Shown here: positions 1 through 64,000 of the stretch, piece after piece | How the letters are laid out: each line of letters starts with the position of its first letter | Numbering within the stretch: the first letter of the stretch is position 1 | From: Sedimentisphaerales bacterium | GTDB lineage: Bacteria > Planctomycetota > Phycisphaerae > Sedimentisphaerales > SM23-30 | Reading direction: 5' to 3' | Length of the DNA: 64,000 nt | NCBI GenBank assembly: GCA_028281535.1 | Contig: JANQJS010000038.1 | Span: 186,001 to 250,000 of the forward strand | Notes under the pieces: generated by a model | Databases searched by the model: none | Told to the model about the DNA's origin: nothing | Seen by the model: only the letters and a program-made list of their open reading frames with translations | Translations under genes and position numbers: made by a program

Positions 1-1
1 A

Positions 2-556
2 AACGATGCTGATCTAACATCTAAGCAAATAGGTTATCAGGTTGGATATTTCTATGATCATGCATTGCAGGCCATGTCGCTATATCCTGGTATCGCTGAA
101 TGTTTGATCTCCGTTAAGCAGGCAAAGCTGGAACAAGGCATTATTTCCAATGCACAGTTTTACACCCCTTTGCGATTACGACGGCTATTGAGATTATCGC
201 TTACGAATCCTAATATGGAATTAGATGAGCTGTTTGATGATTCGGTTGTATTTTTCTCATTTGAAATGGGATTTAGTAAGCCCAATCCTTTAACATTTGA
301 TAAATGTCTTCATGCTTTGAAAAGTAAAAATATCAAAACTCACGAAGTTGTATTTATCGGGAATGATATGCGAAATGACATGATGGCTGCCAGCCGTGCT
401 GGTTGTAAAACTATCTTATTTGCCGGGGATATAAGTCAGGTCAAAATGCGTCAGGAGCACCCAGATTGTAGCAATATAAAACCTGATGCTATTGTTCATA
501 GTGCATTAACAATACTTAAATGTCTTGGGATACCACATGCCACCAACACTCAATGA
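2..556 (+). CDS. HAD-superfamily phosphatase, 5' truncated by window edge (candidate MGG/glucosylglycerate phosphatase)
   Basis: The frame is open from base 2, so the true start and the catalytic DxD motif I lie to the left of the window. The visible part has HAD motif II (IISNAQ), motif III with its lysine (GFSKPNP) and the acidic motif IV (FIGNDMRND), then an AGCKTILFAG core strand. These define a haloacid-dehalogenase-type phosphohydrolase. Its end overlaps the start of the next gene by 20 bases, and a GT4-type and a GT81-type glycosyltransferase follow. In that setting the likely substrate is a phosphorylated glycoside such as (mannosyl)glucosyl-3-phosphoglycerate. The family call is firm; the substrate is inferred only from the neighbours. 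Confidence 0.8.
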   Translation, partial: NDADLTSKQIGYQVGYFYDHALQAMSLYPGIAECLISVKQAKLEQGIISNAQFYTPLRLRRLLRLSLTNPNMELDELFDDSVVFFSFEMGFSKPNPLTFDKCLHALKSKNIKTHEVVFIGNDMRNDMMAASRAGCKTILFAGDISQVKMRQEHPDCSNIKPDAIVHSALTILKCLGIPHATNTQ

Positions 557-2321
557 GAAATTAACCCTTGGTATTTTGCACTATCATTGGCGCAAAGGCG
601 GTGTTTATACCGTTGTGCTCAATACACTAAAAGCTCTATTGTCACAAGAAATATCAAAAGCAATCCATGTTGATTTAATTTCTTGTGATGCTAAACAAGA
701 TACAGGTGTTTCATTAATACATGACTTGACGGCGTATGCGCAGCAGTGCAGCAGGTTAGAATTTACCACGAAACAAATTGCAATCCCACAATTGGGCTAT
801 CAAGATAAGCCACATTTTGATCGAACGTCATTTGTCGACGAAGCTGAGACGTTACGTGATAGTATTTTGAGACAAATAACTCTTAATGATTCGTCGTTAA
901 ATAATCCTTATGTGCTTTACGCCCATAATGCCAACCTAGGAAAAAACCCTTGCTTGACTTATGCTTTAAAGGAAATAGCTGTTGCTTTTCAAGAGAACAA
1001 TCATCCTGCATGGATTTTAAATCAAATGCATGACTTTCCCGAAGATCATCGCCCTGCATGCTGGGCGGCATTAACGCATTGCACTGGACGACAAGATACG
1101 ACGCATGCTATTGAAATGATGTACCCAAATCATTCGCGACTTAGATGGGCGACGATTAATTCTGCTGATAAAGATAAGCTGGAATTGATCGGATTGCCAC
1201 AATCCCATTTAACCGTTTTGCCGAATTCCGTGGAAAGCGAAATTTTTAAAAGACCTGCAGTGACCTCGCTTAGCATGCAAGAACTGAAAGAAACTGAGAT
1301 TAATATTGAAAAGCCTAAGCAATTGCTTTTAGATCGAATTGATCATTTTGCAAAAAACAATGGTTTTCAATTTTGTCAGAATCGAAAGATTATTCTATCC
1401 CCAGTGAAAATGATTCGTAGAAAAAATATTATCGAGTCAATTCTTTATCTCCTAAAACTGAATGAACAAAAAGATCAATATCAATTAATAATTACTCTGG
1501 GGGCAAATAGTCCGCAAGATCGCGATTATTGTGATAGCATCACTCAATTTGTTAAAGAACATCAATTACCCATAGTGATTGGGTTTGGTGAGAAGATTGG
1601 TGGTTTTCATGCGAAAATTAATGATGGCAAGATACATTCCTTTGGCCTCCTCGAGTTGTTTGACATAAGTGAATTTATATTAACAACATCCATCCAGGAA
1701 GGATTTGGATACGTTTTTCACGAACCATGGCTGGCGGGTAAAATGGTCTTGGGTCGTAATATTGAAATGGTCACTCGAGATTTTCGACACGAAGGATTGA
1801 TTTTAGATTTATATGAACAGTGCCTGATTCCCCAGGATTGGATCGAATCGCAATGGAGTAGTTTATGCAAGGCCTATTGCGAAAAAATAGATTTAATGCG
1901 ACAGGAGGCAGGGCTTGATCCTTGGCATGAAGAGAAGCTAAGTGCTCAGGTCGAATCGGCAAAGTGCGTTGTTCTCGACCAGGTGCGCTATGTCGATTTT
2001 GCAAATTGTTCTTCGGATCTACAATTTCAGATCATTTCAAAAGTTATAAAGGCCCCGGAAAGTTTGAATCAGGTCATCTATGTCGATAATGAGTTAAACA
2101 AAAAGCCAGACTGGTATCTTTCGCATAATTCTGATATGATAAACTCTAATATTCAGGCCATTAAAAATAAATACGGATTGGCTAGCAACGCAGATCGGTT
2201 TATGAAATTATTGCAGGCTAGTCAGCAAAACATAAATCAGCCAGTAAAACAGAACCAAATAAATAATCGGATGATTTTCGAGCAGTCACTATCAGCAGAA
2301 AACATTCGATTGTTGATTTGA
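537..2321 (+). CDS. GT4-like glycosyltransferase (candidate mannosylglucosyl-3-phosphoglycerate synthase)
   Basis: A 594-residue protein with GT-B organisation. The N-terminal half begins TLGILHYHWRKGGV, a donor/acceptor-cleft start typical of GT4. The C-terminal half has a LPNSVESEIF segment, a 'KIILSPVKMIRRKN' nucleotide-sugar strand and an EX7E motif (EGFGYVFHE). The ATG at 537 is chosen over the upstream TTG at 525 because it is the first strong start; it overlaps the HAD gene by 20 bases, which suggests translational coupling. The protein is longer than a typical GT4 (350-450 residues), with an extra C-terminal tail of about 150 residues of unknown role. With the GpgS-like gene behind it, a role in adding mannose to glucosyl-3-phosphoglycerate is plausible but not proved. 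Confidence 0.75.
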   Translation: MPPTLNEKLTLGILHYHWRKGGVYTVVLNTLKALLSQEISKAIHVDLISCDAKQDTGVSLIHDLTAYAQQCSRLEFTTKQIAIPQLGYQDKPHFDRTSFVDEAETLRDSILRQITLNDSSLNNPYVLYAHNANLGKNPCLTYALKEIAVAFQENNHPAWILNQMHDFPEDHRPACWAALTHCTGRQDTTHAIEMMYPNHSRLRWATINSADKDKLELIGLPQSHLTVLPNSVESEIFKRPAVTSLSMQELKETEINIEKPKQLLLDRIDHFAKNNGFQFCQNRKIILSPVKMIRRKNIIESILYLLKLNEQKDQYQLIITLGANSPQDRDYCDSITQFVKEHQLPIVIGFGEKIGGFHAKINDGKIHSFGLLELFDISEFILTTSIQEGFGYVFHEPWLAGKMVLGRNIEMVTRDFRHEGLILDLYEQCLIPQDWIESQWSSLCKAYCEKIDLMRQEAGLDPWHEEKLSAQVESAKCVVLDQVRYVDFANCSSDLQFQIISKVIKAPESLNQVIYVDNELNKKPDWYLSHNSDMINSNIQAIKNKYGLASNADRFMKLLQASQQNINQPVKQNQINNRMIFEQSLSAENIRLLI

Positions 2322-2346
2322 ATTTACACAGTTAGGAGATCGCCGC

Positions 2347-3585
2347 ATGGCAGACTTTTTTCAAAATGGCACCATTACCACCCTTCATGATTTTCATACT
2401 GATGATATTGATAAAATGGAATCCCGCTTGAGTGACCCACAAAAACGGCGACAAATCGCTCTGATTTTACCCATTATTCCTCGTGACCTCATGAGTGAGT
2501 CATTTAATGATATTGTCCAGGAGCTATCTAAGGTTGATTATATCTCAGAGATCGTATTAAGCCTTGGGCAAACAGATAAATTTGAAGATTATGTCGAGGC
2601 AAAACGTAAATTATTGCCTATCAAGAGCCCGAGTACCGTAGTCTGGTCTTCCGGGCCTGGAATCAAAACTTTGTTCGATGAATTATCTGAGCAATATCTT
2701 GATGTCGGTCCTGATGGTAAAGGGCGAGGCGTATGGACTGCGTTGGGCTATGTTTTGAGTAATCGTAACATCAACGTGATTGCAACACATGATTGTGATA
2801 TTCGAAATTATACTCGTAAAATGTTGGCAAGATTATGTTTTCCTTGTGCTGTTCGTGGAATGGATTTTGAATTTACTAAAGCATATTACATGCGTGTTTC
2901 AGACAAAATTTATGGCCGCGTCACACGTTTGTTTTACACGCCTCTTGTTCGGGCCTTTCAGCAAACAATTGGGCACACCGATTTCTTAAATTTCCTCAAT
3001 AGTTTTCGCTACCCCCTTTCCGGCGAAATCGCTATGACGCGTTCCTTGGCGCACGTTATTTGTATGCCTGGTGATTGGGGATTGGAAATTGGTACCTTGT
3101 CTGAAGTGTTTCGTACCTGCTCATTGACCCGTGTCTCCCAAGTTGACATTGCAGATAGTTATGAACACAAGCATCAGGTGATCTCATCAGAAAATCCTAA
3201 GGCTGGACTGATGAAAATGTCCGCTGATATTGCAAAAGCCATGTTGCGAACCCTTGCATCGCAGGGGCATATTTTTACAGGTCATTTTTTTGAAACGCTT
3301 CAGGCTGCTTATATTCGCATGGCAAGGCAAGCCATTGATCAATATGCTGCAGATGCGATTATTAATGGATTACCTTACGAACGCCATAGCGAAGGTCATG
3401 CTATTGAGAGTTTTTCTGAGGCGGTCAGGCGTGCTGGGCAACAATTCCGGGAAGATCCGACTGATTTACCACGAATTCCAGCTTGGAATCGTGTTATGAG
3501 CGCTCTGCCTGATTTTCTGGATCGTTTGTCAGCAACCGTCAAATCAGAAAATGAACAAGCCCAAAAAGCACTAAGTTCCACGTGA
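2347..3585 (+). CDS. gpgS: GT81-like glycosyltransferase, probable glucosyl-3-phosphoglycerate synthase
   Basis: A 412-residue GT-A fold enzyme resembling glucosyl-3-phosphoglycerate synthases. Visible motifs are GPDGKGRGVW (about residues 121-130), the metal-binding THDCDI (a DxD variant near residue 147) and a long C-terminal helical part. A good ribosome site (TAGGAG) precedes the ATG. Known members transfer glucose from an NDP-glucose to 3-phosphoglycerate, the first step of glucosylglycerate and mannosylglucosylglycerate synthesis. It sits 25 bases behind the GT4-like gene in the same operon. Mannosyl-3-phosphoglycerate synthase-like activity is an alternative, since these families share a fold. 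Confidence 0.72.
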   Translation: MADFFQNGTITTLHDFHTDDIDKMESRLSDPQKRRQIALILPIIPRDLMSESFNDIVQELSKVDYISEIVLSLGQTDKFEDYVEAKRKLLPIKSPSTVVWSSGPGIKTLFDELSEQYLDVGPDGKGRGVWTALGYVLSNRNINVIATHDCDIRNYTRKMLARLCFPCAVRGMDFEFTKAYYMRVSDKIYGRVTRLFYTPLVRAFQQTIGHTDFLNFLNSFRYPLSGEIAMTRSLAHVICMPGDWGLEIGTLSEVFRTCSLTRVSQVDIADSYEHKHQVISSENPKAGLMKMSADIAKAMLRTLASQGHIFTGHFFETLQAAYIRMARQAIDQYAADAIINGLPYERHSEGHAIESFSEAVRRAGQQFREDPTDLPRIPAWNRVMSALPDFLDRLSATVKSENEQAQKALSST

Positions 3586-3719
3586 AACATTATGGGAACT
3601 AACTAAAAACAGCTTAAATACCATCTGGTTGTGTAATGTATTGATATTTAAGCACATATAACATTTCGGACTGGGGTGGAATTTCATATTCAATCGGTAT
3701 CGATATGACGATATGAATA

Positions 3720-3748
3720 TTGATGTTCTTGATTTTGAGATCTAGAAT
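3720..3748 (+). promoter_or_regulatory. Predicted sigma-70-type promoter of pckA
   Basis: TTGATG, a 17-base spacer and TAGAAT. Transcription would begin near 3755, only about 8 bases before the GTG at 3763 but 47 bases before the GTG at 3802. This supports the downstream start of pckA. Confidence 0.5.
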
Positions 3749-3801
3749 CAAAATAGATACTAGTGATTAATCAACCTCGATATTGCGAAAGGTGGTGTTT
3801 T

Positions 3802-5436
3802 GTGCTCAATAAATTCATTTCACAACTGGGAATCGATAGCGTTCAGAAAATCTATCATAATCTATCCTATGAAGAATTATATAAGCACGAAACAGACATC
3901 TCTTTGCCTGGTGACGAAAAAGCCATTGATACGGAGCTAGGTGCTGTTAATGTTTCGACCGGGCGTTTTACGGGTCGAAGCCCACAGGACAAATATGTCG
4001 TTGAAGACGATATTTCGCGAGATACCATCTGGTGGCTAGGCCCTGAAAGCACAGGATCAAATAATAAAAAATTATCCAAGCAGGCTTGGGATCATCTATA
4101 TGATCTTTGCGTTGAGCAATTAAGTCACAAAGATCTTTATGTGACCGATGGGTTTGCAGGAACGAATGAAAATACCCGCCTGAGCGTACGTGTGGTCTCT
4201 GAAGTTGCCTGGCAATCTCATTTCTGTAAAAACATGTTTCTTCGCCCATCTGAAAACGAACTTAACAAATTTGATCCGGATTGGACAATTATTAATGCCT
4301 GCAAAACAACCTGCAAAGAATTCAAAAAACTAGGTATGAATAGTGAGGTTTTTGCAGCGTTCAATCTTGAAAAGAAAATGACAATCATCGGTGGTACCTG
4401 GTATGGCGGTGAAATGAAAAAAGGTATTTTCACTATGATGAATTATTACCTGCCATTGAGAGGCATAGGCGCTTTTCACTGTTCTGCTAATATGGGAAAA
4501 AATGGTGATACCGCCCTTTTCTTTGGTCTGTCTGGAACAGGAAAAACTACGTTGTCGACCGATCCGGATCGAGCACTGATTGGTGACGATGAGCATGGCT
4601 GGGACGATGAAGGCGTCTTCAATTTTGAAGGTGGTTGCTACGCAAAATGTATCGATCTTTCTGAAGAAAAAGAACCTGAAATTTACCATGCCATTCGACG
4701 TGATGCTTTGCTGGAAAATGTTACCGTGGATGACCATGGTAAAATTGATTTTTCTGACGGATCCATCACGCAAAATACGCGAGTGACTTATCCGATCTAT
4801 CATATCGATAATATTGTTAAACCTGTGTCCAAAGGCACACACCCAAATAATATTATTTTCCTGACCTGTGATGCTTTTGGCGTGTTACCTCCAGTGTCAC
4901 GTTTGACAAATGAGCAAGCGATGTATCAATATCTCAGTGGATATACGGCCAAGGTTGCTGGGACGGAATTAGGTGTTACAGAACCGCAGGCGACATTCTC
5001 TACCTGCTATGGAGCCGCTTTTCTAGCGGTTCATCCAACCATTTACGCTGAGATACTTGGTGAAAAAATGACTGAGCATAACAGCAATGCCTATTTAGTA
5101 AATACGGGTTGGGTTGGTGGTGCTTACGGTGTTGGGGATCGCATGGACATCAAAGCAACGAGGGCCATTATCACGGCAATCCTCGATGGCTCCATTGAGC
5201 AGGCAGAATTTGATACTTTGTCACTATTCAATTTAGAAATCCCCGTCAGTTTACCTGGTGTTGATGACAGTGTTTTAAATCCTCGCAATGCCTGGTCGGA
5301 CATTGTTGCATACGATAAACAAGCAACAAAATTAGCAAAAATGTTTATCAAGAATTTTGAAAAATTTGCCAGCAATGATAAAGGTAAAGCCTTGGTGAAT
5401 GCTGGCCCACATATTATAACTTCTTCTGTTGGCTAA
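3802..5436 (+). CDS. pckA: Phosphoenolpyruvate carboxykinase (ATP)
   Basis: Converts oxaloacetate plus ATP to phosphoenolpyruvate, CO2 and ADP, the first step of gluconeogenesis. The 544 residues match the usual family size of about 540. Visible motifs are [11 protein letters not shown] near the N-terminus, [14 protein letters not shown], the P-loop [11 protein letters not shown], the metal site IGDDEHGW and the late [10 protein letters not shown] segment. The GTG at 3802 is chosen because AAAGGTGG lies 6 bases upstream and the family normally starts just before the LGID segment; the in-frame GTG at 3763 would add 13 atypical residues. The gene appears monocistronic and faces the convergent ZIP gene. 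Confidence 0.95.
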
Positions 5437-5496
5437 CATGTATCGAAGTAAAGCATATTGACCGATGATAGATTTATGTGATTGGGATTTTAATTC

Positions 5497-6300
5497 TTAG
5501 ATAACAACTTGGATCAGCAGCATCAAGCAGAATCCAAACGTGAACATCCAGGCGATTCGGGACGGTTTTTCTGTGTGAAGTGCTTCAGGAATCATTTCCT
5601 GTAAGACCAGGAATATCATTGCTCCGGCTGCAAACCCCATTAATATCACAATAATAGGCTGAAAGAACCAGGATGCTAATACTGCTGGGATGCAAGCCAG
5701 AGGCTGAGGTAAGCTTGTTAAAAATGCGGCAATGAAACATTTCCAAATACTAACACCACTTGCTCGAAGTGGAATTGCAACGGCTAGCCCTTCTGGAATA
5801 TTATGGATGCCTATCGCAATCGCTAGATAAGAGCCTTGCCCCTGCATATTCTCGTAAAATGTTTCAGAGGTATACCCGACACCCACAGCCACACCTTCAG
5901 GGATGCTATGAATTGTCATTGCGATAAATATTAAGATAAATGTTTTGTTGCCCAGAAAGTTGTTTTCTTTATGCTCAATTTTATTGTGAGAAAAATATTT
6001 GTCCGTCAGGCTTAATAATCCTGCCCCTAGCAATATACCGACAATAATAGGCCAGATTTGCTCTAATTTTGATGATTCCTTAGCCATTTCAAGGCCCGGT
6101 AGGATAAGATTATAAACAGAGGCTGAAAACATCAATCCCCCCGCGAAAGCATATCCCAATCCTGTGTGCTTTTTAGGGTCAACAAATTTAAAGGCGAGTG
6201 GTAGTGCCCCCAGGCCGCATGCAATACTAGCTAAAAGGCCAGCCAAAACGGCATTATATAAGGTCTCAAACATTTGTGCGTCTGCTTGCATAACTACCAT
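5497..6300 (-). CDS. ZIP-family metal transporter (ZupT/GufA-like)
   Basis: A 267-residue membrane protein with about eight hydrophobic segments and two diagnostic ZIP metal motifs, HSIPEGVAVGVG (TM4) and HNIPEGLAVAIP (TM5). ZIP proteins import divalent cations such as zinc, iron or manganese into the cytoplasm. The TM3-TM4 loop is lysine/histidine-containing, as is common in the family. The exact start is uncertain: ATG at 6300 or at 6291, neither with a strong ribosome site. It lies 43 bases downstream of the nucleotide cyclase gene on the same strand and is probably cotranscribed with it. The metal cannot be told from sequence. Confidence 0.88.
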   Translation of the reverse strand: MVVMQADAQMFETLYNAVLAGLLASIACGLGALPLAFKFVDPKKHTGLGYAFAGGLMFSASVYNLILPGLEMAKESSKLEQIWPIIVGILLGAGLLSLTDKYFSHNKIEHKENNFLGNKTFILIFIAMTIHSIPEGVAVGVGYTSETFYENMQGQGSYLAIAIGIHNIPEGLAVAIPLRASGVSIWKCFIAAFLTSLPQPLACIPAVLASWFFQPIIVILMGFAAGAMIFLVLQEMIPEALHTEKPSRIAWMFTFGFCLMLLIQVVI

Positions 6301-6343
6301 CTTTAATTATATCGGCCAGCAGAAAAAATGTCATGATGCAAAT

Positions 6344-7645
6344 TTAGCTTAGAATCAAGTTTTTGACCTCATAAGCTTGATTCGTATATCTTTTAGCCCC
6401 TCCGAGTTGATTATCAGGGATATCCTCGACTTGCACTCTATGTTCTACGTGCTTGTATAGCTGCTCATCTATGACAATGATATTTCGATCGCGCGAGGCT
6501 ATGCTACATAGTTTCGCACTGGTATTGACAGGATCTCCAAAGAGCGTCAAATATTGATATTGTGGATGGCCAACGATGGCTTTCTGCACTTTGCCATAGG
6601 AAAGTCCAATTCGAGAAAAAATACCTTCTAACTGACCGCCTATCATAAGCCAATCCTGCTTGAGTTCTTCAAATGCTTTCTGGATTTGAAATGCGGTCTT
6701 AATCGCTGCTTCTGGATGTTCTTTAACAGGATGTGGCACGTTGAATCGTAGCAGGACGCCATCTCCCATATATTTGTCAACTGTTGCGCCATTGGCGAAA
6801 GCAACATCACATACTTTTTCAAAATACTCGTTGATATGCTGGATGGCCGCGGTCACATTTAATTCATCAAAGAGGGTTGATGAAGAGGTTAGATCACAAA
6901 ATAGCACCGTAGCAGATTCGTAATTATTTTGTTGAGCGATACCAAGTACATCCAAATGTTTTGGTGTTCGCAAGAAATTATCAATTTTTTGTGACAGAGC
7001 ATGTGATAATTGATCTACTTGTTGAATATCTAATTCTGTAAATTCTTTTTCATCTTTTTTATTCAATAGTTGTAATACGCCTACAACTGTTTCATTGTAC
7101 TTGATGGGGTAATTCAAGGAATCCTGTGTACGAAACCCAGAGATATCGTCGGCTCGTGTATAGTGCTCTTCATTAGTTTTTGAATTACCAACGACAAAGG
7201 GTTTTTCTGTACGATAACATCTACCTACCAAACTTTTGAGTGGGATTACCTGTTTACGCAAACGCTCAGTATGTTCATTTATGGGGTTAATTGCCAAAAA
7301 TACCAAGCCATTCGCTTCATGGCCTTCAGATGGGAACAAAGGAATGTAGATGGAACCGGCATCTGCTTCGAGTGATGACATGATCGACATTAAAAGTTGA
7401 TCCATTTCAGCCTTTTGTGCTGAGAGTGCAGAGCCCGTTTTACGTGCGGCGGTTAATTCCTCTGCGATGAATTTATTTTTAGCGGCCAGGTCTTTGATTG
7501 TCTGCTCTGATTTTTGATTTTGCGATTCCAACCGTTCTATTTTGACTTGTGTTTGGAGATTAGTTAAATAGCGTGTTAACGCAATGATTGCACCAACAAT
7601 CGTCAAGCCACCCGTAATTAACCCAATAATTGTGGAAATATCCAT
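6344..7645 (-). CDS. Membrane-anchored GAF domain / class III adenylate-guanylate cyclase
   Basis: A 433-residue protein: one N-terminal transmembrane helix (about residues 3-25), a coiled coil, a GAF sensor domain (about 75-225) and a C-terminal class III cyclase domain (about 245-425). Metal-binding aspartates are present in LFCDLTSSS and KYMGDGV, and the purine-selecting lysine is present in VDKYMGDG. In the late motif GDPVNTSAKLC the usual transition-state arginine is replaced by lysine, so activity may be reduced or altered. The ATG at 7645 is chosen because GAGGA lies just upstream; the start at 7675 would add ten residues. Probably makes cAMP or cGMP in response to a GAF ligand. Leads an operon with the ZIP transporter. 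Confidence 0.85.
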   Translation of the reverse strand: MDISTIIGLITGGLTIVGAIIALTRYLTNLQTQVKIERLESQNQKSEQTIKDLAAKNKFIAEELTAARKTGSALSAQKAEMDQLLMSIMSSLEADAGSIYIPLFPSEGHEANGLVFLAINPINEHTERLRKQVIPLKSLVGRCYRTEKPFVVGNSKTNEEHYTRADDISGFRTQDSLNYPIKYNETVVGVLQLLNKKDEKEFTELDIQQVDQLSHALSQKIDNFLRTPKHLDVLGIAQQNNYESATVLFCDLTSSSTLFDELNVTAAIQHINEYFEKVCDVAFANGATVDKYMGDGVLLRFNVPHPVKEHPEAAIKTAFQIQKAFEELKQDWLMIGGQLEGIFSRIGLSYGKVQKAIVGHPQYQYLTLFGDPVNTSAKLCSIASRDRNIIVIDEQLYKHVEHRVQVEDIPDNQLGGAKRYTNQAYEVKNLILS

Positions 7646-7707
7646 ATTGTCCTCATTATAGAAAGTCTGGTTCAATTGATCCTACGAAACCCACCTGAAT
7701 CCCTCTA

Positions 7708-7735
7708 TTATACGTAAAAATCAAATGTTTTCAAA
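7708..7735 (-). promoter_or_regulatory. Predicted promoter of the cyclase-ZIP operon
   Basis: On the minus strand, TTGAAA (7735-7730), a 16-base spacer and a perfect TATAAT (7713-7708). It lies about 63 bases upstream of the chosen cyclase start. Confidence 0.5.
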
Positions 7736-7849
7736 CCATAAGGGTATTAAATACATATTTTTAGATATTTTCTGTTTCTAGGTAAAATCACTAGGAACCG
7801 ATTGTTTTTTCAGTAAAATAGCTTTTTACCTAAATCTGAAAGTAGCTAT

Positions 7850-9010
7850 ATGAATATCACTGAACGCCGAAATATATTAATTACCTGCGGGCCAGGTTTA
7901 AAAGATTTTCTCATCAAAGAGGTGGAAGATCTAGAATACCCCATTGTCGACAGCCACTCAGGTGGCGTTGTGACAAAAGGTTCATTTGTTGACTGCATGC
8001 AATTAAGTATGCATCTACGCACTGCATATAATGTCCTCTATCTCATGAAAGAGTTTCGCTGTGGCAGTGACACGGCTCTTTATAAACAAGTCAACTCGCT
8101 TGCCTGGGAAAATATTATCGACTCGTCAGGTTATTTTACCGTTGTGTCGCAAGTCGATACCTGGTCAATTGACAATTCGATGTATCCCAATTTGAAAGTG
8201 AAAGATGCCATTGTTGATCGGATTCAACGCAAAACAGGATCGAGGCCAGATAGCGGGTCAGAAAGAAATAAAACGGTCGTTAACTTATTCTGGAAGAATG
8301 ACAAAGCCTGGATCTATTTAAATATGTCTGGACTAAAATTATCTGACAGGAATTACCGAAAAATACCACACAAAGCCCCCTTAAGGGAATCTTTAGCGGC
8401 TGGTATCCTACTGGCAACAGGCTATGATGGCAGTCAGGATCTTGTTCTACCCATGTGCGGCAGTGGTACTTTGGCCATCGAGGCCGCTATGATTGCGATG
8501 AATAAACCGCCAGCTCTCCTGCGAAGTAACTTTGGTTTTACACATTTAAAATGCTTTGATGAATCAATTTGGAAAGATATCCGAATTAAAGCCAAAAAAC
8601 AGGGGCAAATGAAACAGTTGCCACATTCAATTATCGCAACTGATCTTGACAAAGAAGCCATCATCGCGGCAAAGCAAAATGCCAAAACAGCGGGCGTAGA
8701 TCACTTAATCCAGTTTAGCGTATGTGATTTTTCCAGAACCCCCCTTCCAGATGCGAGCAGTATTATTTTAATGAACCCAGAATATGGACTTCGGCTGGGT
8801 GATCTTGATGACCTTGAATTGCATTACAAGCGCATCGGAGATTACCTTAAACAGAAATGCTCTGGCCATACAGGGTATGTGTTTACCGGCAACATGGAAT
8901 TGGCCAAAAAAATCGGGCTGAAAACGTCGCAAAAGTATCCATTCTACAATGGAAACATTGATTGCCGTTTATTGAAATATGAGCTCTATAGTGGAACAAA
9001 AAAAAGTTAG
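7850..9010 (+). CDS. THUMP-domain 23S rRNA guanine-N2 methyltransferase, RlmL-N/YpsC-like
   Basis: A 386-residue SAM-dependent RNA methyltransferase. An N-terminal ferredoxin-like/THUMP region (residues 1-165) binds RNA. The catalytic part has the APLRESLAAGILLATG helix, motif I as PMCGSGTLAIEAA, an ATDLDKEAI strand and the amino-methylating motif IV as MNPEYGLRLG. The family forms m2G in 23S rRNA (G2445 in E. coli) during large-subunit maturation. It lacks the second methyltransferase domain of fused RlmKL, as expected outside gammaproteobacteria. Its stop overlaps the stop of the convergent SulP gene by four bases. Confidence 0.87.
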   Translation: MNITERRNILITCGPGLKDFLIKEVEDLEYPIVDSHSGGVVTKGSFVDCMQLSMHLRTAYNVLYLMKEFRCGSDTALYKQVNSLAWENIIDSSGYFTVVSQVDTWSIDNSMYPNLKVKDAIVDRIQRKTGSRPDSGSERNKTVVNLFWKNDKAWIYLNMSGLKLSDRNYRKIPHKAPLRESLAAGILLATGYDGSQDLVLPMCGSGTLAIEAAMIAMNKPPALLRSNFGFTHLKCFDESIWKDIRIKAKKQGQMKQLPHSIIATDLDKEAIIAAKQNAKTAGVDHLIQFSVCDFSRTPLPDASSIILMNPEYGLRLGDLDDLELHYKRIGDYLKQKCSGHTGYVFTGNMELAKKIGLKTSQKYPFYNGNIDCRLLKYELYSGTKKS

Positions 9011-10707
9011 GCCGTCTGGTCGGTTGCGACACGATATTTAGGGTCGTTACAAACGTCGACTTCAATGATGCCACTGGCTTTATTGATAAGCTTTTGACAT
9101 TCAGTGCTTAAATGACGCAAGCGAACATTCTTATTTAATTCTTTGTATTTTTCGCTGATACCATTAATTGCTTCAATGGCAGAATGGTCATACACTCGAC
9201 AATTTTCAAATTCTATCACAACTGTTTCCGGGTCATCTGCAGGCGTAAAAATAGATTTGAAATTTGTTATGGCTCCAAAAAATAATGGCCCATCTAATGC
9301 ATATATTTTTGTTTCACCATCGTTGCGAATTTCAGCGTTGATACGCTGAGATTTTTTCCAGGAAAACACCAGAGCAGAAAAGATTACTCCTGCCGCTACG
9401 GCTATCGCTAAATCAAATAGGACCGTCATCGAAGATACCAATACGATGACGATAAAATCATTTCTTGGGATTTTATTCCAGAGACGAAGGCTCGTCCATT
9501 CAAAGGTCGCAATCACCACAATAAACATAACGCCAACCAGTGCTGCTACGGGAATTTTTCCTATGCTTGTCCAGAGTGGTGGAAATAAAATGAAGCAAAG
9601 TAGGAATAATGAGGCAGAAATCCCAGATATCCTGCTCCGCCCACCTGAACGAATATTAATCATCGACTGGCCAATCATGGCACAGCCGCCCATGCTGCCA
9701 AAAAAGCCAGAGACGATATTAGCTAATCCTTGTCCGATACATTCACGATTGCCATTTCCTCGAGTTTCTGTTAATTCATCGATCAGTGTCAATGTCATTA
9801 ATGATTCAATCAGTCCTATGGCAGCCAGGGTTAGTGCCAAACCTAAAATTATGGTTAAGCTGTTAAAGTTAAATGGAATCGATGGGATAGCAAAGGAACC
9901 TGCTTTTCTCGATTCATCAGCTAGAGGAATTTCCATTGATGCAGCTGCAATCTCAGTGGCTTTCTGGTCTAGTTCACTGAATTTCAAGTTTTGTTTTATG
10001 TCATCAAAATATTGCGATTTATAATTTTTCTCATTGGCAATCTGTTTGTTAGAATCGACATAATCTTGAACTGTAATGGAGTGGATGGGTGTTAATTGCA
10101 CCAAGGTGGTCACAATAACGATAGCAGCTAATGTTCCAGGCACTGCTTTGGTAAATTTAGGTAAATAATGAATGATTGCCATCGTTAACAAAATAAGACC
10201 AACAGTTATCATCAATGTGGAGCCGGTCATCCATTGACCCACCACCTCAAAGCTGGCCGTTTGCGTATTGTATTGAACTTCATGATTATGTTTAAGTTGG
10301 CCAAGTTGAGCTAAGCCAATGACAATTGCAAGTCCATTAACAAAACCTAGCATCACCGGGTGAGGAATCAATCGCACAAATTTCCCAAGTTTTAATACGC
10401 CGCAGGCGATTTGAAAAATGCCGCAAAGTATAACTGCTGCGAAAAGATATTCTAGGCCATACATGATGACAAAAGCCGTCATGACAACTGCCATAGCGCC
10501 TGTCGCTCCAGAAATCATACCAGGCCGCCCTCCGACGATTGAAGTAATAAAGCCAACGAAGAAGGCTGCCCATAATCCAACTGAAGGGCTGACTTCTGCA
10601 ACAAATGCAAAAGCAACAGCTTCAGGTACCAATGCTAGAGATACCGTTAATCCTGAGAGGATGTCATTTTTTAGGTTGTCTGGCCGCTTGATCACTAAAT
10701 CAATCAT
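9007..10707 (-). CDS. SulP-family anion transporter with STAS domain
   Basis: A 566-residue inner-membrane permease. It starts with the SulP segment LSGLTVSLALVPEAVAFAF, followed by about eleven hydrophobic spans and a cytoplasmic STAS domain at the C-terminus (from about residue 450; VVIEFENCRVYDHSAIEAI). SulP proteins import sulfate, bicarbonate or other anions, often with sodium or protons. Between spans there is an unusually long hydrophilic loop (about residues 215-270) rich in lysine, aspartate and glutamine. The ATG at 10707 follows AAGGAAATGAC. Substrate is undetermined; sulfate and bicarbonate are the main options. Preceded by a long structured leader and its own promoter. Confidence 0.88.
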   Translation of the reverse strand: MIDLVIKRPDNLKNDILSGLTVSLALVPEAVAFAFVAEVSPSVGLWAAFFVGFITSIVGGRPGMISGATGAMAVVMTAFVIMYGLEYLFAAVILCGIFQIACGVLKLGKFVRLIPHPVMLGFVNGLAIVIGLAQLGQLKHNHEVQYNTQTASFEVVGQWMTGSTLMITVGLILLTMAIIHYLPKFTKAVPGTLAAIVIVTTLVQLTPIHSITVQDYVDSNKQIANEKNYKSQYFDDIKQNLKFSELDQKATEIAAASMEIPLADESRKAGSFAIPSIPFNFNSLTIILGLALTLAAIGLIESLMTLTLIDELTETRGNGNRECIGQGLANIVSGFFGSMGGCAMIGQSMINIRSGGRSRISGISASLFLLCFILFPPLWTSIGKIPVAALVGVMFIVVIATFEWTSLRLWNKIPRNDFIVIVLVSSMTVLFDLAIAVAAGVIFSALVFSWKKSQRINAEIRNDGETKIYALDGPLFFGAITNFKSIFTPADDPETVVIEFENCRVYDHSAIEAINGISEKYKELNKNVRLRHLSTECQKLINKASGIIEVDVCNDPKYRVATDQTA

Positions 10708-10925
10708 GTCATTTCCTTACATCGCCGATGATCTTATTCCACAAAAAGTACAATAAGACCAATCTCGTTTTGGTCTAAAAACCAATTTGAGGACTCTTCG
10801 CTAAATTTAAAAAGGGAAACAGGTCAAAGCCTGCTAGTTTCGGGCAAGGGGATTGCCCTACCTTAAATATAAACTCTTCATTTCTAGCTGCTTACAGGAT
10901 GCCCATCATCTCTGCAAATCTAAGG
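10708..10925 (-). promoter_or_regulatory. Long structured 5' leader of the SulP gene with competing hairpins
   Basis: About 220 transcribed bases separate the predicted promoter from the SulP start. Read on the minus strand they contain GGGCAA/TTGCCC (10858-10842), CAGG/CCTG just after it, and then three segments that can pair in two exclusive ways: TTGGT (10785-10781) with ACCAA, or AGACCAA (10776-10770) with TTGGTCT (10762-10756, seven perfect pairs). That arrangement resembles an attenuator or riboswitch expression platform. I do not recognise a known riboswitch class. Confidence 0.4.
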
Positions 10926-10930
10926 TAAAC

Positions 10931-10960
10931 CTTATACCACAACTGACATAGTAATGTCAA
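10931..10960 (-). promoter_or_regulatory. Predicted promoter of the SulP gene
   Basis: Minus strand: consensus TTGACA (10960-10955), an 18-base spacer and TATAAG (10936-10931). It lies in the gap between htpX and the SulP gene, so SulP is likely transcribed separately from the upstream operon. Confidence 0.55.
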
Positions 10961-10996
10961 GTCTTTACTATGTAAGAATTTAATGGGGTTTTGGTC

Positions 10997-11857
10997 TTAG
11001 AATAACCCAGTGCTAGGCTTGCCAATTAATGCTACAAGGCGTTTTTCTAATGCTGGGTGGGTTGTGAATAATTCTGCAGCTTTTTTACCATTAAATGGCT
11101 GGACGATAAACATCTGCTTTTGGCTTTCATTGACAACCTGCATTGGGACACGGCGATTTTGCAAATGCAGTTTTTCCAGTGCTGTTGCCAGATACATGGG
11201 ATCACCTGCTAATTCCGCGCCATAATGATCTGCGTTGTATTCACGTTTTCGGCTAATCGCCATTTGGATCAAGGCCGCTGCGATGGGAGCAGAAATCAAT
11301 AAAACAATCGCAACGAATGGGTTCCCTCCTTCGCCATCCCGATTGCCGCCAATTGGCAAAAACCAAAGTAAATACCCCAAAGCTCCAATAGCTCCTGCAA
11401 TAGTCGCTGCGACAGAGCTAATCAGGATATCACGATGTTTAATGTGTGCCAGTTCATGGCCAATGACACCTTTTAGTTCGTTGTAGTCCAGAATCCGCAA
11501 AATACCTTCGGTGACAGCGACAGCTGAATTCCGAGGATTGCGACCAGTAGCAAACGCATTCGGCGCATCTTGCGGGCAAATATAGACTCCAGGCATTGGT
11601 AGGTTTGCTTTCTGGGCGAGTTCTCGCACCATGCCAACCAGTTCAGGGGCATCTTGTTCAGTGACCTGCTTGGCACGCATACTGGCTAGAGCAATTTTAT
11701 CAGAAAAGAAATAGGCAACAATATTGGTCATGCCCCCAATAATTATCGCAATTATCATACCTTTTTGTCCAGCAATAGCATTGCCTGCTACTACGAACAA
11801 GAACATCAAAGAAGCAATGAGTATGAATGTTTTAAAATTATTTACAAAGCGAAACAT
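10997..11857 (-). CDS. htpX: HtpX-like membrane zinc metalloprotease (M48B)
   Basis: A 286-residue inner-membrane protease that degrades misfolded membrane proteins. Two N-terminal hydrophobic spans (about residues 10-50) are followed by the FATGRNPRNSAVAVTEG segment, the zinc motif HELAH (with the next acidic ligand in KREYNADHYGAEL), and two further hydrophobic spans between them. Length matches E. coli HtpX (293). It starts 9 bases after the acylphosphatase stop and is the last gene of the flippase-plsY-acyP-htpX operon. A strong AGGAG lies upstream of the ATG. Confidence 0.94.
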   Translation of the reverse strand: MFRFVNNFKTFILIASLMFLFVVAGNAIAGQKGMIIAIIIGGMTNIVAYFFSDKIALASMRAKQVTEQDAPELVGMVRELAQKANLPMPGVYICPQDAPNAFATGRNPRNSAVAVTEGILRILDYNELKGVIGHELAHIKHRDILISSVAATIAGAIGALGYLLWFLPIGGNRDGEGGNPFVAIVLLISAPIAAALIQMAISRKREYNADHYGAELAGDPMYLATALEKLHLQNRRVPMQVVNESQKQMFIVQPFNGKKAAELFTTHPALEKRLVALIGKPSTGLF

Positions 11858-11866
11858 CGTATTCTC

Positions 11867-12136
11867 CTAGTAGATTATTTCAAATGTTTTATATTGTTTA
11901 GTTGCTGGTCTTTGATCAACACAGACTTCTGTAATATATCGTTGCATAGTATCGGCCAATGTGTCAATAAAGGATTCAATTTCATCATTTTCACCTTCAG
12001 CAACAATTTTAACGGTTCCATCTGGCATGTTTTGTACCGTTCCCTGGATATCAAAACTTTCCGCCAGATTATAGGTCGTATAGCGAAAACCTACGCCTTG
12101 TACGCGACCACTGATTATTACGGTTTTCTGGATCAC
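11867..12136 (-). CDS. acyP: Acylphosphatase
   Basis: Hydrolyses small carboxyl phosphates such as acetyl or carbamoyl phosphate. The 89 residues are the normal family size. The signature GRVQGVGFRYTTYNLA supplies the phosphate loop and catalytic arginine, and the catalytic asparagine is in GTVQNMPDGTV. It sits between plsY (13 bases) and htpX (9 bases) in one operon. PlsY uses acyl-phosphate as acyl donor, so the pairing is suggestive, but acylphosphatases are not known to act on long-chain acyl phosphates. Confidence 0.93.
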   Translation of the reverse strand: MIQKTVIISGRVQGVGFRYTTYNLAESFDIQGTVQNMPDGTVKIVAEGENDEIESFIDTLADTMQRYITEVCVDQRPATKQYKTFEIIY

Positions 12137-12149
12137 TGGTTCACCCGAT

Positions 12150-12815
12150 TTATTTGCCTTCTGTGCCTGCTAATAACCGACTGATATTGGAACGATGGCG
12201 TAAAACCACCAAAATGGCCAGAATAGAACAAAATATGAAGAGTGGCCAAAGCTGATTTAAGTGCCACTGGTCAATTGTGAGAATTAAGGCTAAAAAGCCT
12301 ATCGGAAAACCAACAGCAGCAAGGATTGATGCCAGAGAGACATATCGCCATAATTTCCAAGCAATGACCCAGAGGGCCAGAGCAATAATTGCTGAAAAGG
12401 TAAAATATGGCCAGACTCCCAGCAATGCCCCAAATGATGTTGCGATACCTTTGCCACCGACGCTCATGAGGTAGACCGGAAACATGTGACCGAGAATACT
12501 CGCGGCAGCCACCATCAGCCAGGCCAATTGCCCCGTTTGGTTAAGAAGGTGTTGGTCTATCGCAAAATTTGATTTAAAGAGAAATTGACTGGCAACCATC
12601 ACTGGAATGAATCCTTTGAAAAAATCCAGAATAAAGCAGGTTTTGCCCCACCCTTTCCCGATGATTCTTGTGACATTGGTCGCACCAATATTGCCACTGC
12701 CTTCATTTCGAATGTCAATTCCTTTGTATTTACCGATAAGCAGTCCAAATGGAATTGCCCCAAGCAGGTAGCCAAATAAAGGAAGGAGACCAAATGCGAT
12801 AAGATATTGATTCAT
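12150..12815 (-). CDS. plsY: Acyl-phosphate:glycerol-3-phosphate acyltransferase
   Basis: Integral membrane enzyme that transfers an acyl group from acyl-phosphate to glycerol-3-phosphate, making lysophosphatidic acid for phospholipid synthesis. The 221 residues carry the PlsY motifs: GAIPFGLLIGKYKGIDIRN, the glycine-rich GSGNIGATNVTR, and GGKGIATSFGALLG. Several hydrophobic spans are present. The ATG at 12815 is preferred to a TTG at 12821. It begins about 12 bases downstream of the flippase-like gene. Confidence 0.94.
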   Translation of the reverse strand: MNQYLIAFGLLPLFGYLLGAIPFGLLIGKYKGIDIRNEGSGNIGATNVTRIIGKGWGKTCFILDFFKGFIPVMVASQFLFKSNFAIDQHLLNQTGQLAWLMVAAASILGHMFPVYLMSVGGKGIATSFGALLGVWPYFTFSAIIALALWVIAWKLWRYVSLASILAAVGFPIGFLALILTIDQWHLNQLWPLFIFCSILAILVVLRHRSNISRLLAGTEGK

Positions 12816-12827
12816 ACTCAAACCTAT

Positions 12828-13841
12828 TTAAGAAGCGTTCTCCATCATGCTTTCTTTCATTTCTTTTTGATTAGGCAGGTGCCCACCAAAAAATGGAACC
12901 AACCCACCAGGTATTGAACAAAAACAAATCAAAACTCGGTAACATAACGCTAAAGCAATTGCAGACGCATATGCTTGTGAGGGATTCTCCGGATTGATGA
13001 CAAGTGCAAAGAGATATTTGATCATATTTTCTATGATGCCCAAACCACCAGGCACGGGAATAGCAGCGGCAATAACCCAGACGATGGGCATAATTATTAA
13101 ACATTGCATGAAACTAACATTGGTAAAACCTAAGGCCTGAGTCAGGAAATAAACAGAAATCACAGCGCCACCTTGTAAAATCACTGTAAGAATAAGTGCT
13201 TTAAAAAGTGTTGATGTATGTGAGCGATAGATTCGAATAGAATTATCAACTTCCGCCAGTTTTTGAGCGACGGGCAATTTATTTAAAATCTGGCTAATCA
13301 TCAATGCGCGTCTAGTACGCCGACTTAGAAAAATAATGGCAACACCGACCATGAGTAAAAATATACCCCAAACAACCCATCGAATTTGAATTCCTTCGTA
13401 AGATAATTCTGGGCCAATGCATAAGCTTGCGATAGCAGCAACCAAAATCATACCAATGAGGCCAACAAGTCGATCGACAAAAACGGTGACGACTGCTTCG
13501 AGTCGTTTGCCTTTTTCGCTATGGTGTGTGATATACCATCCTTTTAATAAATCGCCACCAACCGAGCCCGGCATCATGTTATTATAAAATAATCCTAAAT
13601 AAGTTAATTTGATCGCTTGATAAAGTGATATGGATACGCCGTGGACCTTAAGTAAAATAACCCATCTTCCCGCCAGGAGAGTTTGAGATACGAAATAAAT
13701 TAATACCGCCCCGCTGGCCCATTTCCATTGAAGTGATTTTATGGCAGATTTGAGGTTTTCCATGTCAACCCCTGACATGAATAACCAGAGAGCCAGGATG
13801 GCTACAACTAACCAGATAATGCTTTTAAGTTTACTTTTCAT
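12828..13841 (-). CDS. Lysylphosphatidylglycerol synthase-type flippase-domain membrane protein (UPF0104/YbhN-like)
   Basis: A 337-residue polytopic protein with about eight transmembrane spans. The family-typical segments are LAGRWVILLKVHGV, YNNMMPGSVGGDLLKGWY and PVPGGLGIIENM. Members resemble the flippase half of MprF but lack the aminoacyl-transferase domain, and are thought to move lipids or glycans across the membrane. It is the first gene of the operon with plsY, acyP and htpX, which fits an envelope lipid role. The transported molecule is unknown. Confidence 0.85.
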   Translation of the reverse strand: MKSKLKSIIWLVVAILALWLFMSGVDMENLKSAIKSLQWKWASGAVLIYFVSQTLLAGRWVILLKVHGVSISLYQAIKLTYLGLFYNNMMPGSVGGDLLKGWYITHHSEKGKRLEAVVTVFVDRLVGLIGMILVAAIASLCIGPELSYEGIQIRWVVWGIFLLMVGVAIIFLSRRTRRALMISQILNKLPVAQKLAEVDNSIRIYRSHTSTLFKALILTVILQGGAVISVYFLTQALGFTNVSFMQCLIIMPIVWVIAAAIPVPGGLGIIENMIKYLFALVINPENPSQAYASAIALALCYRVLICFCSIPGGLVPFFGGHLPNQKEMKESMMENAS

Positions 13842-14161
13842 AAATGATCAATTTTACACTAACTTAAATATCTTTCATGCTTTTTAGATTTAGAAGTAGT
13901 CAAATAAGAAAATCTACCATATTATAAGAACTTATGAGCGTAAATACCGTATTATATGCTAACATAACTATTTTTACAATACTAGTTTAAAGCTATTTAA
14001 CCTGATGAACATATCATCATAATTAAAAAGTTTTATCAAATGGATCGATTATATCGTTTAAAATAGCCTTCAGGATTGAATTATTGATTGATTTCGGGGG
14101 CAATGCGATGAAGTACAGAAGGATAAAAAGCCGAATATAAACTATATGTGCGTAATAAACT
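13842..14161 (+). other. Divergent intergenic region between the flippase and HEAT-repeat genes
   Basis: About 320 very AT-rich bases. It holds the minus-strand promoter at 13951-13979. I see no RNA gene, no convincing plus-strand promoter and no ribosome site just before the HEAT-repeat gene. Confidence 0.5.
13951..13979 (-). promoter_or_regulatory. Predicted promoter of the flippase-plsY-acyP-htpX operon
   Basis: Minus strand: TTGTAA (13979-13974), a 17-base spacer and a perfect TATAAT (13956-13951). Leader of about 100 bases before the flippase-like gene. Confidence 0.55.
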
Positions 14162-16666
14162 ATGAAATTGGCTTTATTTAGAAATATCATCAATATGTCC
14201 ACTTTGCTAAAGCTTAGTATTTTCCTGATTATTTTATTCACAGGGGCGTTATGGTCGCAAGAAGGGGCTGATTCAGGCGAAAAAGAGGTGATTTCACCCG
14301 CTAACCAGGCTTTACTTGAGGTGCTTCTTTCTGAGAGTACGGAGCAAGAAATTCGGATTAAAAGTACGCAGGCATTGTTGAATGACCCTGAATCCTATAA
14401 TCGCTTGCTGGAAATATTAAGTCACCCTAACCATACCTCCGCTCGATTAATCATTTGCCAGGTCATTGCCAGCTATAATGATCAGAGCTTATTAAGTAAC
14501 AGTATGGAATTATTACCTTCGGGATTTATTAACCCTTTATTGGATAACTTGGATGATAATAATCCTGAACTATCGACATGGGCTGCTCGTGCGTTGTCAA
14601 AGTTTCAAAGTTATGATGTTTCAGACATTTTAGCGACTTTGGCTTCTGATAATTCAAAAAGTATTAATAAACGACTTGCTGCGGTTGACGCATTGAAACT
14701 TATGTCAGGAAAATCACCTGTGATTGCTCTCGGGCAATTGCTTCAAGATGAAAATACGCTTTTAAAACAAAGAGCTTCAGAATCACTCCAGGTGTTGCTG
14801 GCCGTAGACCAGCCGATCGATGCGAATGAATTTAATGAAAATTATTTTCATTATCTGCAAAATGTGCCTGAAAATGTTTTTCTCTCAAAGCAGTTTTATC
14901 GAAGTCAAAGAGATTTGCAGTTACAAAAAACCCAATATGGTTTGCTGAAAAATAAGTTAAATGAAGTTATGGATCGTCATCTAGCAGTGTTGTCCCAGCA
15001 AACATTACAGATTTCTGATCTTGCCCAGAAGCTGGATGTGTTTTGGAAAAATCTTGATATAGAAAACGACATCTATCTCAGAGAGTGGGCGATGGAACAG
15101 ATATTACAGCTTTCTACCGCCGCAAATGTTCAAACAACCCCCATCGCTGAACAATTGGTGTCAGGCTTAAAAGGATATATTCAAGATCCTGAACCTGAAA
15201 TTCGTTTACGCGTTGCCAAGACCTTGGAAAATCTATTTTTAAAGGCGCAACAAACAGCCCCGATGCTTCTTGAGCGACTTGTACTGGAGAAAGATGCAAA
15301 TGTGCAAACCGCCTTGCTATCCGCTTTGGGAACATTTGAATATAGTTTGTCAATTCCACAGGTGGTTTTATTATTAAGAAGCCCTGATTTGAAAGTCGTA
15401 ACGCAAGCACTCAGGACTCTTGGTAATTTAGCGGCAAACACAACCAATCCAATCGACAATAACCAATTGGACCAAATAGCAATTGCACTGGTTGGAAGCT
15501 ATAGGCCGACGTTGCCAGTAGATATTCGAAAAGAAATTATTCGGGGTATGTGGAAAATTACGTCTGTAAACTCTTTTCAGCCGCGTGCCAGGGAAATATT
15601 TAAAGAAATCTTAACTGCAGCTTTGAGTGATTCTGATGGTAGCGTAAGAAGTTGGGCTGTTCGGGCGCATGCGGATTTATATCAAGGCCAGACTTTTATT
15701 GACATTTTGAATACAGACAACTACTTGTTGGACGATACAGATCCTACTGTCCGGTTTCGTGTTATTGAAGCAATTGAAAAATATGGTTCGAATCAACAAC
15801 TCAGTGACCTCATGACACGCCTCAGTAAAGAACAATTACCTGATACGATAAAAGCTATCCAAAGTACGTCATTAGCCATCTTAAAAGTTCAGACGACAGA
15901 AATTGTATTTAACTGGGCAGAGCAGTATCAAGAAAATGAAAGTCGATTACTGACGAAAGATGAAAAACTACTCTATGATCAAATTGTCGATCTGTTATGG
16001 CAGAAAATAAGCCAGGATAAAGCAGATAATATCGCTGTTCCACTGAGATATGAAATATTGGCACTAGAACAATTAGCAAGAATTACAGAATCAGGATCGC
16101 AACCGGCTCAGTCGTTAGGATGGTATACCAAGCTGTTGAGTTTGAGCATTAAAGATATTGAAAAAGATCGTTATCGTTTTAAGGTATTAAATTTAGCGAT
16201 ACGCATTGACGACGACGCCTTGATATTAGCTGCTACGGACGCAGCTAACCAATTGAAACAGCGAGAAAATAACAAGAGTAGCCTGAACAATACATTGACC
16301 AATTTTTGTAAAATGGAAGTAAGCTCCGCTGGCAGTGATGTCGTACATCATGCTCGATTAATGATTAATTTATTGGATGCGACTAAAATGAATGATGAGT
16401 TATGTCAGCAGAAGCGATATGACCTCGCTATGAAGCTTATTATTTTACAAGAACAACATCTTGCCGATCAAGCTAAAGAACACAAAAATTATATGGAGTT
16501 GCTATCGCAGCTAGACTCCAGAATGGTTGACTATCCTACTGATGGTACGGTTGATGAAAAATTATTAAAACTATCTGAGTTTCGAACCATTTTATTAAAT
16601 TTGGATGACACGCCAAATGGCGAAGCGGCGATAGACAATACCGCAACTTCCCCAAATAGTTTATAG
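14162..16666 (+). CDS. Secreted HEAT-repeat protein of unknown function
   Basis: An 834-residue protein with an N-terminal signal peptide (hydrophobic core LLKLSIFLIILFTGALW) and then many degenerate helical HEAT-like repeats, for example LDDNNPELSTWAARAL, IQDPEPEIRLRVAKTL and LSDSDGSVRSWAVRAH, each with the alternating leucine pattern and an acidic turn. Two start codons are possible, ATG at 14162 and ATG at 14195; neither has a clear ribosome site and both keep the signal peptide. Such solenoids are protein-binding scaffolds; no catalytic residues are visible. A zinc-ribbon membrane protein follows 32 bases downstream. Its partner is unknown. Confidence 0.75.
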   Translation: MKLALFRNIINMSTLLKLSIFLIILFTGALWSQEGADSGEKEVISPANQALLEVLLSESTEQEIRIKSTQALLNDPESYNRLLEILSHPNHTSARLIICQVIASYNDQSLLSNSMELLPSGFINPLLDNLDDNNPELSTWAARALSKFQSYDVSDILATLASDNSKSINKRLAAVDALKLMSGKSPVIALGQLLQDENTLLKQRASESLQVLLAVDQPIDANEFNENYFHYLQNVPENVFLSKQFYRSQRDLQLQKTQYGLLKNKLNEVMDRHLAVLSQQTLQISDLAQKLDVFWKNLDIENDIYLREWAMEQILQLSTAANVQTTPIAEQLVSGLKGYIQDPEPEIRLRVAKTLENLFLKAQQTAPMLLERLVLEKDANVQTALLSALGTFEYSLSIPQVVLLLRSPDLKVVTQALRTLGNLAANTTNPIDNNQLDQIAIALVGSYRPTLPVDIRKEIIRGMWKITSVNSFQPRAREIFKEILTAALSDSDGSVRSWAVRAHADLYQGQTFIDILNTDNYLLDDTDPTVRFRVIEAIEKYGSNQQLSDLMTRLSKEQLPDTIKAIQSTSLAILKVQTTEIVFNWAEQYQENESRLLTKDEKLLYDQIVDLLWQKISQDKADNIAVPLRYEILALEQLARITESGSQPAQSLGWYTKLLSLSIKDIEKDRYRFKVLNLAIRIDDDALILAATDAANQLKQRENNKSSLNNTLTNFCKMEVSSAGSDVVHHARLMINLLDATKMNDELCQQKRYDLAMKLIILQEQHLADQAKEHKNYMELLSQLDSRMVDYPTDGTVDEKLLKLSEFRTILLNLDDTPNGEAAIDNTATSPNSL

Positions 16667-16698
16667 ATAATAATAACAAAGAACTGGGCAGTCTATTT

Positions 16699-17661
16699 GT
16701 GAATTCTAAACCAAATATGCAATATAAGTGTTCACAGTGTTCTGGATTGTACCCTAAAGATAAATCTTCGTGCATTTATTGCGGCTATTCTTCCGAAGCT
16801 AACTCCCTGGTTCAAGGAAAACCTCAAAAAGAGAAACGTTCATTAGATTATTCCATCTTTATTAAAGTATTTGTTGTTTTATTTGTCATTGGCTTTCCGG
16901 CATGGCTAATCTATAAAGCCGGTGATATGATCCATCAAGATATGACAACTTCCAATATTGTAACTCCTGTTAACTCTTACGACACAGCACAGAAGTTTTT
17001 TCAAGCAATATATGATAAGGATTTTCAATCCTGTTATGGTTTATTGAACAAAGATCGTAAGATGGCCGCATTAATCTCAGATCAAGCAAAAGAGGTCTAT
17101 TATTTACAATTTATGCGAATTCGAATATATCTTGAACAGCAAGTCTCACATAATTTCATAGAAACCATGGATGTCAGTGAAGATGGCAAGCATGTCATTT
17201 TTGATAATAAAATCAAGCTAACTTGTATCTATTCAGCTAAGCGAGATAAAAACAAAGTACTTCATTACTCACTCAAAGAGATTAAGGAATTTCCGGTCGA
17301 TACCTTTATCGGTTTAGGAGTGGAAGCTTATCAACGGCAACTCGAAAAGGTAATGGATGACACCGACAATATTACGAATGAACCTCAAGATTTATCACCT
17401 GAAGAATATTTAGCTTACTATAACAATCCCACATTGCGTGAATTGACCAAATCTTTCTACCATCAACGACAACTTGACACCCGACATTTCATCTTAATTA
17501 AAATCATAAAAGATCATGGCGAGGCTAGCTACACAAAAACATTTTTTCAAAAAGTAGCCCAGGACAATAATGAAGTTTTTAATCTCCGTAATTTTGCAAA
17601 AGATTATTTAGTGGGATTTCAGGCGAGAAAGACGAACGAAGAAAACTTCTGTAAGATGTGA
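16699..17661 (+). CDS. Zinc-ribbon, single-pass membrane protein of unknown function
   Basis: A 320-residue protein with a GTG start. Residues 10-29 form a four-cysteine zinc ribbon (CSQC, then CIYC). One transmembrane helix follows (about residues 54-73, IKVFVVLFVIGFPAWLIY), and then an extracytoplasmic domain that resembles an NTF2/DUF4878-like fold near YDTAQKFFQAIYDKDFQSC. The C-terminal 100 residues are charged and unassigned. It is probably cotranscribed with the HEAT-repeat gene. I do not recognise a specific family, and the fold suggestion is weak. Confidence 0.7.
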   Translation: MNSKPNMQYKCSQCSGLYPKDKSSCIYCGYSSEANSLVQGKPQKEKRSLDYSIFIKVFVVLFVIGFPAWLIYKAGDMIHQDMTTSNIVTPVNSYDTAQKFFQAIYDKDFQSCYGLLNKDRKMAALISDQAKEVYYLQFMRIRIYLEQQVSHNFIETMDVSEDGKHVIFDNKIKLTCIYSAKRDKNKVLHYSLKEIKEFPVDTFIGLGVEAYQRQLEKVMDDTDNITNEPQDLSPEEYLAYYNNPTLRELTKSFYHQRQLDTRHFILIKIIKDHGEASYTKTFFQKVAQDNNEVFNLRNFAKDYLVGFQARKTNEENFCKM

Positions 17662-17763
17662 TTTGCTGTTTGTCTGTGACTCTGGAAAAGAAATTATTTG
17701 AGACTGATCCTGGTATCCTTCCGATGAAATATCAATCCGCTAATTACCTGGAAAGATAGGCAT

Positions 17764-17793
17764 AAAAAAAGCCCCTGGGAAATCCCAGAGGCC
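17764..17793 (-). terminator. Rho-independent terminator of the sigma/anti-sigma operon
   Basis: Minus strand: stem GCCTCTGGG (17792-17784), loop ATTT, return arm CCCAGGGGC (17779-17771) with one G-U pair, and a run of seven T (17770-17764). It lies about 30 bases after the anti-sigma gene stop. Confidence 0.85.
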
Positions 17794-17824
17794 TTAGTGT
17801 TGTTTATGTATTGGTATATTATGA

Positions 17825-18652
17825 TTAACGTCGGTCTTCGACTTTGTATTTTTTATCCATTTCAATTTCAAACAATGAATCTTCCATGGCATGATTAATC
17901 TCGAATACTTCAACTTTATATAGAACTTTTTTCGGATTAGATTTGTTCATGACATTCAATTCATAAATCATGCTGCCATCTTCCGAAATGACTGATCGGT
18001 ACAATTTGTCGGGATCTACGGTACTTTCCAGTTGAAGTTCCAGGCATTTTTCATTTTTGTATTCGATTTCTTTGTGGCTAATAATTTTTCGTTGATTGGC
18101 CATAGAATTTGGGAATTTATCACTAACAAACATCTGGCCAAGTTCGCCAAGGATAAAATATTCGAAGCCAGCATTTCCACCTTCGCTTAAGGTTAATAAA
18201 TTGGCCTTGGTGTTTAATGTGCTACGTAATTCTGAGTTGTGTGTAATGATAATTCCATTACTGAATTCCATACGGAATGTATCTGGGCTACGCCACCACA
18301 TATCTAGGTGACTGTCGCCCGTATGAGCTCGCAAATAAACACTATTTATATTAGTGGTTTTTGTTATGGCATCAGCCCAGGCGGTCTTAGGATCTAAAAC
18401 GGTGAGAGCCTCATTGGAAGGTGAAATAAACATCACGCCAAAAGCAATTACAAATACGGCTGCCATGGAGATCGCAGCACGTATTGCAAAAGCTAATTTG
18501 GAACGCTCTTGGATATTGGACGCGACATTAACTGTTTTTTCATATTTGACGGGGGCTGCAGCTAATGTTGCCATAAAGTCATTTTTCAATGCCATATGGT
18601 TTGCGTCAAAGCGTTTGTAGTATGTGTTTAAATCATTTTCCAAATTTATCAT
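17825..18652 (-). CDS. Membrane anti-sigma-like protein with LolA/RseB-like extracytoplasmic domain
   Basis: A 275-residue protein encoded directly behind the ECF sigma factor. Residues 1-55 are cytoplasmic and could hold the sigma factor. One transmembrane helix follows (about 58-76, IRAAISMAAVFVIAFGVM). The outer 190 residues resemble the LolA/LppX/RseB lipoprotein-carrier fold (WWRSPDTFRMEFSNG; KCLELQLESTVDPDKLYRS). The ATG at 18652 overlaps the sigma gene by 20 bases and follows AAGGA, so the two are translationally coupled. RseB-like domains sense envelope lipids or proteins; here that sensor appears joined to the anti-sigma anchor. The anti-sigma role is inferred from position and topology. 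Confidence 0.68.
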   Translation of the reverse strand: MINLENDLNTYYKRFDANHMALKNDFMATLAAAPVKYEKTVNVASNIQERSKLAFAIRAAISMAAVFVIAFGVMFISPSNEALTVLDPKTAWADAITKTTNINSVYLRAHTGDSHLDMWWRSPDTFRMEFSNGIIITHNSELRSTLNTKANLLTLSEGGNAGFEYFILGELGQMFVSDKFPNSMANQRKIISHKEIEYKNEKCLELQLESTVDPDKLYRSVISEDGSMIYELNVMNKSNPKKVLYKVEVFEINHAMEDSLFEIEMDKKYKVEDRR

Positions 18653-19199
18653 CAATATTTCCTTTTCCAGCCTCTTCTTTTTCAATCATTTTTGCGACTT
18701 TATTTTTTATTTCATCGATCAAGCGATAATAACTCGATCGAGACATATCCATGATCTTCAAAGCTTCATTAATGTTCTCTGCTTGCAAATAGTGAACATT
18801 CAAAGCCATGCGCTCTTTGTCGTCTAATGAATCAATCGCTTTTTGGAGTAACTCCATGCGATACTCATCACTATCAGTCTCGTTGATCAACATCTCAGGA
18901 ACATCAAATCCTACTAATTGATGACGATCGCGAGCTTGGCCACGTCGATACTCGCGGCCAACATTTCTGGCAATACTGATTAGCCATGGACCAAATCTGT
19001 CAGGCTCTTTCAAATTTTCGAGCTTGTTGTAAGCTCTCATAAAGATGTCCTGAGCCAGGTCCTGAGCTGTATTAATATCTTTTGTACTGTCATAGCACAC
19101 AGCTCTGACCAATCTGGCATATTTGTCATACAGGTCTGCAAAAGCCTGCTGATCGCCAGAGAGCGTCCTGAGGACCAATGTTTCGTCTGGTGTTGCCAC
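18633..19199 (-). CDS. ECF-subfamily RNA polymerase sigma factor
   Basis: A 188-residue sigma-70 family protein with regions 2 and 4 only. Region 2 spans about residues 20-95 (FADLYDKYARLVRAVCY; AQDLAQDIFMRAYNKL; RFGPWLISIARNVGREYRR) and region 4 about residues 115-165 (LDDKERMALNVHYLQ; a helix-turn-helix around INEALKIMDMSRSSYYRLI). It would direct RNA polymerase to a stress regulon controlled by the membrane protein encoded next. Its own promoter is not obvious; autoregulation is usual in such pairs. Confidence 0.93.
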   Translation of the reverse strand: MATPDETLVLRTLSGDQQAFADLYDKYARLVRAVCYDSTKDINTAQDLAQDIFMRAYNKLENLKEPDRFGPWLISIARNVGREYRRGQARDRHQLVGFDVPEMLINETDSDEYRMELLQKAIDSLDDKERMALNVHYLQAENINEALKIMDMSRSSYYRLIDEIKNKVAKMIEKEEAGKGNIDDKFGK

Positions 19200-19462
19200 T
19201 ATCTATTCCTCAAATACCAAACTGGGGCATTTAAGCGGTAACCTTGGCCCTCTATATAACTTGTGGCCATACCTACCCCAATAATCCCAATAAAAATTTA
19301 ACAATTCTTTATCAATTTGACCATTAATTAACATAAATATTTGTTGAAAATAGAATTACAGTTCTATTGGTCCAATAAAATAATTGCTGATTCTTGAAAA
19401 TATATAATAAATTGCCAATGAATTTAAATAAAACACCTTTCTGAAAGATTATAGGCGGCTAC
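19200..19462. other. Intergenic region between the ECF sigma gene and the hflX promoter
   Basis: AT-rich spacer between two divergent transcription units. Only a weak minus-strand candidate promoter for the sigma gene is visible (TTGGGG, 17 bases, TATATA, about 50 bases before its start). No small ORF or RNA gene is apparent. Confidence 0.4.
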
Positions 19463-19492
19463 TTGACAATTTAGGCATATCAAATCTATAAT
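19463..19492 (+). promoter_or_regulatory. Strong predicted promoter of hflX
   Basis: Perfect consensus TTGACA (19463-19468), an 18-base spacer and perfect TATAAT (19487-19492). Transcription should begin near 19499. Confidence 0.7.
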
Positions 19493-19528
19493 AGCTATTG
19501 TAATGTTCGGTATTTACCGTAACCACCA

Positions 19529-19566
19529 TTAAATCAAAGATTTAAAATTTTGAGGATCTTTTACGC
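19529..19566 (+). promoter_or_regulatory. Hairpin and Shine-Dalgarno sequence at the hflX translation start
   Basis: A perfect 7-base stem (TTAAATC at 19529-19535, GATTTAA at 19539-19545, loop AAA) ends six bases before GAGGAT (19552-19557), the only plausible ribosome site. The in-frame stop TAA at 19543-19545 lies inside the stem. Between this and the conserved HflX N-terminus there is no ATG, GTG or TTG in frame. Confidence 0.5.
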
Positions 19567-20850
19567 ATCGAATTAGTTGACAAAAAAGAGGAAGAAAAAG
19601 CAGTCCTTGTTTCTGTCATTTTACCTGACAGCCAGACAGACCCGCAAGATTCACTGGATGAACTGGAATCACTGGTAGAAGCCGCTGGCGCGATAACGCT
19701 AGGTCGAACGATACAAAAACGCAGAACACCCCACCCAGCGACCTATGTTGGCACAGGCAAAGCGGAGCAAATTGCCGAAAAAGCCAAAGCGTTTGAAGCA
19801 AATGTCATTATCTTTGACAATGATCTTTCCCCTGCACAAATTCGAGATTTGGAAAAAATCACAGAATGCAAAGTTATTGATCGTAGTATTTTGATATTAG
19901 ATATATTTGCCGCTCGTGCTCGGACCGCAGAAGCAAAATTACAGGTTGAATTGGCTCAAATGCAATATACCTACCCGCGTCTGACGCGCATGTGGTCTCA
20001 CCTGGATACCGTTGCTGGTAGCAGTGGTGCAATTGGAACACGTGGTCCCGGCGAAAAACAGTTGGAAACAGATCGGCGATTAGTGCAAAAGCGTGTTTCT
20101 ATCCTAAAAGGGCGCATTGATAAGGTTGATAAGAGAAAAGAACGCCTGGCTAGTTCACGTAAACATTTTACGGTTAGTTTGGTCGGGTATACAAATGCAG
20201 GTAAAAGCACCCTGCTTAATGCTTTGACAAGTACAGAAACATTATCTGCAAATATGTTATTTGCAACACTCGATACCAAAACCTCGATGTGGAAATTGGA
20301 GAAAAATCACGATGTACTCTTAAGTGATACTGTAGGGTTTGTACGTGATCTGCCCCACCATTTGGTTGCTTCCTTCAGGGCAACTCTAGAAGAAGCGATT
20401 CATGCCAATTTGCTATTGCATGTTGTTGATACATCACACCATCAAGTTGAGTTGCAAATCGAAGCTGTTAATAAAGTACTGGAGGAGATTGGGTGCAAAG
20501 ATAAGGATCAACTCGTTGTGTTCAATAAAGCTGATCGAGCAGAATCGAAATCTCGACAATCGCTATTTGAAACACTCTATCCTGATTCTATTTTTGTTTC
20601 GGCAAAGTCAGGGTTAGGGCTCGATAAATTAACCCAAGCGGTAAAAGATAAATTCACGGGTGAACGAGTTTGTGTTCGGATCGATTATCCTCAGGCAAAT
20701 GGTCGCATACCAAACTTTGTTCGAGCTAATGGCGACATTGTTTCTGAAGTGTATGAGGATTCCCGTGTTATCCTGGAAGCCTATCTAGGCAAACAACAGA
20801 TTCCTGATCTGGTGAAATTACAACCGACATCCTATGAAGTGATTTCGTAA
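19567..20850 (+). CDS. hflX: GTPase HflX (ribosome-splitting/rescue factor) with non-canonical start codon
   Basis: Ribosome-associated GTPase that splits stalled or heat-damaged 70S ribosomes. The conserved HflX N-domain is encoded from about 19594 (AVLVSVILPD; TYVGTGKAEQIAEKA; LSPAQIRDLE), then the GPGEKQLETDRR helix, G1 GYTNAGKST, G3 DTVGFVRDLP and G4 NKAD. The first TTG, at 19849, would delete this whole domain. The frame is open only from 19546, and no ATG, GTG or TTG occurs before 19849. ATC at 19567, 11 bases after GAGG, is my best start and gives 427 residues (E. coli HflX has 426); TTA at 19561 is another option. A base error near the start is the main alternative. Confidence 0.88.
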   Translation: MELVDKKEEEKAVLVSVILPDSQTDPQDSLDELESLVEAAGAITLGRTIQKRRTPHPATYVGTGKAEQIAEKAKAFEANVIIFDNDLSPAQIRDLEKITECKVIDRSILILDIFAARARTAEAKLQVELAQMQYTYPRLTRMWSHLDTVAGSSGAIGTRGPGEKQLETDRRLVQKRVSILKGRIDKVDKRKERLASSRKHFTVSLVGYTNAGKSTLLNALTSTETLSANMLFATLDTKTSMWKLEKNHDVLLSDTVGFVRDLPHHLVASFRATLEEAIHANLLLHVVDTSHHQVELQIEAVNKVLEEIGCKDKDQLVVFNKADRAESKSRQSLFETLYPDSIFVSAKSGLGLDKLTQAVKDKFTGERVCVRIDYPQANGRIPNFVRANGDIVSEVYEDSRVILEAYLGKQQIPDLVKLQPTSYEVIS

Positions 20851-20980
20851 CGTTATCCCTGTCTATTACGCACTAAGCACTCGAGCTCTTAATCATGATA
20901 GTGTCACAAATATCCTAGACGACATCATCTTTATAGAAGACTGGCTTCCTGCCTTTTAGTCAGAGCTTAAAATCTATTAC

Positions 20981-21017
20981 ATAGGTACTGAGATTATTCT
21001 TAGTGCCTATTTTTTTA
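20981..21017 (+). terminator. Rho-independent terminator of hflX
   Basis: Stem ATAGGTACT (20981-20989) with AGTGCCTAT (21002-21010, one G-U pair), a 12-base loop and a run of seven T (21010-21016). The 3' arm runs into the stop end of the convergent protease gene. Confidence 0.7.
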
Positions 21018-23277
21018 CATACTCACCCGGCATGGATTGATCAATTTTTTGTGCTAACATATCTGCTTTTAATGATAATATCGCCATTTGTAATTGCGGA
21101 TCTGAATCAATAAGTTCTTGCGATGTAATTGTTTTTACATCTTCAGAGCTACGATTATCATTGAGTCGTAAAATAGTTGCATTGCGTTTCACTTCATAAC
21201 GCTTACCAATTTGTTTACTGGTTAATTCAACTTTTATGTCAGGCTCTACACCATAATCTTTGTGGTTCTTGTCTTTAATATTGCGATGGACCTTACGATT
21301 ACTTGGTAAATAATAATAGGCAATGGTCATTTTCATTTTTGCAGGATAAAGCATAATAATTTCCTGTACATTACCTTTGCCATAGGTCCTTGTCCCTACA
21401 ATCGTCGCCCTGTTGTGATCTTTCAGGGCTCCGGAAACAATTTCAGACGCACTGGCTGAAAACTCATCCACCAAAACAACCAATGGAACAGTTGTGTCAA
21501 ATGTACCTAGTGGTTGGGCATACTCCCAGGATTCGTGGGCACCATTTTTATATCGGGTTCCTACAATTTTTCCTGCAGGAATAAAGAAATCTACGATTTG
21601 TATTGCTGAGCGTAAATAGCCGCCGCTATTTTGTCGTAAATCGACAACAAGTCCGTTAAGTTTATTTCTGTATAGCCTGTTGACAATGGACTTAAAACTT
21701 CCCGCTGTTTCAGCTACGAAACCTTTAATTTGAACATAACCGATGCCTTTTTCTTTATCGAGGTAATATTCCCATTCACCATCTTGGTTACGGTAGAGTC
21801 CTTTGACTTGCTGTACGATGATTTTATCACGAGTAATTGTGATGTCTTTTTCTTCTGTTAAGCCTTCACGTTTTACCGTTAATACCACATTTGTTCCTTT
21901 GGGCCCCATGATTCTTTTGACGGCCATTCTTGTCGTGATGTTTTTTGTGCTTTTGCCATCGATTTTTGTAATGATATCTCCAGCATCAACGCCCGCTCTC
22001 ATTGCAGGACTATTGTCAAGTAGAGATGAAACCGTTAACAGATTTTTTACCATGCTGATTTCAATGCCAACGCCGATAAATTCCTGTGTCATATCTTTGT
22101 CAAATTCAGCGATATCTGAGGGCCATATGATATAGGAGTGACCATCTAGTTCACTAAAAACACCATCCATATATTCTGCAATAACAACATTGCTCGGTAA
22201 CTTTAAACTGTTGTCATTAATGATAAGAATTCGTCGGAGATAATCAAACACGCGTGTGTGGTTAAATTGTTCTGGTTGCTTTAAATTAATGTCGTCACGT
22301 ATGACATTGAGACTTTTTACATATAAATCCTTAACTTCGGTATTGTCAAGCTGCTCAAAGGTTTTAGAGAGTTGTTTTGTTGTGGCTAGATAATAGGCAT
22401 ATTCAACACCTGCTAAAATCATTTTTTTATAGTCAATGGGGTCTACATATCGTTGACTAAGCTTATCTAATCCCTTTTTAATCATATGCATGCCAATATT
22501 TGCACGCTTTTCTTGCCATGAGACCGTTTCCTGGTTCGGGTCAACCACATAGGTATTTTCTAGTGACAATTGTCGCGATAGGCTATCATAGTGATCTTGG
22601 AAGTCATTATTGTCTTTTTCGATAGCATTTAAATAATAGTAGACATGATAAAAAGCTTTGCTTAAATCTTCTTTCGCTTCGTATTCGTCTGCAAGGCTAA
22701 TACTTTTTTCAATAATTTGATTGTAAAGGTTTTGCTCAATCTCACGATCCAGATCCATGATTTCAGCAATACTTTTGGCTAAGCTCAGTTTAGATAATGC
22801 TACGACCCATTGTTTGTCTATTTCTTCATCGGTTTTATTTTCGTATTCTGTTTTTGTTTCACCTGAATAGTCACTATAAGCTTGGCTGGTGGCAAGCATG
22901 TAATCTGACCAATTTGCCTTTTTTATAGCGTCTTTTATGTCATCAATGATCTTATCATATGCTTCCTCGTGAGCGATTTTTTGGGAAGCATTCAATTCTG
23001 CATAGCTTGTTAAAATGTTTTGAGCATCTTGAAACATGGCATTGTCGAGGGCCGGCAATTCGGAAAAGGTTTGTTGTGCCTGGTCAAACTGTCCATCTGC
23101 CATATTTTTGATGGCTTCATGAAGTGCGTAAGATGTACTTGCGGTTTGAATCGATCCCGTGTATCGATTTTCTGCTAATGGTTCTGTACCAAACAGATAG
23201 GTGCTATTAGCTAATAATAGACTTAACAGTAGAAATGGTAATTTACAATGTTGAATAGTTACTCGACGATTATCCAT
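21007..23277 (-). CDS. C-terminal processing peptidase (S41) with PDZ domain
   Basis: A 756-residue exported serine protease. A signal peptide (KLPFLLLSLLLANS core) is followed by a long helical region (about residues 40-380), a PDZ domain (about 395-475, with the SPAMRAGVDAGDIITKIDG segment) and the S41 catalytic core. The catalytic serine is in DEFSASASEI (about residue 608) and the general-base lysine in TRTYGKGN (about 631). Members cleave C-termini of periplasmic or envelope proteins. The ATG at 23277 follows a perfect AGGAGA; an upstream TTG at 23292 is rejected. The N-terminal extension is longer than in ordinary CtpA and more like tail-specific protease Prc. A LEPR-XLL surface protein gene lies directly upstream. 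Confidence 0.9.
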   Translation of the reverse strand: MDNRRVTIQHCKLPFLLLSLLLANSTYLFGTEPLAENRYTGSIQTASTSYALHEAIKNMADGQFDQAQQTFSELPALDNAMFQDAQNILTSYAELNASQKIAHEEAYDKIIDDIKDAIKKANWSDYMLATSQAYSDYSGETKTEYENKTDEEIDKQWVVALSKLSLAKSIAEIMDLDREIEQNLYNQIIEKSISLADEYEAKEDLSKAFYHVYYYLNAIEKDNNDFQDHYDSLSRQLSLENTYVVDPNQETVSWQEKRANIGMHMIKKGLDKLSQRYVDPIDYKKMILAGVEYAYYLATTKQLSKTFEQLDNTEVKDLYVKSLNVIRDDINLKQPEQFNHTRVFDYLRRILIINDNSLKLPSNVVIAEYMDGVFSELDGHSYIIWPSDIAEFDKDMTQEFIGVGIEISMVKNLLTVSSLLDNSPAMRAGVDAGDIITKIDGKSTKNITTRMAVKRIMGPKGTNVVLTVKREGLTEEKDITITRDKIIVQQVKGLYRNQDGEWEYYLDKEKGIGYVQIKGFVAETAGSFKSIVNRLYRNKLNGLVVDLRQNSGGYLRSAIQIVDFFIPAGKIVGTRYKNGAHESWEYAQPLGTFDTTVPLVVLVDEFSASASEIVSGALKDHNRATIVGTRTYGKGNVQEIIMLYPAKMKMTIAYYYLPSNRKVHRNIKDKNHKDYGVEPDIKVELTSKQIGKRYEVKRNATILRLNDNRSSEDVKTITSQELIDSDPQLQMAILSLKADMLAQKIDQSMPGEYVKK

Positions 23278-23350
23278 GTAATCTCCTGTCAATAATAATC
23301 GATGGAAAATATATTGTTGTGTCTTAATGGACGTTACTTAAATTGTTACG

Positions 23351-23378
23351 ATTATACACTTTAGAATGTTCTATGCAA
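23351..23378 (-). promoter_or_regulatory. Predicted promoter of the S41 peptidase gene
   Basis: Minus strand: TTGCAT (23378-23373), a 16-base spacer and perfect TATAAT (23356-23351), giving a leader of about 70 bases. Confidence 0.5.
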
Positions 23379-23422
23379 ATTTATATCAGATCAGAGTTGA
23401 TAAGTCTCATGAAAATAATATT

Positions 23423-24814
23423 TTAAAACGATTGAACTACAACTCCGTCTGTTCCGCTGAAGATATTGCCCTGGCTCAGAATCATTTCTATACCATCCGC
23501 GGCAGTGATTGCATAAGTTTCCCCGGGAAGAGAACTACTCGATATTTCACCTTTAACGGTTACTTTTTTGATGATAGCTGTTCCTATATTATTATTTGTG
23601 GGAGCGTCGTCACCATCGCCATAGTAAAAAATGGTAGGATGTACACCTGCCGAAATACCGCTGTCTGTCATGTCACCATTGATTGTAATTTGGTTAATTG
23701 ACAAATCTCCCCAGAAACTATCATCTGCAGTATAAGGTAAAAAGTCCTCGCCAACATCCAAGCCGGCTAGAAAACCACTGCGATACACGTCTGCACCAAT
23801 CTTAATGGTATCTATGTCATTCAATACCGAAATGAGCGACGTGTCCATGCCCTGTTTAATACTTACAGATTCGAGAGAGCCTCCAACACGAATTACCATT
23901 AATCTGGCATCATCTAATTGAAGTTTTTCAATATCTCCTGTTGCGCTTATATTGGATTGCACAACTCGATCCTTAACTGCCATCTGTTTAATCGTATTTG
24001 TTGTTATTGTAGACTCATTAATGTCATCTTGAAAAGTAGCTTTTTGTAGCGTGCCATCGATGTTAAGCATTAATTCACTAACAGCTCTATTTACTTTCAA
24101 TTTCATCACATCTCCGGTGATATTTATGTCGCTATTGCGAATAATCCCTCCCCCCACATCAAACTTTTTAACCGTACCGCCGGAAATGAGATCGCTATTG
24201 ACAATATACTTGTCAATGTCAACTGACTGGATTCCTCCGTTTGCATCGATAGATGAATCAGCAGTTAGGGATTGTTTTAAATTCATTTTGTTTAATTTAC
24301 CAGTGATAACAATGACACTATTTTTTATATCACTGGCAGAATCTTTTTTGTGTCCTACAGACAATTGGTCAAGTGATCCGTTAATGGTGATATCAGCATC
24401 AAATATACCATAGGGAGCAATAACCTGGTTGATTTCTCCATTCATAGTAAACGAGTTGGTATTACCGGCTATTTTACCAAGAGATTCAACATCTAGCTTG
24501 CCAATTTCACCTGCTTGCAATCCCCCTAAATCACCATCGATTTTTATTTGCTTTAGGTCATTCAGGTTCGTATCAATCGAGCCCACTGATAGTGATCCAT
24601 CGCCAACTTGACGGGTCATTTTGATAGTGAGCTGACTCGATGAGGAGGTTCCACTTAGAATTAAATTATCGAGTGATGGGTTCGATATTTCCCCTGGTCC
24701 AGATAATTTAATTTCAAATAAATCACCATCAGGTTCGATACCAGTTATTGTTGCTGAAAGCAACTCGCGTCGCTCCAGAGGCTCTAGATTGAGTAGGTTA
24801 TTTTTATTATTCAT
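23423..24814 (-). CDS. Secreted LEPR-XLL-type planctomycetal surface protein with beta-solenoid repeats
   Basis: A 463-residue protein whose N-terminus carries the planctomycetal LEPR-XLL motif (LEPLERRELLSA, residues 10-21), found at the start of large surface and exported proteins of this phylum in place of an ordinary signal peptide. The rest is built from about twenty-residue strands with recurring 'xIxINGDLxxLxVG' patterns (KIDGDLGGLQAGEIGKLDV; ITINGSLDQLSVG; INITGDVMKLKVN; ITINGDMTDSGISAG), indicating a beta-helix or solenoid. No C-terminal membrane anchor is seen. Function unknown; adhesion or cell-wall structure is plausible. Confidence 0.75.
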   Translation of the reverse strand: MNNKNNLLNLEPLERRELLSATITGIEPDGDLFEIKLSGPGEISNPSLDNLILSGTSSSSQLTIKMTRQVGDGSLSVGSIDTNLNDLKQIKIDGDLGGLQAGEIGKLDVESLGKIAGNTNSFTMNGEINQVIAPYGIFDADITINGSLDQLSVGHKKDSASDIKNSVIVITGKLNKMNLKQSLTADSSIDANGGIQSVDIDKYIVNSDLISGGTVKKFDVGGGIIRNSDINITGDVMKLKVNRAVSELMLNIDGTLQKATFQDDINESTITTNTIKQMAVKDRVVQSNISATGDIEKLQLDDARLMVIRVGGSLESVSIKQGMDTSLISVLNDIDTIKIGADVYRSGFLAGLDVGEDFLPYTADDSFWGDLSINQITINGDMTDSGISAGVHPTIFYYGDGDDAPTNNNIGTAIIKKVTVKGEISSSSLPGETYAITAADGIEMILSQGNIFSGTDGVVVQSF

Positions 24815-24953
24815 AAGTCATTTATCGGTCTGGAATGGACGTCAACTTAACATATACGTTAAGATCGTTACAATCCGACTAAATGGTGTAATCAATCTCA
24901 TTGCATGCTCATAAACTACTTATCGGCCGGTTACTTATAACTTCAAGGATGAT

Positions 24954-24982
24954 TTGACTTTAGAAGCGTTATATCCTAAAAT
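24954..24982 (+). promoter_or_regulatory. Predicted promoter of the lipoprotein gene at 25043
   Basis: TTGACT (24954-24959), a 17-base spacer and TAAAAT (24977-24982); leader of about 55 bases. Confidence 0.55.
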
Positions 24983-25042
24983 ATCCTTTTACACTTAGAT
25001 AGTCGTTTGAATTCTTATATTTACATTTTCTGGAGTTTCCGT

Positions 25043-25654
25043 ATGAAGTTCTGTCATTATCGCCCCGTATCATTTGTATTCGTTTTTGTATTGATTGCGA
25101 GCATAGCTGGTTGTGACAAAAAGCAAGAACCAGCTGCTGTTGATCCTACTGCAGATAATAAGATCACAGAGGTTGTCACTGAAACCCCCGCACTACCAAT
25201 TGAAACAGACCCTGCGATTGATGCAATTCGTCGTATGTATATTGCCATGGCGAATAATGATTCGGATGGAATATTGAAGGTCGTAAAGCCTACTAATGAT
25301 ATGGAGATACTGTGGACACAAAAAGTTGATCCCGCCCGTATTGCAGATATCATTGAAGGGTATCATAAAATGCCAATCCGAGAATTGTCATTGGGCGAAA
25401 CAGTGACTTTGCCAGACGGAAAATCGGGAGTTGTAGGCAAAAATAAAGTTTCAGACACACTTCGAAGCTTCATGGTTAGGCTTGGAACCAAGATTGAAAT
25501 TCCGTTTACTGTTGAACTCATTGACGGACAATGGAAAGTAATTGCAGATCAAAAAATCCAATTACTTAAAACATACAATCAGCGACGTCTTGAAAAGCTC
25601 AAAAGCATGCAAGAGTCTTCAAATACTGATAACAGTGCCGCACCAACTAATTAA
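25043..25654 (+). CDS. Lipoprotein of unknown function, NTF2-like
   Basis: A 203-residue exported lipoprotein: hydrophobic signal VSFVFVFVLIASIAGC with the lipobox cysteine at residue 24, an acidic, proline-rich linker, then a compact domain beginning IDAIRRMYIAMANNDSDGI that resembles NTF2/DUF4878-like ligand-binding folds (inference). The tail is charged with serine and asparagine. The ATG at 25043 is preferred because TGGAG lies about 8 bases upstream and it places the signal peptide correctly; the upstream TTG at 25007 is not needed. No specific function recognised. Confidence 0.72.
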   Translation: MKFCHYRPVSFVFVFVLIASIAGCDKKQEPAAVDPTADNKITEVVTETPALPIETDPAIDAIRRMYIAMANNDSDGILKVVKPTNDMEILWTQKVDPARIADIIEGYHKMPIRELSLGETVTLPDGKSGVVGKNKVSDTLRSFMVRLGTKIEIPFTVELIDGQWKVIADQKIQLLKTYNQRRLEKLKSMQESSNTDNSAAPTN

Positions 25655-25662
25655 CATGATTT

Positions 25663-25691
25663 CAAGAAAATAAGAGGGCAATATTTTCTTG
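25663..25691 (+). terminator. Terminator-like hairpin between two lipoprotein genes
   Basis: A perfect 10-base inverted repeat (CAAGAAAATA, TATTTTCTTG) around a 9-base loop lies just after the lipoprotein stop. It is AT-rich and lacks a following T run, so it may be a weak terminator or a 3'-end stabiliser. Confidence 0.35.
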
Positions 25692-25764
25692 ATTAAACTT
25701 GTTAAAGCGGCTAATAATTGAAAGCAAGGTAAGTATTATAGAAACCATGGATGGTCACTGTCCC

Positions 25765-26271
25765 ATGAAACAATTAGTCTTTTTTCTTGCTGTAACACAT
25801 ACTATCTTTTCAGGTTGTAACATCATTACGAAGCCTGAGCCTACAAACTCTTGTTGTCCCGATAGTTTTTATGTTCAAGAGGTCGCTGTAAATCCATCAT
25901 TTACACAGTTTACAAAGTCTGTTAATGACAAATCCTACTATGATCGACTCCAAGTTTTTGTTGAGCTGCGAGATCAATTTAACGATCCGATGAAAGCAAC
26001 TGGGAAATTCAGATTTGAATTATACACCTATGACAACAAACCAGCAAAGGATCATCGAGGGCTTAGAATTCCTGGCAAAGGATTACAAACAATTGATTTG
26101 TCTGATCCAAAGGTAAATCAACAACATTGGGATAAGATTTCTGGGCATTATCAATTTGTGCTAGATATTGATCAATTACCTAATAAGACAAAACATATTA
26201 TCTTACAGGTAACGTTTCTCAATGAATCCCCCTATCGCCTGGATGATTCGTTAGAACTACCCTATCCATAA
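25765..26271 (+). CDS. Small lipoprotein of unknown function
   Basis: A 168-residue exported protein with a lipoprotein signal (QLVFFLAVTHTIFSGC, lipobox cysteine at residue 18). The mature part contains a CC pair and a single beta-rich domain (RLQVFVELRDQFNDPMKA; KFRFELYTYD; YQFVLDIDQLP; IILQVTFLNESPYRLDD) that looks like an immunoglobulin-like or C2-type sandwich. The start is uncertain: ATG at 25765 gives a compact signal, and ATG at 25747 is the alternative. No homologue recognised. Confidence 0.62.
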   Translation: MKQLVFFLAVTHTIFSGCNIITKPEPTNSCCPDSFYVQEVAVNPSFTQFTKSVNDKSYYDRLQVFVELRDQFNDPMKATGKFRFELYTYDNKPAKDHRGLRIPGKGLQTIDLSDPKVNQQHWDKISGHYQFVLDIDQLPNKTKHIILQVTFLNESPYRLDDSLELPYP

Positions 26272-26327
26272 TCAAATCGCCTTTATTTTACAATAGGTTA
26301 TGTCTATTTGACCCCAAGTAAAAACGC

Positions 26328-26356
26328 TTGACCCACCTGTCTAATTAGGATAGAGT
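26328..26356 (+). promoter_or_regulatory. Predicted promoter of the hom-apgM-lysC-manC-ruvX-tatC operon
   Basis: TTGACC (26328-26333), a 17-base spacer and TAGAGT (26351-26356). A leader of about 130 bases follows, with small hairpins such as CACTT/AAGTG, but no threonine-rich leader peptide is visible. Confidence 0.5.
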
Positions 26357-26496
26357 ATAGGTTTGGATTTATTTCAGTAAGCACTTGCAGAATAAGTGAT
26401 TATGAAATTGCCGAACTTCATAAATTATTAAGTTTGGGCGTGGATCTGTTTTGCATAAATTCAGGGCAGCCCTTTTACATGTAGGTATAAGAAAAT

Positions 26497-27816
26497 ATGT
26501 CTAAAGAAAACAAAGTATCTAATATTGCTATCATTGGATTGGGGACGGTCGGTACGGGCGTGGCAAAAATTATTCAGCAAAACGCAGAATTAATCAAGCA
26601 TCGTACAGGGATTGAGCTTAATCTTACGCATGTCGTTGACAAAAATCCAGATCGACAAAACCAGGTAGATCTTCCTAGTGGTACTTTTCATGATGATATC
26701 AACAAGGTGTATAATGATTCTTCTGTTGATATCGCCGTTGAATTAATCGGTGGGACAACGATCGCAGCGGAAATCACTAAAAAACTCCTAAGCTCTGGCA
26801 AGCATGTTGTAACGGCAAACAAAGCTTTGCTGGCTGAAAAAGGTAAAGAAATATATCAGACTGCTCGTGAAAATCAAAAATGTATCGCATTTGAAGCTAG
26901 TTGCTGTGGAGGCATTCCATTGATATGCTCGCTTCGCACAGGATTAGCGGCAAATAATATTACAGCTATGTATGGTATCGCAAATGGAACGTGCAATTAT
27001 ATTCTGAGCTCAATGAGCCAGGAAGGTAAGGAATACGCTGTTGCATTAAAAGAAGCTCAGGATGCAGGCTATGCAGAAGCTGACCCAACCTTAGATATTA
27101 ATGGTGGCGATAGTGCTCATAAAATCGCCATTTTGGCTTCTATTGCTTTTGGTGTTGAAGTTGGATTTGATGATGTCATGTACCAGGGGATTGAAGAGAT
27201 TACATTGACTGATATTCGTCATGCTCAAGAAATGGGATATGCGGTAAAATTACTTGCGATTGCCGAACAAACAGAACATGGTATTTCGCTTCGCGTTCAT
27301 CCCTCATTTATTCATGAAGACGAACCTTTGGCGCAAGTTTCTGGTTCATTTAATGCCATGAGTATATTTGGACAGGAAGTTGGACATACATCATATTACG
27401 GTCGTGGCGCAGGTGAACTGCCAACAGCCAGTGCGGTGGTTGCCGATATTATCGAAGCGGCACGTGGTAATTCATATGAGTTATTTTCAACGGCCCCGGG
27501 TTTTGGCCAACCTGCAAGTCCTGCGAAATTATGCCCACCAGAAAAAATTGAAAGTCGCTATTATTTACGCCTGGCCGTTGCTGACCAACCTGGCGTATTA
27601 GCCAAAATCACTGAAATTCTAGGTAAACGTCGTATAAGTATTTCGGCATGCATTCAGCATGAAGGGCATGAAAATGAAAGCGTTCAATTGGTGATTGTTA
27701 CCCATCAAGCCTTGCAAGGTGACATGCAAGATGCGATAAACGAATTTCAAAAATTAGATGTTGTAAAAGATAAACCTGTTTGCATTCATGTTGTAACTCC
27801 ACCTGTGGATGGTTAA
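26497..27816 (+). CDS. hom: Homoserine dehydrogenase with C-terminal ACT domain
   Basis: Reduces aspartate-4-semialdehyde to homoserine with NAD(P)H, at the branch to threonine and methionine. The 439 residues contain the Rossmann motif IGLGTVGTGVAK, the VTANKALLAEKG and GIANGTCNYILS segments, the catalytic-site region EADPTLDINGGDSAHK, and a C-terminal ACT domain (about residues 360-430; YYLRLAVADQPGVLAKI) for allosteric feedback, typically by threonine. First gene of a plus-strand operon; the next gene encodes the likely homoserine kinase. Confidence 0.96.
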   Translation: MSKENKVSNIAIIGLGTVGTGVAKIIQQNAELIKHRTGIELNLTHVVDKNPDRQNQVDLPSGTFHDDINKVYNDSSVDIAVELIGGTTIAAEITKKLLSSGKHVVTANKALLAEKGKEIYQTARENQKCIAFEASCCGGIPLICSLRTGLAANNITAMYGIANGTCNYILSSMSQEGKEYAVALKEAQDAGYAEADPTLDINGGDSAHKIAILASIAFGVEVGFDDVMYQGIEEITLTDIRHAQEMGYAVKLLAIAEQTEHGISLRVHPSFIHEDEPLAQVSGSFNAMSIFGQEVGHTSYYGRGAGELPTASAVVADIIEAARGNSYELFSTAPGFGQPASPAKLCPPEKIESRYYLRLAVADQPGVLAKITEILGKRRISISACIQHEGHENESVQLVIVTHQALQGDMQDAINEFQKLDVVKDKPVCIHVVTPPVDG

Positions 27817-27877
27817 TTTTAATTTATGAAGATAATCCAATCGAATGACTCGATTGTTTTGTGAGATAATTTCAATG

Positions 27878-29059
27878 AAATATGTTTTAGTTATAATGGA
27901 TGGTGCTGCTGATGAACCGCTAGATGAACTAGGTAGTTTAACTGCCATCGAAAAAGCAGGTATTCCCCACATAGATGCTTTATCTAAAAAAGGTCAGCAA
28001 GGAATAGTTCATACTGTGCCAAAAGGATTTTCGCCAGGTAGTGACATCGCAATTATGAGTATTTTTAGTTACGATCCAACAAAATACCATACGGGCCGAG
28101 CACCACTTGAAGCGGCGGCACAAAATATCCAAACAAATCCAGACGAGTGGATCTTCCGATGTAATTTAATCACGGTAGCGAATGGCGATATGCAGGATCA
28201 TTCTGCTGGCCACATTGATTCCGTCCAAGGTACGCAATTAATTAATGATATAAAAAACCAATTACCTTCAAAGGAGTACACCTTTTATCCAGGCGTAAGT
28301 TATCGCCACATTCTTGTTTATAAAGGTGAATTTCAATTAACGACGACCCCTCCTCATGATTTTCCTGGTGAACCAATTTCCAAGTATATGCCTAAAGGAA
28401 AAGGTGCAAAACAGATTTGCGATTTAATGGAAAAAGGTGAAGAGATTCTTAGCCAGCATGAGATTAATAAGGTCCGAAGAGATCTTGGAGAAAACCCAGC
28501 TACGAATATCTGGCTTTGGGGGCAAGGCAAAAAACCTCAAATGGATGATTTTCGTCGAAAATTCGGTCTCTCAGCTGCGTTAATCACGGCTGTTGATCTT
28601 GTGAGAGGTCTTGGTAGGTTAATTGGCATGACAATCCAAGAAGTTGAAGGGGCAACTGGCTACCTTGACACGAATTATGCAGGAAAAGGACAAGCAGCAA
28701 TCGACCTGCTAGAAGATAAGGATTTAGTTGTAGTGCATGTGGAAGCCCCCGATGAAGCGGGCCATGGTTGCTTGATTGATGAAAAAGTCAAAGCGATAGA
28801 GAATATTGATGAGCATGTAATTGGACCAATTGTTAAACACTTGGAAAGCCAGGATGAACCTTGGAGGATTATGGTATTGCCCGATCATCCTACGCCTTGT
28901 AAAAAACGCGTGCATACTCGTGATGCTGTTCCTTTTATTGTTGCAGGAACAGATGTAAACCATTCACGCCATCTTGAATATAGCGAAAAAAACAGTCGTG
29001 AAACAGGATTGGTCATTGAAAAAGGCCATGAATTAATGGAATATTTTTTGAAAGGATAA
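27878..29059 (+). CDS. ApgM-like alkaline-phosphatase-fold protein, probable homoserine kinase
   Basis: A 393-residue member of the archaeal-type cofactor-independent phosphoglycerate mutase (ApgM) family. Metal and catalytic positions are visible: MDGAADEP, the serine region SPGSDIAIMS, HVEAPDEAGHGC and LPDHPTPCKKR. A subgroup of this family is described as 'proposed homoserine kinase' because its genes lie with threonine genes where thrB is missing. Here it sits between hom and lysC and no thrB is present nearby, so I favour that role. Glycolytic phosphoglycerate mutase activity is the alternative. ATG at 27878 is chosen because the family starts right at KYVLVIMDG; ATG at 27845 would add eleven residues. 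Confidence 0.85.
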   Translation, partial: KYVLVIMDGAADEPLDELGSLTAIEKAGIPHIDALSKKGQQGIVHTVPKGFSPGSDIAIMSIFSYDPTKYHTGRAPLEAAAQNIQTNPDEWIFRCNLITVANGDMQDHSAGHIDSVQGTQLINDIKNQLPSKEYTFYPGVSYRHILVYKGEFQLTTTPPHDFPGEPISKYMPKGKGAKQICDLMEKGEEILSQHEINKVRRDLGENPATNIWLWGQGKKPQMDDFRRKFGLSAALITAVDLVRGLGRLIGMTIQEVEGATGYLDTNYAGKGQAAIDLLEDKDLVVVHVEAPDEAGHGCLIDEKVKAIENIDEHVIGPIVKHLESQDEPWRIMVLPDHPTPCKKRVHTRDAVPFIVAGTDVNHSRHLEYSEKNSRETGLVIEKGHELMEYFLKG

Positions 29060-29068
29060 AGTCAATCA

Positions 29069-30295
29069 ATGGACATTGTCGTGATGAAATTTGGCGGCAC
29101 GAGTGTTGCCGATGCTGATCGCATTCGCCGTGCAGCACAAAGAGCTATCCAGGCACAAAAAAAAGGCAAACAAGTTGTGATGGTTGTTTCAGCAATGGGT
29201 AAAACAACAGATCATTTGCTAAACCTTGCCGGAGAAGTTTCCGAAAATCCCCCTCGCCGCGAACTTGATATGCTCTTAACCACTGGCGAGCAAGTAAGCA
29301 TTAGTTTAATGGCTATGGCAATAAATGCTGCTGGGCAAGAGGCCATCAGTTTGACTGGCGGGCAAATTGGATTAATTACTGATGCTGTTCACGCCAAAGC
29401 ACGCATTCAAAAGATTGATGCTGATCGGATACATAAAGAACTGGATTCTGGCAAAATTGTCATCGTTGCAGGATTTCAAGGTATTGATGAAAGCGGTGAA
29501 ATTACAACGATGGGACGAGGAGCATCAGACACGACAGCGGTAGCCATTGCTGCGGTTCTCAATGCTCAATTTTGTGAAATATATACAGATGTAGATGGCA
29601 TTTATACCTCTGATCCCCGAAAAGTACCCGATGCTCGCAAAATCGAACAAATCAGTTACGACGAAATGCTTGAGCTGGCCAGCTTGGGCGCGGGTGTTAT
29701 GCATTCGCGAGCTATCGAATTTGGAAAAAAATATAATGTGGACATCCATGTCCGTTCTAGTTTTAGTGATAGCCAAGGAACTCTCATTACTCACGAGGTT
29801 GAAAAAATGGAACAAATCGTCGTGTCAGGTGCGACCGTAAAAAAAGATTTAGCACAAATTGTCTTACAAGGATTGCCAAATGAACCTGGTGTTGCAGCAG
29901 ATATTTTTGCTCAAGTAGCCCAGCATAATGTGATCGTGGACGATATCATACAAACCTTTGATGGTGTCGGGCAGGCAAGCTGTAGTTTTACCGTTGAGCA
30001 TTCTGATTTATCCGAATGTAAAGTGGTTACCGAAAAACTAAAAAACACCTATAATATCAATGAGGTGATTTGCAAAACTCCTGTTGCAAAAGTTTCCGTC
30101 GTAGGTGTGGGGATGCGAAGTCATACTGGCGTTGCAGAAAAAATGTTTTCTGCATTGGCCCAAGCAAAGGTAAATATTAATGCTATTACAACCAGCGAAA
30201 TTAAAATCAGTTGCATAATTGATCCAGAACAAGCGAACGAAGCTCTTCAAGTCGTACACTCAGCTTTTGGACTCGAAAAAGAGCCTGGCAACTAA
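29069..30295 (+). CDS. lysC: Aspartate kinase with tandem ACT domains
   Basis: Phosphorylates aspartate, the first step towards lysine, threonine and methionine. The 408 residues start with KFGGTSVADADRIRRAA, and continue with LTTGEQVSISLMAMA, GRGASDTTAVAIAA and EIYTDVDGIYTSDPR of the kinase domain. The tail has two ACT domains (from about residue 265; GLPNEPGVAADIFAQ and SVVGVGMRSHTGVAEKMF) for feedback inhibition. It starts 9 bases after the ApgM-like gene with AAGGATAA upstream. Confidence 0.96.
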   Translation: MDIVVMKFGGTSVADADRIRRAAQRAIQAQKKGKQVVMVVSAMGKTTDHLLNLAGEVSENPPRRELDMLLTTGEQVSISLMAMAINAAGQEAISLTGGQIGLITDAVHAKARIQKIDADRIHKELDSGKIVIVAGFQGIDESGEITTMGRGASDTTAVAIAAVLNAQFCEIYTDVDGIYTSDPRKVPDARKIEQISYDEMLELASLGAGVMHSRAIEFGKKYNVDIHVRSSFSDSQGTLITHEVEKMEQIVVSGATVKKDLAQIVLQGLPNEPGVAADIFAQVAQHNVIVDDIIQTFDGVGQASCSFTVEHSDLSECKVVTEKLKNTYNINEVICKTPVAKVSVVGVGMRSHTGVAEKMFSALAQAKVNINAITTSEIKISCIIDPEQANEALQVVHSAFGLEKEPGN

Positions 30296-30331
30296 CATAA
30301 TGGATTATTATTACATTTAAGGATTCATCCT

Positions 30332-31417
30332 ATGAATTATGCTGTGATTATGGCAGGAGGATCAGGCAAGCGACTTTGGCCGCTGAGTCGAAAAAATCGT
30401 CCTAAACAAATTATTGATTTATTGAAAGACCAATCACTCCTTCAGCATAGTGTTGATCGAATCAAACCTATATTTTCACCTGAACAAATTATGGTGGTTA
30501 CCAACAATGAATATGCTCAAGTGGTCAGCGAACACTTGCCAGACATTCCACGCGAAAACATTATTGGTGAACCTATTGGCCGCGACACGTCCAATGCGAT
30601 CGGGCTTGCAGCTACGGTTTTAAGTAAGCGAGACCCCAGCAGCAATATGGCTGTTTTTAGTGCCGATCAGATAATCGAACCTCACGAACCGCTTATTGAG
30701 GCCATCCAGAGAGCTTTTGAATTTCTTGAAAAGAGACCCGAAGCATTATTCACTTTTGGTATTAAAGCAAGTTATGCTCACACTGGCCTAGGGTATCTTA
30801 AAAAAGGTGAAGAGTCAGATATTCTGCCAGGTGTATTTCCTGTTGATGCGTTTAAAGAAAAACCGAATAAAAATACTGCAAGTGCCTATATTCGCAGTGG
30901 CGACTATTGTTGGAATAGTGGTATGTTTGTATGGAAAACGTCTACTATTTTAAAACAGATTGATCGATTTCTTCCTCATAATTCCGAACGGCTGGATTTT
31001 ATTGGCCATAGTTATGGTAGCCCTGAATGGGACAAGGTTCTTAACAGCGAATTCGGAAAATTAGAAAAAATCAGTATCGACTATGGTGTTATGGAGCGAG
31101 CAAAAGATGTTTATATGTGCCAGCTTGATTGTCACTGGGAAGACGTTGGTTCTTATGAAACATTATCTGAAACCATTGGAATTCTGGATGAACATAAAAA
31201 TAGCACCGTATTGAAATCAACGTATCAACAGATCAATAGTTTTAATAACATTATTATTAGTGGTTCTGAAAAACACCTTATAGCGACTATTAACGTTGAT
31301 GATCTGGTAGTCGTCCATACATCAGATGCTACCTTAATTTGTCATAGAGACGAAACTGACCGGCTGAAGGAACTCATTGATAAAATCCACGAAGCAGATT
31401 TAAGTCAATTTACATAA
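30332..31417 (+). CDS. manC: Mannose-1-phosphate guanylyltransferase
   Basis: Makes GDP-mannose from GTP and mannose-1-phosphate. The 361 residues begin with the nucleotidyltransferase signature MAGGSGKRLWPLSRKNRPKQ and include GEPIGRDTSNAIGLAA, the KEKPN segment and YCWNSGMFVWK. The sugar-phosphate isomerase domain of fused AlgA/ManC is absent, as in short bacterial forms. Its stop overlaps the start of ruvX. GDP-mannose would feed glycan synthesis and could supply a mannosyl donor for the glycosyltransferases at the left edge of the window (inference). Confidence 0.93.
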   Translation: MNYAVIMAGGSGKRLWPLSRKNRPKQIIDLLKDQSLLQHSVDRIKPIFSPEQIMVVTNNEYAQVVSEHLPDIPRENIIGEPIGRDTSNAIGLAATVLSKRDPSSNMAVFSADQIIEPHEPLIEAIQRAFEFLEKRPEALFTFGIKASYAHTGLGYLKKGEESDILPGVFPVDAFKEKPNKNTASAYIRSGDYCWNSGMFVWKTSTILKQIDRFLPHNSERLDFIGHSYGSPEWDKVLNSEFGKLEKISIDYGVMERAKDVYMCQLDCHWEDVGSYETLSETIGILDEHKNSTVLKSTYQQINSFNNIIISGSEKHLIATINVDDLVVVHTSDATLICHRDETDRLKELIDKIHEADLSQFT

Positions 31418-31833
31418 TGCGATATTTAGCTATTGATTTTGGATTAAGAAGAGTGGGGTTTGCTATTTGTGACCGTGAACATATTATTGTTTCGCCTTTA
31501 TGTCAGATCCAGTGCCATGCTAAAGAATTAACAAAAACCATTGAACAAATAAAGATTATTGTAAATGACAATGATGTTGATGCCTTTGTTGTTGGCTTAC
31601 CAATAAATATGGATGATTCTGAGGGGGATCAGGCAAAAGTCACGCGGCAATTTGCTCAGAAACTTAATGAGGCGATACCCTTGCCATTATATTTCCAAGA
31701 TGAAAGGTTGAGTAGTGCCGCAGCAGATGATATGCTGTCGGATACCGGACTCTCTAAAAAAGAGCAAAAGCAAAAGCGAGATATGCTTGCGGCCTGTGAT
31801 ATTTTGAGAGAATTTTTAGATAGACAAACATGA
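31417..31833 (+). CDS. ruvX: Putative Holliday junction resolvase / pre-16S rRNA nuclease (YqgF)
   Basis: A 138-residue RNase H-fold nuclease. It starts AIDFGLRRVGFAICD (first catalytic aspartate), has VVGLPINMDDSEGDQA in the middle, and ends with the FQDERLSS glutamate region and late aspartate MLAACDIL. E. coli YqgF processes the 16S rRNA 5' end. The start overlaps the manC stop by one base and its stop overlaps the tatC start by four, so translation is probably coupled. Confidence 0.92.
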   Translation: MRYLAIDFGLRRVGFAICDREHIIVSPLCQIQCHAKELTKTIEQIKIIVNDNDVDAFVVGLPINMDDSEGDQAKVTRQFAQKLNEAIPLPLYFQDERLSSAAADDMLSDTGLSKKEQKQKRDMLAACDILREFLDRQT

Positions 31834-32744
31834 GTGAAACTAAAAAAAACACCGAAGCCATTTTTGATGAAACGCGTATGAGCCTTGGGCAACACTTGGA
31901 CGAATTGCGATCGCGTATTATCAAATGTTTATATGGGATAGCCGTAGCTTTTGTTGTATGTTTAATTTTTTGCAGTGAAATCATCTCTTTTTTGGCTCAA
32001 CCACTCTTGTGGGCATTGGATGCCAATGGCCTTGACAAACAAATGTATGTGACTGCATTGCCTGAGTTTTTTCTGACCTATATAAAGATCTCTCTTTATG
32101 CATCTATTTTCCTTGTCGCTCCATGGATATTTTATCAGCTCTGGGGATTTATTGCCACGGGGCTTTATCCGATGGAGAAAAAATTTGTAAATACGTTCGT
32201 GCCATTTTCAGCTATTTTATTTCTCATGGGTGGATTGTTTTTTATTACCGTCGTTGCACCAATTACCTGTAACTTCTTCATTGACTTTGCATCCGAAATT
32301 AAAACGCCTGAGTTAAATGATAATTTTACCACAAGATGGTTAAATAAAGTATTTGATAAAGACGTTGATCTTACCACACCAGAAAATGTTACTCCTACCC
32401 CACCGCCGACCACCACGCCAAATGAACAAAATTCATTGATTAGGTTGATTCCTAAACTTGATCAATATGTGTCGCTCGTCATGCTCCTGGCATTAGCATT
32501 CAGTATTGGATTCCAAATGCCCTTAGTTGTCTTTTTTCTTGGTAGGTTAGGCCTTGTTCGAATAGAAACATTTTGCGAAGTACGAAAATATGTTCTATTA
32601 GGTATATTTGTACTTTCGGCAGTTATGACGCCTCCTGATATTATATCTCAAGTTGCACTAAGTTTGCCGATGTATGTATTATATGAATTAGGAATTGTAA
32701 TGCTTCGGTTTCGGGCTAAATCAATTGGGCTGCCCCGAGAATAA
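31830..32744 (+). CDS. tatC: Twin-arginine translocase subunit TatC
   Basis: Inner-membrane receptor for folded twin-arginine substrates. The 304 residues have the TatC signature at the N-terminus (SLGQHLDELRSRIIKC) with six hydrophobic spans. E. coli TatC is 258 residues; the excess is mostly one insertion of about 40 residues (around 165-208) in the periplasmic loop before TM4, rich in threonine and proline (TPENVTPTPPPTTTPNEQ). TatA/TatB are not in the window. Its end lies 11 bases from the convergent aroDE stop. Confidence 0.94.
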   Translation: MSETKKNTEAIFDETRMSLGQHLDELRSRIIKCLYGIAVAFVVCLIFCSEIISFLAQPLLWALDANGLDKQMYVTALPEFFLTYIKISLYASIFLVAPWIFYQLWGFIATGLYPMEKKFVNTFVPFSAILFLMGGLFFITVVAPITCNFFIDFASEIKTPELNDNFTTRWLNKVFDKDVDLTTPENVTPTPPPTTTPNEQNSLIRLIPKLDQYVSLVMLLALAFSIGFQMPLVVFFLGRLGLVRIETFCEVRKYVLLGIFVLSAVMTPPDIISQVALSLPMYVLYELGIVMLRFRAKSIGLPRE

Positions 32745-32755
32745 CTCATAACTGA

Positions 32756-34288
32756 CTACGATTGTAATTTCTCGATAACAATGTCGCGCATTAGGGCTAG
32801 ATTTGCATCTTTTTCCGTGTTAAGTTTAAATTGTCGTGCCGCTTGATAAACAAACATTTCTGCACCATCAACACATTGGCATTGCTTACCAATAGCGTCT
32901 TTTAGTAGTTTTGTTTCGAGTGGATTATAAATCGTATCAAACACGACCATGTTGCTTTTGATGCAATTGCTGACCACAGGCATAGCATCGATATTTGGAC
33001 TCATGCCAACGCTTGTGCAATTGACGAGAATGTCTGCAGATAATTCATTTGCTTGTTCCAGACTCTTTGCCTGGCAGTTGAATTCGTCAGCTAAAATTTG
33101 AGCTTTTTCTACTGTTCTATTATAAATTGTTACACGACACTGACAATCGACAAAACCTGCGATCAGAGCACGGGCAACACCACCCGCTCCAATAATTGCC
33201 ACGGATAATCCTTTGAGCTCGTCGTGGCTGATATTTAGCGTTTTTATCACCGCATCTAATGCTCCACCATAATCGGTATTAAAACCACTTATCTTCTCAT
33301 TGTTTAATATCAATGTATTGACTGCGCCAATGCGCTTGGCAAGTGTTTCAAGAGTGCCACTGCTTTCTTCTACATATTGCAGTGCATGTTCTTTGTGAGG
33401 AATTGTAATACTAAAACCACAAAAATCTAACCAGGGTCTTTCGTTAATGCCATCAAAAAAAGCTGAGAATGTATCCCAATTTCCTGCAACCTGGAAAAGT
33501 AAATAGACACCATTGAATTTAATATCCCCAAAACAACCGTTGTGGATGTGTGGGCTCATGGAATGGCCTACGGGGTCGCCTATGACGCCATACACTTTTG
33601 TTTGCGGATTGATGGCGTCCCATCGATAGATCTTTTTAATCTCTTGTATGGTAATTTGACCTGGAGCAGATTCTTTACCTGATTCTAAACTGGCAAATGT
33701 AAGAAAGGATTCAAATTTTTTCGCTAATATCCTAGAGGGCAACCCCACTTGGCCCATGGCAAGAATAATACCTTTGGGACCTAATTCTCGCATCAATTCA
33801 AATGCTTCGAAGCAGTCATTCATTGAAGTGGGCATATAGGCTATTTTTACAATATCAGGCTCATGGCGTTTAATTCGCTGACATATTTCGGCTAAGCTAT
33901 TGGGTTTATTGTGAAAATCATGATAGCTCACAATTATCTTGGCTAATTTAAAAAGTGGCTGAAAGATCGTAGAGTCGTTTTCTAAGGCTTTGCATTCAAT
34001 ATCAATATACTGGCATCCTGCGTCAGCAGCCATTTTTAATAACTTGACTCTTTCTTGCTCGTTGCCTGAAAAGTGGCCCCCTTCCCAATTAGCACGACAC
34101 GTCGCAATGGCAATTAGCTCTTCTTTGAGAACGGCTTGAACAAGTGATGGTGTTTGTGAATACGATTCTGCTGGTAAATAATCCAGACGGAGTTCTATTG
34201 CTTGGGCTCCTGCTTTTGCGGCAGCCTTAATATCAGTGATTGCTTCGTTGGGATTACTTACGTTTATCGGTACAGTTAGTAGTGTCAT
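32756..34288 (-). CDS. aroDE: Bifunctional 3-dehydroquinate dehydratase (type I) / shikimate dehydrogenase
   Basis: A 510-residue fusion catalysing steps 3 and 4 of the shikimate pathway. Residues 1-225 are type I AroD, with the active-site histidine in IVSYHDFHNKP and the Schiff-base lysine in DIVKIAYMPTS. Residues 230-510 are AroE: GDPVGHSMSPHIHNGCF, the NTDYGGALDAV substrate loop and the NADP motif GAGGVARALIAG. The same order occurs in plants, chlamydiae and some planctomycetes. No gap or frameshift is seen between the halves. Confidence 0.95.
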   Translation of the reverse strand: MTLLTVPINVSNPNEAITDIKAAAKAGAQAIELRLDYLPAESYSQTPSLVQAVLKEELIAIATCRANWEGGHFSGNEQERVKLLKMAADAGCQYIDIECKALENDSTIFQPLFKLAKIIVSYHDFHNKPNSLAEICQRIKRHEPDIVKIAYMPTSMNDCFEAFELMRELGPKGIILAMGQVGLPSRILAKKFESFLTFASLESGKESAPGQITIQEIKKIYRWDAINPQTKVYGVIGDPVGHSMSPHIHNGCFGDIKFNGVYLLFQVAGNWDTFSAFFDGINERPWLDFCGFSITIPHKEHALQYVEESSGTLETLAKRIGAVNTLILNNEKISGFNTDYGGALDAVIKTLNISHDELKGLSVAIIGAGGVARALIAGFVDCQCRVTIYNRTVEKAQILADEFNCQAKSLEQANELSADILVNCTSVGMSPNIDAMPVVSNCIKSNMVVFDTIYNPLETKLLKDAIGKQCQCVDGAEMFVYQAARQFKLNTEKDANLALMRDIVIEKLQS

Positions 34289-34358
34289 AGACCTATAACG
34301 TACCAGTTTAATGTGTGTGTGCCAATGATAAAATTAGATGAAATCTTGAGTAGAAGAC

Positions 34359-34727
34359 TTATGAGTTTTTGGCAGATTCTTGTGCAATATCAGCCCAATT
34401 TGGCTGCTTTAACAAGTCAATTAGCTTGTCATATTCCTGCTTGATTTCTAATAATGCATCTTCAGCTTCATCAAGACTTAGTTCACGTGCCATCGATTCC
34501 AATTTTTTTGCGGCATTTGAAAGTGGAATTGCACCAATGGATGCAGATGCACCTTTAAGAGAATGTGCATTGAGTTGAACTTCACCCGTATCTTTGTTGT
34601 CTACAGCTTTTCGTAAAACATCGATATAATCTAAATCAGCAGATAAAAATTCTGGAACAATTTCCTTAATGAGGTCTTCGTCGCCTAATCTGTTTAGTAA
34701 ATCATTCCAATCCAGTATGTTTTCCAT
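34359..34727 (-). CDS. Histidine-containing phosphotransfer (Hpt) protein
   Basis: A 122-residue single-domain Hpt protein. The phosphoacceptor histidine is in NAHSLKGASASIGA, flanked by amphipathic helices that form a four-helix bundle. Hpt proteins relay phosphate between response regulators in multistep phosphorelays. ATG at 34727 (AGGTTGAG upstream) is preferred to TTG at 34739. No histidine kinase or response regulator lies nearby, so its partners are encoded elsewhere. Gaps of 70 and about 200 bases separate it from aroDE and the DUF4202 gene. Confidence 0.88.
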   Translation of the reverse strand: MENILDWNDLLNRLGDEDLIKEIVPEFLSADLDYIDVLRKAVDNKDTGEVQLNAHSLKGASASIGAIPLSNAAKKLESMARELSLDEAEDALLEIKQEYDKLIDLLKQPNWADIAQESAKNS

Positions 34728-34923
34728 GTTCAATCTCAACCTTTAAATAGTAACTTGGTTACCCGCCTATTAAAAACTGTCCAACATAAATTTCGACATT
34801 TTTAATGAGATAAATCAGTAATAAATAGATGGAGTGGTAATATTTTGGGCCAGTAAATGTCTAAATGCACCGAATATTCGTGCTGGTCCGATATTCAATG
34901 TTAAGCTGTAATGGATGGAAGCG

Positions 34924-35517
34924 TTATGCCAATGCTTTACCAACGATGGATTTTTGCTCGTCACTCATGGATAGGGATTGCGCCATTTGTTGAGCTAGTG
35001 GGCTCATTTTAACCCATGTTTTTTTTACAATATCGACCATCTTGTCTTCTTCAGTTTTTGCTGAAAATTTATTGAACTCATATTCAAGAAAAACAAGACA
35101 AGCAGCATCTTCTAATACCTGTCCTTCTTTATCCTTTGAAAAATTCTTTTTCATTAATAAGTCTTTTGCTTTATGAATTTGATCTTGACCGAATCCTGCC
35201 GCGGCCATGATATCTCCAAGTTTTTGTGCATGAAACTTCTTTAGGTCATTTCGCCATTTTAAATACCCACTACGCCCTTCTGGGTATTCACTTCGTGGCG
35301 TGGTCCACCGACAAATATGTTGAGCTCGTGCAGCGAGTAGCAATTCGATCGATGGTGATGGTGATATCTTTTCAATCCATTGTGTCATGCGACGTGAATA
35401 AAGTAGTTCTTTTGGGACAGGGTTCCCATCCAGTTCATCCATATTTGGATCTTTACTGTTCTCTATATCAATGGCTTGCATAGCCTTGTCATACATTTGA
35501 TCTATCGATTGATTCAT
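34924..35517 (-). CDS. DUF4202-family protein
   Basis: A 197-residue soluble protein with the DUF4202 hallmarks: an early KAMQAIDIENSKDPN segment, the HICRWTTPRSEYPEG motif and a LEDAACLVFLEYEF helix. No function is established for the family; the conserved histidine, cysteine, aspartate and glutamate residues suggest a helical HD-like metal enzyme (inference). It overlaps the DUF971 gene by four bases, so it belongs to the Mrp cluster and may act in iron-sulfur or cofactor metabolism. Confidence 0.82.
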   Translation of the reverse strand: MNQSIDQMYDKAMQAIDIENSKDPNMDELDGNPVPKELLYSRRMTQWIEKISPSPSIELLLAARAQHICRWTTPRSEYPEGRSGYLKWRNDLKKFHAQKLGDIMAAAGFGQDQIHKAKDLLMKKNFSKDKEGQVLEDAACLVFLEYEFNKFSAKTEEDKMVDIVKKTWVKMSPLAQQMAQSLSMSDEQKSIVGKALA

Positions 35518-35834
35518 GATGATTCAGATTCCTCGAGGTCTAGTTCTCGTAGCATTTTAAAAGTATACATTCCTGTATCATGTCCGTCACTCCAAAATAC
35601 TTTTAGAGCATAAAGGCCTACCGGCTCAATTTTAACAGGATGGACATCGATAGGAACTAACTGAGAGACTAACAGGATTTTTCCTGTCATTTCATCTACG
35701 CACTTTGCACAAGGGCATTTTAGGCGTAATTGCCTGACGGGAATGAAGCGTTGAAGACCATCTTGCCAAGTGATACCCAATGTTTTGGCATCAATTTTTT
35801 GTAAGTCTGTTACTTGGTATTTGGGGTCACTCAT
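35514..35834 (-). CDS. DUF971 (gamma-butyrobetaine hydroxylase N-terminal-like) protein
   Basis: A 106-residue protein matching the DUF971/GBBH-like N-domain: LGITWQDG at the start, the two cysteines in LKCPCAKCVDE (zinc-binding in homologues), and SDGHDTGMYTF at the end. In plant HCF101 this domain is fused behind Mrp; here it is a separate gene directly adjoining mrp with no spacer. This supports a role in Mrp-dependent iron-sulfur cluster handling, which is inference from context. Confidence 0.88.
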   Translation of the reverse strand: MSDPKYQVTDLQKIDAKTLGITWQDGLQRFIPVRQLRLKCPCAKCVDEMTGKILLVSQLVPIDVHPVKIEPVGLYALKVFWSDGHDTGMYTFKMLRELDLEESESS

Positions 35835-36929
35835 TTAATTCCAGGATAGATTCAGATTGCTTGGTTGTTGATTTTGATTCGTACTGCCAACATTCTCGAT
35901 AATATTTTTTGCGACATCCATCAATGCCAATGTAGATGGGGCTTGTGGATGACTTTCAACAACAGGTTTTCCGCCATCTCCCCCCTGAACAATATTTGGA
36001 TCTAATGGTACTGCACCAAGAAAAGGCAAGTTTAATTCTTTACTGATTTTTTTTCCACCGCCATGTTTAAAGATTTCTACACGTTTGCCACAATCACATT
36101 CAAAATAGCTCATGTTCTCAACGATACCTATAACAGGCACATTAACTTGTTCAAACATCTTCAAACCTTTGGTTGCATCAATTAAGCTGACATCCTGTGG
36201 TGTTGTTACGATGACGGCCCCGCTGAGTGCTGATTCTTGCGACAAAGAGAGTTGCGCGTCACCAGTACCTGGTGGCATATCTATGATTAAATAATCCAAA
36301 TTACCCCAAGCTACATTTTTAAGGAATTGTTGTATGATATTATGTACCATTGGACCACGCCAAATGACTGGTTTAGTGTCATCTGCAAGCATTCCCATGG
36401 ACAATACCTTCACGCCATAGTTTTCCAATGGCATGATGGTTTGCTCATTTTGCATAGGGGGTTTTTGGCCTTGCAAACCGTACATCATATGAATGCTTGG
36501 ACCATAGATATCACAATCTAATAAGCCTACCTGGCTGCCTAATTTGGCAAGCGCTAATGCAACATTCGAGCTAACAGTAGACTTTCCCACTCCCCCTTTT
36601 CCACTTGCAATTGCAATGACATGATTGACGTCTGGCAAAACAGCACTTTTAGCTGGCTGTGCAGTAGTAGGCAGCTTTGTTGAAACATTAATTTCAATAT
36701 GTTTTAATTCGGGAATGTTTTGCAATACTTCTTCGCAAGCTTGTTTCATCTGTTCTTTGAGAGGCCCAGAAGGCGTCATTAATTCGAGATTAAATTTAAC
36801 ACTGCCTGGCCCAACAGATAATTCTTTAACATACCCTAATGAAATAATATTTCGTTTAATATTTGGATCGATTACATGTTGCAGGGCTTGGAGTATTTTC
36901 TCGCGTAATTGATTTTCTGAAGAAGGCAT
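35835..36929 (-). CDS. mrp: Mrp/ApbC-type iron-sulfur cluster carrier ATPase
   Basis: A 364-residue P-loop protein with an N-terminal DUF59/MIP18 domain (about residues 8-85; VIDPNIKRNIISLGYVKE) and a C-terminal MinD-like ATPase. Motifs are the deviant Walker A GKGGVGKSTVSSN, LLDCDIYGPSIHMMYG and DYLIIDMPPGTGDAQL. The carrier-type cysteine pair is seen as ECDCGKR. It carries [4Fe-4S] clusters to target proteins. It lies 115 bases behind nfu, at the end of the SUF region. Confidence 0.93.
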   Translation of the reverse strand: MPSSENQLREKILQALQHVIDPNIKRNIISLGYVKELSVGPGSVKFNLELMTPSGPLKEQMKQACEEVLQNIPELKHIEINVSTKLPTTAQPAKSAVLPDVNHVIAIASGKGGVGKSTVSSNVALALAKLGSQVGLLDCDIYGPSIHMMYGLQGQKPPMQNEQTIMPLENYGVKVLSMGMLADDTKPVIWRGPMVHNIIQQFLKNVAWGNLDYLIIDMPPGTGDAQLSLSQESALSGAVIVTTPQDVSLIDATKGLKMFEQVNVPVIGIVENMSYFECDCGKRVEIFKHGGGKKISKELNLPFLGAVPLDPNIVQGGDGGKPVVESHPQAPSTLALMDVAKNIIENVGSTNQNQQPSNLNLSWN

Positions 36930-37044
36930 CTGTTATTCTCGTTTCAATCTTATAATATGTTCATGTCTCGTCAAGCAGCAATGACTAACTGAAGCGTTCA
37001 AACTTAACAATGATCGCGGCGATCATAGAGCATGCTAACACTTG

Positions 37045-37590
37045 CTACATAGCGTGAACTTCTAGTTCTGGATGAAATTGTTCACGTAATACACCTTCGA
37101 TTGCTTGTAAGGTACCCATGGTTGCACTGGGACATCCTCCGCAAGCTCCTTGATAACGCACAACGAGTCTATTATTTTCTAATCCTAGCACTTCCAGATC
37201 GCCACCATCGCCTTGTAAATAAGGGCGAATGGTATTATCCAGGATCTCATTGATCTTTTGAATTTCTGGTGTCATTTCAACATTGCTGCTGCTGGCAGAT
37301 TTCGTTAAATTTGGATCATGAGAAGGAATTTTCTCAATCAATTTATCTTTAACACTAGATTCCAATTCTGACCAATCACTGCTACCATTTTGTGTGACAG
37401 TAATCACGTTTTCAAAAAAGTGTACCATGGTCACATTAGGCAATTCGAAAATGCTTTGTGCAAGTGGATTGCCTTCACACTCGTCAATCGATTCATACGA
37501 AATACGATCTTCATTGATCACTGTAACATTGGTTACAAATTTTAAAGCATTTGGATTCGGTGTCATTTCTGTTTTACATTTGACTTCCAT
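37045..37590 (-). CDS. nfu: NifU-like (Nfu) iron-sulfur scaffold/carrier protein
   Basis: A 181-residue protein: an N-terminal Nfu_N domain (about residues 1-85; TEMTPNPNALKFVTN) and a C-terminal NifU domain (from about 105; RPYLQGDGGDLEVLG) with the cluster-binding CGGC motif in YQGACGGCPSA. ATG at 37590 is chosen because GAGGTGATC, a near-perfect ribosome site, lies just upstream; a longer in-frame reading to 37710 overlaps sufU and adds unrelated residues. It delivers assembled clusters downstream of the SUF machinery. Confidence 0.93.
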   Translation of the reverse strand: MEVKCKTEMTPNPNALKFVTNVTVINEDRISYESIDECEGNPLAQSIFELPNVTMVHFFENVITVTQNGSSDWSELESSVKDKLIEKIPSHDPNLTKSASSSNVEMTPEIQKINEILDNTIRPYLQGDGGDLEVLGLENNRLVVRYQGACGGCPSATMGTLQAIEGVLREQFHPELEVHAM

Positions 37591-37603
37591 AAGGATCACC
37601 TCT

Positions 37604-38059
37604 TTACTCGGTCGTAACCGTATCCTGGCTTTCATCAATGGCCCCAGTGAGCGTATGCCAGGATAAGGCGGCACATTTGACCCGTGCCGGATAACGGCAA
37701 ACCCCGGCAAACACCTGGAGTTTACCTAATAATTTATTTCCATCATCGGTAACGGTTTCACCGGTGACTAGTTTGTGAAATTGATCAAATAATGATTTGG
37801 CAAACTCTATCGTTTGCCCTTTAATCGCTTGTGTCATCATTGACGCGGATGCTTTTGAAATTGCGCATCCACTTCCTTCAAACATTGCATTTTCAATGAT
37901 ACCAGAATCATCTACGGTTAAATAAACATTATAATGATCGCCACAAAGAGGATTGAAGCCTTCAGCAAAATGAGTTGCACCCTCTAATTTGCCAAAGTTG
38001 CGTGGTTTCTTATTGTGATCAAGAATGACTTGTTGATATAATTCATCACTTATATTCAT
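37604..38059 (-). CDS. sufU: SufU-type iron-sulfur scaffold / sulfur acceptor
   Basis: A 151-residue IscU-fold protein. The three zinc/sulfur cysteines are in NPLCGD, GSGCAIS and RVKCAALSW. The SufU-specific insertion before the last cysteine (KLLGKLQVFAGVCRYPARV) separates it from IscU. In Gram-positive bacteria SufU takes sulfur from SufS and passes it to SufBCD. Its start overlaps the sufS stop by four bases. An additional cysteine (GVCRYP) is present near the third one. Confidence 0.94.
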   Translation of the reverse strand: MNISDELYQQVILDHNKKPRNFGKLEGATHFAEGFNPLCGDHYNVYLTVDDSGIIENAMFEGSGCAISKASASMMTQAIKGQTIEFAKSLFDQFHKLVTGETVTDDGNKLLGKLQVFAGVCRYPARVKCAALSWHTLTGAIDESQDTVTTE

Positions 38060-39279
38060 ACAAAGACTTCCTTGACTTTATGTATGGCTTGTGCCAGTGT
38101 ATCAATATCTTCATGCGTGTTGTAAATACTAAACGATGCTCTACCTGTAGCAGGAATATCAAATCTTTGCATCACGGGTTGTGTGCAATGATGCCCTGCC
38201 CGTATAGCAACACCTTGTAAATCGAGTATTGAACCAATATCATGCGGATGTACGTCATCAATCAAAAATGATATTATGGCTGTTTTATGTTTCGATGTTC
38301 CAAAAAATCGAATACCAGGTATATTATCAAGGGAATTTGTCGCATAGTCAAGCAATTGCTGTTCATATGCGGCTATTTCTTCGAGCCCTAGTTCTGAGAC
38401 ATAATCTATCGCAGCTCCCAGCCCAATGACACCAGCAATATGGGGTGTACCAGCTTCAAATTTATAGGGTGGGCGATTATAGGTGGTTTTCTCAAATGTA
38501 ACATTAAGAATCATGTCTCCCCCACCCATGACTGGAGGCATTTTAGCTAATAATTCTTCTTTTCCATACAATACACCTGTGCCGGTTGGGCCAAATAGTT
38601 TGTGGCCAGAAAATGTCATGAATTCGCAATCAAGGTCTTTAACATCTACTGACATATGAGCAACCGCTTGAGCAGCGTCAACCAAAACAATGGCACCGAC
38701 GGCATGTGCGGCATCGATCATTTGTTTAGCAGGATTAATGGTCCCGAGTGAATTCGAAACATACACAAAACTAACAAATTTAGTTTTCTCAGTGAGCATT
38801 GCTAAATACTCATCCATAATAACTTCGCCATCATCATTAATGGGGGCTACTTTTAGAACGCAACCTACTTGTTCGCATAAAATTTGCCAGGGAACAATAT
38901 TCGAATGATGCTCCATATGGGTAATGAGGATTTCATCACCTTCCTGAAGGTATGTTTTACCATAGCTTTGAGCGACTAAATTTATGGCCGCCGTAGTTCC
39001 ACTGGTAAAAACGATTTGTTCTTTTTTGGGAGCATTAATAAATCGCTTAACTTTTTCGCGAGTATCCTCATATTTTTGTGTTGCCAATTCACTAAGATAA
39101 TGGACGCCTCGATGAATATTGGCAGATTCCATCTGGTAGTGTTGGTTTACGGCCTCAATGACAGGCTTGGATTTTAAAGTAGTTGCGGCATTATCGAGAT
39201 AAACCAAGGGCTTATCATCATTAATCCGCTGGTTCAAGGCAGGAAAATCACTGCGGATTTTATCGATATTTAGTGACAT
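38056..39279 (-). CDS. sufS: Cysteine desulfurase SufS
   Basis: A 407-residue class V PLP enzyme that takes sulfur from cysteine for iron-sulfur assembly. Visible are ADITHMEHHSNIVPWQ-type PLP contacts (here THMEHHSNIVPWQ), the Schiff-base lysine in SGHKLFGPTG and the catalytic persulfide cysteine in IRAGHHCTQPVM. Length matches group II desulfurases. It lies between sufD (6 bases) and sufU (overlap) and pairs with SufU rather than SufE. Confidence 0.96.
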   Translation of the reverse strand: MSLNIDKIRSDFPALNQRINDDKPLVYLDNAATTLKSKPVIEAVNQHYQMESANIHRGVHYLSELATQKYEDTREKVKRFINAPKKEQIVFTSGTTAAINLVAQSYGKTYLQEGDEILITHMEHHSNIVPWQILCEQVGCVLKVAPINDDGEVIMDEYLAMLTEKTKFVSFVYVSNSLGTINPAKQMIDAAHAVGAIVLVDAAQAVAHMSVDVKDLDCEFMTFSGHKLFGPTGTGVLYGKEELLAKMPPVMGGGDMILNVTFEKTTYNRPPYKFEAGTPHIAGVIGLGAAIDYVSELGLEEIAAYEQQLLDYATNSLDNIPGIRFFGTSKHKTAIISFLIDDVHPHDIGSILDLQGVAIRAGHHCTQPVMQRFDIPATGRASFSIYNTHEDIDTLAQAIHKVKEVFV

Positions 39280-39285
39280 CGTATT

Positions 39286-40599
39286 TTAGCTTTCAGAATT
39301 TAGGAAATACTCGCATAATAAACCACGAAAACGATCTCGTACACCTTCTAGAGGAATTCGCAAAAGGACATCTTCTGCAAACCCATGTGATAGCATATTA
39401 ATCGCAACGTTTTTTGGTATGCCACGGCTTTGCAGATAAAACAATTCCTCTTCATTCATCTGACCTACAGTAGCACCGTGAGTGCACTTAACATCATCTG
39501 CGTATATTTCCAGTTGAGGCTTTGTGTCAGCCTCAGCATTAGGACTTAATAATAAATTACGATTGAGCTGGTAAGCATTAGTTAATTGAGCTTTTTGCTT
39601 AACGTAAATTTTTCCATTGAAAACGGTTCGGCCGTGGTCTCTTAATAGACCTTTATACAATTGATCACTTACACAACTAGGTTCACGATGGTCAACCGAT
39701 GTATGGTTATCAATGTGTTGGTGGTCACTAGCAGTACAAAGTCCATCAAGTCCAGAATGGCAACCAGGGCCATCCAGGATGATGGATAGATTATTTCTAA
39801 CCAGACTGCCACCCACTGTTAAGGTAAAGGATTCCAGATGGCTATCTCGCTCTTGATAGATTCGCGTATTCGAAACATGGAATGCGTTTCGACTATCTGC
39901 TTGTGCTTTGAAATAATTCAACCTGGCATTTGCAGCAATTGAAATATCAGTCATGCTATTATTGAAATAGACACAATGTAAATTCCGACTGATGTGAGTT
40001 TCGACAACACTTGCTTGCGATGATTCACCTAAGTGGAGTATGTTCCTAGGAAATGTCATGATGTCAGCTTGCTCGCCGGTAAAGACATAGACCAGATTAA
40101 TTAGGCAGTCGGCTTGGGTTTTTGCCGCAACATCAATGAATACGCCTTCCTGAATAAAGGCTGTATTAAGCCCTGTAAATGTATTTTCAGACTCAGTCGG
40201 AAAGTGATTGATGACCTTTTGGATGATGTCACCATTATCTTTGATTGCTTCTTTAAGCGGCTTAATGCTAACGCCGCCAGGTAATTCTGAACAAGTTGAA
40301 TGCTTTTGAGATAAGATGCCATCAATAAAGAATAAGCGTATTTCATTATCATTTATAAAATCTTGATAATGGGACAAATCCGTTTTCTCTAATTCTTCCG
40401 GGAGATTAAATGAAGAGTCACTAATACGCTTTACATTAGTGTATTTCCATTCTTCATGTTTGACCGTTGGAAAACCTTCATTCTGAAATAGATCGTAATT
40501 ATTTTGGCGTAATTCAGCCAGCCAATCTGTATTTCCTGAAGAAGAAAGTTTTTTTGATAATTCAAATGCTTTATTATAATCTGTAGTTACAGAGCTCAT
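39286..40599 (-). CDS. sufD: SUF complex subunit SufD
   Basis: A 437-residue SufB/D-family beta-helix protein, part of the SufBC2D scaffold. The N-terminus has the KHEEWKYTNVKRI segment and the C-terminus the conserved KCTHGATVGQMNEEELFYLQ motif with the histidine used at the SufB-SufD interface. Shorter than SufB, as expected. It sits between sufC and sufS with AT-rich 6-25 base spacers. Confidence 0.95.
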   Translation of the reverse strand: MSSVTTDYNKAFELSKKLSSSGNTDWLAELRQNNYDLFQNEGFPTVKHEEWKYTNVKRISDSSFNLPEELEKTDLSHYQDFINDNEIRLFFIDGILSQKHSTCSELPGGVSIKPLKEAIKDNGDIIQKVINHFPTESENTFTGLNTAFIQEGVFIDVAAKTQADCLINLVYVFTGEQADIMTFPRNILHLGESSQASVVETHISRNLHCVYFNNSMTDISIAANARLNYFKAQADSRNAFHVSNTRIYQERDSHLESFTLTVGGSLVRNNLSIILDGPGCHSGLDGLCTASDHQHIDNHTSVDHREPSCVSDQLYKGLLRDHGRTVFNGKIYVKQKAQLTNAYQLNRNLLLSPNAEADTKPQLEIYADDVKCTHGATVGQMNEEELFYLQSRGIPKNVAINMLSHGFAEDVLLRIPLEGVRDRFRGLLCEYFLNSES

Positions 40600-40624
40600 G
40601 GTAACTCCAATAAGAAATATTTAA

Positions 40625-41380
40625 TTATGAAACCCAGTCATATCCTTTTTCTTCAACCGCTAACGCAAGCTGGCCATCACCCGATTTGGATATTTTACCA
40701 TTAGAAAGAATATGAACGTGATCTGGTTTAATGTAATCAAGTAACCGCTGATAATGTGTAATTAAAATAATACAATTATCTTCACTTCGTAGTTTATTGA
40801 CGCCATTTGCTACAATGCGGAGCGAGTCAACATCTAAACCTGAATCTGTTTCATCCAATACCGCAAGTTTTGGGTTCAATACAGCCATTTGTAAAATTTC
40901 GTTGCGTTTCTTTTCGCCACCAGAAAAGTCAACATTGACTGAGCGTTCGATAAACTTCTCGTCAATGTTTAGGAATTTCATTTTTTCACGTAGCAATTGT
41001 TCAAAATCAAACGGGTCCATTTCTTCCACACCTTGGTGCTTACAGATCTCATTAAAACAGGCACGTAGAAATACTGAATTACTGACTCCAGGGATTTCAA
41101 CAGGGTATTGGAATGCCAAAAAGACACCTTCTACAGCACGCTCTTCTGGTTCCATTTCCAAAATATCTTTGGTTTTAAAATTCACTTCGTAATCAATCGA
41201 ACCATCAGTAACTTCGTAATCTGGATGTCCTGCGATCACTTTTGCCAGTGTGCTTTTGCCTGAACCGTTTGGGCCCATAATGGCATGAACTTCACCTGCT
41301 TTGGCCTGTAAATTCAACCCTTTAAGGATTTCATCATCTGTATCAGCTACTTTTGCATGTAAATTTTTGATATCTAACAT
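40625..41380 (-). CDS. sufC: SUF complex ATPase SufC
   Basis: A 251-residue ABC-type ATPase that drives the SufBC2D assembly complex. Walker A is [12 protein letters not shown], the signature is [11 protein letters not shown] and Walker B is [12 protein letters not shown]. The lysine-rich signature variant is typical of SufC. Located between sufB and sufD, in the canonical sufBCDSU order. Confidence 0.97.
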
Positions 41381-41416
41381 TTTGACTCTCTTTATAATAT
41401 ATATTTATTATGTGGA

Positions 41417-42865
41417 TTAACCCACAGATCCTTCTAATTTCATTTCTAATAATTTTACCGCTTCAACGGAAAACTCTAGTGGTAGTTCTTTGAAAACCTC
41501 TTTACAAAAACCATTAATCAAAAGTGATACGGCTGCTTCCATATCCATACCGCGAGATTGTAAATAAAATAATTGATCAGCACTGATTTTTGAGGTTGAG
41601 GCCTCGTGCTCGACATCCGCAGTATTATTTTTGACTTCAATATAAGGAAAGGTGTTCGCAGAACATTGATCGCCAACCAACATGGAATCACATTGTGAGA
41701 AATTTCTAGCTTTATATGCACCTGGTTGAATCTGAACTAAACCTCTGTAGCTATTGGCTGATTCATCCGCAGAGATCCCTTTTGAAACAATCGTGCTTTT
41801 TGTGTGTTTGCCGATATGAATCATTTTGGTGCCTGTGTCAGCTTGCATTTTATTGTTGGTTAATGCGACGGAATAAAACTCTCCAATAGAGTAATCGCCA
41901 CGTAAAATAACACTTGGGTATTTCCAGGTGATTGATGAACCTGCTTCGACCTGCGTCCAAGAGATTTTTGATTTGCGCCCTTTGCACAAACCGCGTTTCG
42001 TGACGAAATTATAGATCCCCCCTTTGCCTTCTTCGTCACCTGCATACCAGTTTTGAACGGTAGAATATTTGATTTCTGCATCATCCATGGCCACAAGCTC
42101 AACAACAGCAGCATGCAATTGATTTTCATCTCGCATCGGTGCTGTGCAGCCTTCAAGATATGAAACGTAGCTGCCCTCTTCAGCAACTATTAATGTACGT
42201 TCAAACTGTCCAGTTTCTGATGCATTAATTCGGAAATATGTAGATAACTCGAGGGGACATTTTACGCCTTTTGGAATGTAGCAAAAAGAGCCATCGGTAA
42301 ATACGGCTGAATTTAATGCGGCATAAAAATTATCACTATAAGGTACCACACTACCCATATATTTTTTTACAAGCTCAGGATGGTTTTGCAAGGCTTCCGA
42401 AAATGAGCAGAAAATAACACCATGTTTTTCCAGTTCTTCTTGGTGTGTGGTTGCTACGGATACGCTATCAAAAACTGCATCTACAGCAACACCTGTTAAT
42501 CTTTTTTGCTCACTGAGTGGGATTCCGAGCTTTTCAAATGTTTTTAGTAGCTCCGGATCTACTTCGTCTAGGCTCTCTGGGGCCTTTTCCGTTTTTGACT
42601 TAGGTGCCGAGTAATAGCGCAAATCCTGAAAATCGACTTGTTCATACTCTACATGGGGCCAGGTTGGCTCTGTCAAAGTTTGCCAATGGCGAAATGCCTT
42701 TAAGCGAAACTCTAAAACAAATTCCGGCTCATTCTTGATTTTTGATAACTGGCGAATAATATCTTCATTCAATCCTTTCGGAAAAGTATCAGATTCAATA
42801 TTTGATACAAACCCATAGCGATATCCTTTTTCCGCCAGCTTGCTATCTGTGTCTAAGGTTGTCAT
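41417..42865 (-). CDS. sufB: SUF complex subunit SufB
   Basis: A 482-residue scaffold protein where nascent iron-sulfur clusters form. Conserved stretches include [35 protein letters not shown] (functional cysteine) and the C-terminal [20 protein letters not shown]. Length agrees with the family (about 465-495). It begins 14 bases after the Rrf2-type regulator gene and leads the structural suf genes. Confidence 0.97.
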
Positions 42866-42879
42866 AATCTTCCTTTATA

Positions 42880-43368
42880 TTAATTTGTCATATTTGACTT
42901 TATTTTAATGACATTTAATTTTTGACGTTGTAGTACTTCATCCTCTTGCTGAAGATGGCCAATTTCAATTAATTCATAGACGGTCGTTGACATAAACAAT
43001 TGAGTCATTTTATCGCTTAATGCTATCACTGGTGAAATGATATTACAATTCTCAGCCAGTTCACACCCGCAAGTACCAGAGTGATCCAGGCAGGCAACAA
43101 CTTTCATGGCACCGCTAACAATTTCCATCAACTGATAGAATGACACTTTATTTAGGTCTTTGATAATTTGATAACCACCAGAAACGCCCTGTTCTGATTT
43201 TAGCAATCCAGCTTTGGACATTCTTTGCATAGCACGCGATGTTACATCAAAAGGTGTTTTATAGATGTCGCAAATCTCGCGTGCTGTCGTTAGTTGGCCA
43301 GGATGCGTTGCATTCATATGCTTTAAAGCAATCAGGGCATATTCAATTTGTCTTGGTATTTTAAACAT
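42880..43368 (-). CDS. Rrf2-family iron-sulfur-sensing transcription regulator of the suf operon
   Basis: A 162-residue winged-helix regulator. It begins FKIPRQIEYALIALKHM, with the helix-turn-helix at ICDIYKTPFDVTSRAMQRM and the wing at SEQGVSGGYQI. Four cysteines follow in CLDHSGTCGCELAENC, arranged C-x6-C-x-C-x5-C; IscR uses three. These likely bind a cluster that sets repression of its own operon. ATG at 43368 is chosen because homologues start there; a longer in-frame reading to 43503 would add 45 residues unlike the family. First gene of the suf operon. Confidence 0.9.
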   Translation of the reverse strand: MFKIPRQIEYALIALKHMNATHPGQLTTAREICDIYKTPFDVTSRAMQRMSKAGLLKSEQGVSGGYQIIKDLNKVSFYQLMEIVSGAMKVVACLDHSGTCGCELAENCNIISPVIALSDKMTQLFMSTTVYELIEIGHLQQEDEVLQRQKLNVIKIKSNMTN

Positions 43369-43395
43369 AATAATATTTTTAATTACGATTATTAT
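43367..43395 (-). promoter_or_regulatory. Inverted repeat at the regulator start, candidate autoregulatory operator
   Basis: ATAATAAT (43367-43374) and ATTATTAT (43388-43395) form a perfect 8-base inverted repeat with a 13-base spacer. It covers the -10 region and the start codon of the Rrf2 gene. The AT-rich setting makes chance symmetry possible. Confidence 0.35.
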
Positions 43396-43418
43396 ATCGA
43401 ACCAGTTCATCAAATCAA
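43391..43418 (-). promoter_or_regulatory. Predicted promoter of the suf operon
   Basis: Minus strand: TTGATT (43418-43413), a 16-base spacer and perfect TATAAT (43396-43391). Transcription would start close to the regulator gene, leaving a leader of about 15 bases. Confidence 0.5.
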
Positions 43419-43799
43419 TACAAAATAAGTAAAAAATTATCTTATTTAATCTTTGATTATTTACTAAAATCAACGATTTTAAAGAGTTTGTCACACCTAA
43501 CACAGTTTATATAGGTTAATCTTTACCTTGTATACTCTAAAACTATTGTACTGGACACCGTAAGCTATACAGATATCGTATTCTTGTTTATTTCGCACAT
43601 TCATACGTATTCTATAAATTGACGAATTCTCGCTAATTTATAATCCATTCTTAATTTAACGCTAGTAATTGCTCGCCATAATATGAACCAAGATTGCTAT
43701 AACGGATTTGACTGCATGCTATATCGTTAATGCTAGCCCTATGATACAAGAGCAGCCTCAAACTCATTGAATTCTAGGGAGAGCTTAACGGTTTTCAAA
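43419..43799 (+). other. Non-coding spacer between the suf promoter and the beta-helix gene leader
   Basis: About 380 AT-rich bases with no ORF of note. The promoter of the 44107 gene probably lies here, but I see only weak candidates (for example TTGACG near 43620 and TTGACT near 43709, without well-spaced -10 boxes). It may depend on an alternative sigma factor. Confidence 0.4.
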
Positions 43800-43945
43800 C
43801 ATGAATAGCCTATAAACTACGGCGCATTGGTGGTTCTTTGGAACTTGTCTTTAAACCAGGTACCTCACTAAAAAGAGTTTAGTGAAAATAAAGAAGAAAA
43901 AGTGAAAGGAGGCTAACCACTGGAGAAAACGCTTGGGGGCTTATT

Positions 43946-43999
43946 ATGAAAATGAATGTGTACGTGTGTGTGTACCGATTCATTAACTTGTATTTTTAA
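43946..43999 (+). CDS. Possible 17-residue leader peptide
   Basis: ATG at 43946 to TAA at 43997-43999, encoding MKMNVYVCVYRFINLYF, rich in tyrosine and valine. A nine-codon frame starting CTG at 43920, seven bases after AAAGGAGG, would end in TGA overlapping this ATG, so reinitiation is conceivable. Expression is speculative. Confidence 0.3.
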   Translation: MKMNVYVCVYRFINLYF

Positions 44000-44046
44000 G
44001 TGTATTGTATTGTGAAGAAATTTGTATTTTTGAGGAGGGGTATTAG

Positions 44047-44100
44047 ATGTTGGGTAAGTTGCCTAAATTTAATGCCCACTGTCGAAAGAAAGGACTATAG
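44047..44100 (+). CDS. Probable 17-residue leader peptide with very strong ribosome site
   Basis: ATG at 44047 to TAG at 44098-44100, encoding MLGKLPKFNAHCRKKGL. GAGGAGGGG lies six bases upstream, a stronger site than the one before the main gene. The stop is six bases before the ATG of the beta-helix gene, so the peptide could deliver ribosomes to it by coupling. Confidence 0.42.
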   Translation: MLGKLPKFNAHCRKKGL

Positions 44101-44106
44101 TTAATT

Positions 44107-45801
44107 ATGAAAAACATAATTAAAAGTTTATTAATGGTTGCCGCGATGATTGGGCTGTCAATCACAGGCGCCGCAGATGCAGCAAAAATCAATAAGTCTG
44201 GAAATATTTTTACTTCTGAGACTTGGACCGCTGACAATGTGTACAACTTGACCGACCAGGTATACGTTCTACCAGGTGCGACATTGACCATTGAAGCTGG
44301 TACTTTGATCCAAAGTGACACAACTGCTAATGGTGCTGGTAGCTTGGCTATTACAAAAGGTGCTAAAATTTACGCTCTAGGTACCGCTGAAAACCCAATC
44401 ATCATGACTTCAAGCAATGATGATTTAAAAACATGGCGCCCAGCGGCAAGCGAATGGGGCAATCTAACGGTTTTAGGTGATGCTCTTATCTCAGCATACA
44501 ACACTGGCGGTGTCGTCAATGTTATTAATGATAGTGGTAATATTCGCGCAAACACCTGCGTACCTGATGGTTTAAACCAATCAGTCATGGAAGGTTTAAC
44601 CGCTGCTGTTGCAGGTGATCCTCGCGTTCTTTATGGTGGCGACAATGATGATGACAACAGTGGAGCTATCTGCTATGTATCATTACGTTATGGTGGTCGC
44701 GTAACCGCTGTTCCTGGTAAAGAATTAAATGGTTTGTCTCTAGGTGGTATTGGCCGCTGCACTGACATTCACCACATCGACATCATGAACAACGTTGATG
44801 ATGGTATCGAAATCTGGGGTGGTACCGTTAACTTAAGCTACATCAGCATCTGGAATATTGGCGACGACAGCTTTGATCTTGATCAAGGTTGGAGAGGTAA
44901 AGCTCAGTTCGGTTGTATTGTTCAAGGTTATAGTGCTGATGATTCACAAGGTTCAGGCCTTGGTGATAACGTCTTCGAAATGGACGGTGCTGAAGATTCA
45001 GACTGCCAGCCTGTAACCACTTCAACTATCTACAACTTCACCGTTGTTGGTAACCCAGACTCTGGTGATGGTGCTACCGCATGGCGTGATGGTGCTCGCG
45101 TTCAGTTCCGTAATTGCATTTTCATGGATATCGGCGAAGAAATTGTTCGTCTTGATAACTCTGATGGTGCCCCTGACAATCACTTAGGTTATGGTGTCAA
45201 TGGCACCCTTCCATTCTTTGATGCTGGTAATCCTGATATTTGGGATACCGCTGCTGGTACTCACTCGACTGTCAATGATTGTGGTGGTTGCCCTGTAGGT
45301 GCTTTCAATCATCCTGATACACTTTACACTGTTCAAACCTCTGGAAACCTGGCTGAAATCGTTGATAGCTGCTTCTACAATGTTGGTGGTGACAGTGGCG
45401 AAAAAGCTATCCAAGTAGGTGTTCTACTTGGTACGATTGCATCTCCTGCTGACAACCCAGCTAAAGGCAACGATGTTTCAGCTACTTTACCTGTTCAAGA
45501 TGTACAACGTGCACCTGCAACATCTATTGGTGGAAAAACAGTTCGACGTGTTACATTTTTAGATCCTCGTCCAGTTGGTGATGCGAAAACAGGTGGCAAA
45601 CCTTGTATTGGTGACAAATTCTTCAAGGCAACCAACTACTGCGGTGGTTTTTCCGCTAAAGATAACTGGATGGAAGGCTGGACGGCCGCTTACCATTACG
45701 GCTTAACTGGTGTTCGCGGTGACGAAGATAACGATAACGATAATGATCTTATCGACTTCTCACTATCAAGCAGCGATTGGTTAGTAGACTTAGATAGCTA
45801 A
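44107..45801 (+). CDS. Abundant secreted beta-helix protein, cysteine- and aspartate-rich, unknown function
   Basis: A 564-residue exported protein with a clean signal peptide (SLLMVAAMIGLSITGAADA, residues 7-25). The mature part starts VYNLTDQVYVLPGATLTIEAG, an entry typical of right-handed beta-helices, and keeps short strand repeats (DDGIEIWGGTVNLSYISIWN; DDSFDLDQGW). It has about eleven cysteines (for example VNDCGGCPV) and acidic Asp/Asn runs, one near residue 180 (GGDNDDDNSG) and one near the C-terminus (GDEDNDNDNDLIDF) that look calcium-binding. Glycine codons are almost all GGT and AAC/TAC/ATC are common, unlike its neighbours, which indicates very high expression. A strong terminator follows, so it is monocistronic. 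A TonB-type uptake operon is next; a role as surface partner or binding protein for that system is inference. Confidence 0.8.
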   Translation: MKNIIKSLLMVAAMIGLSITGAADAAKINKSGNIFTSETWTADNVYNLTDQVYVLPGATLTIEAGTLIQSDTTANGAGSLAITKGAKIYALGTAENPIIMTSSNDDLKTWRPAASEWGNLTVLGDALISAYNTGGVVNVINDSGNIRANTCVPDGLNQSVMEGLTAAVAGDPRVLYGGDNDDDNSGAICYVSLRYGGRVTAVPGKELNGLSLGGIGRCTDIHHIDIMNNVDDGIEIWGGTVNLSYISIWNIGDDSFDLDQGWRGKAQFGCIVQGYSADDSQGSGLGDNVFEMDGAEDSDCQPVTTSTIYNFTVVGNPDSGDGATAWRDGARVQFRNCIFMDIGEEIVRLDNSDGAPDNHLGYGVNGTLPFFDAGNPDIWDTAAGTHSTVNDCGGCPVGAFNHPDTLYTVQTSGNLAEIVDSCFYNVGGDSGEKAIQVGVLLGTIASPADNPAKGNDVSATLPVQDVQRAPATSIGGKTVRRVTFLDPRPVGDAKTGGKPCIGDKFFKATNYCGGFSAKDNWMEGWTAAYHYGLTGVRGDEDNDNDNDLIDFSLSSSDWLVDLDS

Positions 45802-45839
45802 TTTTAAATTATATCTAAGATTATGAGTCTATAGATTTC

Positions 45840-45882
45840 AACCTGGTGACAGAGCAAAATGTTTTGTCATCAGGTTTTTTTT
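45840..45882 (+). terminator. Strong rho-independent terminator after the beta-helix gene
   Basis: Stem AACCTGGTGACA (45840-45851) with TGTCATCAGGTT (45865-45876, one G-U pair), a 13-base loop and eight T (45875-45882). Confidence 0.92.
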
Positions 45883-46317
45883 AAATAAAATAATCAGCTT
45901 ATATGAATATAACTTCATACCCAAATTATGATTAGCTCCCTTTCTAACAGAAATGTAACAAGCGAAAGCAGTCCCCTACTCAATAAATGGCGATTTTGGC
46001 GACTGGAAATTGGATTTAGCCTCCTACGAGAGCAGCTTAACACTATCGAAACATTACGCTAATAATACATTAGTCATCCTTAGATAGACTTTGTGGATTA
46101 AGGAATTGCTAGGAAACTGACAAAAGGAACGACTCCATAATTATTACTTACCATTTAGTTTTGATTCAAGCATATCGTTTAATTAGACAATGCTTAACAC
46201 ATTAAGTTTTATAAATCTATACCGAACCCACATGAATCAATAAAACGCCAAAGTCAACAACTTAGAAAATCCTAAAAATTAATAATGTTAAATAATACCA
46301 GGAGGCTACAAGTCAGA
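45883..46317 (+). other. Non-coding region upstream of the TonB-type transport operon
   Basis: About 435 AT-rich bases. Two weak promoter candidates are present (TTGATT 46163 with TAGACA at 17 bases; TTAACA near 46196 with TATACC at 18 bases). I see no RNA gene. An 37-codon frame at 45928 lacks a ribosome site. Confidence 0.4.
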
Positions 46318-47607
46318 ATGCTCAAAAACACGACATTGAATTCATTAATTATTAATAGCGTAATTATGATGCTATCAATTAATTGCCAACAGATCTATGG
46401 ATCTGCCTCTGAAACCAATGACAAATCTACAATCATAAAAAATTCACCTCAGGATACAAGTCATGTCGCTCAACCCGCAACAGATCAATCAATACAAAAA
46501 CACCAAATAGAGTTGCTGGATTTAGCATTTAATACAGCAACAATGATTCCTGTTCACCCACATATTAAAGATCGCTCTCTCGCTCAGCAAAAAGTTGTAG
46601 AAGCCTGTATCAAGCTAGGACAAATTAAAAAAGCTGAAATGTATATTCGAAAAATTGAAAATTGGCGAAAAAATTTATGTTATGCAACTATTGCATTTTA
46701 TTATGCCCAAAAAGATCAATCTGCTGAAGCAGAATATTATATAAGATTAGCCAATGTAATTGATAAGGATGTTACAGAATGGCGCCGAAGTAGAATTATG
46801 GCACTTATTGCTCAAGCTTATGCACGCCTGGGAATGAGTCAAAAAGCAACTGAATATCAAGCAGGATTAGAAGAGGCCGAACTTGGTAAAGTTGATACAG
46901 CACATGCGATGATAGCAAGCGAAGATTCTTTTTACCTTCAAATCCAAAGGCTTGATGAATTAATCTCAAAGGGAGTATATGACATTACAAAAAATGCATT
47001 AGATTCTTATGCTCAACTGTTTAATACCTTTTACAATAGCCTGGAAAGACGCACTGAAATCGAGACAAAAATCGAACAAATTATGAACGACAAACAGATA
47101 CGCATCCCACTGTTTGTAAAAATGGATGTGTATGAAAAAATGGCAAAACTAGCTCTTGAAAAAGGCGACAACATCAAAGCACTTGCATTCATTAATATCA
47201 TGCAAACATTATTTGAATCTGCTCAATGGCCAACCGATAAGCATGTGCCAAGATTAGCAAAACTTGCAGAATTACGATATAAAGCAGGTGATAAAGAAAA
47301 AGCAATAAAAGACCTTGAATCGGCTCATTCTGTTTATAAATCAAAAGGCAATAAAATAGTCAATATTTGGCGAGCAGGCGCTCTTCGTCCATTAGCTCAA
47401 TCATATAAAATTGTAGACAATTCAGAAGCATCCTTACTCGTTTACAAAAAAGCCGTTGAAGAAGGCATTGTAAATCCCAATTCCAGGCCCCGAGCTGAAG
47501 ACTTATCAGCAACTTGCAGTTCTATGGCACTATATGCAGTACAACCTGATGAAAAACTGAAAAAGCGGCTGTATGAGATTCATGAGGAATTGGGTTCGCC
47601 ATGGTAA
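46318..47607 (+). CDS. Exported TPR-like helical-repeat protein, first gene of TonB-type operon
   Basis: A 429-residue protein with an N-terminal hydrophobic signal (LIINSVIMMLSINCQQI) and paired helices in the TPR style (KVVEACIKLGQIKKAEMYIRKI; RIMALIAQAYARLGMSQKA; RLAKLAELRYKAGDKEKAI). ATG at 46318 is chosen because AGGAGG lies ten bases upstream; an ATG at 46285 lacks one. Its stop overlaps the receptor gene start by seven bases. It may assemble or support the receptor complex in the periplasm; no enzymatic motif is seen. Confidence 0.72.
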   Translation: MLKNTTLNSLIINSVIMMLSINCQQIYGSASETNDKSTIIKNSPQDTSHVAQPATDQSIQKHQIELLDLAFNTATMIPVHPHIKDRSLAQQKVVEACIKLGQIKKAEMYIRKIENWRKNLCYATIAFYYAQKDQSAEAEYYIRLANVIDKDVTEWRRSRIMALIAQAYARLGMSQKATEYQAGLEEAELGKVDTAHAMIASEDSFYLQIQRLDELISKGVYDITKNALDSYAQLFNTFYNSLERRTEIETKIEQIMNDKQIRIPLFVKMDVYEKMAKLALEKGDNIKALAFINIMQTLFESAQWPTDKHVPRLAKLAELRYKAGDKEKAIKDLESAHSVYKSKGNKIVNIWRAGALRPLAQSYKIVDNSEASLLVYKKAVEEGIVNPNSRPRAEDLSATCSSMALYAVQPDEKLKKRLYEIHEELGSPW

Positions 47608-50600
47608 ATTACCTGCGATATATTTGTTTAGGACTAGCCATATTAATGTTATCTGTTGAAACTGCTTGGACGCAGCAAGCAGGGAGTATTCGTGGCGTGG
47701 TATATGACAAAGATTTTGAATCGCCCCTCGCAGCTGCTAACGTGCTCATTTCAGAAATGGATGTTTCAGTTATAACATCTGAAGAAGGAAACTATGTCTT
47801 CGGTGAAATTGAACCTGGAACATACACTCTCATATTTTCAAAAGACGGGTTTACGACGCAGATTAAAGCAGATATCGTCGTTTCTGGTGGACAATTATCA
47901 GAAATTGACATTTGGCTTACTGGTGAATTTACAGAGATGGAAGAATTCATCGTACAGGATATCCAGATAGGCTCTGGATCTGAGGAAGCATTGCTACAAC
48001 TTCGCTTAGACAGTCCTGCATTAATGGACTCAATCAGTTCAGAATTAATGAGTCGAGCCGGCGCCAGTGACGCAGCCGGAGCTTTAAAATTGGTGTCAGG
48101 TGCAACTGTACAGGATGGTAAATTTGCTGTCGTTCGTGGTCTACCCGATCGATATGTAAATTCACAATTAAATAATGTTCGCTTGCCGACCTCCGATGAG
48201 GATAAACGAGCTGTCCAATTAGATCAATTTCCATCTGCTGCAATTGAAAGCGTGCAAGTTAGTAAAACATTTACTCCTGACCAGCAAGGAGATGCTTCTG
48301 GCGGAGCTGTTAATATCGTATTAAAAAGCATACCTGAAGAATCTATTTTCAAAATTAGTGGACAATCTGGTTACAATCTCAATGTCGTCGAGAACCGAAA
48401 TGAATTTCTGACTTCGCGTGGCGGCGGCGTAAATACGTGGGGCAAAGACGATGGTCGCCGTGACATGCAACCCAATGGACAAAACTGGAATGGACCATTT
48501 GGCGTTCAGGAAGGAGAAGCACCTGAAGATTATAAATGGTCGGTTTCAGCAGGCGGTAAAACATTTCTTGATAGATATGAACGGGTGAAAATCGGTGCTT
48601 TCGGTAGCTTTTTTTATGAACGAGATAGTTCCTATTTTGAAGATGGTATTGATGATAAATATTGGGTAGAAAACCTCGCTTTTACTGGTGGAGAAAGACG
48701 AATCGTTCCCGAGTATAGCCGTGGATCACCTCAAGAAGAATCCTTTTTGACCTCTTTGTTTGATGTTACACAAGGGGCAGAAGAAGTTAAATGGGGTGGC
48801 CTCGGAACAGTAGGGATCGAGACGAAAGACCACCAATTTGATGTCACATACATGTTCACACGCGTGGCAGAAGACAAAGCAACACTTCTAGAAGACACTC
48901 GAGGAAAAAAAACTTTAGCCAAATTTTTCCCAGACAACTTTAACCCGGACTTTTTTAGTAATTACGACCCGAAAGATCCTGATCACCCAGGAAATTCTGA
49001 AGCCGCAGATGCTGCTCCATATCTTAGACAAGAAACTCTTCAGTATACCGAACGAACAACACAAACGTTGCAATTTAGAGGAAAACATAAACTCGGTGAA
49101 TTGGATCTTAGCATTGGTGAGTTAATCACTTTTTTAAGACCAGAATTTGATTGGGGAATATCACATAATAAAGCAGATATGGATCAACCTGATAAGAGGC
49201 AATTTGGTACAGAATGGCGACCATTTGCAGGACTGAATGCAGAACCGACCCATTTAAGATTAAAACCCGGTGCCAGTTTCACATTAGGTAATGTCCAAAG
49301 AATTTGGAAAGATATCTCAGAAGATGGCGACCAGCAATATTTCAATATCAAACTCCCCTTCCAACTATGGAACGACCAGGAAGGTTATGCTAAATTTGGT
49401 TGGTTCAATGATCAAGTAAGTCGTGAATATAATCAAGACTCTTTTAGTAATTTCAGTGATGTGGGAGCACAATATGTCGGGCCATTTTCAGATTTATGGA
49501 GTGAGGTATTCGAAGATGAAGATCATCCAATATCAGCTGCCAGTGTAGACGTAGATTATGATGGCGAACAAAAAATTAATGCATGGTATTACATGCTCGA
49601 CATGCCAATAAGTAGCAATTTCAATATAATTGGTGGTGCCCGTTACGAAGATACAGAAATAAATATTGAGAATTTCCCTGATCCAGGTGGGCAAGTATTG
49701 TGGATTCCACCCAATGCATCCGCTCCACAAATATTAAATCCCGGTGATGCGGATGTTGCATTTGAACAATCAGACGTGCTGCCATCATTAGGGTTCGTTT
49801 ATGACATATCCGATCAATTTAAATTGCGAGGGTCATATAGCGAAACAGTCGCTCGGCAAACATTTAAAGAGCTGTCACCTATTCAACAACAGGAATTTCT
49901 TGGGGGTGATATATTCATCGGAAATCCGAACTTAAAAATGAGTTCACTCAAAAACTATGATATTCGGCTTGATTACACACCATACAATGGTGGATTAATT
50001 TCTTTTTCATATTTTTATAAAGACATAGAAGATCCCATTGAATATGTTCGCCGAATTGTTGGGTTTTCATTCACGACACCTGTTAACTACCCAAAAGGTG
50101 AGATTAATGGATTTGAAATAGAAGCACGTCAAAAACTAGGCCATTTTTCGAAAGAATTAAAAGGTCTTATGATTGGTGCAAATGCTACGTTCATTGATTC
50201 AGAGGTTACCCTACCAGCAAGTGAAGCTGCTCAATTCAATCAATTTTCAGTGCAATCACCGCGAAAAACACGTGATATGACAAATGCACCAGAGCATTTA
50301 TATAACTTATTTATGACCTACGATGTGCCAAATACAGGTACCCAATTAGCGGTATTTTATACCGTAAGAGGTGATACACTAATTGCTGGTGCAGGTCAAA
50401 AAGGGCAACTAGTTCCCAATGTATATGAATCAGAATATGGAACACTTAATGCTAGTATTACACAGAAATTAAATAAGTCATGGACGTTAAAATTGCAGGC
50501 CAAAAATTTACTCGACCCAGCGATTGAAACCATTTATCGGCCAATAGATATCAGTGGAGACACAACCAAAACATCGTATAAAAAAGGGATTGAATTTTCA

Positions 50601-50624
50601 GTCTCTTTATCAGGTTCTTTTTAA
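47601..50624 (+). CDS. TonB-dependent outer-membrane receptor, Oar/carboxypeptidase-regulatory type
   Basis: A 1007-residue outer-membrane receptor. Signal peptide (residues 1-25), a carboxypeptidase-regulatory-like beta-sandwich (about 27-110; SIRGVVYDKDFESPLAAANV), a likely TonB box (EEFIVQ near residue 116), a plug domain (about 135-245; GASDAAGALKLVSGATVQDG; FTPDQQGDASGGAVNIVLKS) and a 22-strand-type barrel ending in the terminal phenylalanine typical of outer-membrane proteins (SVSLSGSF). It imports a large or scarce ligand with energy from TonB. No SusD partner is present, so a polysaccharide-type Sus system is unlikely. Ligand unknown. Confidence 0.92.
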   Translation: MVNYLRYICLGLAILMLSVETAWTQQAGSIRGVVYDKDFESPLAAANVLISEMDVSVITSEEGNYVFGEIEPGTYTLIFSKDGFTTQIKADIVVSGGQLSEIDIWLTGEFTEMEEFIVQDIQIGSGSEEALLQLRLDSPALMDSISSELMSRAGASDAAGALKLVSGATVQDGKFAVVRGLPDRYVNSQLNNVRLPTSDEDKRAVQLDQFPSAAIESVQVSKTFTPDQQGDASGGAVNIVLKSIPEESIFKISGQSGYNLNVVENRNEFLTSRGGGVNTWGKDDGRRDMQPNGQNWNGPFGVQEGEAPEDYKWSVSAGGKTFLDRYERVKIGAFGSFFYERDSSYFEDGIDDKYWVENLAFTGGERRIVPEYSRGSPQEESFLTSLFDVTQGAEEVKWGGLGTVGIETKDHQFDVTYMFTRVAEDKATLLEDTRGKKTLAKFFPDNFNPDFFSNYDPKDPDHPGNSEAADAAPYLRQETLQYTERTTQTLQFRGKHKLGELDLSIGELITFLRPEFDWGISHNKADMDQPDKRQFGTEWRPFAGLNAEPTHLRLKPGASFTLGNVQRIWKDISEDGDQQYFNIKLPFQLWNDQEGYAKFGWFNDQVSREYNQDSFSNFSDVGAQYVGPFSDLWSEVFEDEDHPISAASVDVDYDGEQKINAWYYMLDMPISSNFNIIGGARYEDTEINIENFPDPGGQVLWIPPNASAPQILNPGDADVAFEQSDVLPSLGFVYDISDQFKLRGSYSETVARQTFKELSPIQQQEFLGGDIFIGNPNLKMSSLKNYDIRLDYTPYNGGLISFSYFYKDIEDPIEYVRRIVGFSFTTPVNYPKGEINGFEIEARQKLGHFSKELKGLMIGANATFIDSEVTLPASEAAQFNQFSVQSPRKTRDMTNAPEHLYNLFMTYDVPNTGTQLAVFYTVRGDTLIAGAGQKGQLVPNVYESEYGTLNASITQKLNKSWTLKLQAKNLLDPAIETIYRPIDISGDTTKTSYKKGIEFSVSLSGSF

Positions 50625-50665
50625 AATGATTAGTCCATTTTGTAGTAATAGAGGATTAAATTAAA

Positions 50666-51529
50666 ATGAAAAAGTTACAGAAATCTAAATATTCAGGGAT
50701 CATTGATAACAGCCACCTGAATGTAATATTCAAGCCAAAACTGCTTATTATCATGATAAGTTTTATTTTTACTTGGCATTTTTCATCAATGGTCTTATCG
50801 GCAAATGATGAAAATAAGAGTGCTAAATTAATCGAGAATACTCGAACATCTATTGAAAAATGGGTTGAAACTAAAAAAATAATTTCCAAAGAAAAACGTG
50901 ACTTAGCCCTTGCTCGTGAAATGCTAAACGAGAGAATTGACCTGGTAGAGCGAGAGATAGAGACGCTCAAAGGTAAAATCACACAAGCAAAAGAAAGTAT
51001 TGCAGAAGCTGACAAAAAACGACTTGAAATGGTCGATGAATATGACAAGCTCAATGCCTCTTCTATCTTGCTGGTTGATAGAGTTAAACTCCTTGAAGCT
51101 CGTGCTAAAAGTTTACTTAAACGATTGCCAGCCCCAATACGAGATCGCATTAAACCTTTAAGTCGACGTTTACCCGAAAACTCTGATGATACAAAATTGT
51201 CCATGGGCGAACGCTATCAAAATGTGGTTGGCATTCTAAATGAAATCAATAAATTCAATCAGCAATTAACAATTACGCCAGAAGTAAGAGATTTACCAAC
51301 CGGTGGAAAAGCTGAAGTAACTGTTCTCTATGCGGGAATTGGTCAAGCCTACTATGTTGGAGGCAAAGGGACAATTGCGGGAATTGGTACGGTGTCGAAT
51401 GATAGCTGGATTTGGGTTCCTAAAAATGAAATTGCTCCACAGATCGACCAAGCAATTAAAATCATGAATAATGAACAGATTGCCGCTTTTATTTCACTAC
51501 CTCTTGAAATAAATCAGGAGGACAAATAA
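50666..51529 (+). CDS. DUF3450-family periplasmic protein of the TonB2-type system
   Basis: A 287-residue exported protein with a long charged n-region before the signal core (LLIIMISFIFTWHF). A coiled coil covers about residues 50-155 (KEKRDLALAREMLNERIDLV). The C-terminal domain carries the DUF3450 pattern KAEVTVLYAGIGQAYYV followed by GTVSNDSWIWV. Known DUF3450 genes lie directly before TtpC-type exbB genes in marine TonB clusters, as here. Function is not established; a periplasmic tether or adaptor is inferred. Its stop directly adjoins the next start. Confidence 0.85.
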   Translation: MKKLQKSKYSGIIDNSHLNVIFKPKLLIIMISFIFTWHFSSMVLSANDENKSAKLIENTRTSIEKWVETKKIISKEKRDLALAREMLNERIDLVEREIETLKGKITQAKESIAEADKKRLEMVDEYDKLNASSILLVDRVKLLEARAKSLLKRLPAPIRDRIKPLSRRLPENSDDTKLSMGERYQNVVGILNEINKFNQQLTITPEVRDLPTGGKAEVTVLYAGIGQAYYVGGKGTIAGIGTVSNDSWIWVPKNEIAPQIDQAIKIMNNEQIAAFISLPLEINQEDK

Positions 51530-53440
51530 ATGAAAATCAATAAGTCAACATGTTTTATCTGTGTATTACTTCTGTTTTTCTCTTACAGCTATGCGGAAAC
51601 CAATGTGGAATCTGACAATAAGCTTCTGCAAGTAACAGATTCTCTTCAAAAACAATTAGAAGATAGTATCGAAGAACTTAACGCTTTAAGAGAAACGATC
51701 GCTAATGAAAAAATCCCATTAAATCGAAGGCTAAACGAATTAGAAAGCGAACTTTCTGATGTGCGATCTGAATACCAAGAAACGATTAGAATTCTTGATA
51801 CTCGCACTTTAAATATAACTAACTTGCGTAACAAAATTAAATCTCGACAAGAGGAATTATCCTACTTATCTAATAACCTTTTTGGTCAATATATAAGAAA
51901 TTTTGAATCAAGATTACATATCGCAGAACTTCAAAAATATAGCAAACAACTCGAAGATGCAAGATTAGCTCCAGATAACAGTAATTTGACTCAACAAGAT
52001 ATCTATAATATTCAAGTGGATGTCCTAGAGACAACATTTGACCGATTTGAAGGCGCCTTAGGTGGAATTCGATTCGGAGGAAATGCACTGGATGATACAG
52101 GTCTTGTAAATATTGGTACTTTTTTGATGATTGGCCCAATGGTCATTTTTAAATCAATTGATGGAAGCGTAGTTGGTACTGTTGAACAAAAAATTGGCTC
52201 ACTGGAACCATCGGTTATTGCTTTTGGAAGCCCGATAAATTCTCAAGAGGCATCAGACATTATAAGTGAAGCTGGCGGAGCATTTCCATTTGATCCTACG
52301 CAAGGAAATGCACATAAGATTGAAGAAACTAAGGAAACCTTTCAAGAGCATGTAATGAAAGGTGGCCCTGTGATGTATCCAATATTTCTTCTGGCAGGAT
52401 CCGCCTTGTTAGTAGCTCTCTTGAAATGGATCTATTTAGCATTTAAACGCAAACCTTCTAAAAAATCCATTCAGGAACTATTGGCAGCTGTTGAGAAACG
52501 TGACAAAAAATTAATAAAAGAAAAAGTTGAAAACGTTAAAGGCCCAACAGGCGAAATGCTTTCAGCTGCGGTAGATCATATCAAAGAGCCACGTGATCTT
52601 ATCGAAGAAGTTATGTATGAAAAGCTTCTTGCCACACGTCTAAAATTGCAGAGCTTCTTACCTTTTATTTCGATCAGTGCTGCTTCCGCCCCACTTTTGG
52701 GTCTTCTTGGAACAGTAACGGGGATTATCAATACGTTCAAATTGATAACCGTCTTTGGTTCTGGTGATGTCAAAATGCTTTCTGGCGGTATCTCAGAAGC
52801 GTTGATTACCACTGAATGTGGCCTGATTGTTGCAATTCCGTCACTATTAATTCATGCCTTTTTGTCACGAAAAGCTAAAGGAATTACAGACGAAATGGAA
52901 AAATCCGCTGTGGCATTTACCAACCAATTGAGTAAAACCCCTTTTAAAAAAGATAAAACCAAAGAGATTGTTAAGGATTTAACTGATACACCAACGAAAG
53001 AAATTAGTCAAGATATCGGCGATAAGACTGCTGCCATTATCAATAATATAGAAGTGAATACATCAGACAAAAAAGAGTATGCTGATGATATTGCTGGCAG
53101 TTTAATGCATTCAAAAGTTGTAACAATTGATAAAAATGCAACTGTTGCTCAAGCCGTTGAAAAAATTCGCGAAACGGATATTAATGATTCCATAGACACC
53201 ATTATCATTATTGATGACAATGGTAAATTCCTTGGCCATGTAAAGATACGGCAATTACTATCACGTCCAGAGCAGACTCGGGTAGATACATTAATGGATG
53301 AAAAATCTCATTTTGTACATGTTGATACACACAAAAGTAAAGTTGACGACTTATTTAATCAGCATGATGTCAATAATATCGCAGTGGTAAATCATGATAA
53401 TCAACTCGTGGGACTTATTACCAGAAATGGACAATCATAA
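51530..53440 (+). CDS. TtpC-like MotA/TolQ/ExbB proton-channel protein with C-terminal CBS-domain pair
   Basis: A 636-residue inner-membrane protein. Signal peptide (1-22), periplasmic coiled coil (about 30-115), a globular periplasmic domain (about 160-255), then the ExbB-type channel: TM1 near 281-303, a cytoplasmic segment, and the TM2/TM3 core with APLLGLLGTVTGIINTF (about 385) and EALITTECGLIVAIPS. So far this matches TtpC of Vibrio TonB2 systems. Uniquely, a linker (about 455-523) leads to two CBS motifs (about 525-636; KVVTIDKNATVAQAVEKIRE; DDNGKFLGHVKIRQLL; NNIAVVNHDNQLVGLITR). CBS pairs bind adenine nucleotides, so channel output may be gated by energy state. The fusion reads as one frame with no disruption. 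Confidence 0.88.
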   Translation: MKINKSTCFICVLLLFFSYSYAETNVESDNKLLQVTDSLQKQLEDSIEELNALRETIANEKIPLNRRLNELESELSDVRSEYQETIRILDTRTLNITNLRNKIKSRQEELSYLSNNLFGQYIRNFESRLHIAELQKYSKQLEDARLAPDNSNLTQQDIYNIQVDVLETTFDRFEGALGGIRFGGNALDDTGLVNIGTFLMIGPMVIFKSIDGSVVGTVEQKIGSLEPSVIAFGSPINSQEASDIISEAGGAFPFDPTQGNAHKIEETKETFQEHVMKGGPVMYPIFLLAGSALLVALLKWIYLAFKRKPSKKSIQELLAAVEKRDKKLIKEKVENVKGPTGEMLSAAVDHIKEPRDLIEEVMYEKLLATRLKLQSFLPFISISAASAPLLGLLGTVTGIINTFKLITVFGSGDVKMLSGGISEALITTECGLIVAIPSLLIHAFLSRKAKGITDEMEKSAVAFTNQLSKTPFKKDKTKEIVKDLTDTPTKEISQDIGDKTAAIINNIEVNTSDKKEYADDIAGSLMHSKVVTIDKNATVAQAVEKIRETDINDSIDTIIIIDDNGKFLGHVKIRQLLSRPEQTRVDTLMDEKSHFVHVDTHKSKVDDLFNQHDVNNIAVVNHDNQLVGLITRNGQS

Positions 53441-54078
53441 TGAATGAGTCGGCTCCAAAATTGAATTTTTCTGATATTTGGGAGCAAGCCTTATCCATTT
53501 GGGTAACAGGTGGTTGGGCCATGGTCGCCATAGCATTTATTGCCTTAGTGATGTTTACTATAGGTATGAATATGTATTTCAAACTCGCCAGCAAAGGCGT
53601 TGGTAAAATCAAAGAAAAAACTTGGCGAAATTGGATTGACCAACCCGAACTGCGAAAAGGTAAAATCGGAGCGATTCTTGATTTTGTTACAGCAAGTAAA
53701 TCTTTAAGCGACATGTCCGTTTTCTTTTCCGAAATTCGAGCGACTGAAATTGCACCATTTGATCGTGACCTAAAAGTGATGAAAATATGTGTGGGAACCG
53801 CTCCATTAGTAGGACTTCTTGGTACAGTAACTGGAATGCTCACTACGTTTGACGCTTTATCTTCAGGATCTGGAGGTGAGAAAACTATGTCAAGCATAGC
53901 TTCAGGTATTTCAGAAGCGCTTGTTACAACAATGACAGGTTTGGTTGTTGCACTACCAGGTCTCTTTTTTCAATATCAATTGGCTCGTAAAAATGAAAAA
54001 TATAAATCATTTTTATCACATGTAGAAACAGTTTGTACTCAAAAACTTTATAAGAAACTAAAGAAAAAGGTTGCATAA
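53440..54078 (+). CDS. exbB: ExbB-like proton-channel subunit
   Basis: A 212-residue MotA/TolQ/ExbB family protein with three transmembrane spans (about 26-48, 110-130, 160-185). The conserved core is GTAPLVGLLGTVTGMLTTF, followed by GISEALVTTMTGLVVALPG. It forms the proton-conducting stator with ExbD that energises TonB. It overlaps the TtpC-like gene by one base. This second ExbB-type gene next to a TtpC-like one is the hallmark of TonB2-type clusters. Confidence 0.93.
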   Translation: MNESAPKLNFSDIWEQALSIWVTGGWAMVAIAFIALVMFTIGMNMYFKLASKGVGKIKEKTWRNWIDQPELRKGKIGAILDFVTASKSLSDMSVFFSEIRATEIAPFDRDLKVMKICVGTAPLVGLLGTVTGMLTTFDALSSGSGGEKTMSSIASGISEALVTTMTGLVVALPGLFFQYQLARKNEKYKSFLSHVETVCTQKLYKKLKKKVA

Positions 54079-54099
54079 TTTAACTTAGAGGATTGATCT

Positions 54100-54504
54100 A
54101 TGGGACGTTTTAGTCAAATGTCGTCTGAAGAAAACAATGAAGATGGTATCGATATATCACCGTTGCTTGACTGTGTATTCATCTTATTGATCTTTTTTAT
54201 TGTCACAACCGTTTTTGTTGAAGAGACTGGCGTCGAAGTTGACAAACCACAAGCGGCATCAGCCGTTCAACTTGAGAAAAACAGCATCTTGCTTGCGTTA
54301 ACAGAAAAAGGAGAAGTGGTTTATGGCGGACGAGACATTGGCTTTAGTGGCGTACAACCTCTTGTTAAACGCATGCTACAAAAAGAAGAAATCCCAGTGA
54401 TTGTGCAAGCAGACTCGAAAGCAGATTCTGGACTGCTTGTTCGAGTGATAGATGAAGCCAAACTTGGCGGTGCCATAAAAGTTAGCTTAGCAACCAAGAA
54501 TTAA
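54100..54504 (+). CDS. exbD: ExbD-like subunit of the TonB motor
   Basis: A 134-residue protein with one N-terminal transmembrane helix carrying the essential membrane aspartate ([19 protein letters not shown]), and a periplasmic ExbD/TolR domain ([39 protein letters not shown]). AGAGGA precedes the ATG. It couples proton flow through ExbB to movement of TonB. Confidence 0.95.
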
Positions 54505-54508
54505 ATAT

Positions 54509-55171
54509 ATGGAAGAATCAAAAATAACAAGAATTATAATCCAATTATTTCGACGCATTATGGCTATTATAATTGCGATCGGGATGACAGGTGCATTGTT
54601 TCTTGTCTTGCCTTATATTCAAGCAATTAACGACCCAATAACGCAACAGACTCGAGTTGTATCGGTCGATAGCGTCATTGACCCGCCACCACCTCCCCCA
54701 CCTGAGGAGCAACCTCCAGAAGAACCTGAGCCAGAAGAAGAACCACCGAAGCTGACAGAAGAAGCTCCCCCTTTAGATTTTGACATGCTTAACCTAGCAT
54801 TAAATGCTGGATTAGGAGAAGGTCTTTTAGCAGGAGATTTTGGCATCAATTTAAAAACAATTGTTGCTGAAAGTAAGGGAAGTGATGATTTATTTTCAGT
54901 AGCAGATTTAGATCAGAAGCCTCGAGTCACTTATCAGACCAGTCCAATCATGAATGAAAAAATTCGACGTAAAATGCCTGGATCTGTAACGCTAATATTT
55001 ATTGTGGATACTGAAGGACGTGTTACAAAACCTAAAATATTAAAATCAACAGATCCGGTATTTGAAAGACCTGCACTTAGTGCTATCAAACGTTGGAAAT
55101 TTGATCCTGGCAAAAAGAATGGCAAACCCGTTAATTCAAAAATGAAAATACCTATTACCTTTTCAAAATAG
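54509..55171 (+). CDS. tonB: TonB energy-transducing protein
   Basis: A 220-residue protein: one transmembrane helix (about 12-36), a short proline/glutamate-rich spacer (PPPPPPPEEQPPEEPEPEE), and a C-terminal TonB domain (about 140-220; GSVTLIFIVDTEGRVTKP; FERPALSAIKRWKFDPG). It contacts the TonB box of outer-membrane receptors. The short spacer is characteristic of TonB2-type proteins. It starts four bases after the exbD stop. Confidence 0.94.
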   Translation: MEESKITRIIIQLFRRIMAIIIAIGMTGALFLVLPYIQAINDPITQQTRVVSVDSVIDPPPPPPPEEQPPEEPEPEEEPPKLTEEAPPLDFDMLNLALNAGLGEGLLAGDFGINLKTIVAESKGSDDLFSVADLDQKPRVTYQTSPIMNEKIRRKMPGSVTLIFIVDTEGRVTKPKILKSTDPVFERPALSAIKRWKFDPGKKNGKPVNSKMKIPITFSK

Positions 55172-55219
55172 ATAATATCAAAAAACAACTTAAAGATTAA
55201 TTTCTACAAGGACTATATT

Positions 55220-56650
55220 ATGAAGTTTCAATGGAACATAAATTTCAAACAGCTTATCTATTCCGCGTTGGTTATCTTCACTTTAACTATGCATGTTATA
55301 GCGCAAGAAGAAGAAAATAAAACACCACTCGTAGAGATAAAGCCTGCCAATATCGGTGAAATTGAATTAACTATTTGGAACGATCCAAAATTTCGTCGCG
55401 ACTTTGCTTTAAGCTACAAAGCGTCATCTGAAATCGAACCTCGAGCTGCGGCTGACGAACGTGAATATCTTGAAGAAATATTAAATTTTATTTCCAACGA
55501 AAAAGTGAAAGATGCTGAAAAATTGTTACTTAGACTTCAAAAAGAAAAGAACGCTAGCGCCCTTTATGATTTCACTTTAGCTAATATTTACTTCCAAACA
55601 GACCGATTTGAAGAAGCAGCAAGCAACTATCAAATCGCCATAGATAAATTTCCAAAATACTTGCGAGCCCACAAAAACCAGGCTCTTATTTATATGCGTT
55701 TGAATCAATACAAAAAAGCATTACCTGGCTTAATCAAGGTGATTGAACTCGGCGGAGGTGAAGCAAAAGCGTATGGTCTTCTTGGTTTTGCTTATGCGAC
55801 AATGGATAATCAATTATCCGCAGAATCTGCATTTCGCATGGCAGTCATGCTTGATCCTGAAACCACAGACTGGAAATTAAGTTTAGCCTTGAGCTTATAT
55901 AAACAGCAACGCTACCCTGAAACAATTTCTTTATGTAAATTACTGATCAAAGAGGATCCTGAAAGCGAACGATTATGGCTCTTAAAAGCAAATTCGCATA
56001 TTGGCTTAAACCAGGCAATGAAAGCTGCTGAGATTTATGAGCTATTGGATCAAATGAAAAAAACAGATTTCAATAGCTTAAATATGCTCGCTGACATTTA
56101 TATGAATGATCAGTTATATGAAATTGCGGTCGATCGATATATTAAAGCGATGAATCTTGAGCCGACCAAAAGACCCAACCGTGCATTACGTGCATCTAAG
56201 CTATTGATATCAAAAGGTGAAATGGAGCAAACCAAGAAACTTATCAAAAACATTGAACGTATTCACATTGATAATCTTGAAATTGAAGACCGTAAAGATA
56301 TGCTCAAAACACGTGCACGAATTGCAGTTGCTGAAGGGGCTGGTGATCAAGAAGCGAAAATTCTAGAAAAAATCGTAGAATTAGATCCCTTGGATGGTGA
56401 AGTATTAATTCTTCTTGGTCAATACAATCGCCGCATGGACAACAATGAAAAGGCCATCAATTACTTTGAACGAGCTGCCAGCCTGGAAAAACATGAAGCC
56501 GACGCTAAAGTTCGCCATGCGCAATTATTAGTCAGTATGGGTAAATACCCAGAAGCAATTAAACTTCTTAAGCGAGCACAAACAATCAAGCCTAGAGAAA
56601 ACATCCAAAAATATCTTGATCAAGTGGAACGAGTTGCCAAAAATCGCTAA
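55220..56650 (+). CDS. Exported TPR protein of the TonB2-type operon
   Basis: A 476-residue secreted protein with a signal peptide (LIYSALVIFTLTMHVIA) and about ten TPR-like helix pairs (YDFTLANIYFQTDRFEEAASN; KAYGLLGFAYATMDNQLSAES; EVLILLGQYNRRMDNNEKAIN). A TPR gene at this position, right after tonB, is a recurring member of TtpC/ExbB2/ExbD2/TonB2 clusters. It probably organises the periplasmic complex. AAGGAC precedes the ATG. Confidence 0.85.
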   Translation: MKFQWNINFKQLIYSALVIFTLTMHVIAQEEENKTPLVEIKPANIGEIELTIWNDPKFRRDFALSYKASSEIEPRAAADEREYLEEILNFISNEKVKDAEKLLLRLQKEKNASALYDFTLANIYFQTDRFEEAASNYQIAIDKFPKYLRAHKNQALIYMRLNQYKKALPGLIKVIELGGGEAKAYGLLGFAYATMDNQLSAESAFRMAVMLDPETTDWKLSLALSLYKQQRYPETISLCKLLIKEDPESERLWLLKANSHIGLNQAMKAAEIYELLDQMKKTDFNSLNMLADIYMNDQLYEIAVDRYIKAMNLEPTKRPNRALRASKLLISKGEMEQTKKLIKNIERIHIDNLEIEDRKDMLKTRARIAVAEGAGDQEAKILEKIVELDPLDGEVLILLGQYNRRMDNNEKAINYFERAASLEKHEADAKVRHAQLLVSMGKYPEAIKLLKRAQTIKPRENIQKYLDQVERVAKNR

Positions 56651-56699
56651 TAGTGTTTTATATTTGTTAAATCACGCAACATGAACGACAAAGAAAAAT

Positions 56700-57857
56700 A
56701 TGTTTGCATCAAAAATTCTAAAATTAATTCTCTGTTATTGCTTGATTTTGACTATTGCTGGGTGCAGTTCAAAATCTATGCCATCACGTAAATGGGAAAG
56801 CAGAGGACAAGCACTATCGCGCCAATCCTATAAAACTGCTCGAATCGAGGCGGAACAAGGGGGTGCTGATTCACAATTCCTTCTTGGCCTTCTCTACTCA
56901 GATGGGAAAGGAATTGATAGAGATTTTCAAGAAGCTGCGAACTGGTATTATCAAGCCGCTAAGCAAAATCACGGGCCCTCCCAACTCAATCTTGGCTTGA
57001 TGTATTTAAATGGTCATGGCATAGAACAGGATTATGAAAAAGCTAGAAAATGGTTTAATGCAGCAGCCCAACAGGATATTCCACATGCTTATTATTCATT
57101 AGGGCGTATGTATTTCAAAGGTATGGGGCTAGAAAAAAATCATCAAAAAGCTGCTGAATATTTCATGAAAGCAGCAAATAAAGGATTGCTAGAGGCTCAA
57201 GTAGATCTTGGCCTCATGTATATCAAAGGACAAGGTGTACCCCAGGATTATACCCAAGCCGAAAAATGGCTTATTTATGCTGCTGATCAAGGCTCAGCGA
57301 TCGCACAAACGAATTTAGCATTGATGTACATCAAAGGACAAAAAGGTATTCCGAAAGATGATCAGCAAGCGGCGATATGGCTACTTCAGGCAGCTGAACA
57401 ATGGATGAGAGGCGCCGCAGATCAAGGATTTGCCGAAGCCCAAACAAACCTGGGCTTAATGTATATCAAAGGTGAAGCTGTAGAGAAAAATGCCAAAGAA
57501 GCCGCAAAGTGGTTCCGCATGGCCGCCGACCAGGGTTTTGCCATGGCCCAACACAATCTAGCTTTACTATATATCAAAGGCCAGGGTGTTGAAAAAGACT
57601 TCCAGAAAGCAGCTCGACTGTTAGAAAAAGCAGCAAGGCAAGGATTCATCTCATCGCAAAATAAATTAGCAGCGATGTATCAACTTGGTCGTGGCGTTGA
57701 AAAAAATAATATCAAGGCCTATGCCTGGTATAGCTTGGCAGCTCTGCAAGGAAATGAGTCAGCTAAAGTTCAATTAAATCTATTGAAAAAAAATATGACG
57801 GAAAAACAAATACTGGAAGCTGGAAAAATACTAGACAACAACAGGAAGGTCCAATAA
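56700..57857 (+). CDS. Lipoprotein with Sel1-like repeats
   Basis: A 385-residue lipoprotein (signal ILKLILCYCLILTIAGC, lipobox cysteine at residue 22) made of about eight Sel1 repeats of 36 residues, each with the AxxxLGxMYxxGxGVxxDxxxAxxW pattern (for example AQVDLGLMYIKGQGVPQDY and FQEAANWYYQAAKQN). One repeat is enlarged (around residues 213-240, GIPKDDQQAAIWLLQAAEQ). Sel1 proteins are interaction scaffolds. It follows the TonB cluster by 49 bases on the same strand and may be its last gene. Confidence 0.85.
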   Translation: MFASKILKLILCYCLILTIAGCSSKSMPSRKWESRGQALSRQSYKTARIEAEQGGADSQFLLGLLYSDGKGIDRDFQEAANWYYQAAKQNHGPSQLNLGLMYLNGHGIEQDYEKARKWFNAAAQQDIPHAYYSLGRMYFKGMGLEKNHQKAAEYFMKAANKGLLEAQVDLGLMYIKGQGVPQDYTQAEKWLIYAADQGSAIAQTNLALMYIKGQKGIPKDDQQAAIWLLQAAEQWMRGAADQGFAEAQTNLGLMYIKGEAVEKNAKEAAKWFRMAADQGFAMAQHNLALLYIKGQGVEKDFQKAARLLEKAARQGFISSQNKLAAMYQLGRGVEKNNIKAYAWYSLAALQGNESAKVQLNLLKKNMTEKQILEAGKILDNNRKVQ

Positions 57858-57961
57858 TACCATTTCGCTGGATTGTTAAGCAAACAAAGGGCACGGCCGA
57901 TTCAAACATATGTAAAAAAAAGAATTATGTGGGTTTTCTACTGAGACATCTTAACATATTC

Positions 57962-57990
57962 TTGACTATTGGCTCACATTCTGCTAACAT
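57962..57990 (+). promoter_or_regulatory. Predicted promoter of the PEP-CTERM gene
   Basis: TTGACT (57962-57967), a 17-base spacer and TAACAT (57985-57990); transcription near 57997, giving a leader of about 140 bases. Confidence 0.6.
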
Positions 57991-57996
57991 AAATAT

Positions 57997-58135
57997 ATAT
58001 AATTCTACGTGGAGAGAGTAATACTTAACGTAGAGGTATGAAGGTGAGAGAGCATACCTCAACACAAAATGAAGCACTTCCCGTGGCGAAGAGGAGAGAG
58101 AACTTCCCAAGGCGAAGACAGACTGAGAGAGAGAA
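57997..58135 (+). promoter_or_regulatory. GA-rich structured leader of the PEP-CTERM gene
   Basis: Holds five GAGAGA-type purine runs, an 8-base perfect hairpin (GAGGTATG 58033-58040, CATACCTC 58053-58060) whose loop is itself purine-rich, and a duplicated 17-base element. The last GAGAGAGAG run lies directly before the ATG and could serve as ribosome site. Confidence 0.5.
58076..58118 (+). repeat. Two-copy direct repeat in the PEP-CTERM leader
   Basis: ACTTCCCGTGGCGAAGA (58076-58092) and ACTTCCCAAGGCGAAGA (58102-58118): 15 of 17 bases identical, start-to-start distance 26. Each copy can form a CTTC/GAAG stem with the two differing bases in the loop. Confidence 0.7.
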
Positions 58136-59152
58136 ATGCAAAAAATTACCCTATTGGGCCTGGTAGCTCTGTGCCTATACGCCAACATTGCCTGTGCTGA
58201 ATTCTTAACGAATCAAAGCAGCGATTTCACCCTTCTTTCCGAAAAACGGATTAAAACCGGCAAGAATGTTCAGATCTTAGGATCTGTGGGGTCCGGTAGT
58301 CAAATCAAACTCGGAAAACGGTCATTTGTGCAAAATGATGTATTTACCAATGGCAGTTTCAAGTCGGCAAGTAATTCCTCGATATCAGGCAGGGTTGTTG
58401 CTAATGACAGCATTAAAGTTGGCTCTAACTCACAAATTGGCCGACTAGACGGTGGTCAAGATGCTAAAATCGGCAACAATTCCTTAATTTTTGGCCCCAT
58501 AGGTGTAGCAGGCAATTTAAATATACATCCTGGTGCTTTTGCTTTAGGAGGAATTTCAGCCACTCATGATTCATGGAATGCAACCGGAGTCCCAGATCCC
58601 CCTGCCACATCATTTGATAATCCGAACTTATTAGTTGATATTAATGTTTCTAAAAACCAAACAGGAAGTGTTGCACCTGGTAATTATGCCGATTTAAACT
58701 TAAAAAATAACGCAACGATTATTTTAAGTGCCGGAACCTATTTCTTTGACCGAATCAATATGAAATCTCGCAGTATGATAATCGCTGATACGACCAATGG
58801 CGCAGTTAATGTCAACGTTGCAACAATATTAAAATCAAGTAACCGCGCATCTGTGAGAAACACGGGGGAAAATGACTCTAAATTTACTGTTTTTGGCGAT
58901 ACAAAAATTGGCCCAAATAATAATATCCTGGCTGATATTATATCGCTTGACAACCTCAAAGTTGGCAAGAAGACGTTGCTGTCCGGTTCCTTCTTTTCTG
59001 AAGGCGACATTCGTCTTGGCAGCAATGTCATCGTGAACAGCTCTGGATCAGATGGCAGCATACCACAGATTCCTGAGCCTGCTTCCGCCCTCTTGTTGAC
59101 AACCGGAATAGCTGCTTTATTAAAGCGTCGCAAAACTAAGACTCTAAGCTAA
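58136..59152 (+). CDS. PEP-CTERM-anchored beta-helix surface protein
   Basis: A 338-residue secreted protein with a signal peptide (TLLGLVALCLYANIACA) and a C-terminal PEP-CTERM sorting signal: PEP at IPEPASA, a hydrophobic span (ALLLTTGIAALL) and a basic end (KRRK). The middle is a row of short strands with Asn/Ser/Gly turns (FVQNDVFTNGSFKSASNSSI; GQDAKIGNNSLIFGPIGV), a beta-helix like that of bactofilin or polymer-forming proteins. Exosortase would cleave and anchor it; no exosortase gene is in the window. Probably part of an extracellular matrix or biofilm. Confidence 0.87.
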   Translation: MQKITLLGLVALCLYANIACAEFLTNQSSDFTLLSEKRIKTGKNVQILGSVGSGSQIKLGKRSFVQNDVFTNGSFKSASNSSISGRVVANDSIKVGSNSQIGRLDGGQDAKIGNNSLIFGPIGVAGNLNIHPGAFALGGISATHDSWNATGVPDPPATSFDNPNLLVDINVSKNQTGSVAPGNYADLNLKNNATIILSAGTYFFDRINMKSRSMIIADTTNGAVNVNVATILKSSNRASVRNTGENDSKFTVFGDTKIGPNNNILADIISLDNLKVGKKTLLSGSFFSEGDIRLGSNVIVNSSGSDGSIPQIPEPASALLLTTGIAALLKRRKTKTLS

Positions 59153-59174
59153 TTCGACTTGAGAAATGACACAT

Positions 59175-60314
59175 TCATTCGATTGGTTTTTCGTGTATGT
59201 AGCCATTGATGAATTGATCCCTATCGATCTGTAGGATCTCAACGTCAAACAGTGATTTTTCGATCACAGAAATGTCTTTGTTGCCATAAGCAAGCACCGA
59301 CGGTAAATCATTTCCATTAATTTCATCAGGCGAAATGTATATCTGCAATTGATCAGCGAGCTGATATTTTAAAAATGAATTATGAATAGCAGCCCCTCCC
59401 TCTACCATCAGATCAATAATATCTCTTCTGCCTAATTCATCTAAAATTAAGTTAAGCCCTTCTTGTGATGTTATTTGGTCTACGGAAAATATCTGGCAGC
59501 CAGCTAAAGTTAATTCATTTATTTTATCCTCCTGCTGTTTCACCCCATCCTTACTGCAGCAAATTAAGACATCTTGCTTTTTAGCTGTCTTTACAATATT
59601 GCAAGTAGTCGGTATGCGTAATGAGCTATCCAGAACGATTCGTATTGGCTGACGTTTAACATCATTTAGACGAACGTTAAGCTGTGGATCATCCTCTAAG
59701 ACGGTATTAATACCAACCAGAATAGCACCACACTTGCGACGATTATGGTGAGTATGATTTCTAGATGCTTCAGAACTAATCCAGCGACGATTACTTTGCT
59801 TTGGCCAGGCTAGTTTTCCGTTTTTACTTTGTGCCCATTTTAAAATAACTTGAGGTTGTCCTAAAGTTTTCCACTTTAAAAAACCCGTATTTAAACGCCT
59901 GGCTTGTCGCTCACAGCATCCCACATTTACTGTTATGCCATGATCCTTTAATTGTTTAATCCCCTTTTGATCTACTTGTGGATTGTTATCTATACAAGCG
60001 ATTTCTACATGGCGAATACCTGCGTCGATAATTGCCTGGCTACAAGGAGGTGTTTTGCCAAAATGACAGCATGGCTCTAAGGTAACAAACATTGTTGCCC
60101 CTTTTGTCTCATATCCCTGCGATAAACAGTTTTCTATTGCATTAATTTCAGCATGATTTTGGCCAAATCGTTCATGATACCCTTTACCAACGATTTTGTT
60201 GTTAGAAACAATGACAGCCCCTACCATTGGGTTAGGATAGGTTGCTCCAGCGCCTTTTTGGGCTAAATCCAAGGCACAATGCATAAATTCAATATTTCGA
60301 TCATTATTTTGCAT
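59175..60314 (-). CDS. ribD: Bifunctional riboflavin deaminase/reductase RibD
   Basis: A 379-residue enzyme catalysing the deamination and reduction steps of riboflavin synthesis. The N-terminal deaminase has the zinc motifs HAEINAIE and PCCHFGKTPPC (about residues 49-90); the C-terminal reductase starts near 150 (LGQPQVILKWAQSKNGKLAW) with the GVNTVLEDDPQLNVR and VEGGAAIHNSFL motifs. Length matches E. coli RibD (367). The ATG follows a TATAAT box by 7 bases and lacks a ribosome site, so it may be leaderless. Confidence 0.95.
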   Translation of the reverse strand: MQNNDRNIEFMHCALDLAQKGAGATYPNPMVGAVIVSNNKIVGKGYHERFGQNHAEINAIENCLSQGYETKGATMFVTLEPCCHFGKTPPCSQAIIDAGIRHVEIACIDNNPQVDQKGIKQLKDHGITVNVGCCERQARRLNTGFLKWKTLGQPQVILKWAQSKNGKLAWPKQSNRRWISSEASRNHTHHNRRKCGAILVGINTVLEDDPQLNVRLNDVKRQPIRIVLDSSLRIPTTCNIVKTAKKQDVLICCSKDGVKQQEDKINELTLAGCQIFSVDQITSQEGLNLILDELGRRDIIDLMVEGGAAIHNSFLKYQLADQLQIYISPDEINGNDLPSVLAYGNKDISVIEKSLFDVEILQIDRDQFINGYIHEKPIE

Positions 60315-60321
60315 ATAAATA

Positions 60322-60327
60322 ATTATA
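60322..60327 (-). promoter_or_regulatory. Perfect -10 box just upstream of ribD
   Basis: TATAAT on the minus strand ends seven bases before the ribD ATG. No good -35 is seen. The expected start of transcription coincides with the start codon. Confidence 0.4.
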
Positions 60328-60452
60328 GTGATTTAGCAAATAATTACCATAATTCATTAGAGCTAAATCGCTCTTGCCCCTTATACCGCAATGTGTTAAG
60401 ATGCGACCAGATTTAGATAAAAGGCACATATTAATTCGTAGTGAGGATAATT

Positions 60453-60686
60453 ATGACCCATTATTATAATATTTTGGCACAGGCAGCTAGTGAAATCGAT
60501 CCCACTGGCCAACAAATTCAAGAAATACACCAAATACTGACTGAATATCCTTGGGCGTTTAAATTGATTTGGGTAGGTGTCGTATTTACAGGTGTTGCGG
60601 TATTTCTAGTATTTCGTCGGCAACAGAAAATTGCAGCTAATCAGGTGGCACTGGCCAAAATGCTTGAGCAATTGCTCCAAAAATAG
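60453..60686 (+). CDS. Small single-pass membrane protein
   Basis: A 77-residue protein with one central transmembrane helix (about residues 34-54, AFKLIWVGVVFTGVAVFLVF), an acidic N-terminal arm and a basic, then helical C-terminal arm (RRQQKIAANQVALAKMLEQL). ATG at 60453 is chosen because GTGAGGAT lies six bases upstream; that GTG at 60441 is the only alternative. The positive-inside rule places the C-terminus in the cytoplasm. No family recognised. Confidence 0.68.
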   Translation: MTHYYNILAQAASEIDPTGQQIQEIHQILTEYPWAFKLIWVGVVFTGVAVFLVFRRQQKIAANQVALAKMLEQLLQK

Positions 60687-60759
60687 TCATTTCGTTTCAA
60701 CTATTTCGCCGATAATGCAATGCAGAATCCCATAAAACACGGAAGGCTATGGAATCTGT

Positions 60760-63474
60760 ATGTTAATAGTACAAAGACATTATTATATCTCACAACTCAT
60801 ATACCTACTGATTTTCAGTAGGTTATTTTGTTCGCCTGCCTTATCACAACAAATTTCAACTCATGAAGAGATCACTGGCCAAAGAGTCATGCAGGTCTTT
60901 GATTTTGAAGAACGCGATATTCACTTAAACACGCTACCCATGCATTGGCGAAAATATACGAATTCACAATCAAATGAATTTGCTCATTTCTCAGAAGGTC
61001 GCTTAGATACCTTGCATCCACGTAGTGGAAACCATAGCTTCCTTTTAAATTCAGATGGAACGAGTGTCGGATTCTTTTATCATCGTCGTAAAATACAAGC
61101 GAAACCTGGAAATGATTTTCAAATTACGGGGTATGTTCGTTTGGAAAATGTTCACAACAGCAGAGCCCAGATAACCTGTGCCCTTACTAACCGTAGAGGC
61201 CAATATATTGAAGGAAGTGAATTTAAGTCTCGGTTGGTATCCGTTGCAGACCAAGGACCTGAAGGGTGGATTCGTCTGGATGTCTATGTGCCAGGTAATT
61301 TTCCTGAAGCACGCTTTATCACCGTTGGCGTATGGTTGTTACAAGAATCGCAATGGAATCTAGACATAATCAGTGGAACCCATATCCTTAGGCCTGATGT
61401 ACATGCGCAAGCCTGGTTCGATGATATATCCGTCACGCAATTGCCCAGAGTTATTTTACGCACGGAGAAAATTGGTAATACCTTTGATGGCAAAGACCCA
61501 ATTGAATTACTAGTTGAAGTTGAAGGCGTTGGAAATTTAAATTATCAGGTCAAACTGGAAGTTAAAAATGCTGGCGGCGAATTAATCAGTGAAGAATCTT
61601 GGATATTAACTGGCGTGGAAGGTGCAACAAAGTCTCGCAAAATAGTATTGCCGGAAATCCCAGCGGGTCTTTACCGGTCAAAACTTTCAATTTATTCAGG
61701 CAATAACTTAGTTTCATCCCGACATTTGGTCTTATTAAAACTGGCCCCACTCATTGGGTCATCATCCTCAAGTGGTGCAAACTTTGGTATTCTTGGTCTG
61801 GACGATAGCTCTGGTGATTGGCAATCATTGACACATCTCACACAATTAAGTAATGCAAAACTTTTAAAAACGCCTGTTTGGCGTAAAGACGATAAAGCGG
61901 AAGGTACTTTTTCAGATCCTGGATTTGACCAAAAGTTAATTGAATTACAAAAGAAGAATATTGAGTTAGTAGCTACATTTTCTGATGTCCCCAAATCCAT
62001 GGCGACACAACTTGAGTATGGACAGAGAACCATTTTTGATGCCTTAAGTCAACAAGTAGAAATATGGGAGCCTCAGGTTGCATTTGTTTTAGCTCAGTAT
62101 GCAAGGCAAGTTCCTTTCTGGCAACTAGGCACCAACCAGTTTGACAAGTTTATTACCTGGGATCCTCGCATAAAACCCACCGTTGAAACTCTCGAATTAC
62201 AGTTCAATAAATTTATTACCACACCTCAAATAAACATCCCCTTGAATGGCTATCATAAAATTACGCCGGAAGAAACAGGGTCTGAACATATAACGGTATC
62301 AATCCCTTCGACCATTCTACCTGAAAGTATCCCTGAATATATTAATGAGTTTAAATCAAAAGGTTTTGCTAGCATATGGTCAACGGTAGAACCTCTCAAT
62401 ATTGACAAATACCACCGCAACTATCGATTGGTCGATTTTTCTAAACGTATAGCTTATACGAAAATTTCAGAATCTGATTATATCTTCATCGACCATCCCT
62501 GGTCACAAATAGAAGACAATGCAACAAAACAAATAGAACCAACAGAATTATTTCCGATCTACCGGACGATGAGCGATTTAATTGATTACACCAGCTATAT
62601 TGGAGAATTCGAAATAAAACCTGACATACCTGCATTAATATTTGATCGAGGAGATGAAGGTGTTTTGTTCGTGTCAAATAATAACTACAAATCAGACGAC
62701 CCGGCTGAAAAATCAACCGTTCAACTTTACTTGGGTAATAATCCTCGAGGATATGATATTTTTGGTAACCCTGTTCCGATAAAAGTCAATAACGGTATAG
62801 GCACTTTTTCTGTTACCCGTTGGCCAGTTTTGATTAATCGTGTTGATTCAAGAGTTGCAGGCATGAGATCATCACTGAAGCTTAATCCTGTCGTTTTAAA
62901 TGCAACAATCAAACGACAAGGCATCCAGCTCACGTTTAAAAACACGTTTGGTATCCCGATTTCCGGGCGATTAAAATTTGTCCCTAATGAAAGTCAGCAA
63001 GCATGGTCCATTGATCCTATAACATCAAATTTTGTACTTGGTCCAGACAAAACATTTGATGAAATAATTATGATCAAATTTCCAAGAAATGAAATTGGTG
63101 GCTTTAAAAAAATAAAAGTGCAATTTTTAATTGAAGCTGATCGATCATATAATTTCTTCACAGACTTACCGTTTGAAATAGAATTAAAAGATATTGATGT
63201 AAGTTATTTCTCGAGACGTATCAATGAGTCAGATTTGTTGATTCAAAAAGTAATCACAAACAATTCCCCTACAACCGTCAACCTGATAAGCTTTGTCGAT
63301 TTACCAGATAATGATCGAATGGAGCGACCAGTGCGTCGGTTGCAACCAGATGCATTTACAACAAAATCCTTTTTAATCCCTGATGCACAGAAATGGTTCG
63401 GGCAATATATTCGTTTAGGATTATACGATCCTAAAGGTACATCTCGAATTAATTACCAAATCCAAATAAATTAA
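60760..63474 (+). CDS. Large secreted multidomain protein with carbohydrate-binding-like and TIM-barrel-like regions
   Basis: A 904-residue exported protein with a signal peptide (LIYLLIFSRLFCSPALS). Residues 45-230 look like a jelly-roll carbohydrate-binding domain (DFQITGYVRLENVHNSRAQI; VHAQAWFDDISV at its end). An Ig-like domain follows (about 230-330), then about 340-600 with alternating strands and helices suggestive of a glycosidase-type barrel (NFGILGLDDSSGDWQSL; FWQLGTNQFDKFI), and beta-rich C-terminal domains. I cannot assign catalytic acids, so enzyme activity is open. It is likely a cell-surface glycan-related protein; the specific family is not recognised. Confidence 0.65.
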   Translation: MLIVQRHYYISQLIYLLIFSRLFCSPALSQQISTHEEITGQRVMQVFDFEERDIHLNTLPMHWRKYTNSQSNEFAHFSEGRLDTLHPRSGNHSFLLNSDGTSVGFFYHRRKIQAKPGNDFQITGYVRLENVHNSRAQITCALTNRRGQYIEGSEFKSRLVSVADQGPEGWIRLDVYVPGNFPEARFITVGVWLLQESQWNLDIISGTHILRPDVHAQAWFDDISVTQLPRVILRTEKIGNTFDGKDPIELLVEVEGVGNLNYQVKLEVKNAGGELISEESWILTGVEGATKSRKIVLPEIPAGLYRSKLSIYSGNNLVSSRHLVLLKLAPLIGSSSSSGANFGILGLDDSSGDWQSLTHLTQLSNAKLLKTPVWRKDDKAEGTFSDPGFDQKLIELQKKNIELVATFSDVPKSMATQLEYGQRTIFDALSQQVEIWEPQVAFVLAQYARQVPFWQLGTNQFDKFITWDPRIKPTVETLELQFNKFITTPQINIPLNGYHKITPEETGSEHITVSIPSTILPESIPEYINEFKSKGFASIWSTVEPLNIDKYHRNYRLVDFSKRIAYTKISESDYIFIDHPWSQIEDNATKQIEPTELFPIYRTMSDLIDYTSYIGEFEIKPDIPALIFDRGDEGVLFVSNNNYKSDDPAEKSTVQLYLGNNPRGYDIFGNPVPIKVNNGIGTFSVTRWPVLINRVDSRVAGMRSSLKLNPVVLNATIKRQGIQLTFKNTFGIPISGRLKFVPNESQQAWSIDPITSNFVLGPDKTFDEIIMIKFPRNEIGGFKKIKVQFLIEADRSYNFFTDLPFEIELKDIDVSYFSRRINESDLLIQKVITNNSPTTVNLISFVDLPDNDRMERPVRRLQPDAFTTKSFLIPDAQKWFGQYIRLGLYDPKGTSRINYQIQIN

Positions 63475-63476
63475 AT

Positions 63477-63572
63477 ATGCACAAATATAATTTGATATGT
63501 ATTTTCATTATTCTGCTGGGATGTCAGAACTCAGGCGTAAAGCAAAACTCAACAATAATTATAAGGAAATGA
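63477..63572 (+). CDS. 31-residue lipoprotein-like ORF, possible remnant
   Basis: ATG at 63477, two bases after the previous stop, to TGA at 63570-63572. The translation has a hydrophobic signal and lipobox (NLICIFIILLGC, cysteine at residue 16) followed by only 15 residues. It is either a tiny coupled lipoprotein or the start of a lipoprotein gene truncated by a frameshift. No ribosome site of its own. Confidence 0.42.
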   Translation: MHKYNLICIFIILLGCQNSGVKQNSTIIIRK

Positions 63573-63608
63573 TATTTTAGGGGAAGTATTTGCTCAAAAA
63601 TCGCTAAT

Positions 63609-64000
63609 TTAAAATTCTCTATTCATACGAGCAATATTTGAAACGCTTATATCTTTCGGACACGCTGCTTCACATTCCAACTCATTAGAACAATTTCCAA
63701 AGCCTTCGCTATCCATCCGAGCAACCATGTTTTTCACCCTGGTTTTTCGTTCAACTTGACCTTGAGGTAATAAGGCAAATTGACTGACTTTGGCCCCTAC
63801 AAATAACATAGCTGAGGCATTTGGACATGCTGCGACACAGGCGCCACAGCCAATACAGGCCGCGGCATCCATAGCTAAATCAGCATCTTTTTTCGGGATT
63901 GGGATCGCATTCGCTTCTGGCGCAGAACCTGTCTTAACAGAAATATACCCACCTTTTGATATTATTCTGTCAAAAGCACTTCTGTCGACGACGAGATCCT
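63609..64000 (-). CDS. sdhB: Succinate dehydrogenase/fumarate reductase iron-sulfur subunit, 5' part outside window
   Basis: The frame stays open through the right window edge (residues [13 protein letters not shown] upstream of the visible cluster motifs), so this is the C-terminal 130 codons. The [4Fe-4S]/[3Fe-4S] ligands are in [13 protein letters not shown] and CEAACPKDI, with the [14 protein letters not shown] and [17 protein letters not shown] segments between and before. This spacing is that of the Bacteroidetes/Planctomycetes-type SdhB. It transfers electrons from the flavoprotein to quinone in the membrane. Confidence 0.93.

Follow-up and report, generated by a model that had tools for sequence, protein, structure and literature searches.

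To our knowledge, the established bacterial genes with ATC, CTG or another non-canonical start codon are very few; the textbook IF3-controlled gene is infC, which encodes initiation factor IF3. The infC start is ATT in Escherichia coli and ATC in Streptomyces, by which infC regulates itself; IF3 represses the ATT, ATC and GTC starts of infC and of sigR, a Streptomyces stress gene held low by a non-canonical start that is GTC in 32/34 across the genus (PMC5472188, in part). In Staphylococcus aureus, infC uses AUA, AUA and AUU starts yield ∼10% of the AUG level, and ccpN and cvfC1 have conserved weak AUA/AUU starts with ∼10% initiation and an extended Shine-Dalgarno sequence (PMC13009471, in part). 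Under stress, HflX splits 70S ribosomes, and IF3 stops free 30S subunits from rejoining (PMC9067457, in part). Control at the 5′ end of hflX has been described in Bacillales as a structured leader with the upstream ORF uORFC-6-1 (PMC8632094, in part) and in Listeria as transcription attenuation of hflXr (PMC9067457, in part). In the literature searched, judged by titles, the starts of abstracts and passages, we found no description of a weak or non-canonical hflX start.

Here we analyzed a 64,000-nucleotide stretch of a Sedimentisphaerales genome (the window), which carries an hflX gene with an apparent start of this kind. By family profile the product is an HflX GTPase, with ribosome splitting as its predicted activity: the 434-aa open frame (19546-20850, forward strand) matches NCBIfam TIGR03156 from residue 18 with 445.5 bits against a curated cut-off of 216.75, the N-terminal, middle and GTPase domains (PF13167, PF16360 and PF01926) are all complete, and the named matches of the protein come from Sedimentisphaerales, Phycisphaerae and other Planctomycetota. 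Like infC, this is a translation-machinery gene that appears to start at a non-canonical ATH codon behind a Shine-Dalgarno sequence (Table 1). Whereas the infC start is repressed by the gene's own product, control of hflX would fall to another protein, and most relatives start hflX at TTG rather than ATH. The likeness to sigR lies in a stress gene with a non-canonical start, yet sigR encodes a different protein and its case is proven by mutation and IF3 dosage (PMC5472188, in part), whereas hflX is known here from sequence alone. The weak start also recalls ccpN and cvfC1, although the Shine-Dalgarno sequence of hflX is only GAGG. E. coli hflX belongs to the hfq operon, where heat-shock promoters occur (PMC9067457, in part), whereas the gene here looks monocistronic with its own promoter. 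Unlike in Bacillales and Listeria, no Rfam leader element matches upstream of hflX up to an E-value of 1.

Table 1. Features of the hflX locus, in window coordinates
Feature	Position	Strand	Remarks
Sigma-70-type promoter TTGACA-18-TATAAT	19463..19492	+	12/12 consensus bases; transcript start at ∼19499 predicted from spacing
Possible 9-codon upstream ORF MFGIYRNHH	19503..19532	+	Frame differs from that of hflX; lacks an obvious ribosome-binding site
7-bp hairpin TTAAATC-AAA-GATTTAA	19529..19545	+	Weight doubtful
Shine-Dalgarno GAGG(ATC)	19552..19558	+	11 nt from the end of GAGG to ATC
Proposed start codon ATC, then GAA	19567..19569	+	Near-cognate codon; spacing; second codon
hflX coding sequence, 427 aa plus stop	19567..20850	+	Matches TIGR03156 and the Pfam domains (N, middle, GTPase); family members are 58-64% identical
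First canonical start codon TTG	19849..19851	+	Inside the N-domain, not the start

A first-pass annotation of the window had claimed that the hflX frame is closed just upstream, that no ATG, GTG or TTG precedes position 19849, that the N-domain is encoded ahead of that codon and that translation appears to start at a non-canonical one. Direct reading bears this out: an in-frame TAA stands at 19543-19545, zero canonical starts occur before 19849, and the Pfam N-domain (GTP-bdg_N, residues 35-122) is encoded from about 19600. Further upstream, from the TAA back to the next in-frame stop at 19501, there is no in-frame start either. As background we scored stop-to-stop frames by codon usage in 464 kb, made up of 400 kb from the source genome plus the window. 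Across the 224 gene-like ORFs, the first canonical start follows the stop after a median of 4 codons (99th percentile 38); in hflX it follows after 101, and no other ORF reaches 50. ATG, GTG and TTG make up 5.3% of coding codons, and the probability of 101 coding codons without any is ∼0.004. The hflX gene lacks a normal start codon, and this is more than chance. The runner-up with 42 codons (L181) is an ordinary gene whose AA_kinase domain begins at residue 67, past its first canonical codon. We reject a genome-wide loss of start fidelity, as hflX alone stands out among these ORFs (1 of 224).

From the sequence context, the most likely start is ATC 19567. No other codon ahead of the conserved A[IVL]LV motif is a single base off ATG. 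GAGG forms the best anti-Shine-Dalgarno duplex in the leader (−5.9 kcal/mol). Its distance from GAGG is like that in relatives: a GGAGG, GAGG or GGAG motif is in range in 99 of the 121 relatives' rows surveyed (none in 22), and the motif lies 10-12 nt from the start in 79 of the 99. The second codon GAA also fits, with GAA or GAG following the relatives' TTG in 104 of 123 rows. The first-pass proposals of GAGGAT as ribosome-binding site and of ATC as start thus gain support, while its other candidate, TTA 19561, is not supported, its spacing of 5 nt being matched by 0 of 99 relatives. The ATC precedes the A[IVL]LV motif by 11 codons versus 14 for the relatives' TTG; this distance varies within the window's family too (10 codons in L007 and L009, 12 in L008). 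No clear GGAGG is seen in the family members G002, G008 and G007, so it is with relatives further away that the Shine-Dalgarno sequence agrees. An alignment of the leader DNA with four family members has a mean column identity of 50%, too weak to place the codon homologous to the relatives' TTG.

To describe hflX starts across the order, we searched 161 genomes and read the 5′ end of the gene in 127 (125 anchored by script, 2 by eye). Left out were L031 and L038 as duplicates (same 5′ DNA as L005 and L030), L167, which repeats the window, L024, L040 and L041 without a 5′ end, and G028, G077, G109 and G132, where the 5′ part was not included. In 116 of the 127 genomes a TTG precedes the motif by exactly 14 codons, and six others have GTG (4) or ATG (2) at the same position; one genome each has a shifted TTG (12 codons before the motif) or ATG (10 codons), and three have no canonical start. 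In 65 of the 115 script-anchored TTG loci no canonical codon other than this TTG is available, and in 18 of the 115 an ATG start is possible, with an in-frame ATG 6 to 22 codons before the motif. A count free of start choice finds the span from the stop to the motif devoid of ATG in 103 of 127 order genomes. The same holds for 7 of 10 further titled loci of Planctomycetota, for 21 of 28 phylum loci and, in other phyla, for 7 of 8 loci. The tests for canonical starts and for ATG lost one locus each from the 29 of the phylum and the 30 of infC, and L280 was excluded as a broken-looking gene. This last locus, on the Pasteurella multocida plasmid NZ_CP020349, is an hflX-like stretch annotated as two short proteins and looks decayed. 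Outside the phylum, hflX of E. coli K-12 (NC_000913), Klebsiella and Proteus likewise starts at the sub-optimal TTG, that of Acinetobacter at GTG and that of Phocaeicola at ATG. With TTG in 116 of 127 order genomes and in E. coli, these sequences indicate that hflX has conserved a weak start and that the ATC goes one step further and is no isolated case.

Two other features of the relatives' genes were recorded. A TAG or TAA directly precedes the hflX TTG in 46 of 115 order loci (e.g. L013, L020 and L027), which looks high for a single codon; shared ancestry accounts for part of it, and it raises the question of coupling to a short upstream frame. In addition, and counting against the reading proposed below, there is no sign of selection against internal ATG, GTG and TTG codons, which are not depleted in the N-domain beyond its amino-acid composition: TTG accounts for 78 of 523 leucine codons in the first 90 codons versus 287 of 2079 in the rest, and GTG for 123 of 480 versus 389 of 1453 valine codons.

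As controls we read infC, obg and lepA by eye in 30 of the order genomes, with a 5′ end present in 25 of 27 loci each for obg and lepA. Starts are ATG (22), GTG (2) and TTG (1) in obg and ATG (24) and TTG (1) in lepA. In the same 30 genomes, TTG starts 24 of 30 hflX genes but 2 of 50 when obg and lepA are pooled (Fisher 1e-12, with genomes that are not independent). The single obg TTG belongs to the source genome (L238, G000:C61), where 22 of 25 genomes use ATG. For infC, the start is ATA, ATC or ATT in 27 of 30 genomes (in two of these, a TTG lies two codons further upstream) and GTG in 3; the window's family has ATA or ATC, the other families of the order mostly ATC or ATT, and the three GTG genomes belong to family f7. 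A canonical start is absent in 24 of 29 infC, 0 of 25 obg, 0 of 25 lepA and 3 of 127 hflX loci; the test therefore finds the textbook case and is silent on ordinary genes. The infC gene of the source genome (L194, G000:C37) itself appears to start outside the canonical codons, at ATA behind GGAAGGTGG. The likeness to infC drawn in the first-pass annotation is supported.

We propose that hflX is translated from the ATC by ordinary initiator tRNA, positioned by the GAGG Shine-Dalgarno sequence, and that its start is weak by selection, with the sub-optimal TTG, occasionally GTG, kept across the order and beyond. Some lineages of the window's family would have moved on to ATC and CTG, which belong to the infC class of codons that IF3 rejects most strongly. 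Plentiful IF3 would then mean little HflX, and free IF3 in short supply relative to 30S subunits would mean more, such that the stress splitting factor would rise when the other subunit-keeping factor is limiting. The sensitivity to initiation factors suggested in the first-pass annotation is made plausible by infC and sigR. The sequences show the missing canonical start, the conserved TTG, its specificity to this gene and the spacing, and the position of the start is well supported; use of the ATC and control by IF3 are what we infer. We put the joint reading of an ATC start, weakness by selection and IF3-dependent HflX supply at a probability of about 60%.

The alternative that survives best is that the weak start merely sets a low, constant HflX level, with TTG drifting to ATC or CTG in a neutral or slightly expression-lowering way and with no link to IF3. 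TTG, the start of most relatives, is only mildly IF3-sensitive and weakly discriminated by the factor, so its conservation may just mean low expression. E. coli can also do without HflX when it grows normally (PMC9067457, in part), and selection on start codons is generally weak (PMC5622118, in part). Neutral drift should, however, often restore ATG, which was seen in only 3 of the 127 order genomes (one of them shifted) though it is the norm in obg and lepA. We regard a constant low level as a real but minority prospect, at perhaps one chance in four.

The three hflX loci without a canonical start all fall in the window's family f1, where they make up 3 of the 10 genomes with a 5′ end. Apart from the window, these are L006, with GGAGG, 8 nt and an apparent CTG start followed by GTA GTA GAA AAA, and L007, with an apparent CTG GAG GGT start 10 codons before the motif. 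The family members compared, all from outside the genus of the source genome, start hflX at TTG, ATG or apparently CTG. In a tree of four concatenated proteins, with the start region excluded, the source genome branches off first within the family (support 85), the L007 genome is nested beside ATG and TTG genomes, and the L006 genome has no settled place. By eye, this suggests three separate losses of the canonical start, with fewer possible. Across 36 genome groups, only 1 of 2,468 ancestral UUG starts became CUG (PMC5622118, in part); against such rarity the start changes of the family look unusual, although the large distances between its genomes call for caution.

These family genomes also bear on whether the ATC reflects an assembly or sequencing error, the true codon being ATG at 19567 or a nearby TTG, e.g. 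at 19549. One base separates ATC from ATG and TTT from TTG, and TTT GAG GAT (19549) resembles the relatives' TTG GAG AAT, its peptide FEDLL... being alignable with their LED/LEN starts. As an alternative homology, this triplet may mark the ancestral start, although TTT is no credible present one. Because two further family genomes lack a canonical start, a base error becomes less likely; moreover, the 464 kb hold no other such outlier, and the 4.44-Mb assembly is 99.4% complete in 67 contigs. An error is accordingly improbable, on the order of one in ten.

Upstream of the start, the consensus promoter described in the first-pass annotation is present with every consensus base, predicting a leader of ∼67 nt. 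The hairpin that it placed at the initiation zone exists, but a special role for it is not supported: the leader folds no more stably than shuffled versions (z = +0.33) and 3.7% of shuffled leaders contain a perfect stem of at least 7 bp, which puts it near chance, and we reject it as a structural switch. The upstream ORF is probably chance. In another family member, L063 (G007), TATAAT ends ∼7 nt before the hflX TTG and the mRNA may be leaderless. The divergent gene next to hflX encodes an ECF sigma factor (18633-19199, reverse strand) and overlaps a downstream gene (17825-18685, reverse strand) that has no Pfam or NCBIfam match and may encode its anti-sigma partner.

Two starts in other frames exist in this region, TTG 19550 and ATG 19503, from which HflX might be reached by frameshifting or stop read-through. 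We reject both routes as very improbable: the short frames end at 19576 and 19532 without a convincing slippery site (by eye), and with no in-frame start between the stop at 19501 and the TAA there is nothing for read-through to extend. Translation from TTG 19849, the first canonical in-frame codon, would leave HflX without most of its N-domain and is the least credible of all, given that this domain is complete, that the region upstream has a high coding score and that the N-terminal 144 residues are 66-71% identical in four family members, above the 58-64% of the whole protein.

Gene callers miss or truncate genes with non-canonical starts, and annotation from the first canonical codon would here lose the whole HflX N-domain. 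A broader proposal, which we hold only tentatively and consider rather unlikely, is that hflX has kept a weak start, TTG or GTG, broadly among bacteria (Planctomycetota, E. coli and others) because start discrimination by IF3 couples the supply of the stress splitting factor to that of the subunit anti-association factor, a coupling that would have been repeatedly sharpened in the window's family through ATC and CTG. A regulatory role of the conserved weak start would mean that ribosome splitting is wired together with initiation fidelity.

Follow-up and report, generated by a model that had tools for sequence, protein, structure and literature searches.

In the tonB2 operon of Vibrio vulnificus, the DUF3450 protein TtpB2 heads the gene set directly upstream of ttpC2, the TPR protein TtpD2 lies at the operon end, and all six components are reported to be essential for TonB2 siderophore uptake (PMC6957404). 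The order DUF3450/ttpB-ttpC-exbB-exbD-tonB-TPR/ttpD is shared by the TonB2 systems of Vibrio (PMC6957404) and Alteromonadales, with a receptor ahead of it in Alteromonas, and the TtpC of these bacteria combines a MotA_ExbB domain with a periplasmic region. Alteromonas macleodii has this same gene order with an unfused TtpC of ∼454 aa. The proton gradient is described as the power source for motors of the ExbB/TolQ/MotA type, and ExbB and TolQ assemble as five-fold rings. To our knowledge, no built-in CBS control domain is known on the cytoplasmic side of any of these motors.

CBS pairs form part of the cytoplasmic domain of the Mg2+ transporter MgtE, where the pairs of the dimer contact each other, and the classical motif is not a prerequisite for ligand binding by CBS pairs. 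In Thermus MgtE, ATP is contacted by Y170, R187, D188, N203, V207, and F227 (PMC5529423), and Mg2+ gating in MgtE also needs the N-domain and the plug helix (PMC5882242). Here, we describe a TonB2-type operon in a 64,000-nucleotide stretch of DNA from a Sedimentisphaerales bacterium (hereafter, the window), in which the TtpC subunit carries a C-terminal CBS pair that descends from MgtE.

Results and Discussion

The operon and its surroundings

The window holds a complete TonB2-type operon consisting of DUF3450/ttpB, ttpC, exbB, exbD, tonB, and TPR/ttpD, with a TonB-dependent receptor ahead of it (Table 1), which is the arrangement of Vibrio/Alteromonadales and, with regard to the receptor, of Alteromonas. 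From the sequence, the stop codon of the ttpC gene overlaps the start of exbB (TAATG). The order DUF3450-TtpC-ExbB-ExbD-TonB-TPR is common to the fused and unfused loci that we checked, the exceptions being contig ends and small variations. The gene context suggested no ligand for the CBS tail.

Some of the neighboring genes deserve mention in their own right. A 564-aa protein without a Pfam match is encoded upstream of the receptor (44107-45801), and its relatives are found beside TtpC operons at loci L067 (47%) and L071 (51%). Directly upstream of the receptor lies the gene for a weakly TPR-like protein of 440 aa (46285-47607), which has relatives at the same place in most TtpC loci, whether fused or unfused. 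Further along, a 338-aa protein (58136-59152) has a C-terminal PEP-CTERM-like sorting signal (PEPASALLLTTGIAALLKRRK) that we spotted by eye.

Table 1. Genes of the TonB2-type operon and segments of the TtpC-CBS protein, in window coordinates
Feature	Position	Strand	Basis
TonB-dependent receptor, upstream of gene set	47601..50624	+	Pfam, NCBIfam; conserved neighbor
DUF3450 protein (TtpB-like), first gene of TonB2-type set	50666..51529	+	Pfam; cf. PMC6957404
ttpC-CBS fusion gene, 636 aa	51530..53440	+	ORF listing, sequence, Pfam
Signal peptide, N-terminal, about residues 1-23 (...SYSYA/ETN)	51530..51598	+	Sequence reading; low-confidence segment in AlphaFold model
Coiled coil, periplasmic, residues 33-128	51626..51913	+	AlphaFold model; conserved alignment columns
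Beta domain, periplasmic, residues 180-231	52067..52222	+	AlphaFold model
MotA/TolQ/ExbB proton-channel domain, residues 338-457	52541..52900	+	Pfam, hydropathy
Linker, two predicted helices, residues 476-507	52955..53050	+	AlphaFold model, tails of relatives
MgtE-derived CBS pair, residues 516-633	53075..53428	+	Pfam, PDB sequence match, trees, structure
ExbB: second MotA_ExbB protein, without CBS tail	53440..54078	+	Pfam
ExbD	54100..54504	+	Pfam
TonB	54509..55171	+	Pfam TonB_C
TPR protein (TtpD-like)	55220..56650	+	Pfam; conserved order

A TtpC subunit fused to a CBS pair

Pfam places MotA_ExbB at residues 338-457 of the 636-aa protein (E 9e-28; 97 bits against a curated cutoff of 22.9), and the only other family over its cutoff is CBS, which matches in two stretches (E 6.9e-14; 52.4 bits against a curated cutoff of 24; best stretch 523-578); no complete MgtE N-domain, plug helix, or channel was found by the same search. 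TolQ and ExbB of known structure are among the PDB sequence matches, with residues 372-465 matching TolQ (2e-9), as is Thermus MgtE, which matches residues 516-632 (4e-10). Hydropathy indicates membrane segments at about residues 280-305, 376-400, and 424-445, with TM helix 1 (∼283-304) upstream of the Pfam MotA_ExbB domain, and these segments, when taken with the topology of ExbB/TolQ, would place the tail on the cytoplasmic side. An earlier note on this DNA, made from the sequence alone, had read the gene as a complete TtpC-like ExbB/TolQ protein followed by two CBS motifs. The Pfam MotA_ExbB match and the TonB2-type gene set bear out the first part of this reading; its GLLGTVTG core is present, although it starts at residue 391 rather than 389, and both C-terminal CBS motifs are there, although the homology starts at ∼516 rather than 525.

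Beyond the MotA_ExbB domain that it shares with ExbB/TolQ stators, the protein has a periplasmic coiled coil and beta domain, both of which also occur in TtpC relatives, and the CBS pair. The MotA_ExbB domain and the matching periplasmic region are common to the Vibrio/Alteromonadales TtpC, whereas the window protein adds ∼165 residues that include the CBS pair. The matches listed from a plasmid collection end by query residue ∼470 and have no CBS pair. The linker occupies the position where the final repeat of the MgtE N-domain survives as a remnant in several relatives, and the CBS pair is entered through an MgtE-type motif, Y-x-x-D-x-A-G-x-x-M. The protein ends at residue 636, immediately past the pair; the second CBS motif finishes right after its final strand, short of the helix on which its end normally lies.

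An AlphaFold model built from 53 sequences has a mean pLDDT of 81.8 overall and of ∼95 across the CBS pair. Structural superposition of the pair gives Z scores up to 19.1, with an rmsd of 1.8-3.2 over 123-131 residues. In a match list filled by CBS chains, every one of the nine top structures is an Mg2+ transporter, either MgtE or MgtE-like (Z 17.4-19.1), other CBS proteins come next at Z of 16.4 or less, and the same nine MgtE entries head another structural match list. With two motifs over the Pfam cutoff and a CBS-pair fold in the predicted structure, the tail is a CBS pair (Bateman module). A profile search with no CBS match in this region would, according to the earlier note, have spoken against its reading, and the search returned a CBS match to the tail; a chance or weak match can be eliminated from the Pfam score, the pLDDT, and the structural matches. 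Because the frame is intact across many independent genomes, the fusion is neither a chance frame nor an assembly artifact, and we regard the joining of a TtpC stator subunit to a CBS pair as confirmed.

Distribution and maintenance of the tail

Close orthologues occur in 20 of the 161 genomes searched from the order of the window; the tail is intact in 11 of them, degenerate in three that belong to one genus, and absent from six. None of the close orthologues from other families of the window's class has a CBS tail. When 84,980 species genomes were scanned, 14 of the best 80 loci had the tail, which is not to be read as a frequency because the ranking of this locus list favors fused proteins. 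Three carriers (L058, L133, and L075) lie outside the planctomycetes: by rpoB, they group with a genome labeled Omnitrophota, and the rpoB tree rules out mislabeled planctomycetes. The joint occurrence of CBS and MotA_ExbB across genomes, proposed as a check in the earlier note, shows that the fusion recurs, both as intact tails in the order and in the Omnitrophota-labeled clade. Nor is it a tail shared by all TtpC proteins, the outcome that would have spoken against the earlier reading: most orthologues stop shortly past the channel domain and have no CBS motifs, which rules out an ordinary TtpC tail. One divergent TtpC relative of 480 aa (L141 in genome G406, 36% identity) has no room for a CBS tail, and its genome belongs to the same genus as fused carriers.

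Close pairs have dN/dS values for the CBS part of 0.04 (L012/L067), 0.11 (L061/L062), and, in the genus whose tails are degenerate, 0.09-0.16, and values of 0.04-0.11 for the motor core. Such low values indicate that the tail is maintained by selection, and the CBS pair is under purifying selection in these close pairs. Over long times the tail is constrained, yet more loosely than the core, as the mean identity among intact fused proteins is 46% for the tail versus 63% for the core; in same-order MgtE, the CBS pair has 65%. Decay is seen in two lineages: CBS1 is eroded in L016, L017, and L018, which are of one genus, and CBS2 is eroded in the Omnitrophota-labeled L133, with the reading frame still open in all of these tails. 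This decay and the six same-order genomes with tail-less orthologues imply that the motor can do without the tail.

Origin from MgtE

With Thermus MgtE as the root, trees of the CBS pair, which were built from a short alignment, unite the 17 TtpC tails in a single clade (100/99) that is nested in a clade of same-order MgtE (100/99); the MgtE of the window genome itself lies outside both, as do those of other orders. The MgtE sample consisted of matches of the window protein and of the tail, taken from the window's order first and then from the phylum. An N-domain remnant of the type 'EMPAAVAREVVRSL' is retained in the tails of L061, L062, L064, L067, and L012, and since several tails keep sequence resembling the last N-domain repeat, the donor was an MgtE rather than another CBS protein. 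Sequence homology, the trees, and the structure show that the CBS tail descends from MgtE of the window's order, a closer tie to MgtE than the earlier note had guessed.

The free tree of TtpC cores scatters the fused proteins, with seven changes. A tree in which all fused cores form one clade is better by 10 lnL and is not rejected (AU 0.595), and the tails are a single clade, so independent repeated fusions are not needed. On these grounds, the history would most simply be that an MgtE CBS pair was grafted onto TtpC once and then spread by lateral transfer or was lost. The MgtE of Omnitrophota-labeled genomes are more distant from the tails (E 2e-12 to 5e-6), which makes Omnitrophota an unlikely donor and, together with the placement of the donor clade, suggests that the transfer ran from planctomycetes to Omnitrophota.

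Residues of the known ligand sites

The tail has the CBS sequence, entry motif, and fold (Z up to 19) of the MgtE cytoplasmic domain in common with it, but is without the complete N-domain, plug helix, channel, ATP-site residues, and D-Q-E. The window equivalents of the Thermus ATP contacts Y170, R187, D188, N203, V207, and F227 are T557, R574, Q575, D590, H594, and V614, respectively, and across the 17 tails R187 is the sole ATP-site residue that is mostly kept, as R in 11. The S/T-x-x-D ribose motif is missing from both CBS units of the window protein (K572..Q575 and T631..G634). The alignment indicates that the donor MgtE clade was already without the equivalents of S185, D188, and F227; S185 itself is found in 16/16 of the aligned canonical MgtE, and the residue test therefore detects an ATP site where one is present. 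The D-Q-E motif (Thermus 214-216), which we take to have a role in Mg2+ binding, is found in the MgtE compared at 40/40 (D), 40/40 (Q), and 39/40 (E), against 5/17, 3/17, and 0/17 in the tails, which also have neither the plug helix nor the complete N-domain used in MgtE gating. Judged by these positions, it is improbable that the tail senses ATP or Mg2+ in the way that MgtE does. What the tails share is A540, D562, G569, L576, P580, E586, R597, H612, and a terminal R-N-G, among which E586 (15/17), R597 (15/17), H612 (14/17), and R632 (15/17, then N-G) are rare or absent in same-order MgtE. The pattern would fit a scaffold that has been retained while its surface changed.

The same-order MgtE clade (L022-L037 and other loci) is of interest in itself. 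Its members have R for the serine of the CBS1 S/T-x-x-D (20/20), most of the Thermus ATP-site residues are gone, and D-Q-E is kept; gating in this clade may thus proceed without ATP.

Possible roles of the graft

In the account that we prefer, the C-terminal cytoplasmic part of MgtE, comprising the end of the N-domain and the CBS pair with neither plug helix nor channel, became joined to the C-terminus of TtpC, the additional ExbB-like subunit of the TonB2-type motor. The motor would work like other TtpC/ExbB/ExbD/TonB systems and energize the adjoining TonB-dependent receptor, a role that we infer from family knowledge and gene order, and the CBS pair would serve as a dimerization or docking module through which TtpC subunits, neighboring motors, or a cytoplasmic partner are coupled. 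From the fold, and with the residues of known ligand sites gone, docking or dimerization is the most likely of the roles considered for the tail; for the account as a whole, graft, working motor, and module together, we see about an even chance. The five-fold ring implies that five tails cannot all pair inside one ring, and we speculate that tails might pair between rings or that the copies of TtpC might be fewer than five. A statement framed differently, that the CBS pairs either gate the proton motor via some ligand or partner or else pair TtpC and so bridge protomers or adjacent motors in spite of the five-fold ExbB ring, is plausible to us at somewhat less than even chances.

The main rival is that the CBS pair senses a ligand foreign to MgtE (another nucleotide, SAM, c-di-AMP, or a metabolite) through its tail-specific residues. 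The newly conserved E586, R597, H612, and R632-N-G would suit such a sensor, as would the purifying selection on the tail and the binding of nucleotides by many of the CBS pairs among the structural matches, but S/T-x-x-D is found in neither CBS unit, the second unit stops before its usual end helix, and the gene context points to no ligand, so that we consider this reading rather unlikely. The earlier note had instead proposed that the pair senses ATP/AMP and tunes energized uptake to the adenylate state. Although the fold has an ATP-binding MgtE relative in Thermus (PMC5529423) and R574 stands where R187 is mostly kept, the other contacts (Y170, D188, N203, V207, and F227) are replaced, and the donor clade was already without the S185, D188, and F227 equivalents, S185 being kept throughout the canonical MgtE of the alignment; adenylate sensing finds no support and is, in our view, improbable. 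A lack of nucleotide-binding residues, which the note had named as evidence against itself, is what we find at the known sites, and a different ligand could still be bound. A functionless leftover of an accidental fusion would accord with the patchy presence of the tail, with its degeneration in three close genomes and L133, and with its faster evolution relative to the core. It is nonetheless an improbable reading, given that CBS dN/dS, at 0.04-0.16 in close pairs of three lineages, resembles that of the motor core and that many genomes, among them those of a second phylum-level clade, have kept frame and fold.

Conclusions

TtpC, MgtE, and CBS pairs are each known, and their combination is undescribed in the literature searched. 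In line with the earlier note, which knew of no TonB stator with a CBS domain, we found no paper that joins ExbB/MotA_ExbB with CBS as a fusion in a search that had most subscription journals outside its reach. The locus presents a channel sensor that was captured by an unrelated motor, then lost its ligand residues, and moved into a second phylum-level clade. As a natural TtpC with a maintained CBS graft, it offers a way to probe the copy number of TtpC in the TonB2 motor, and it lets one ask whether the cytoplasmic face of this motor can be regulated.
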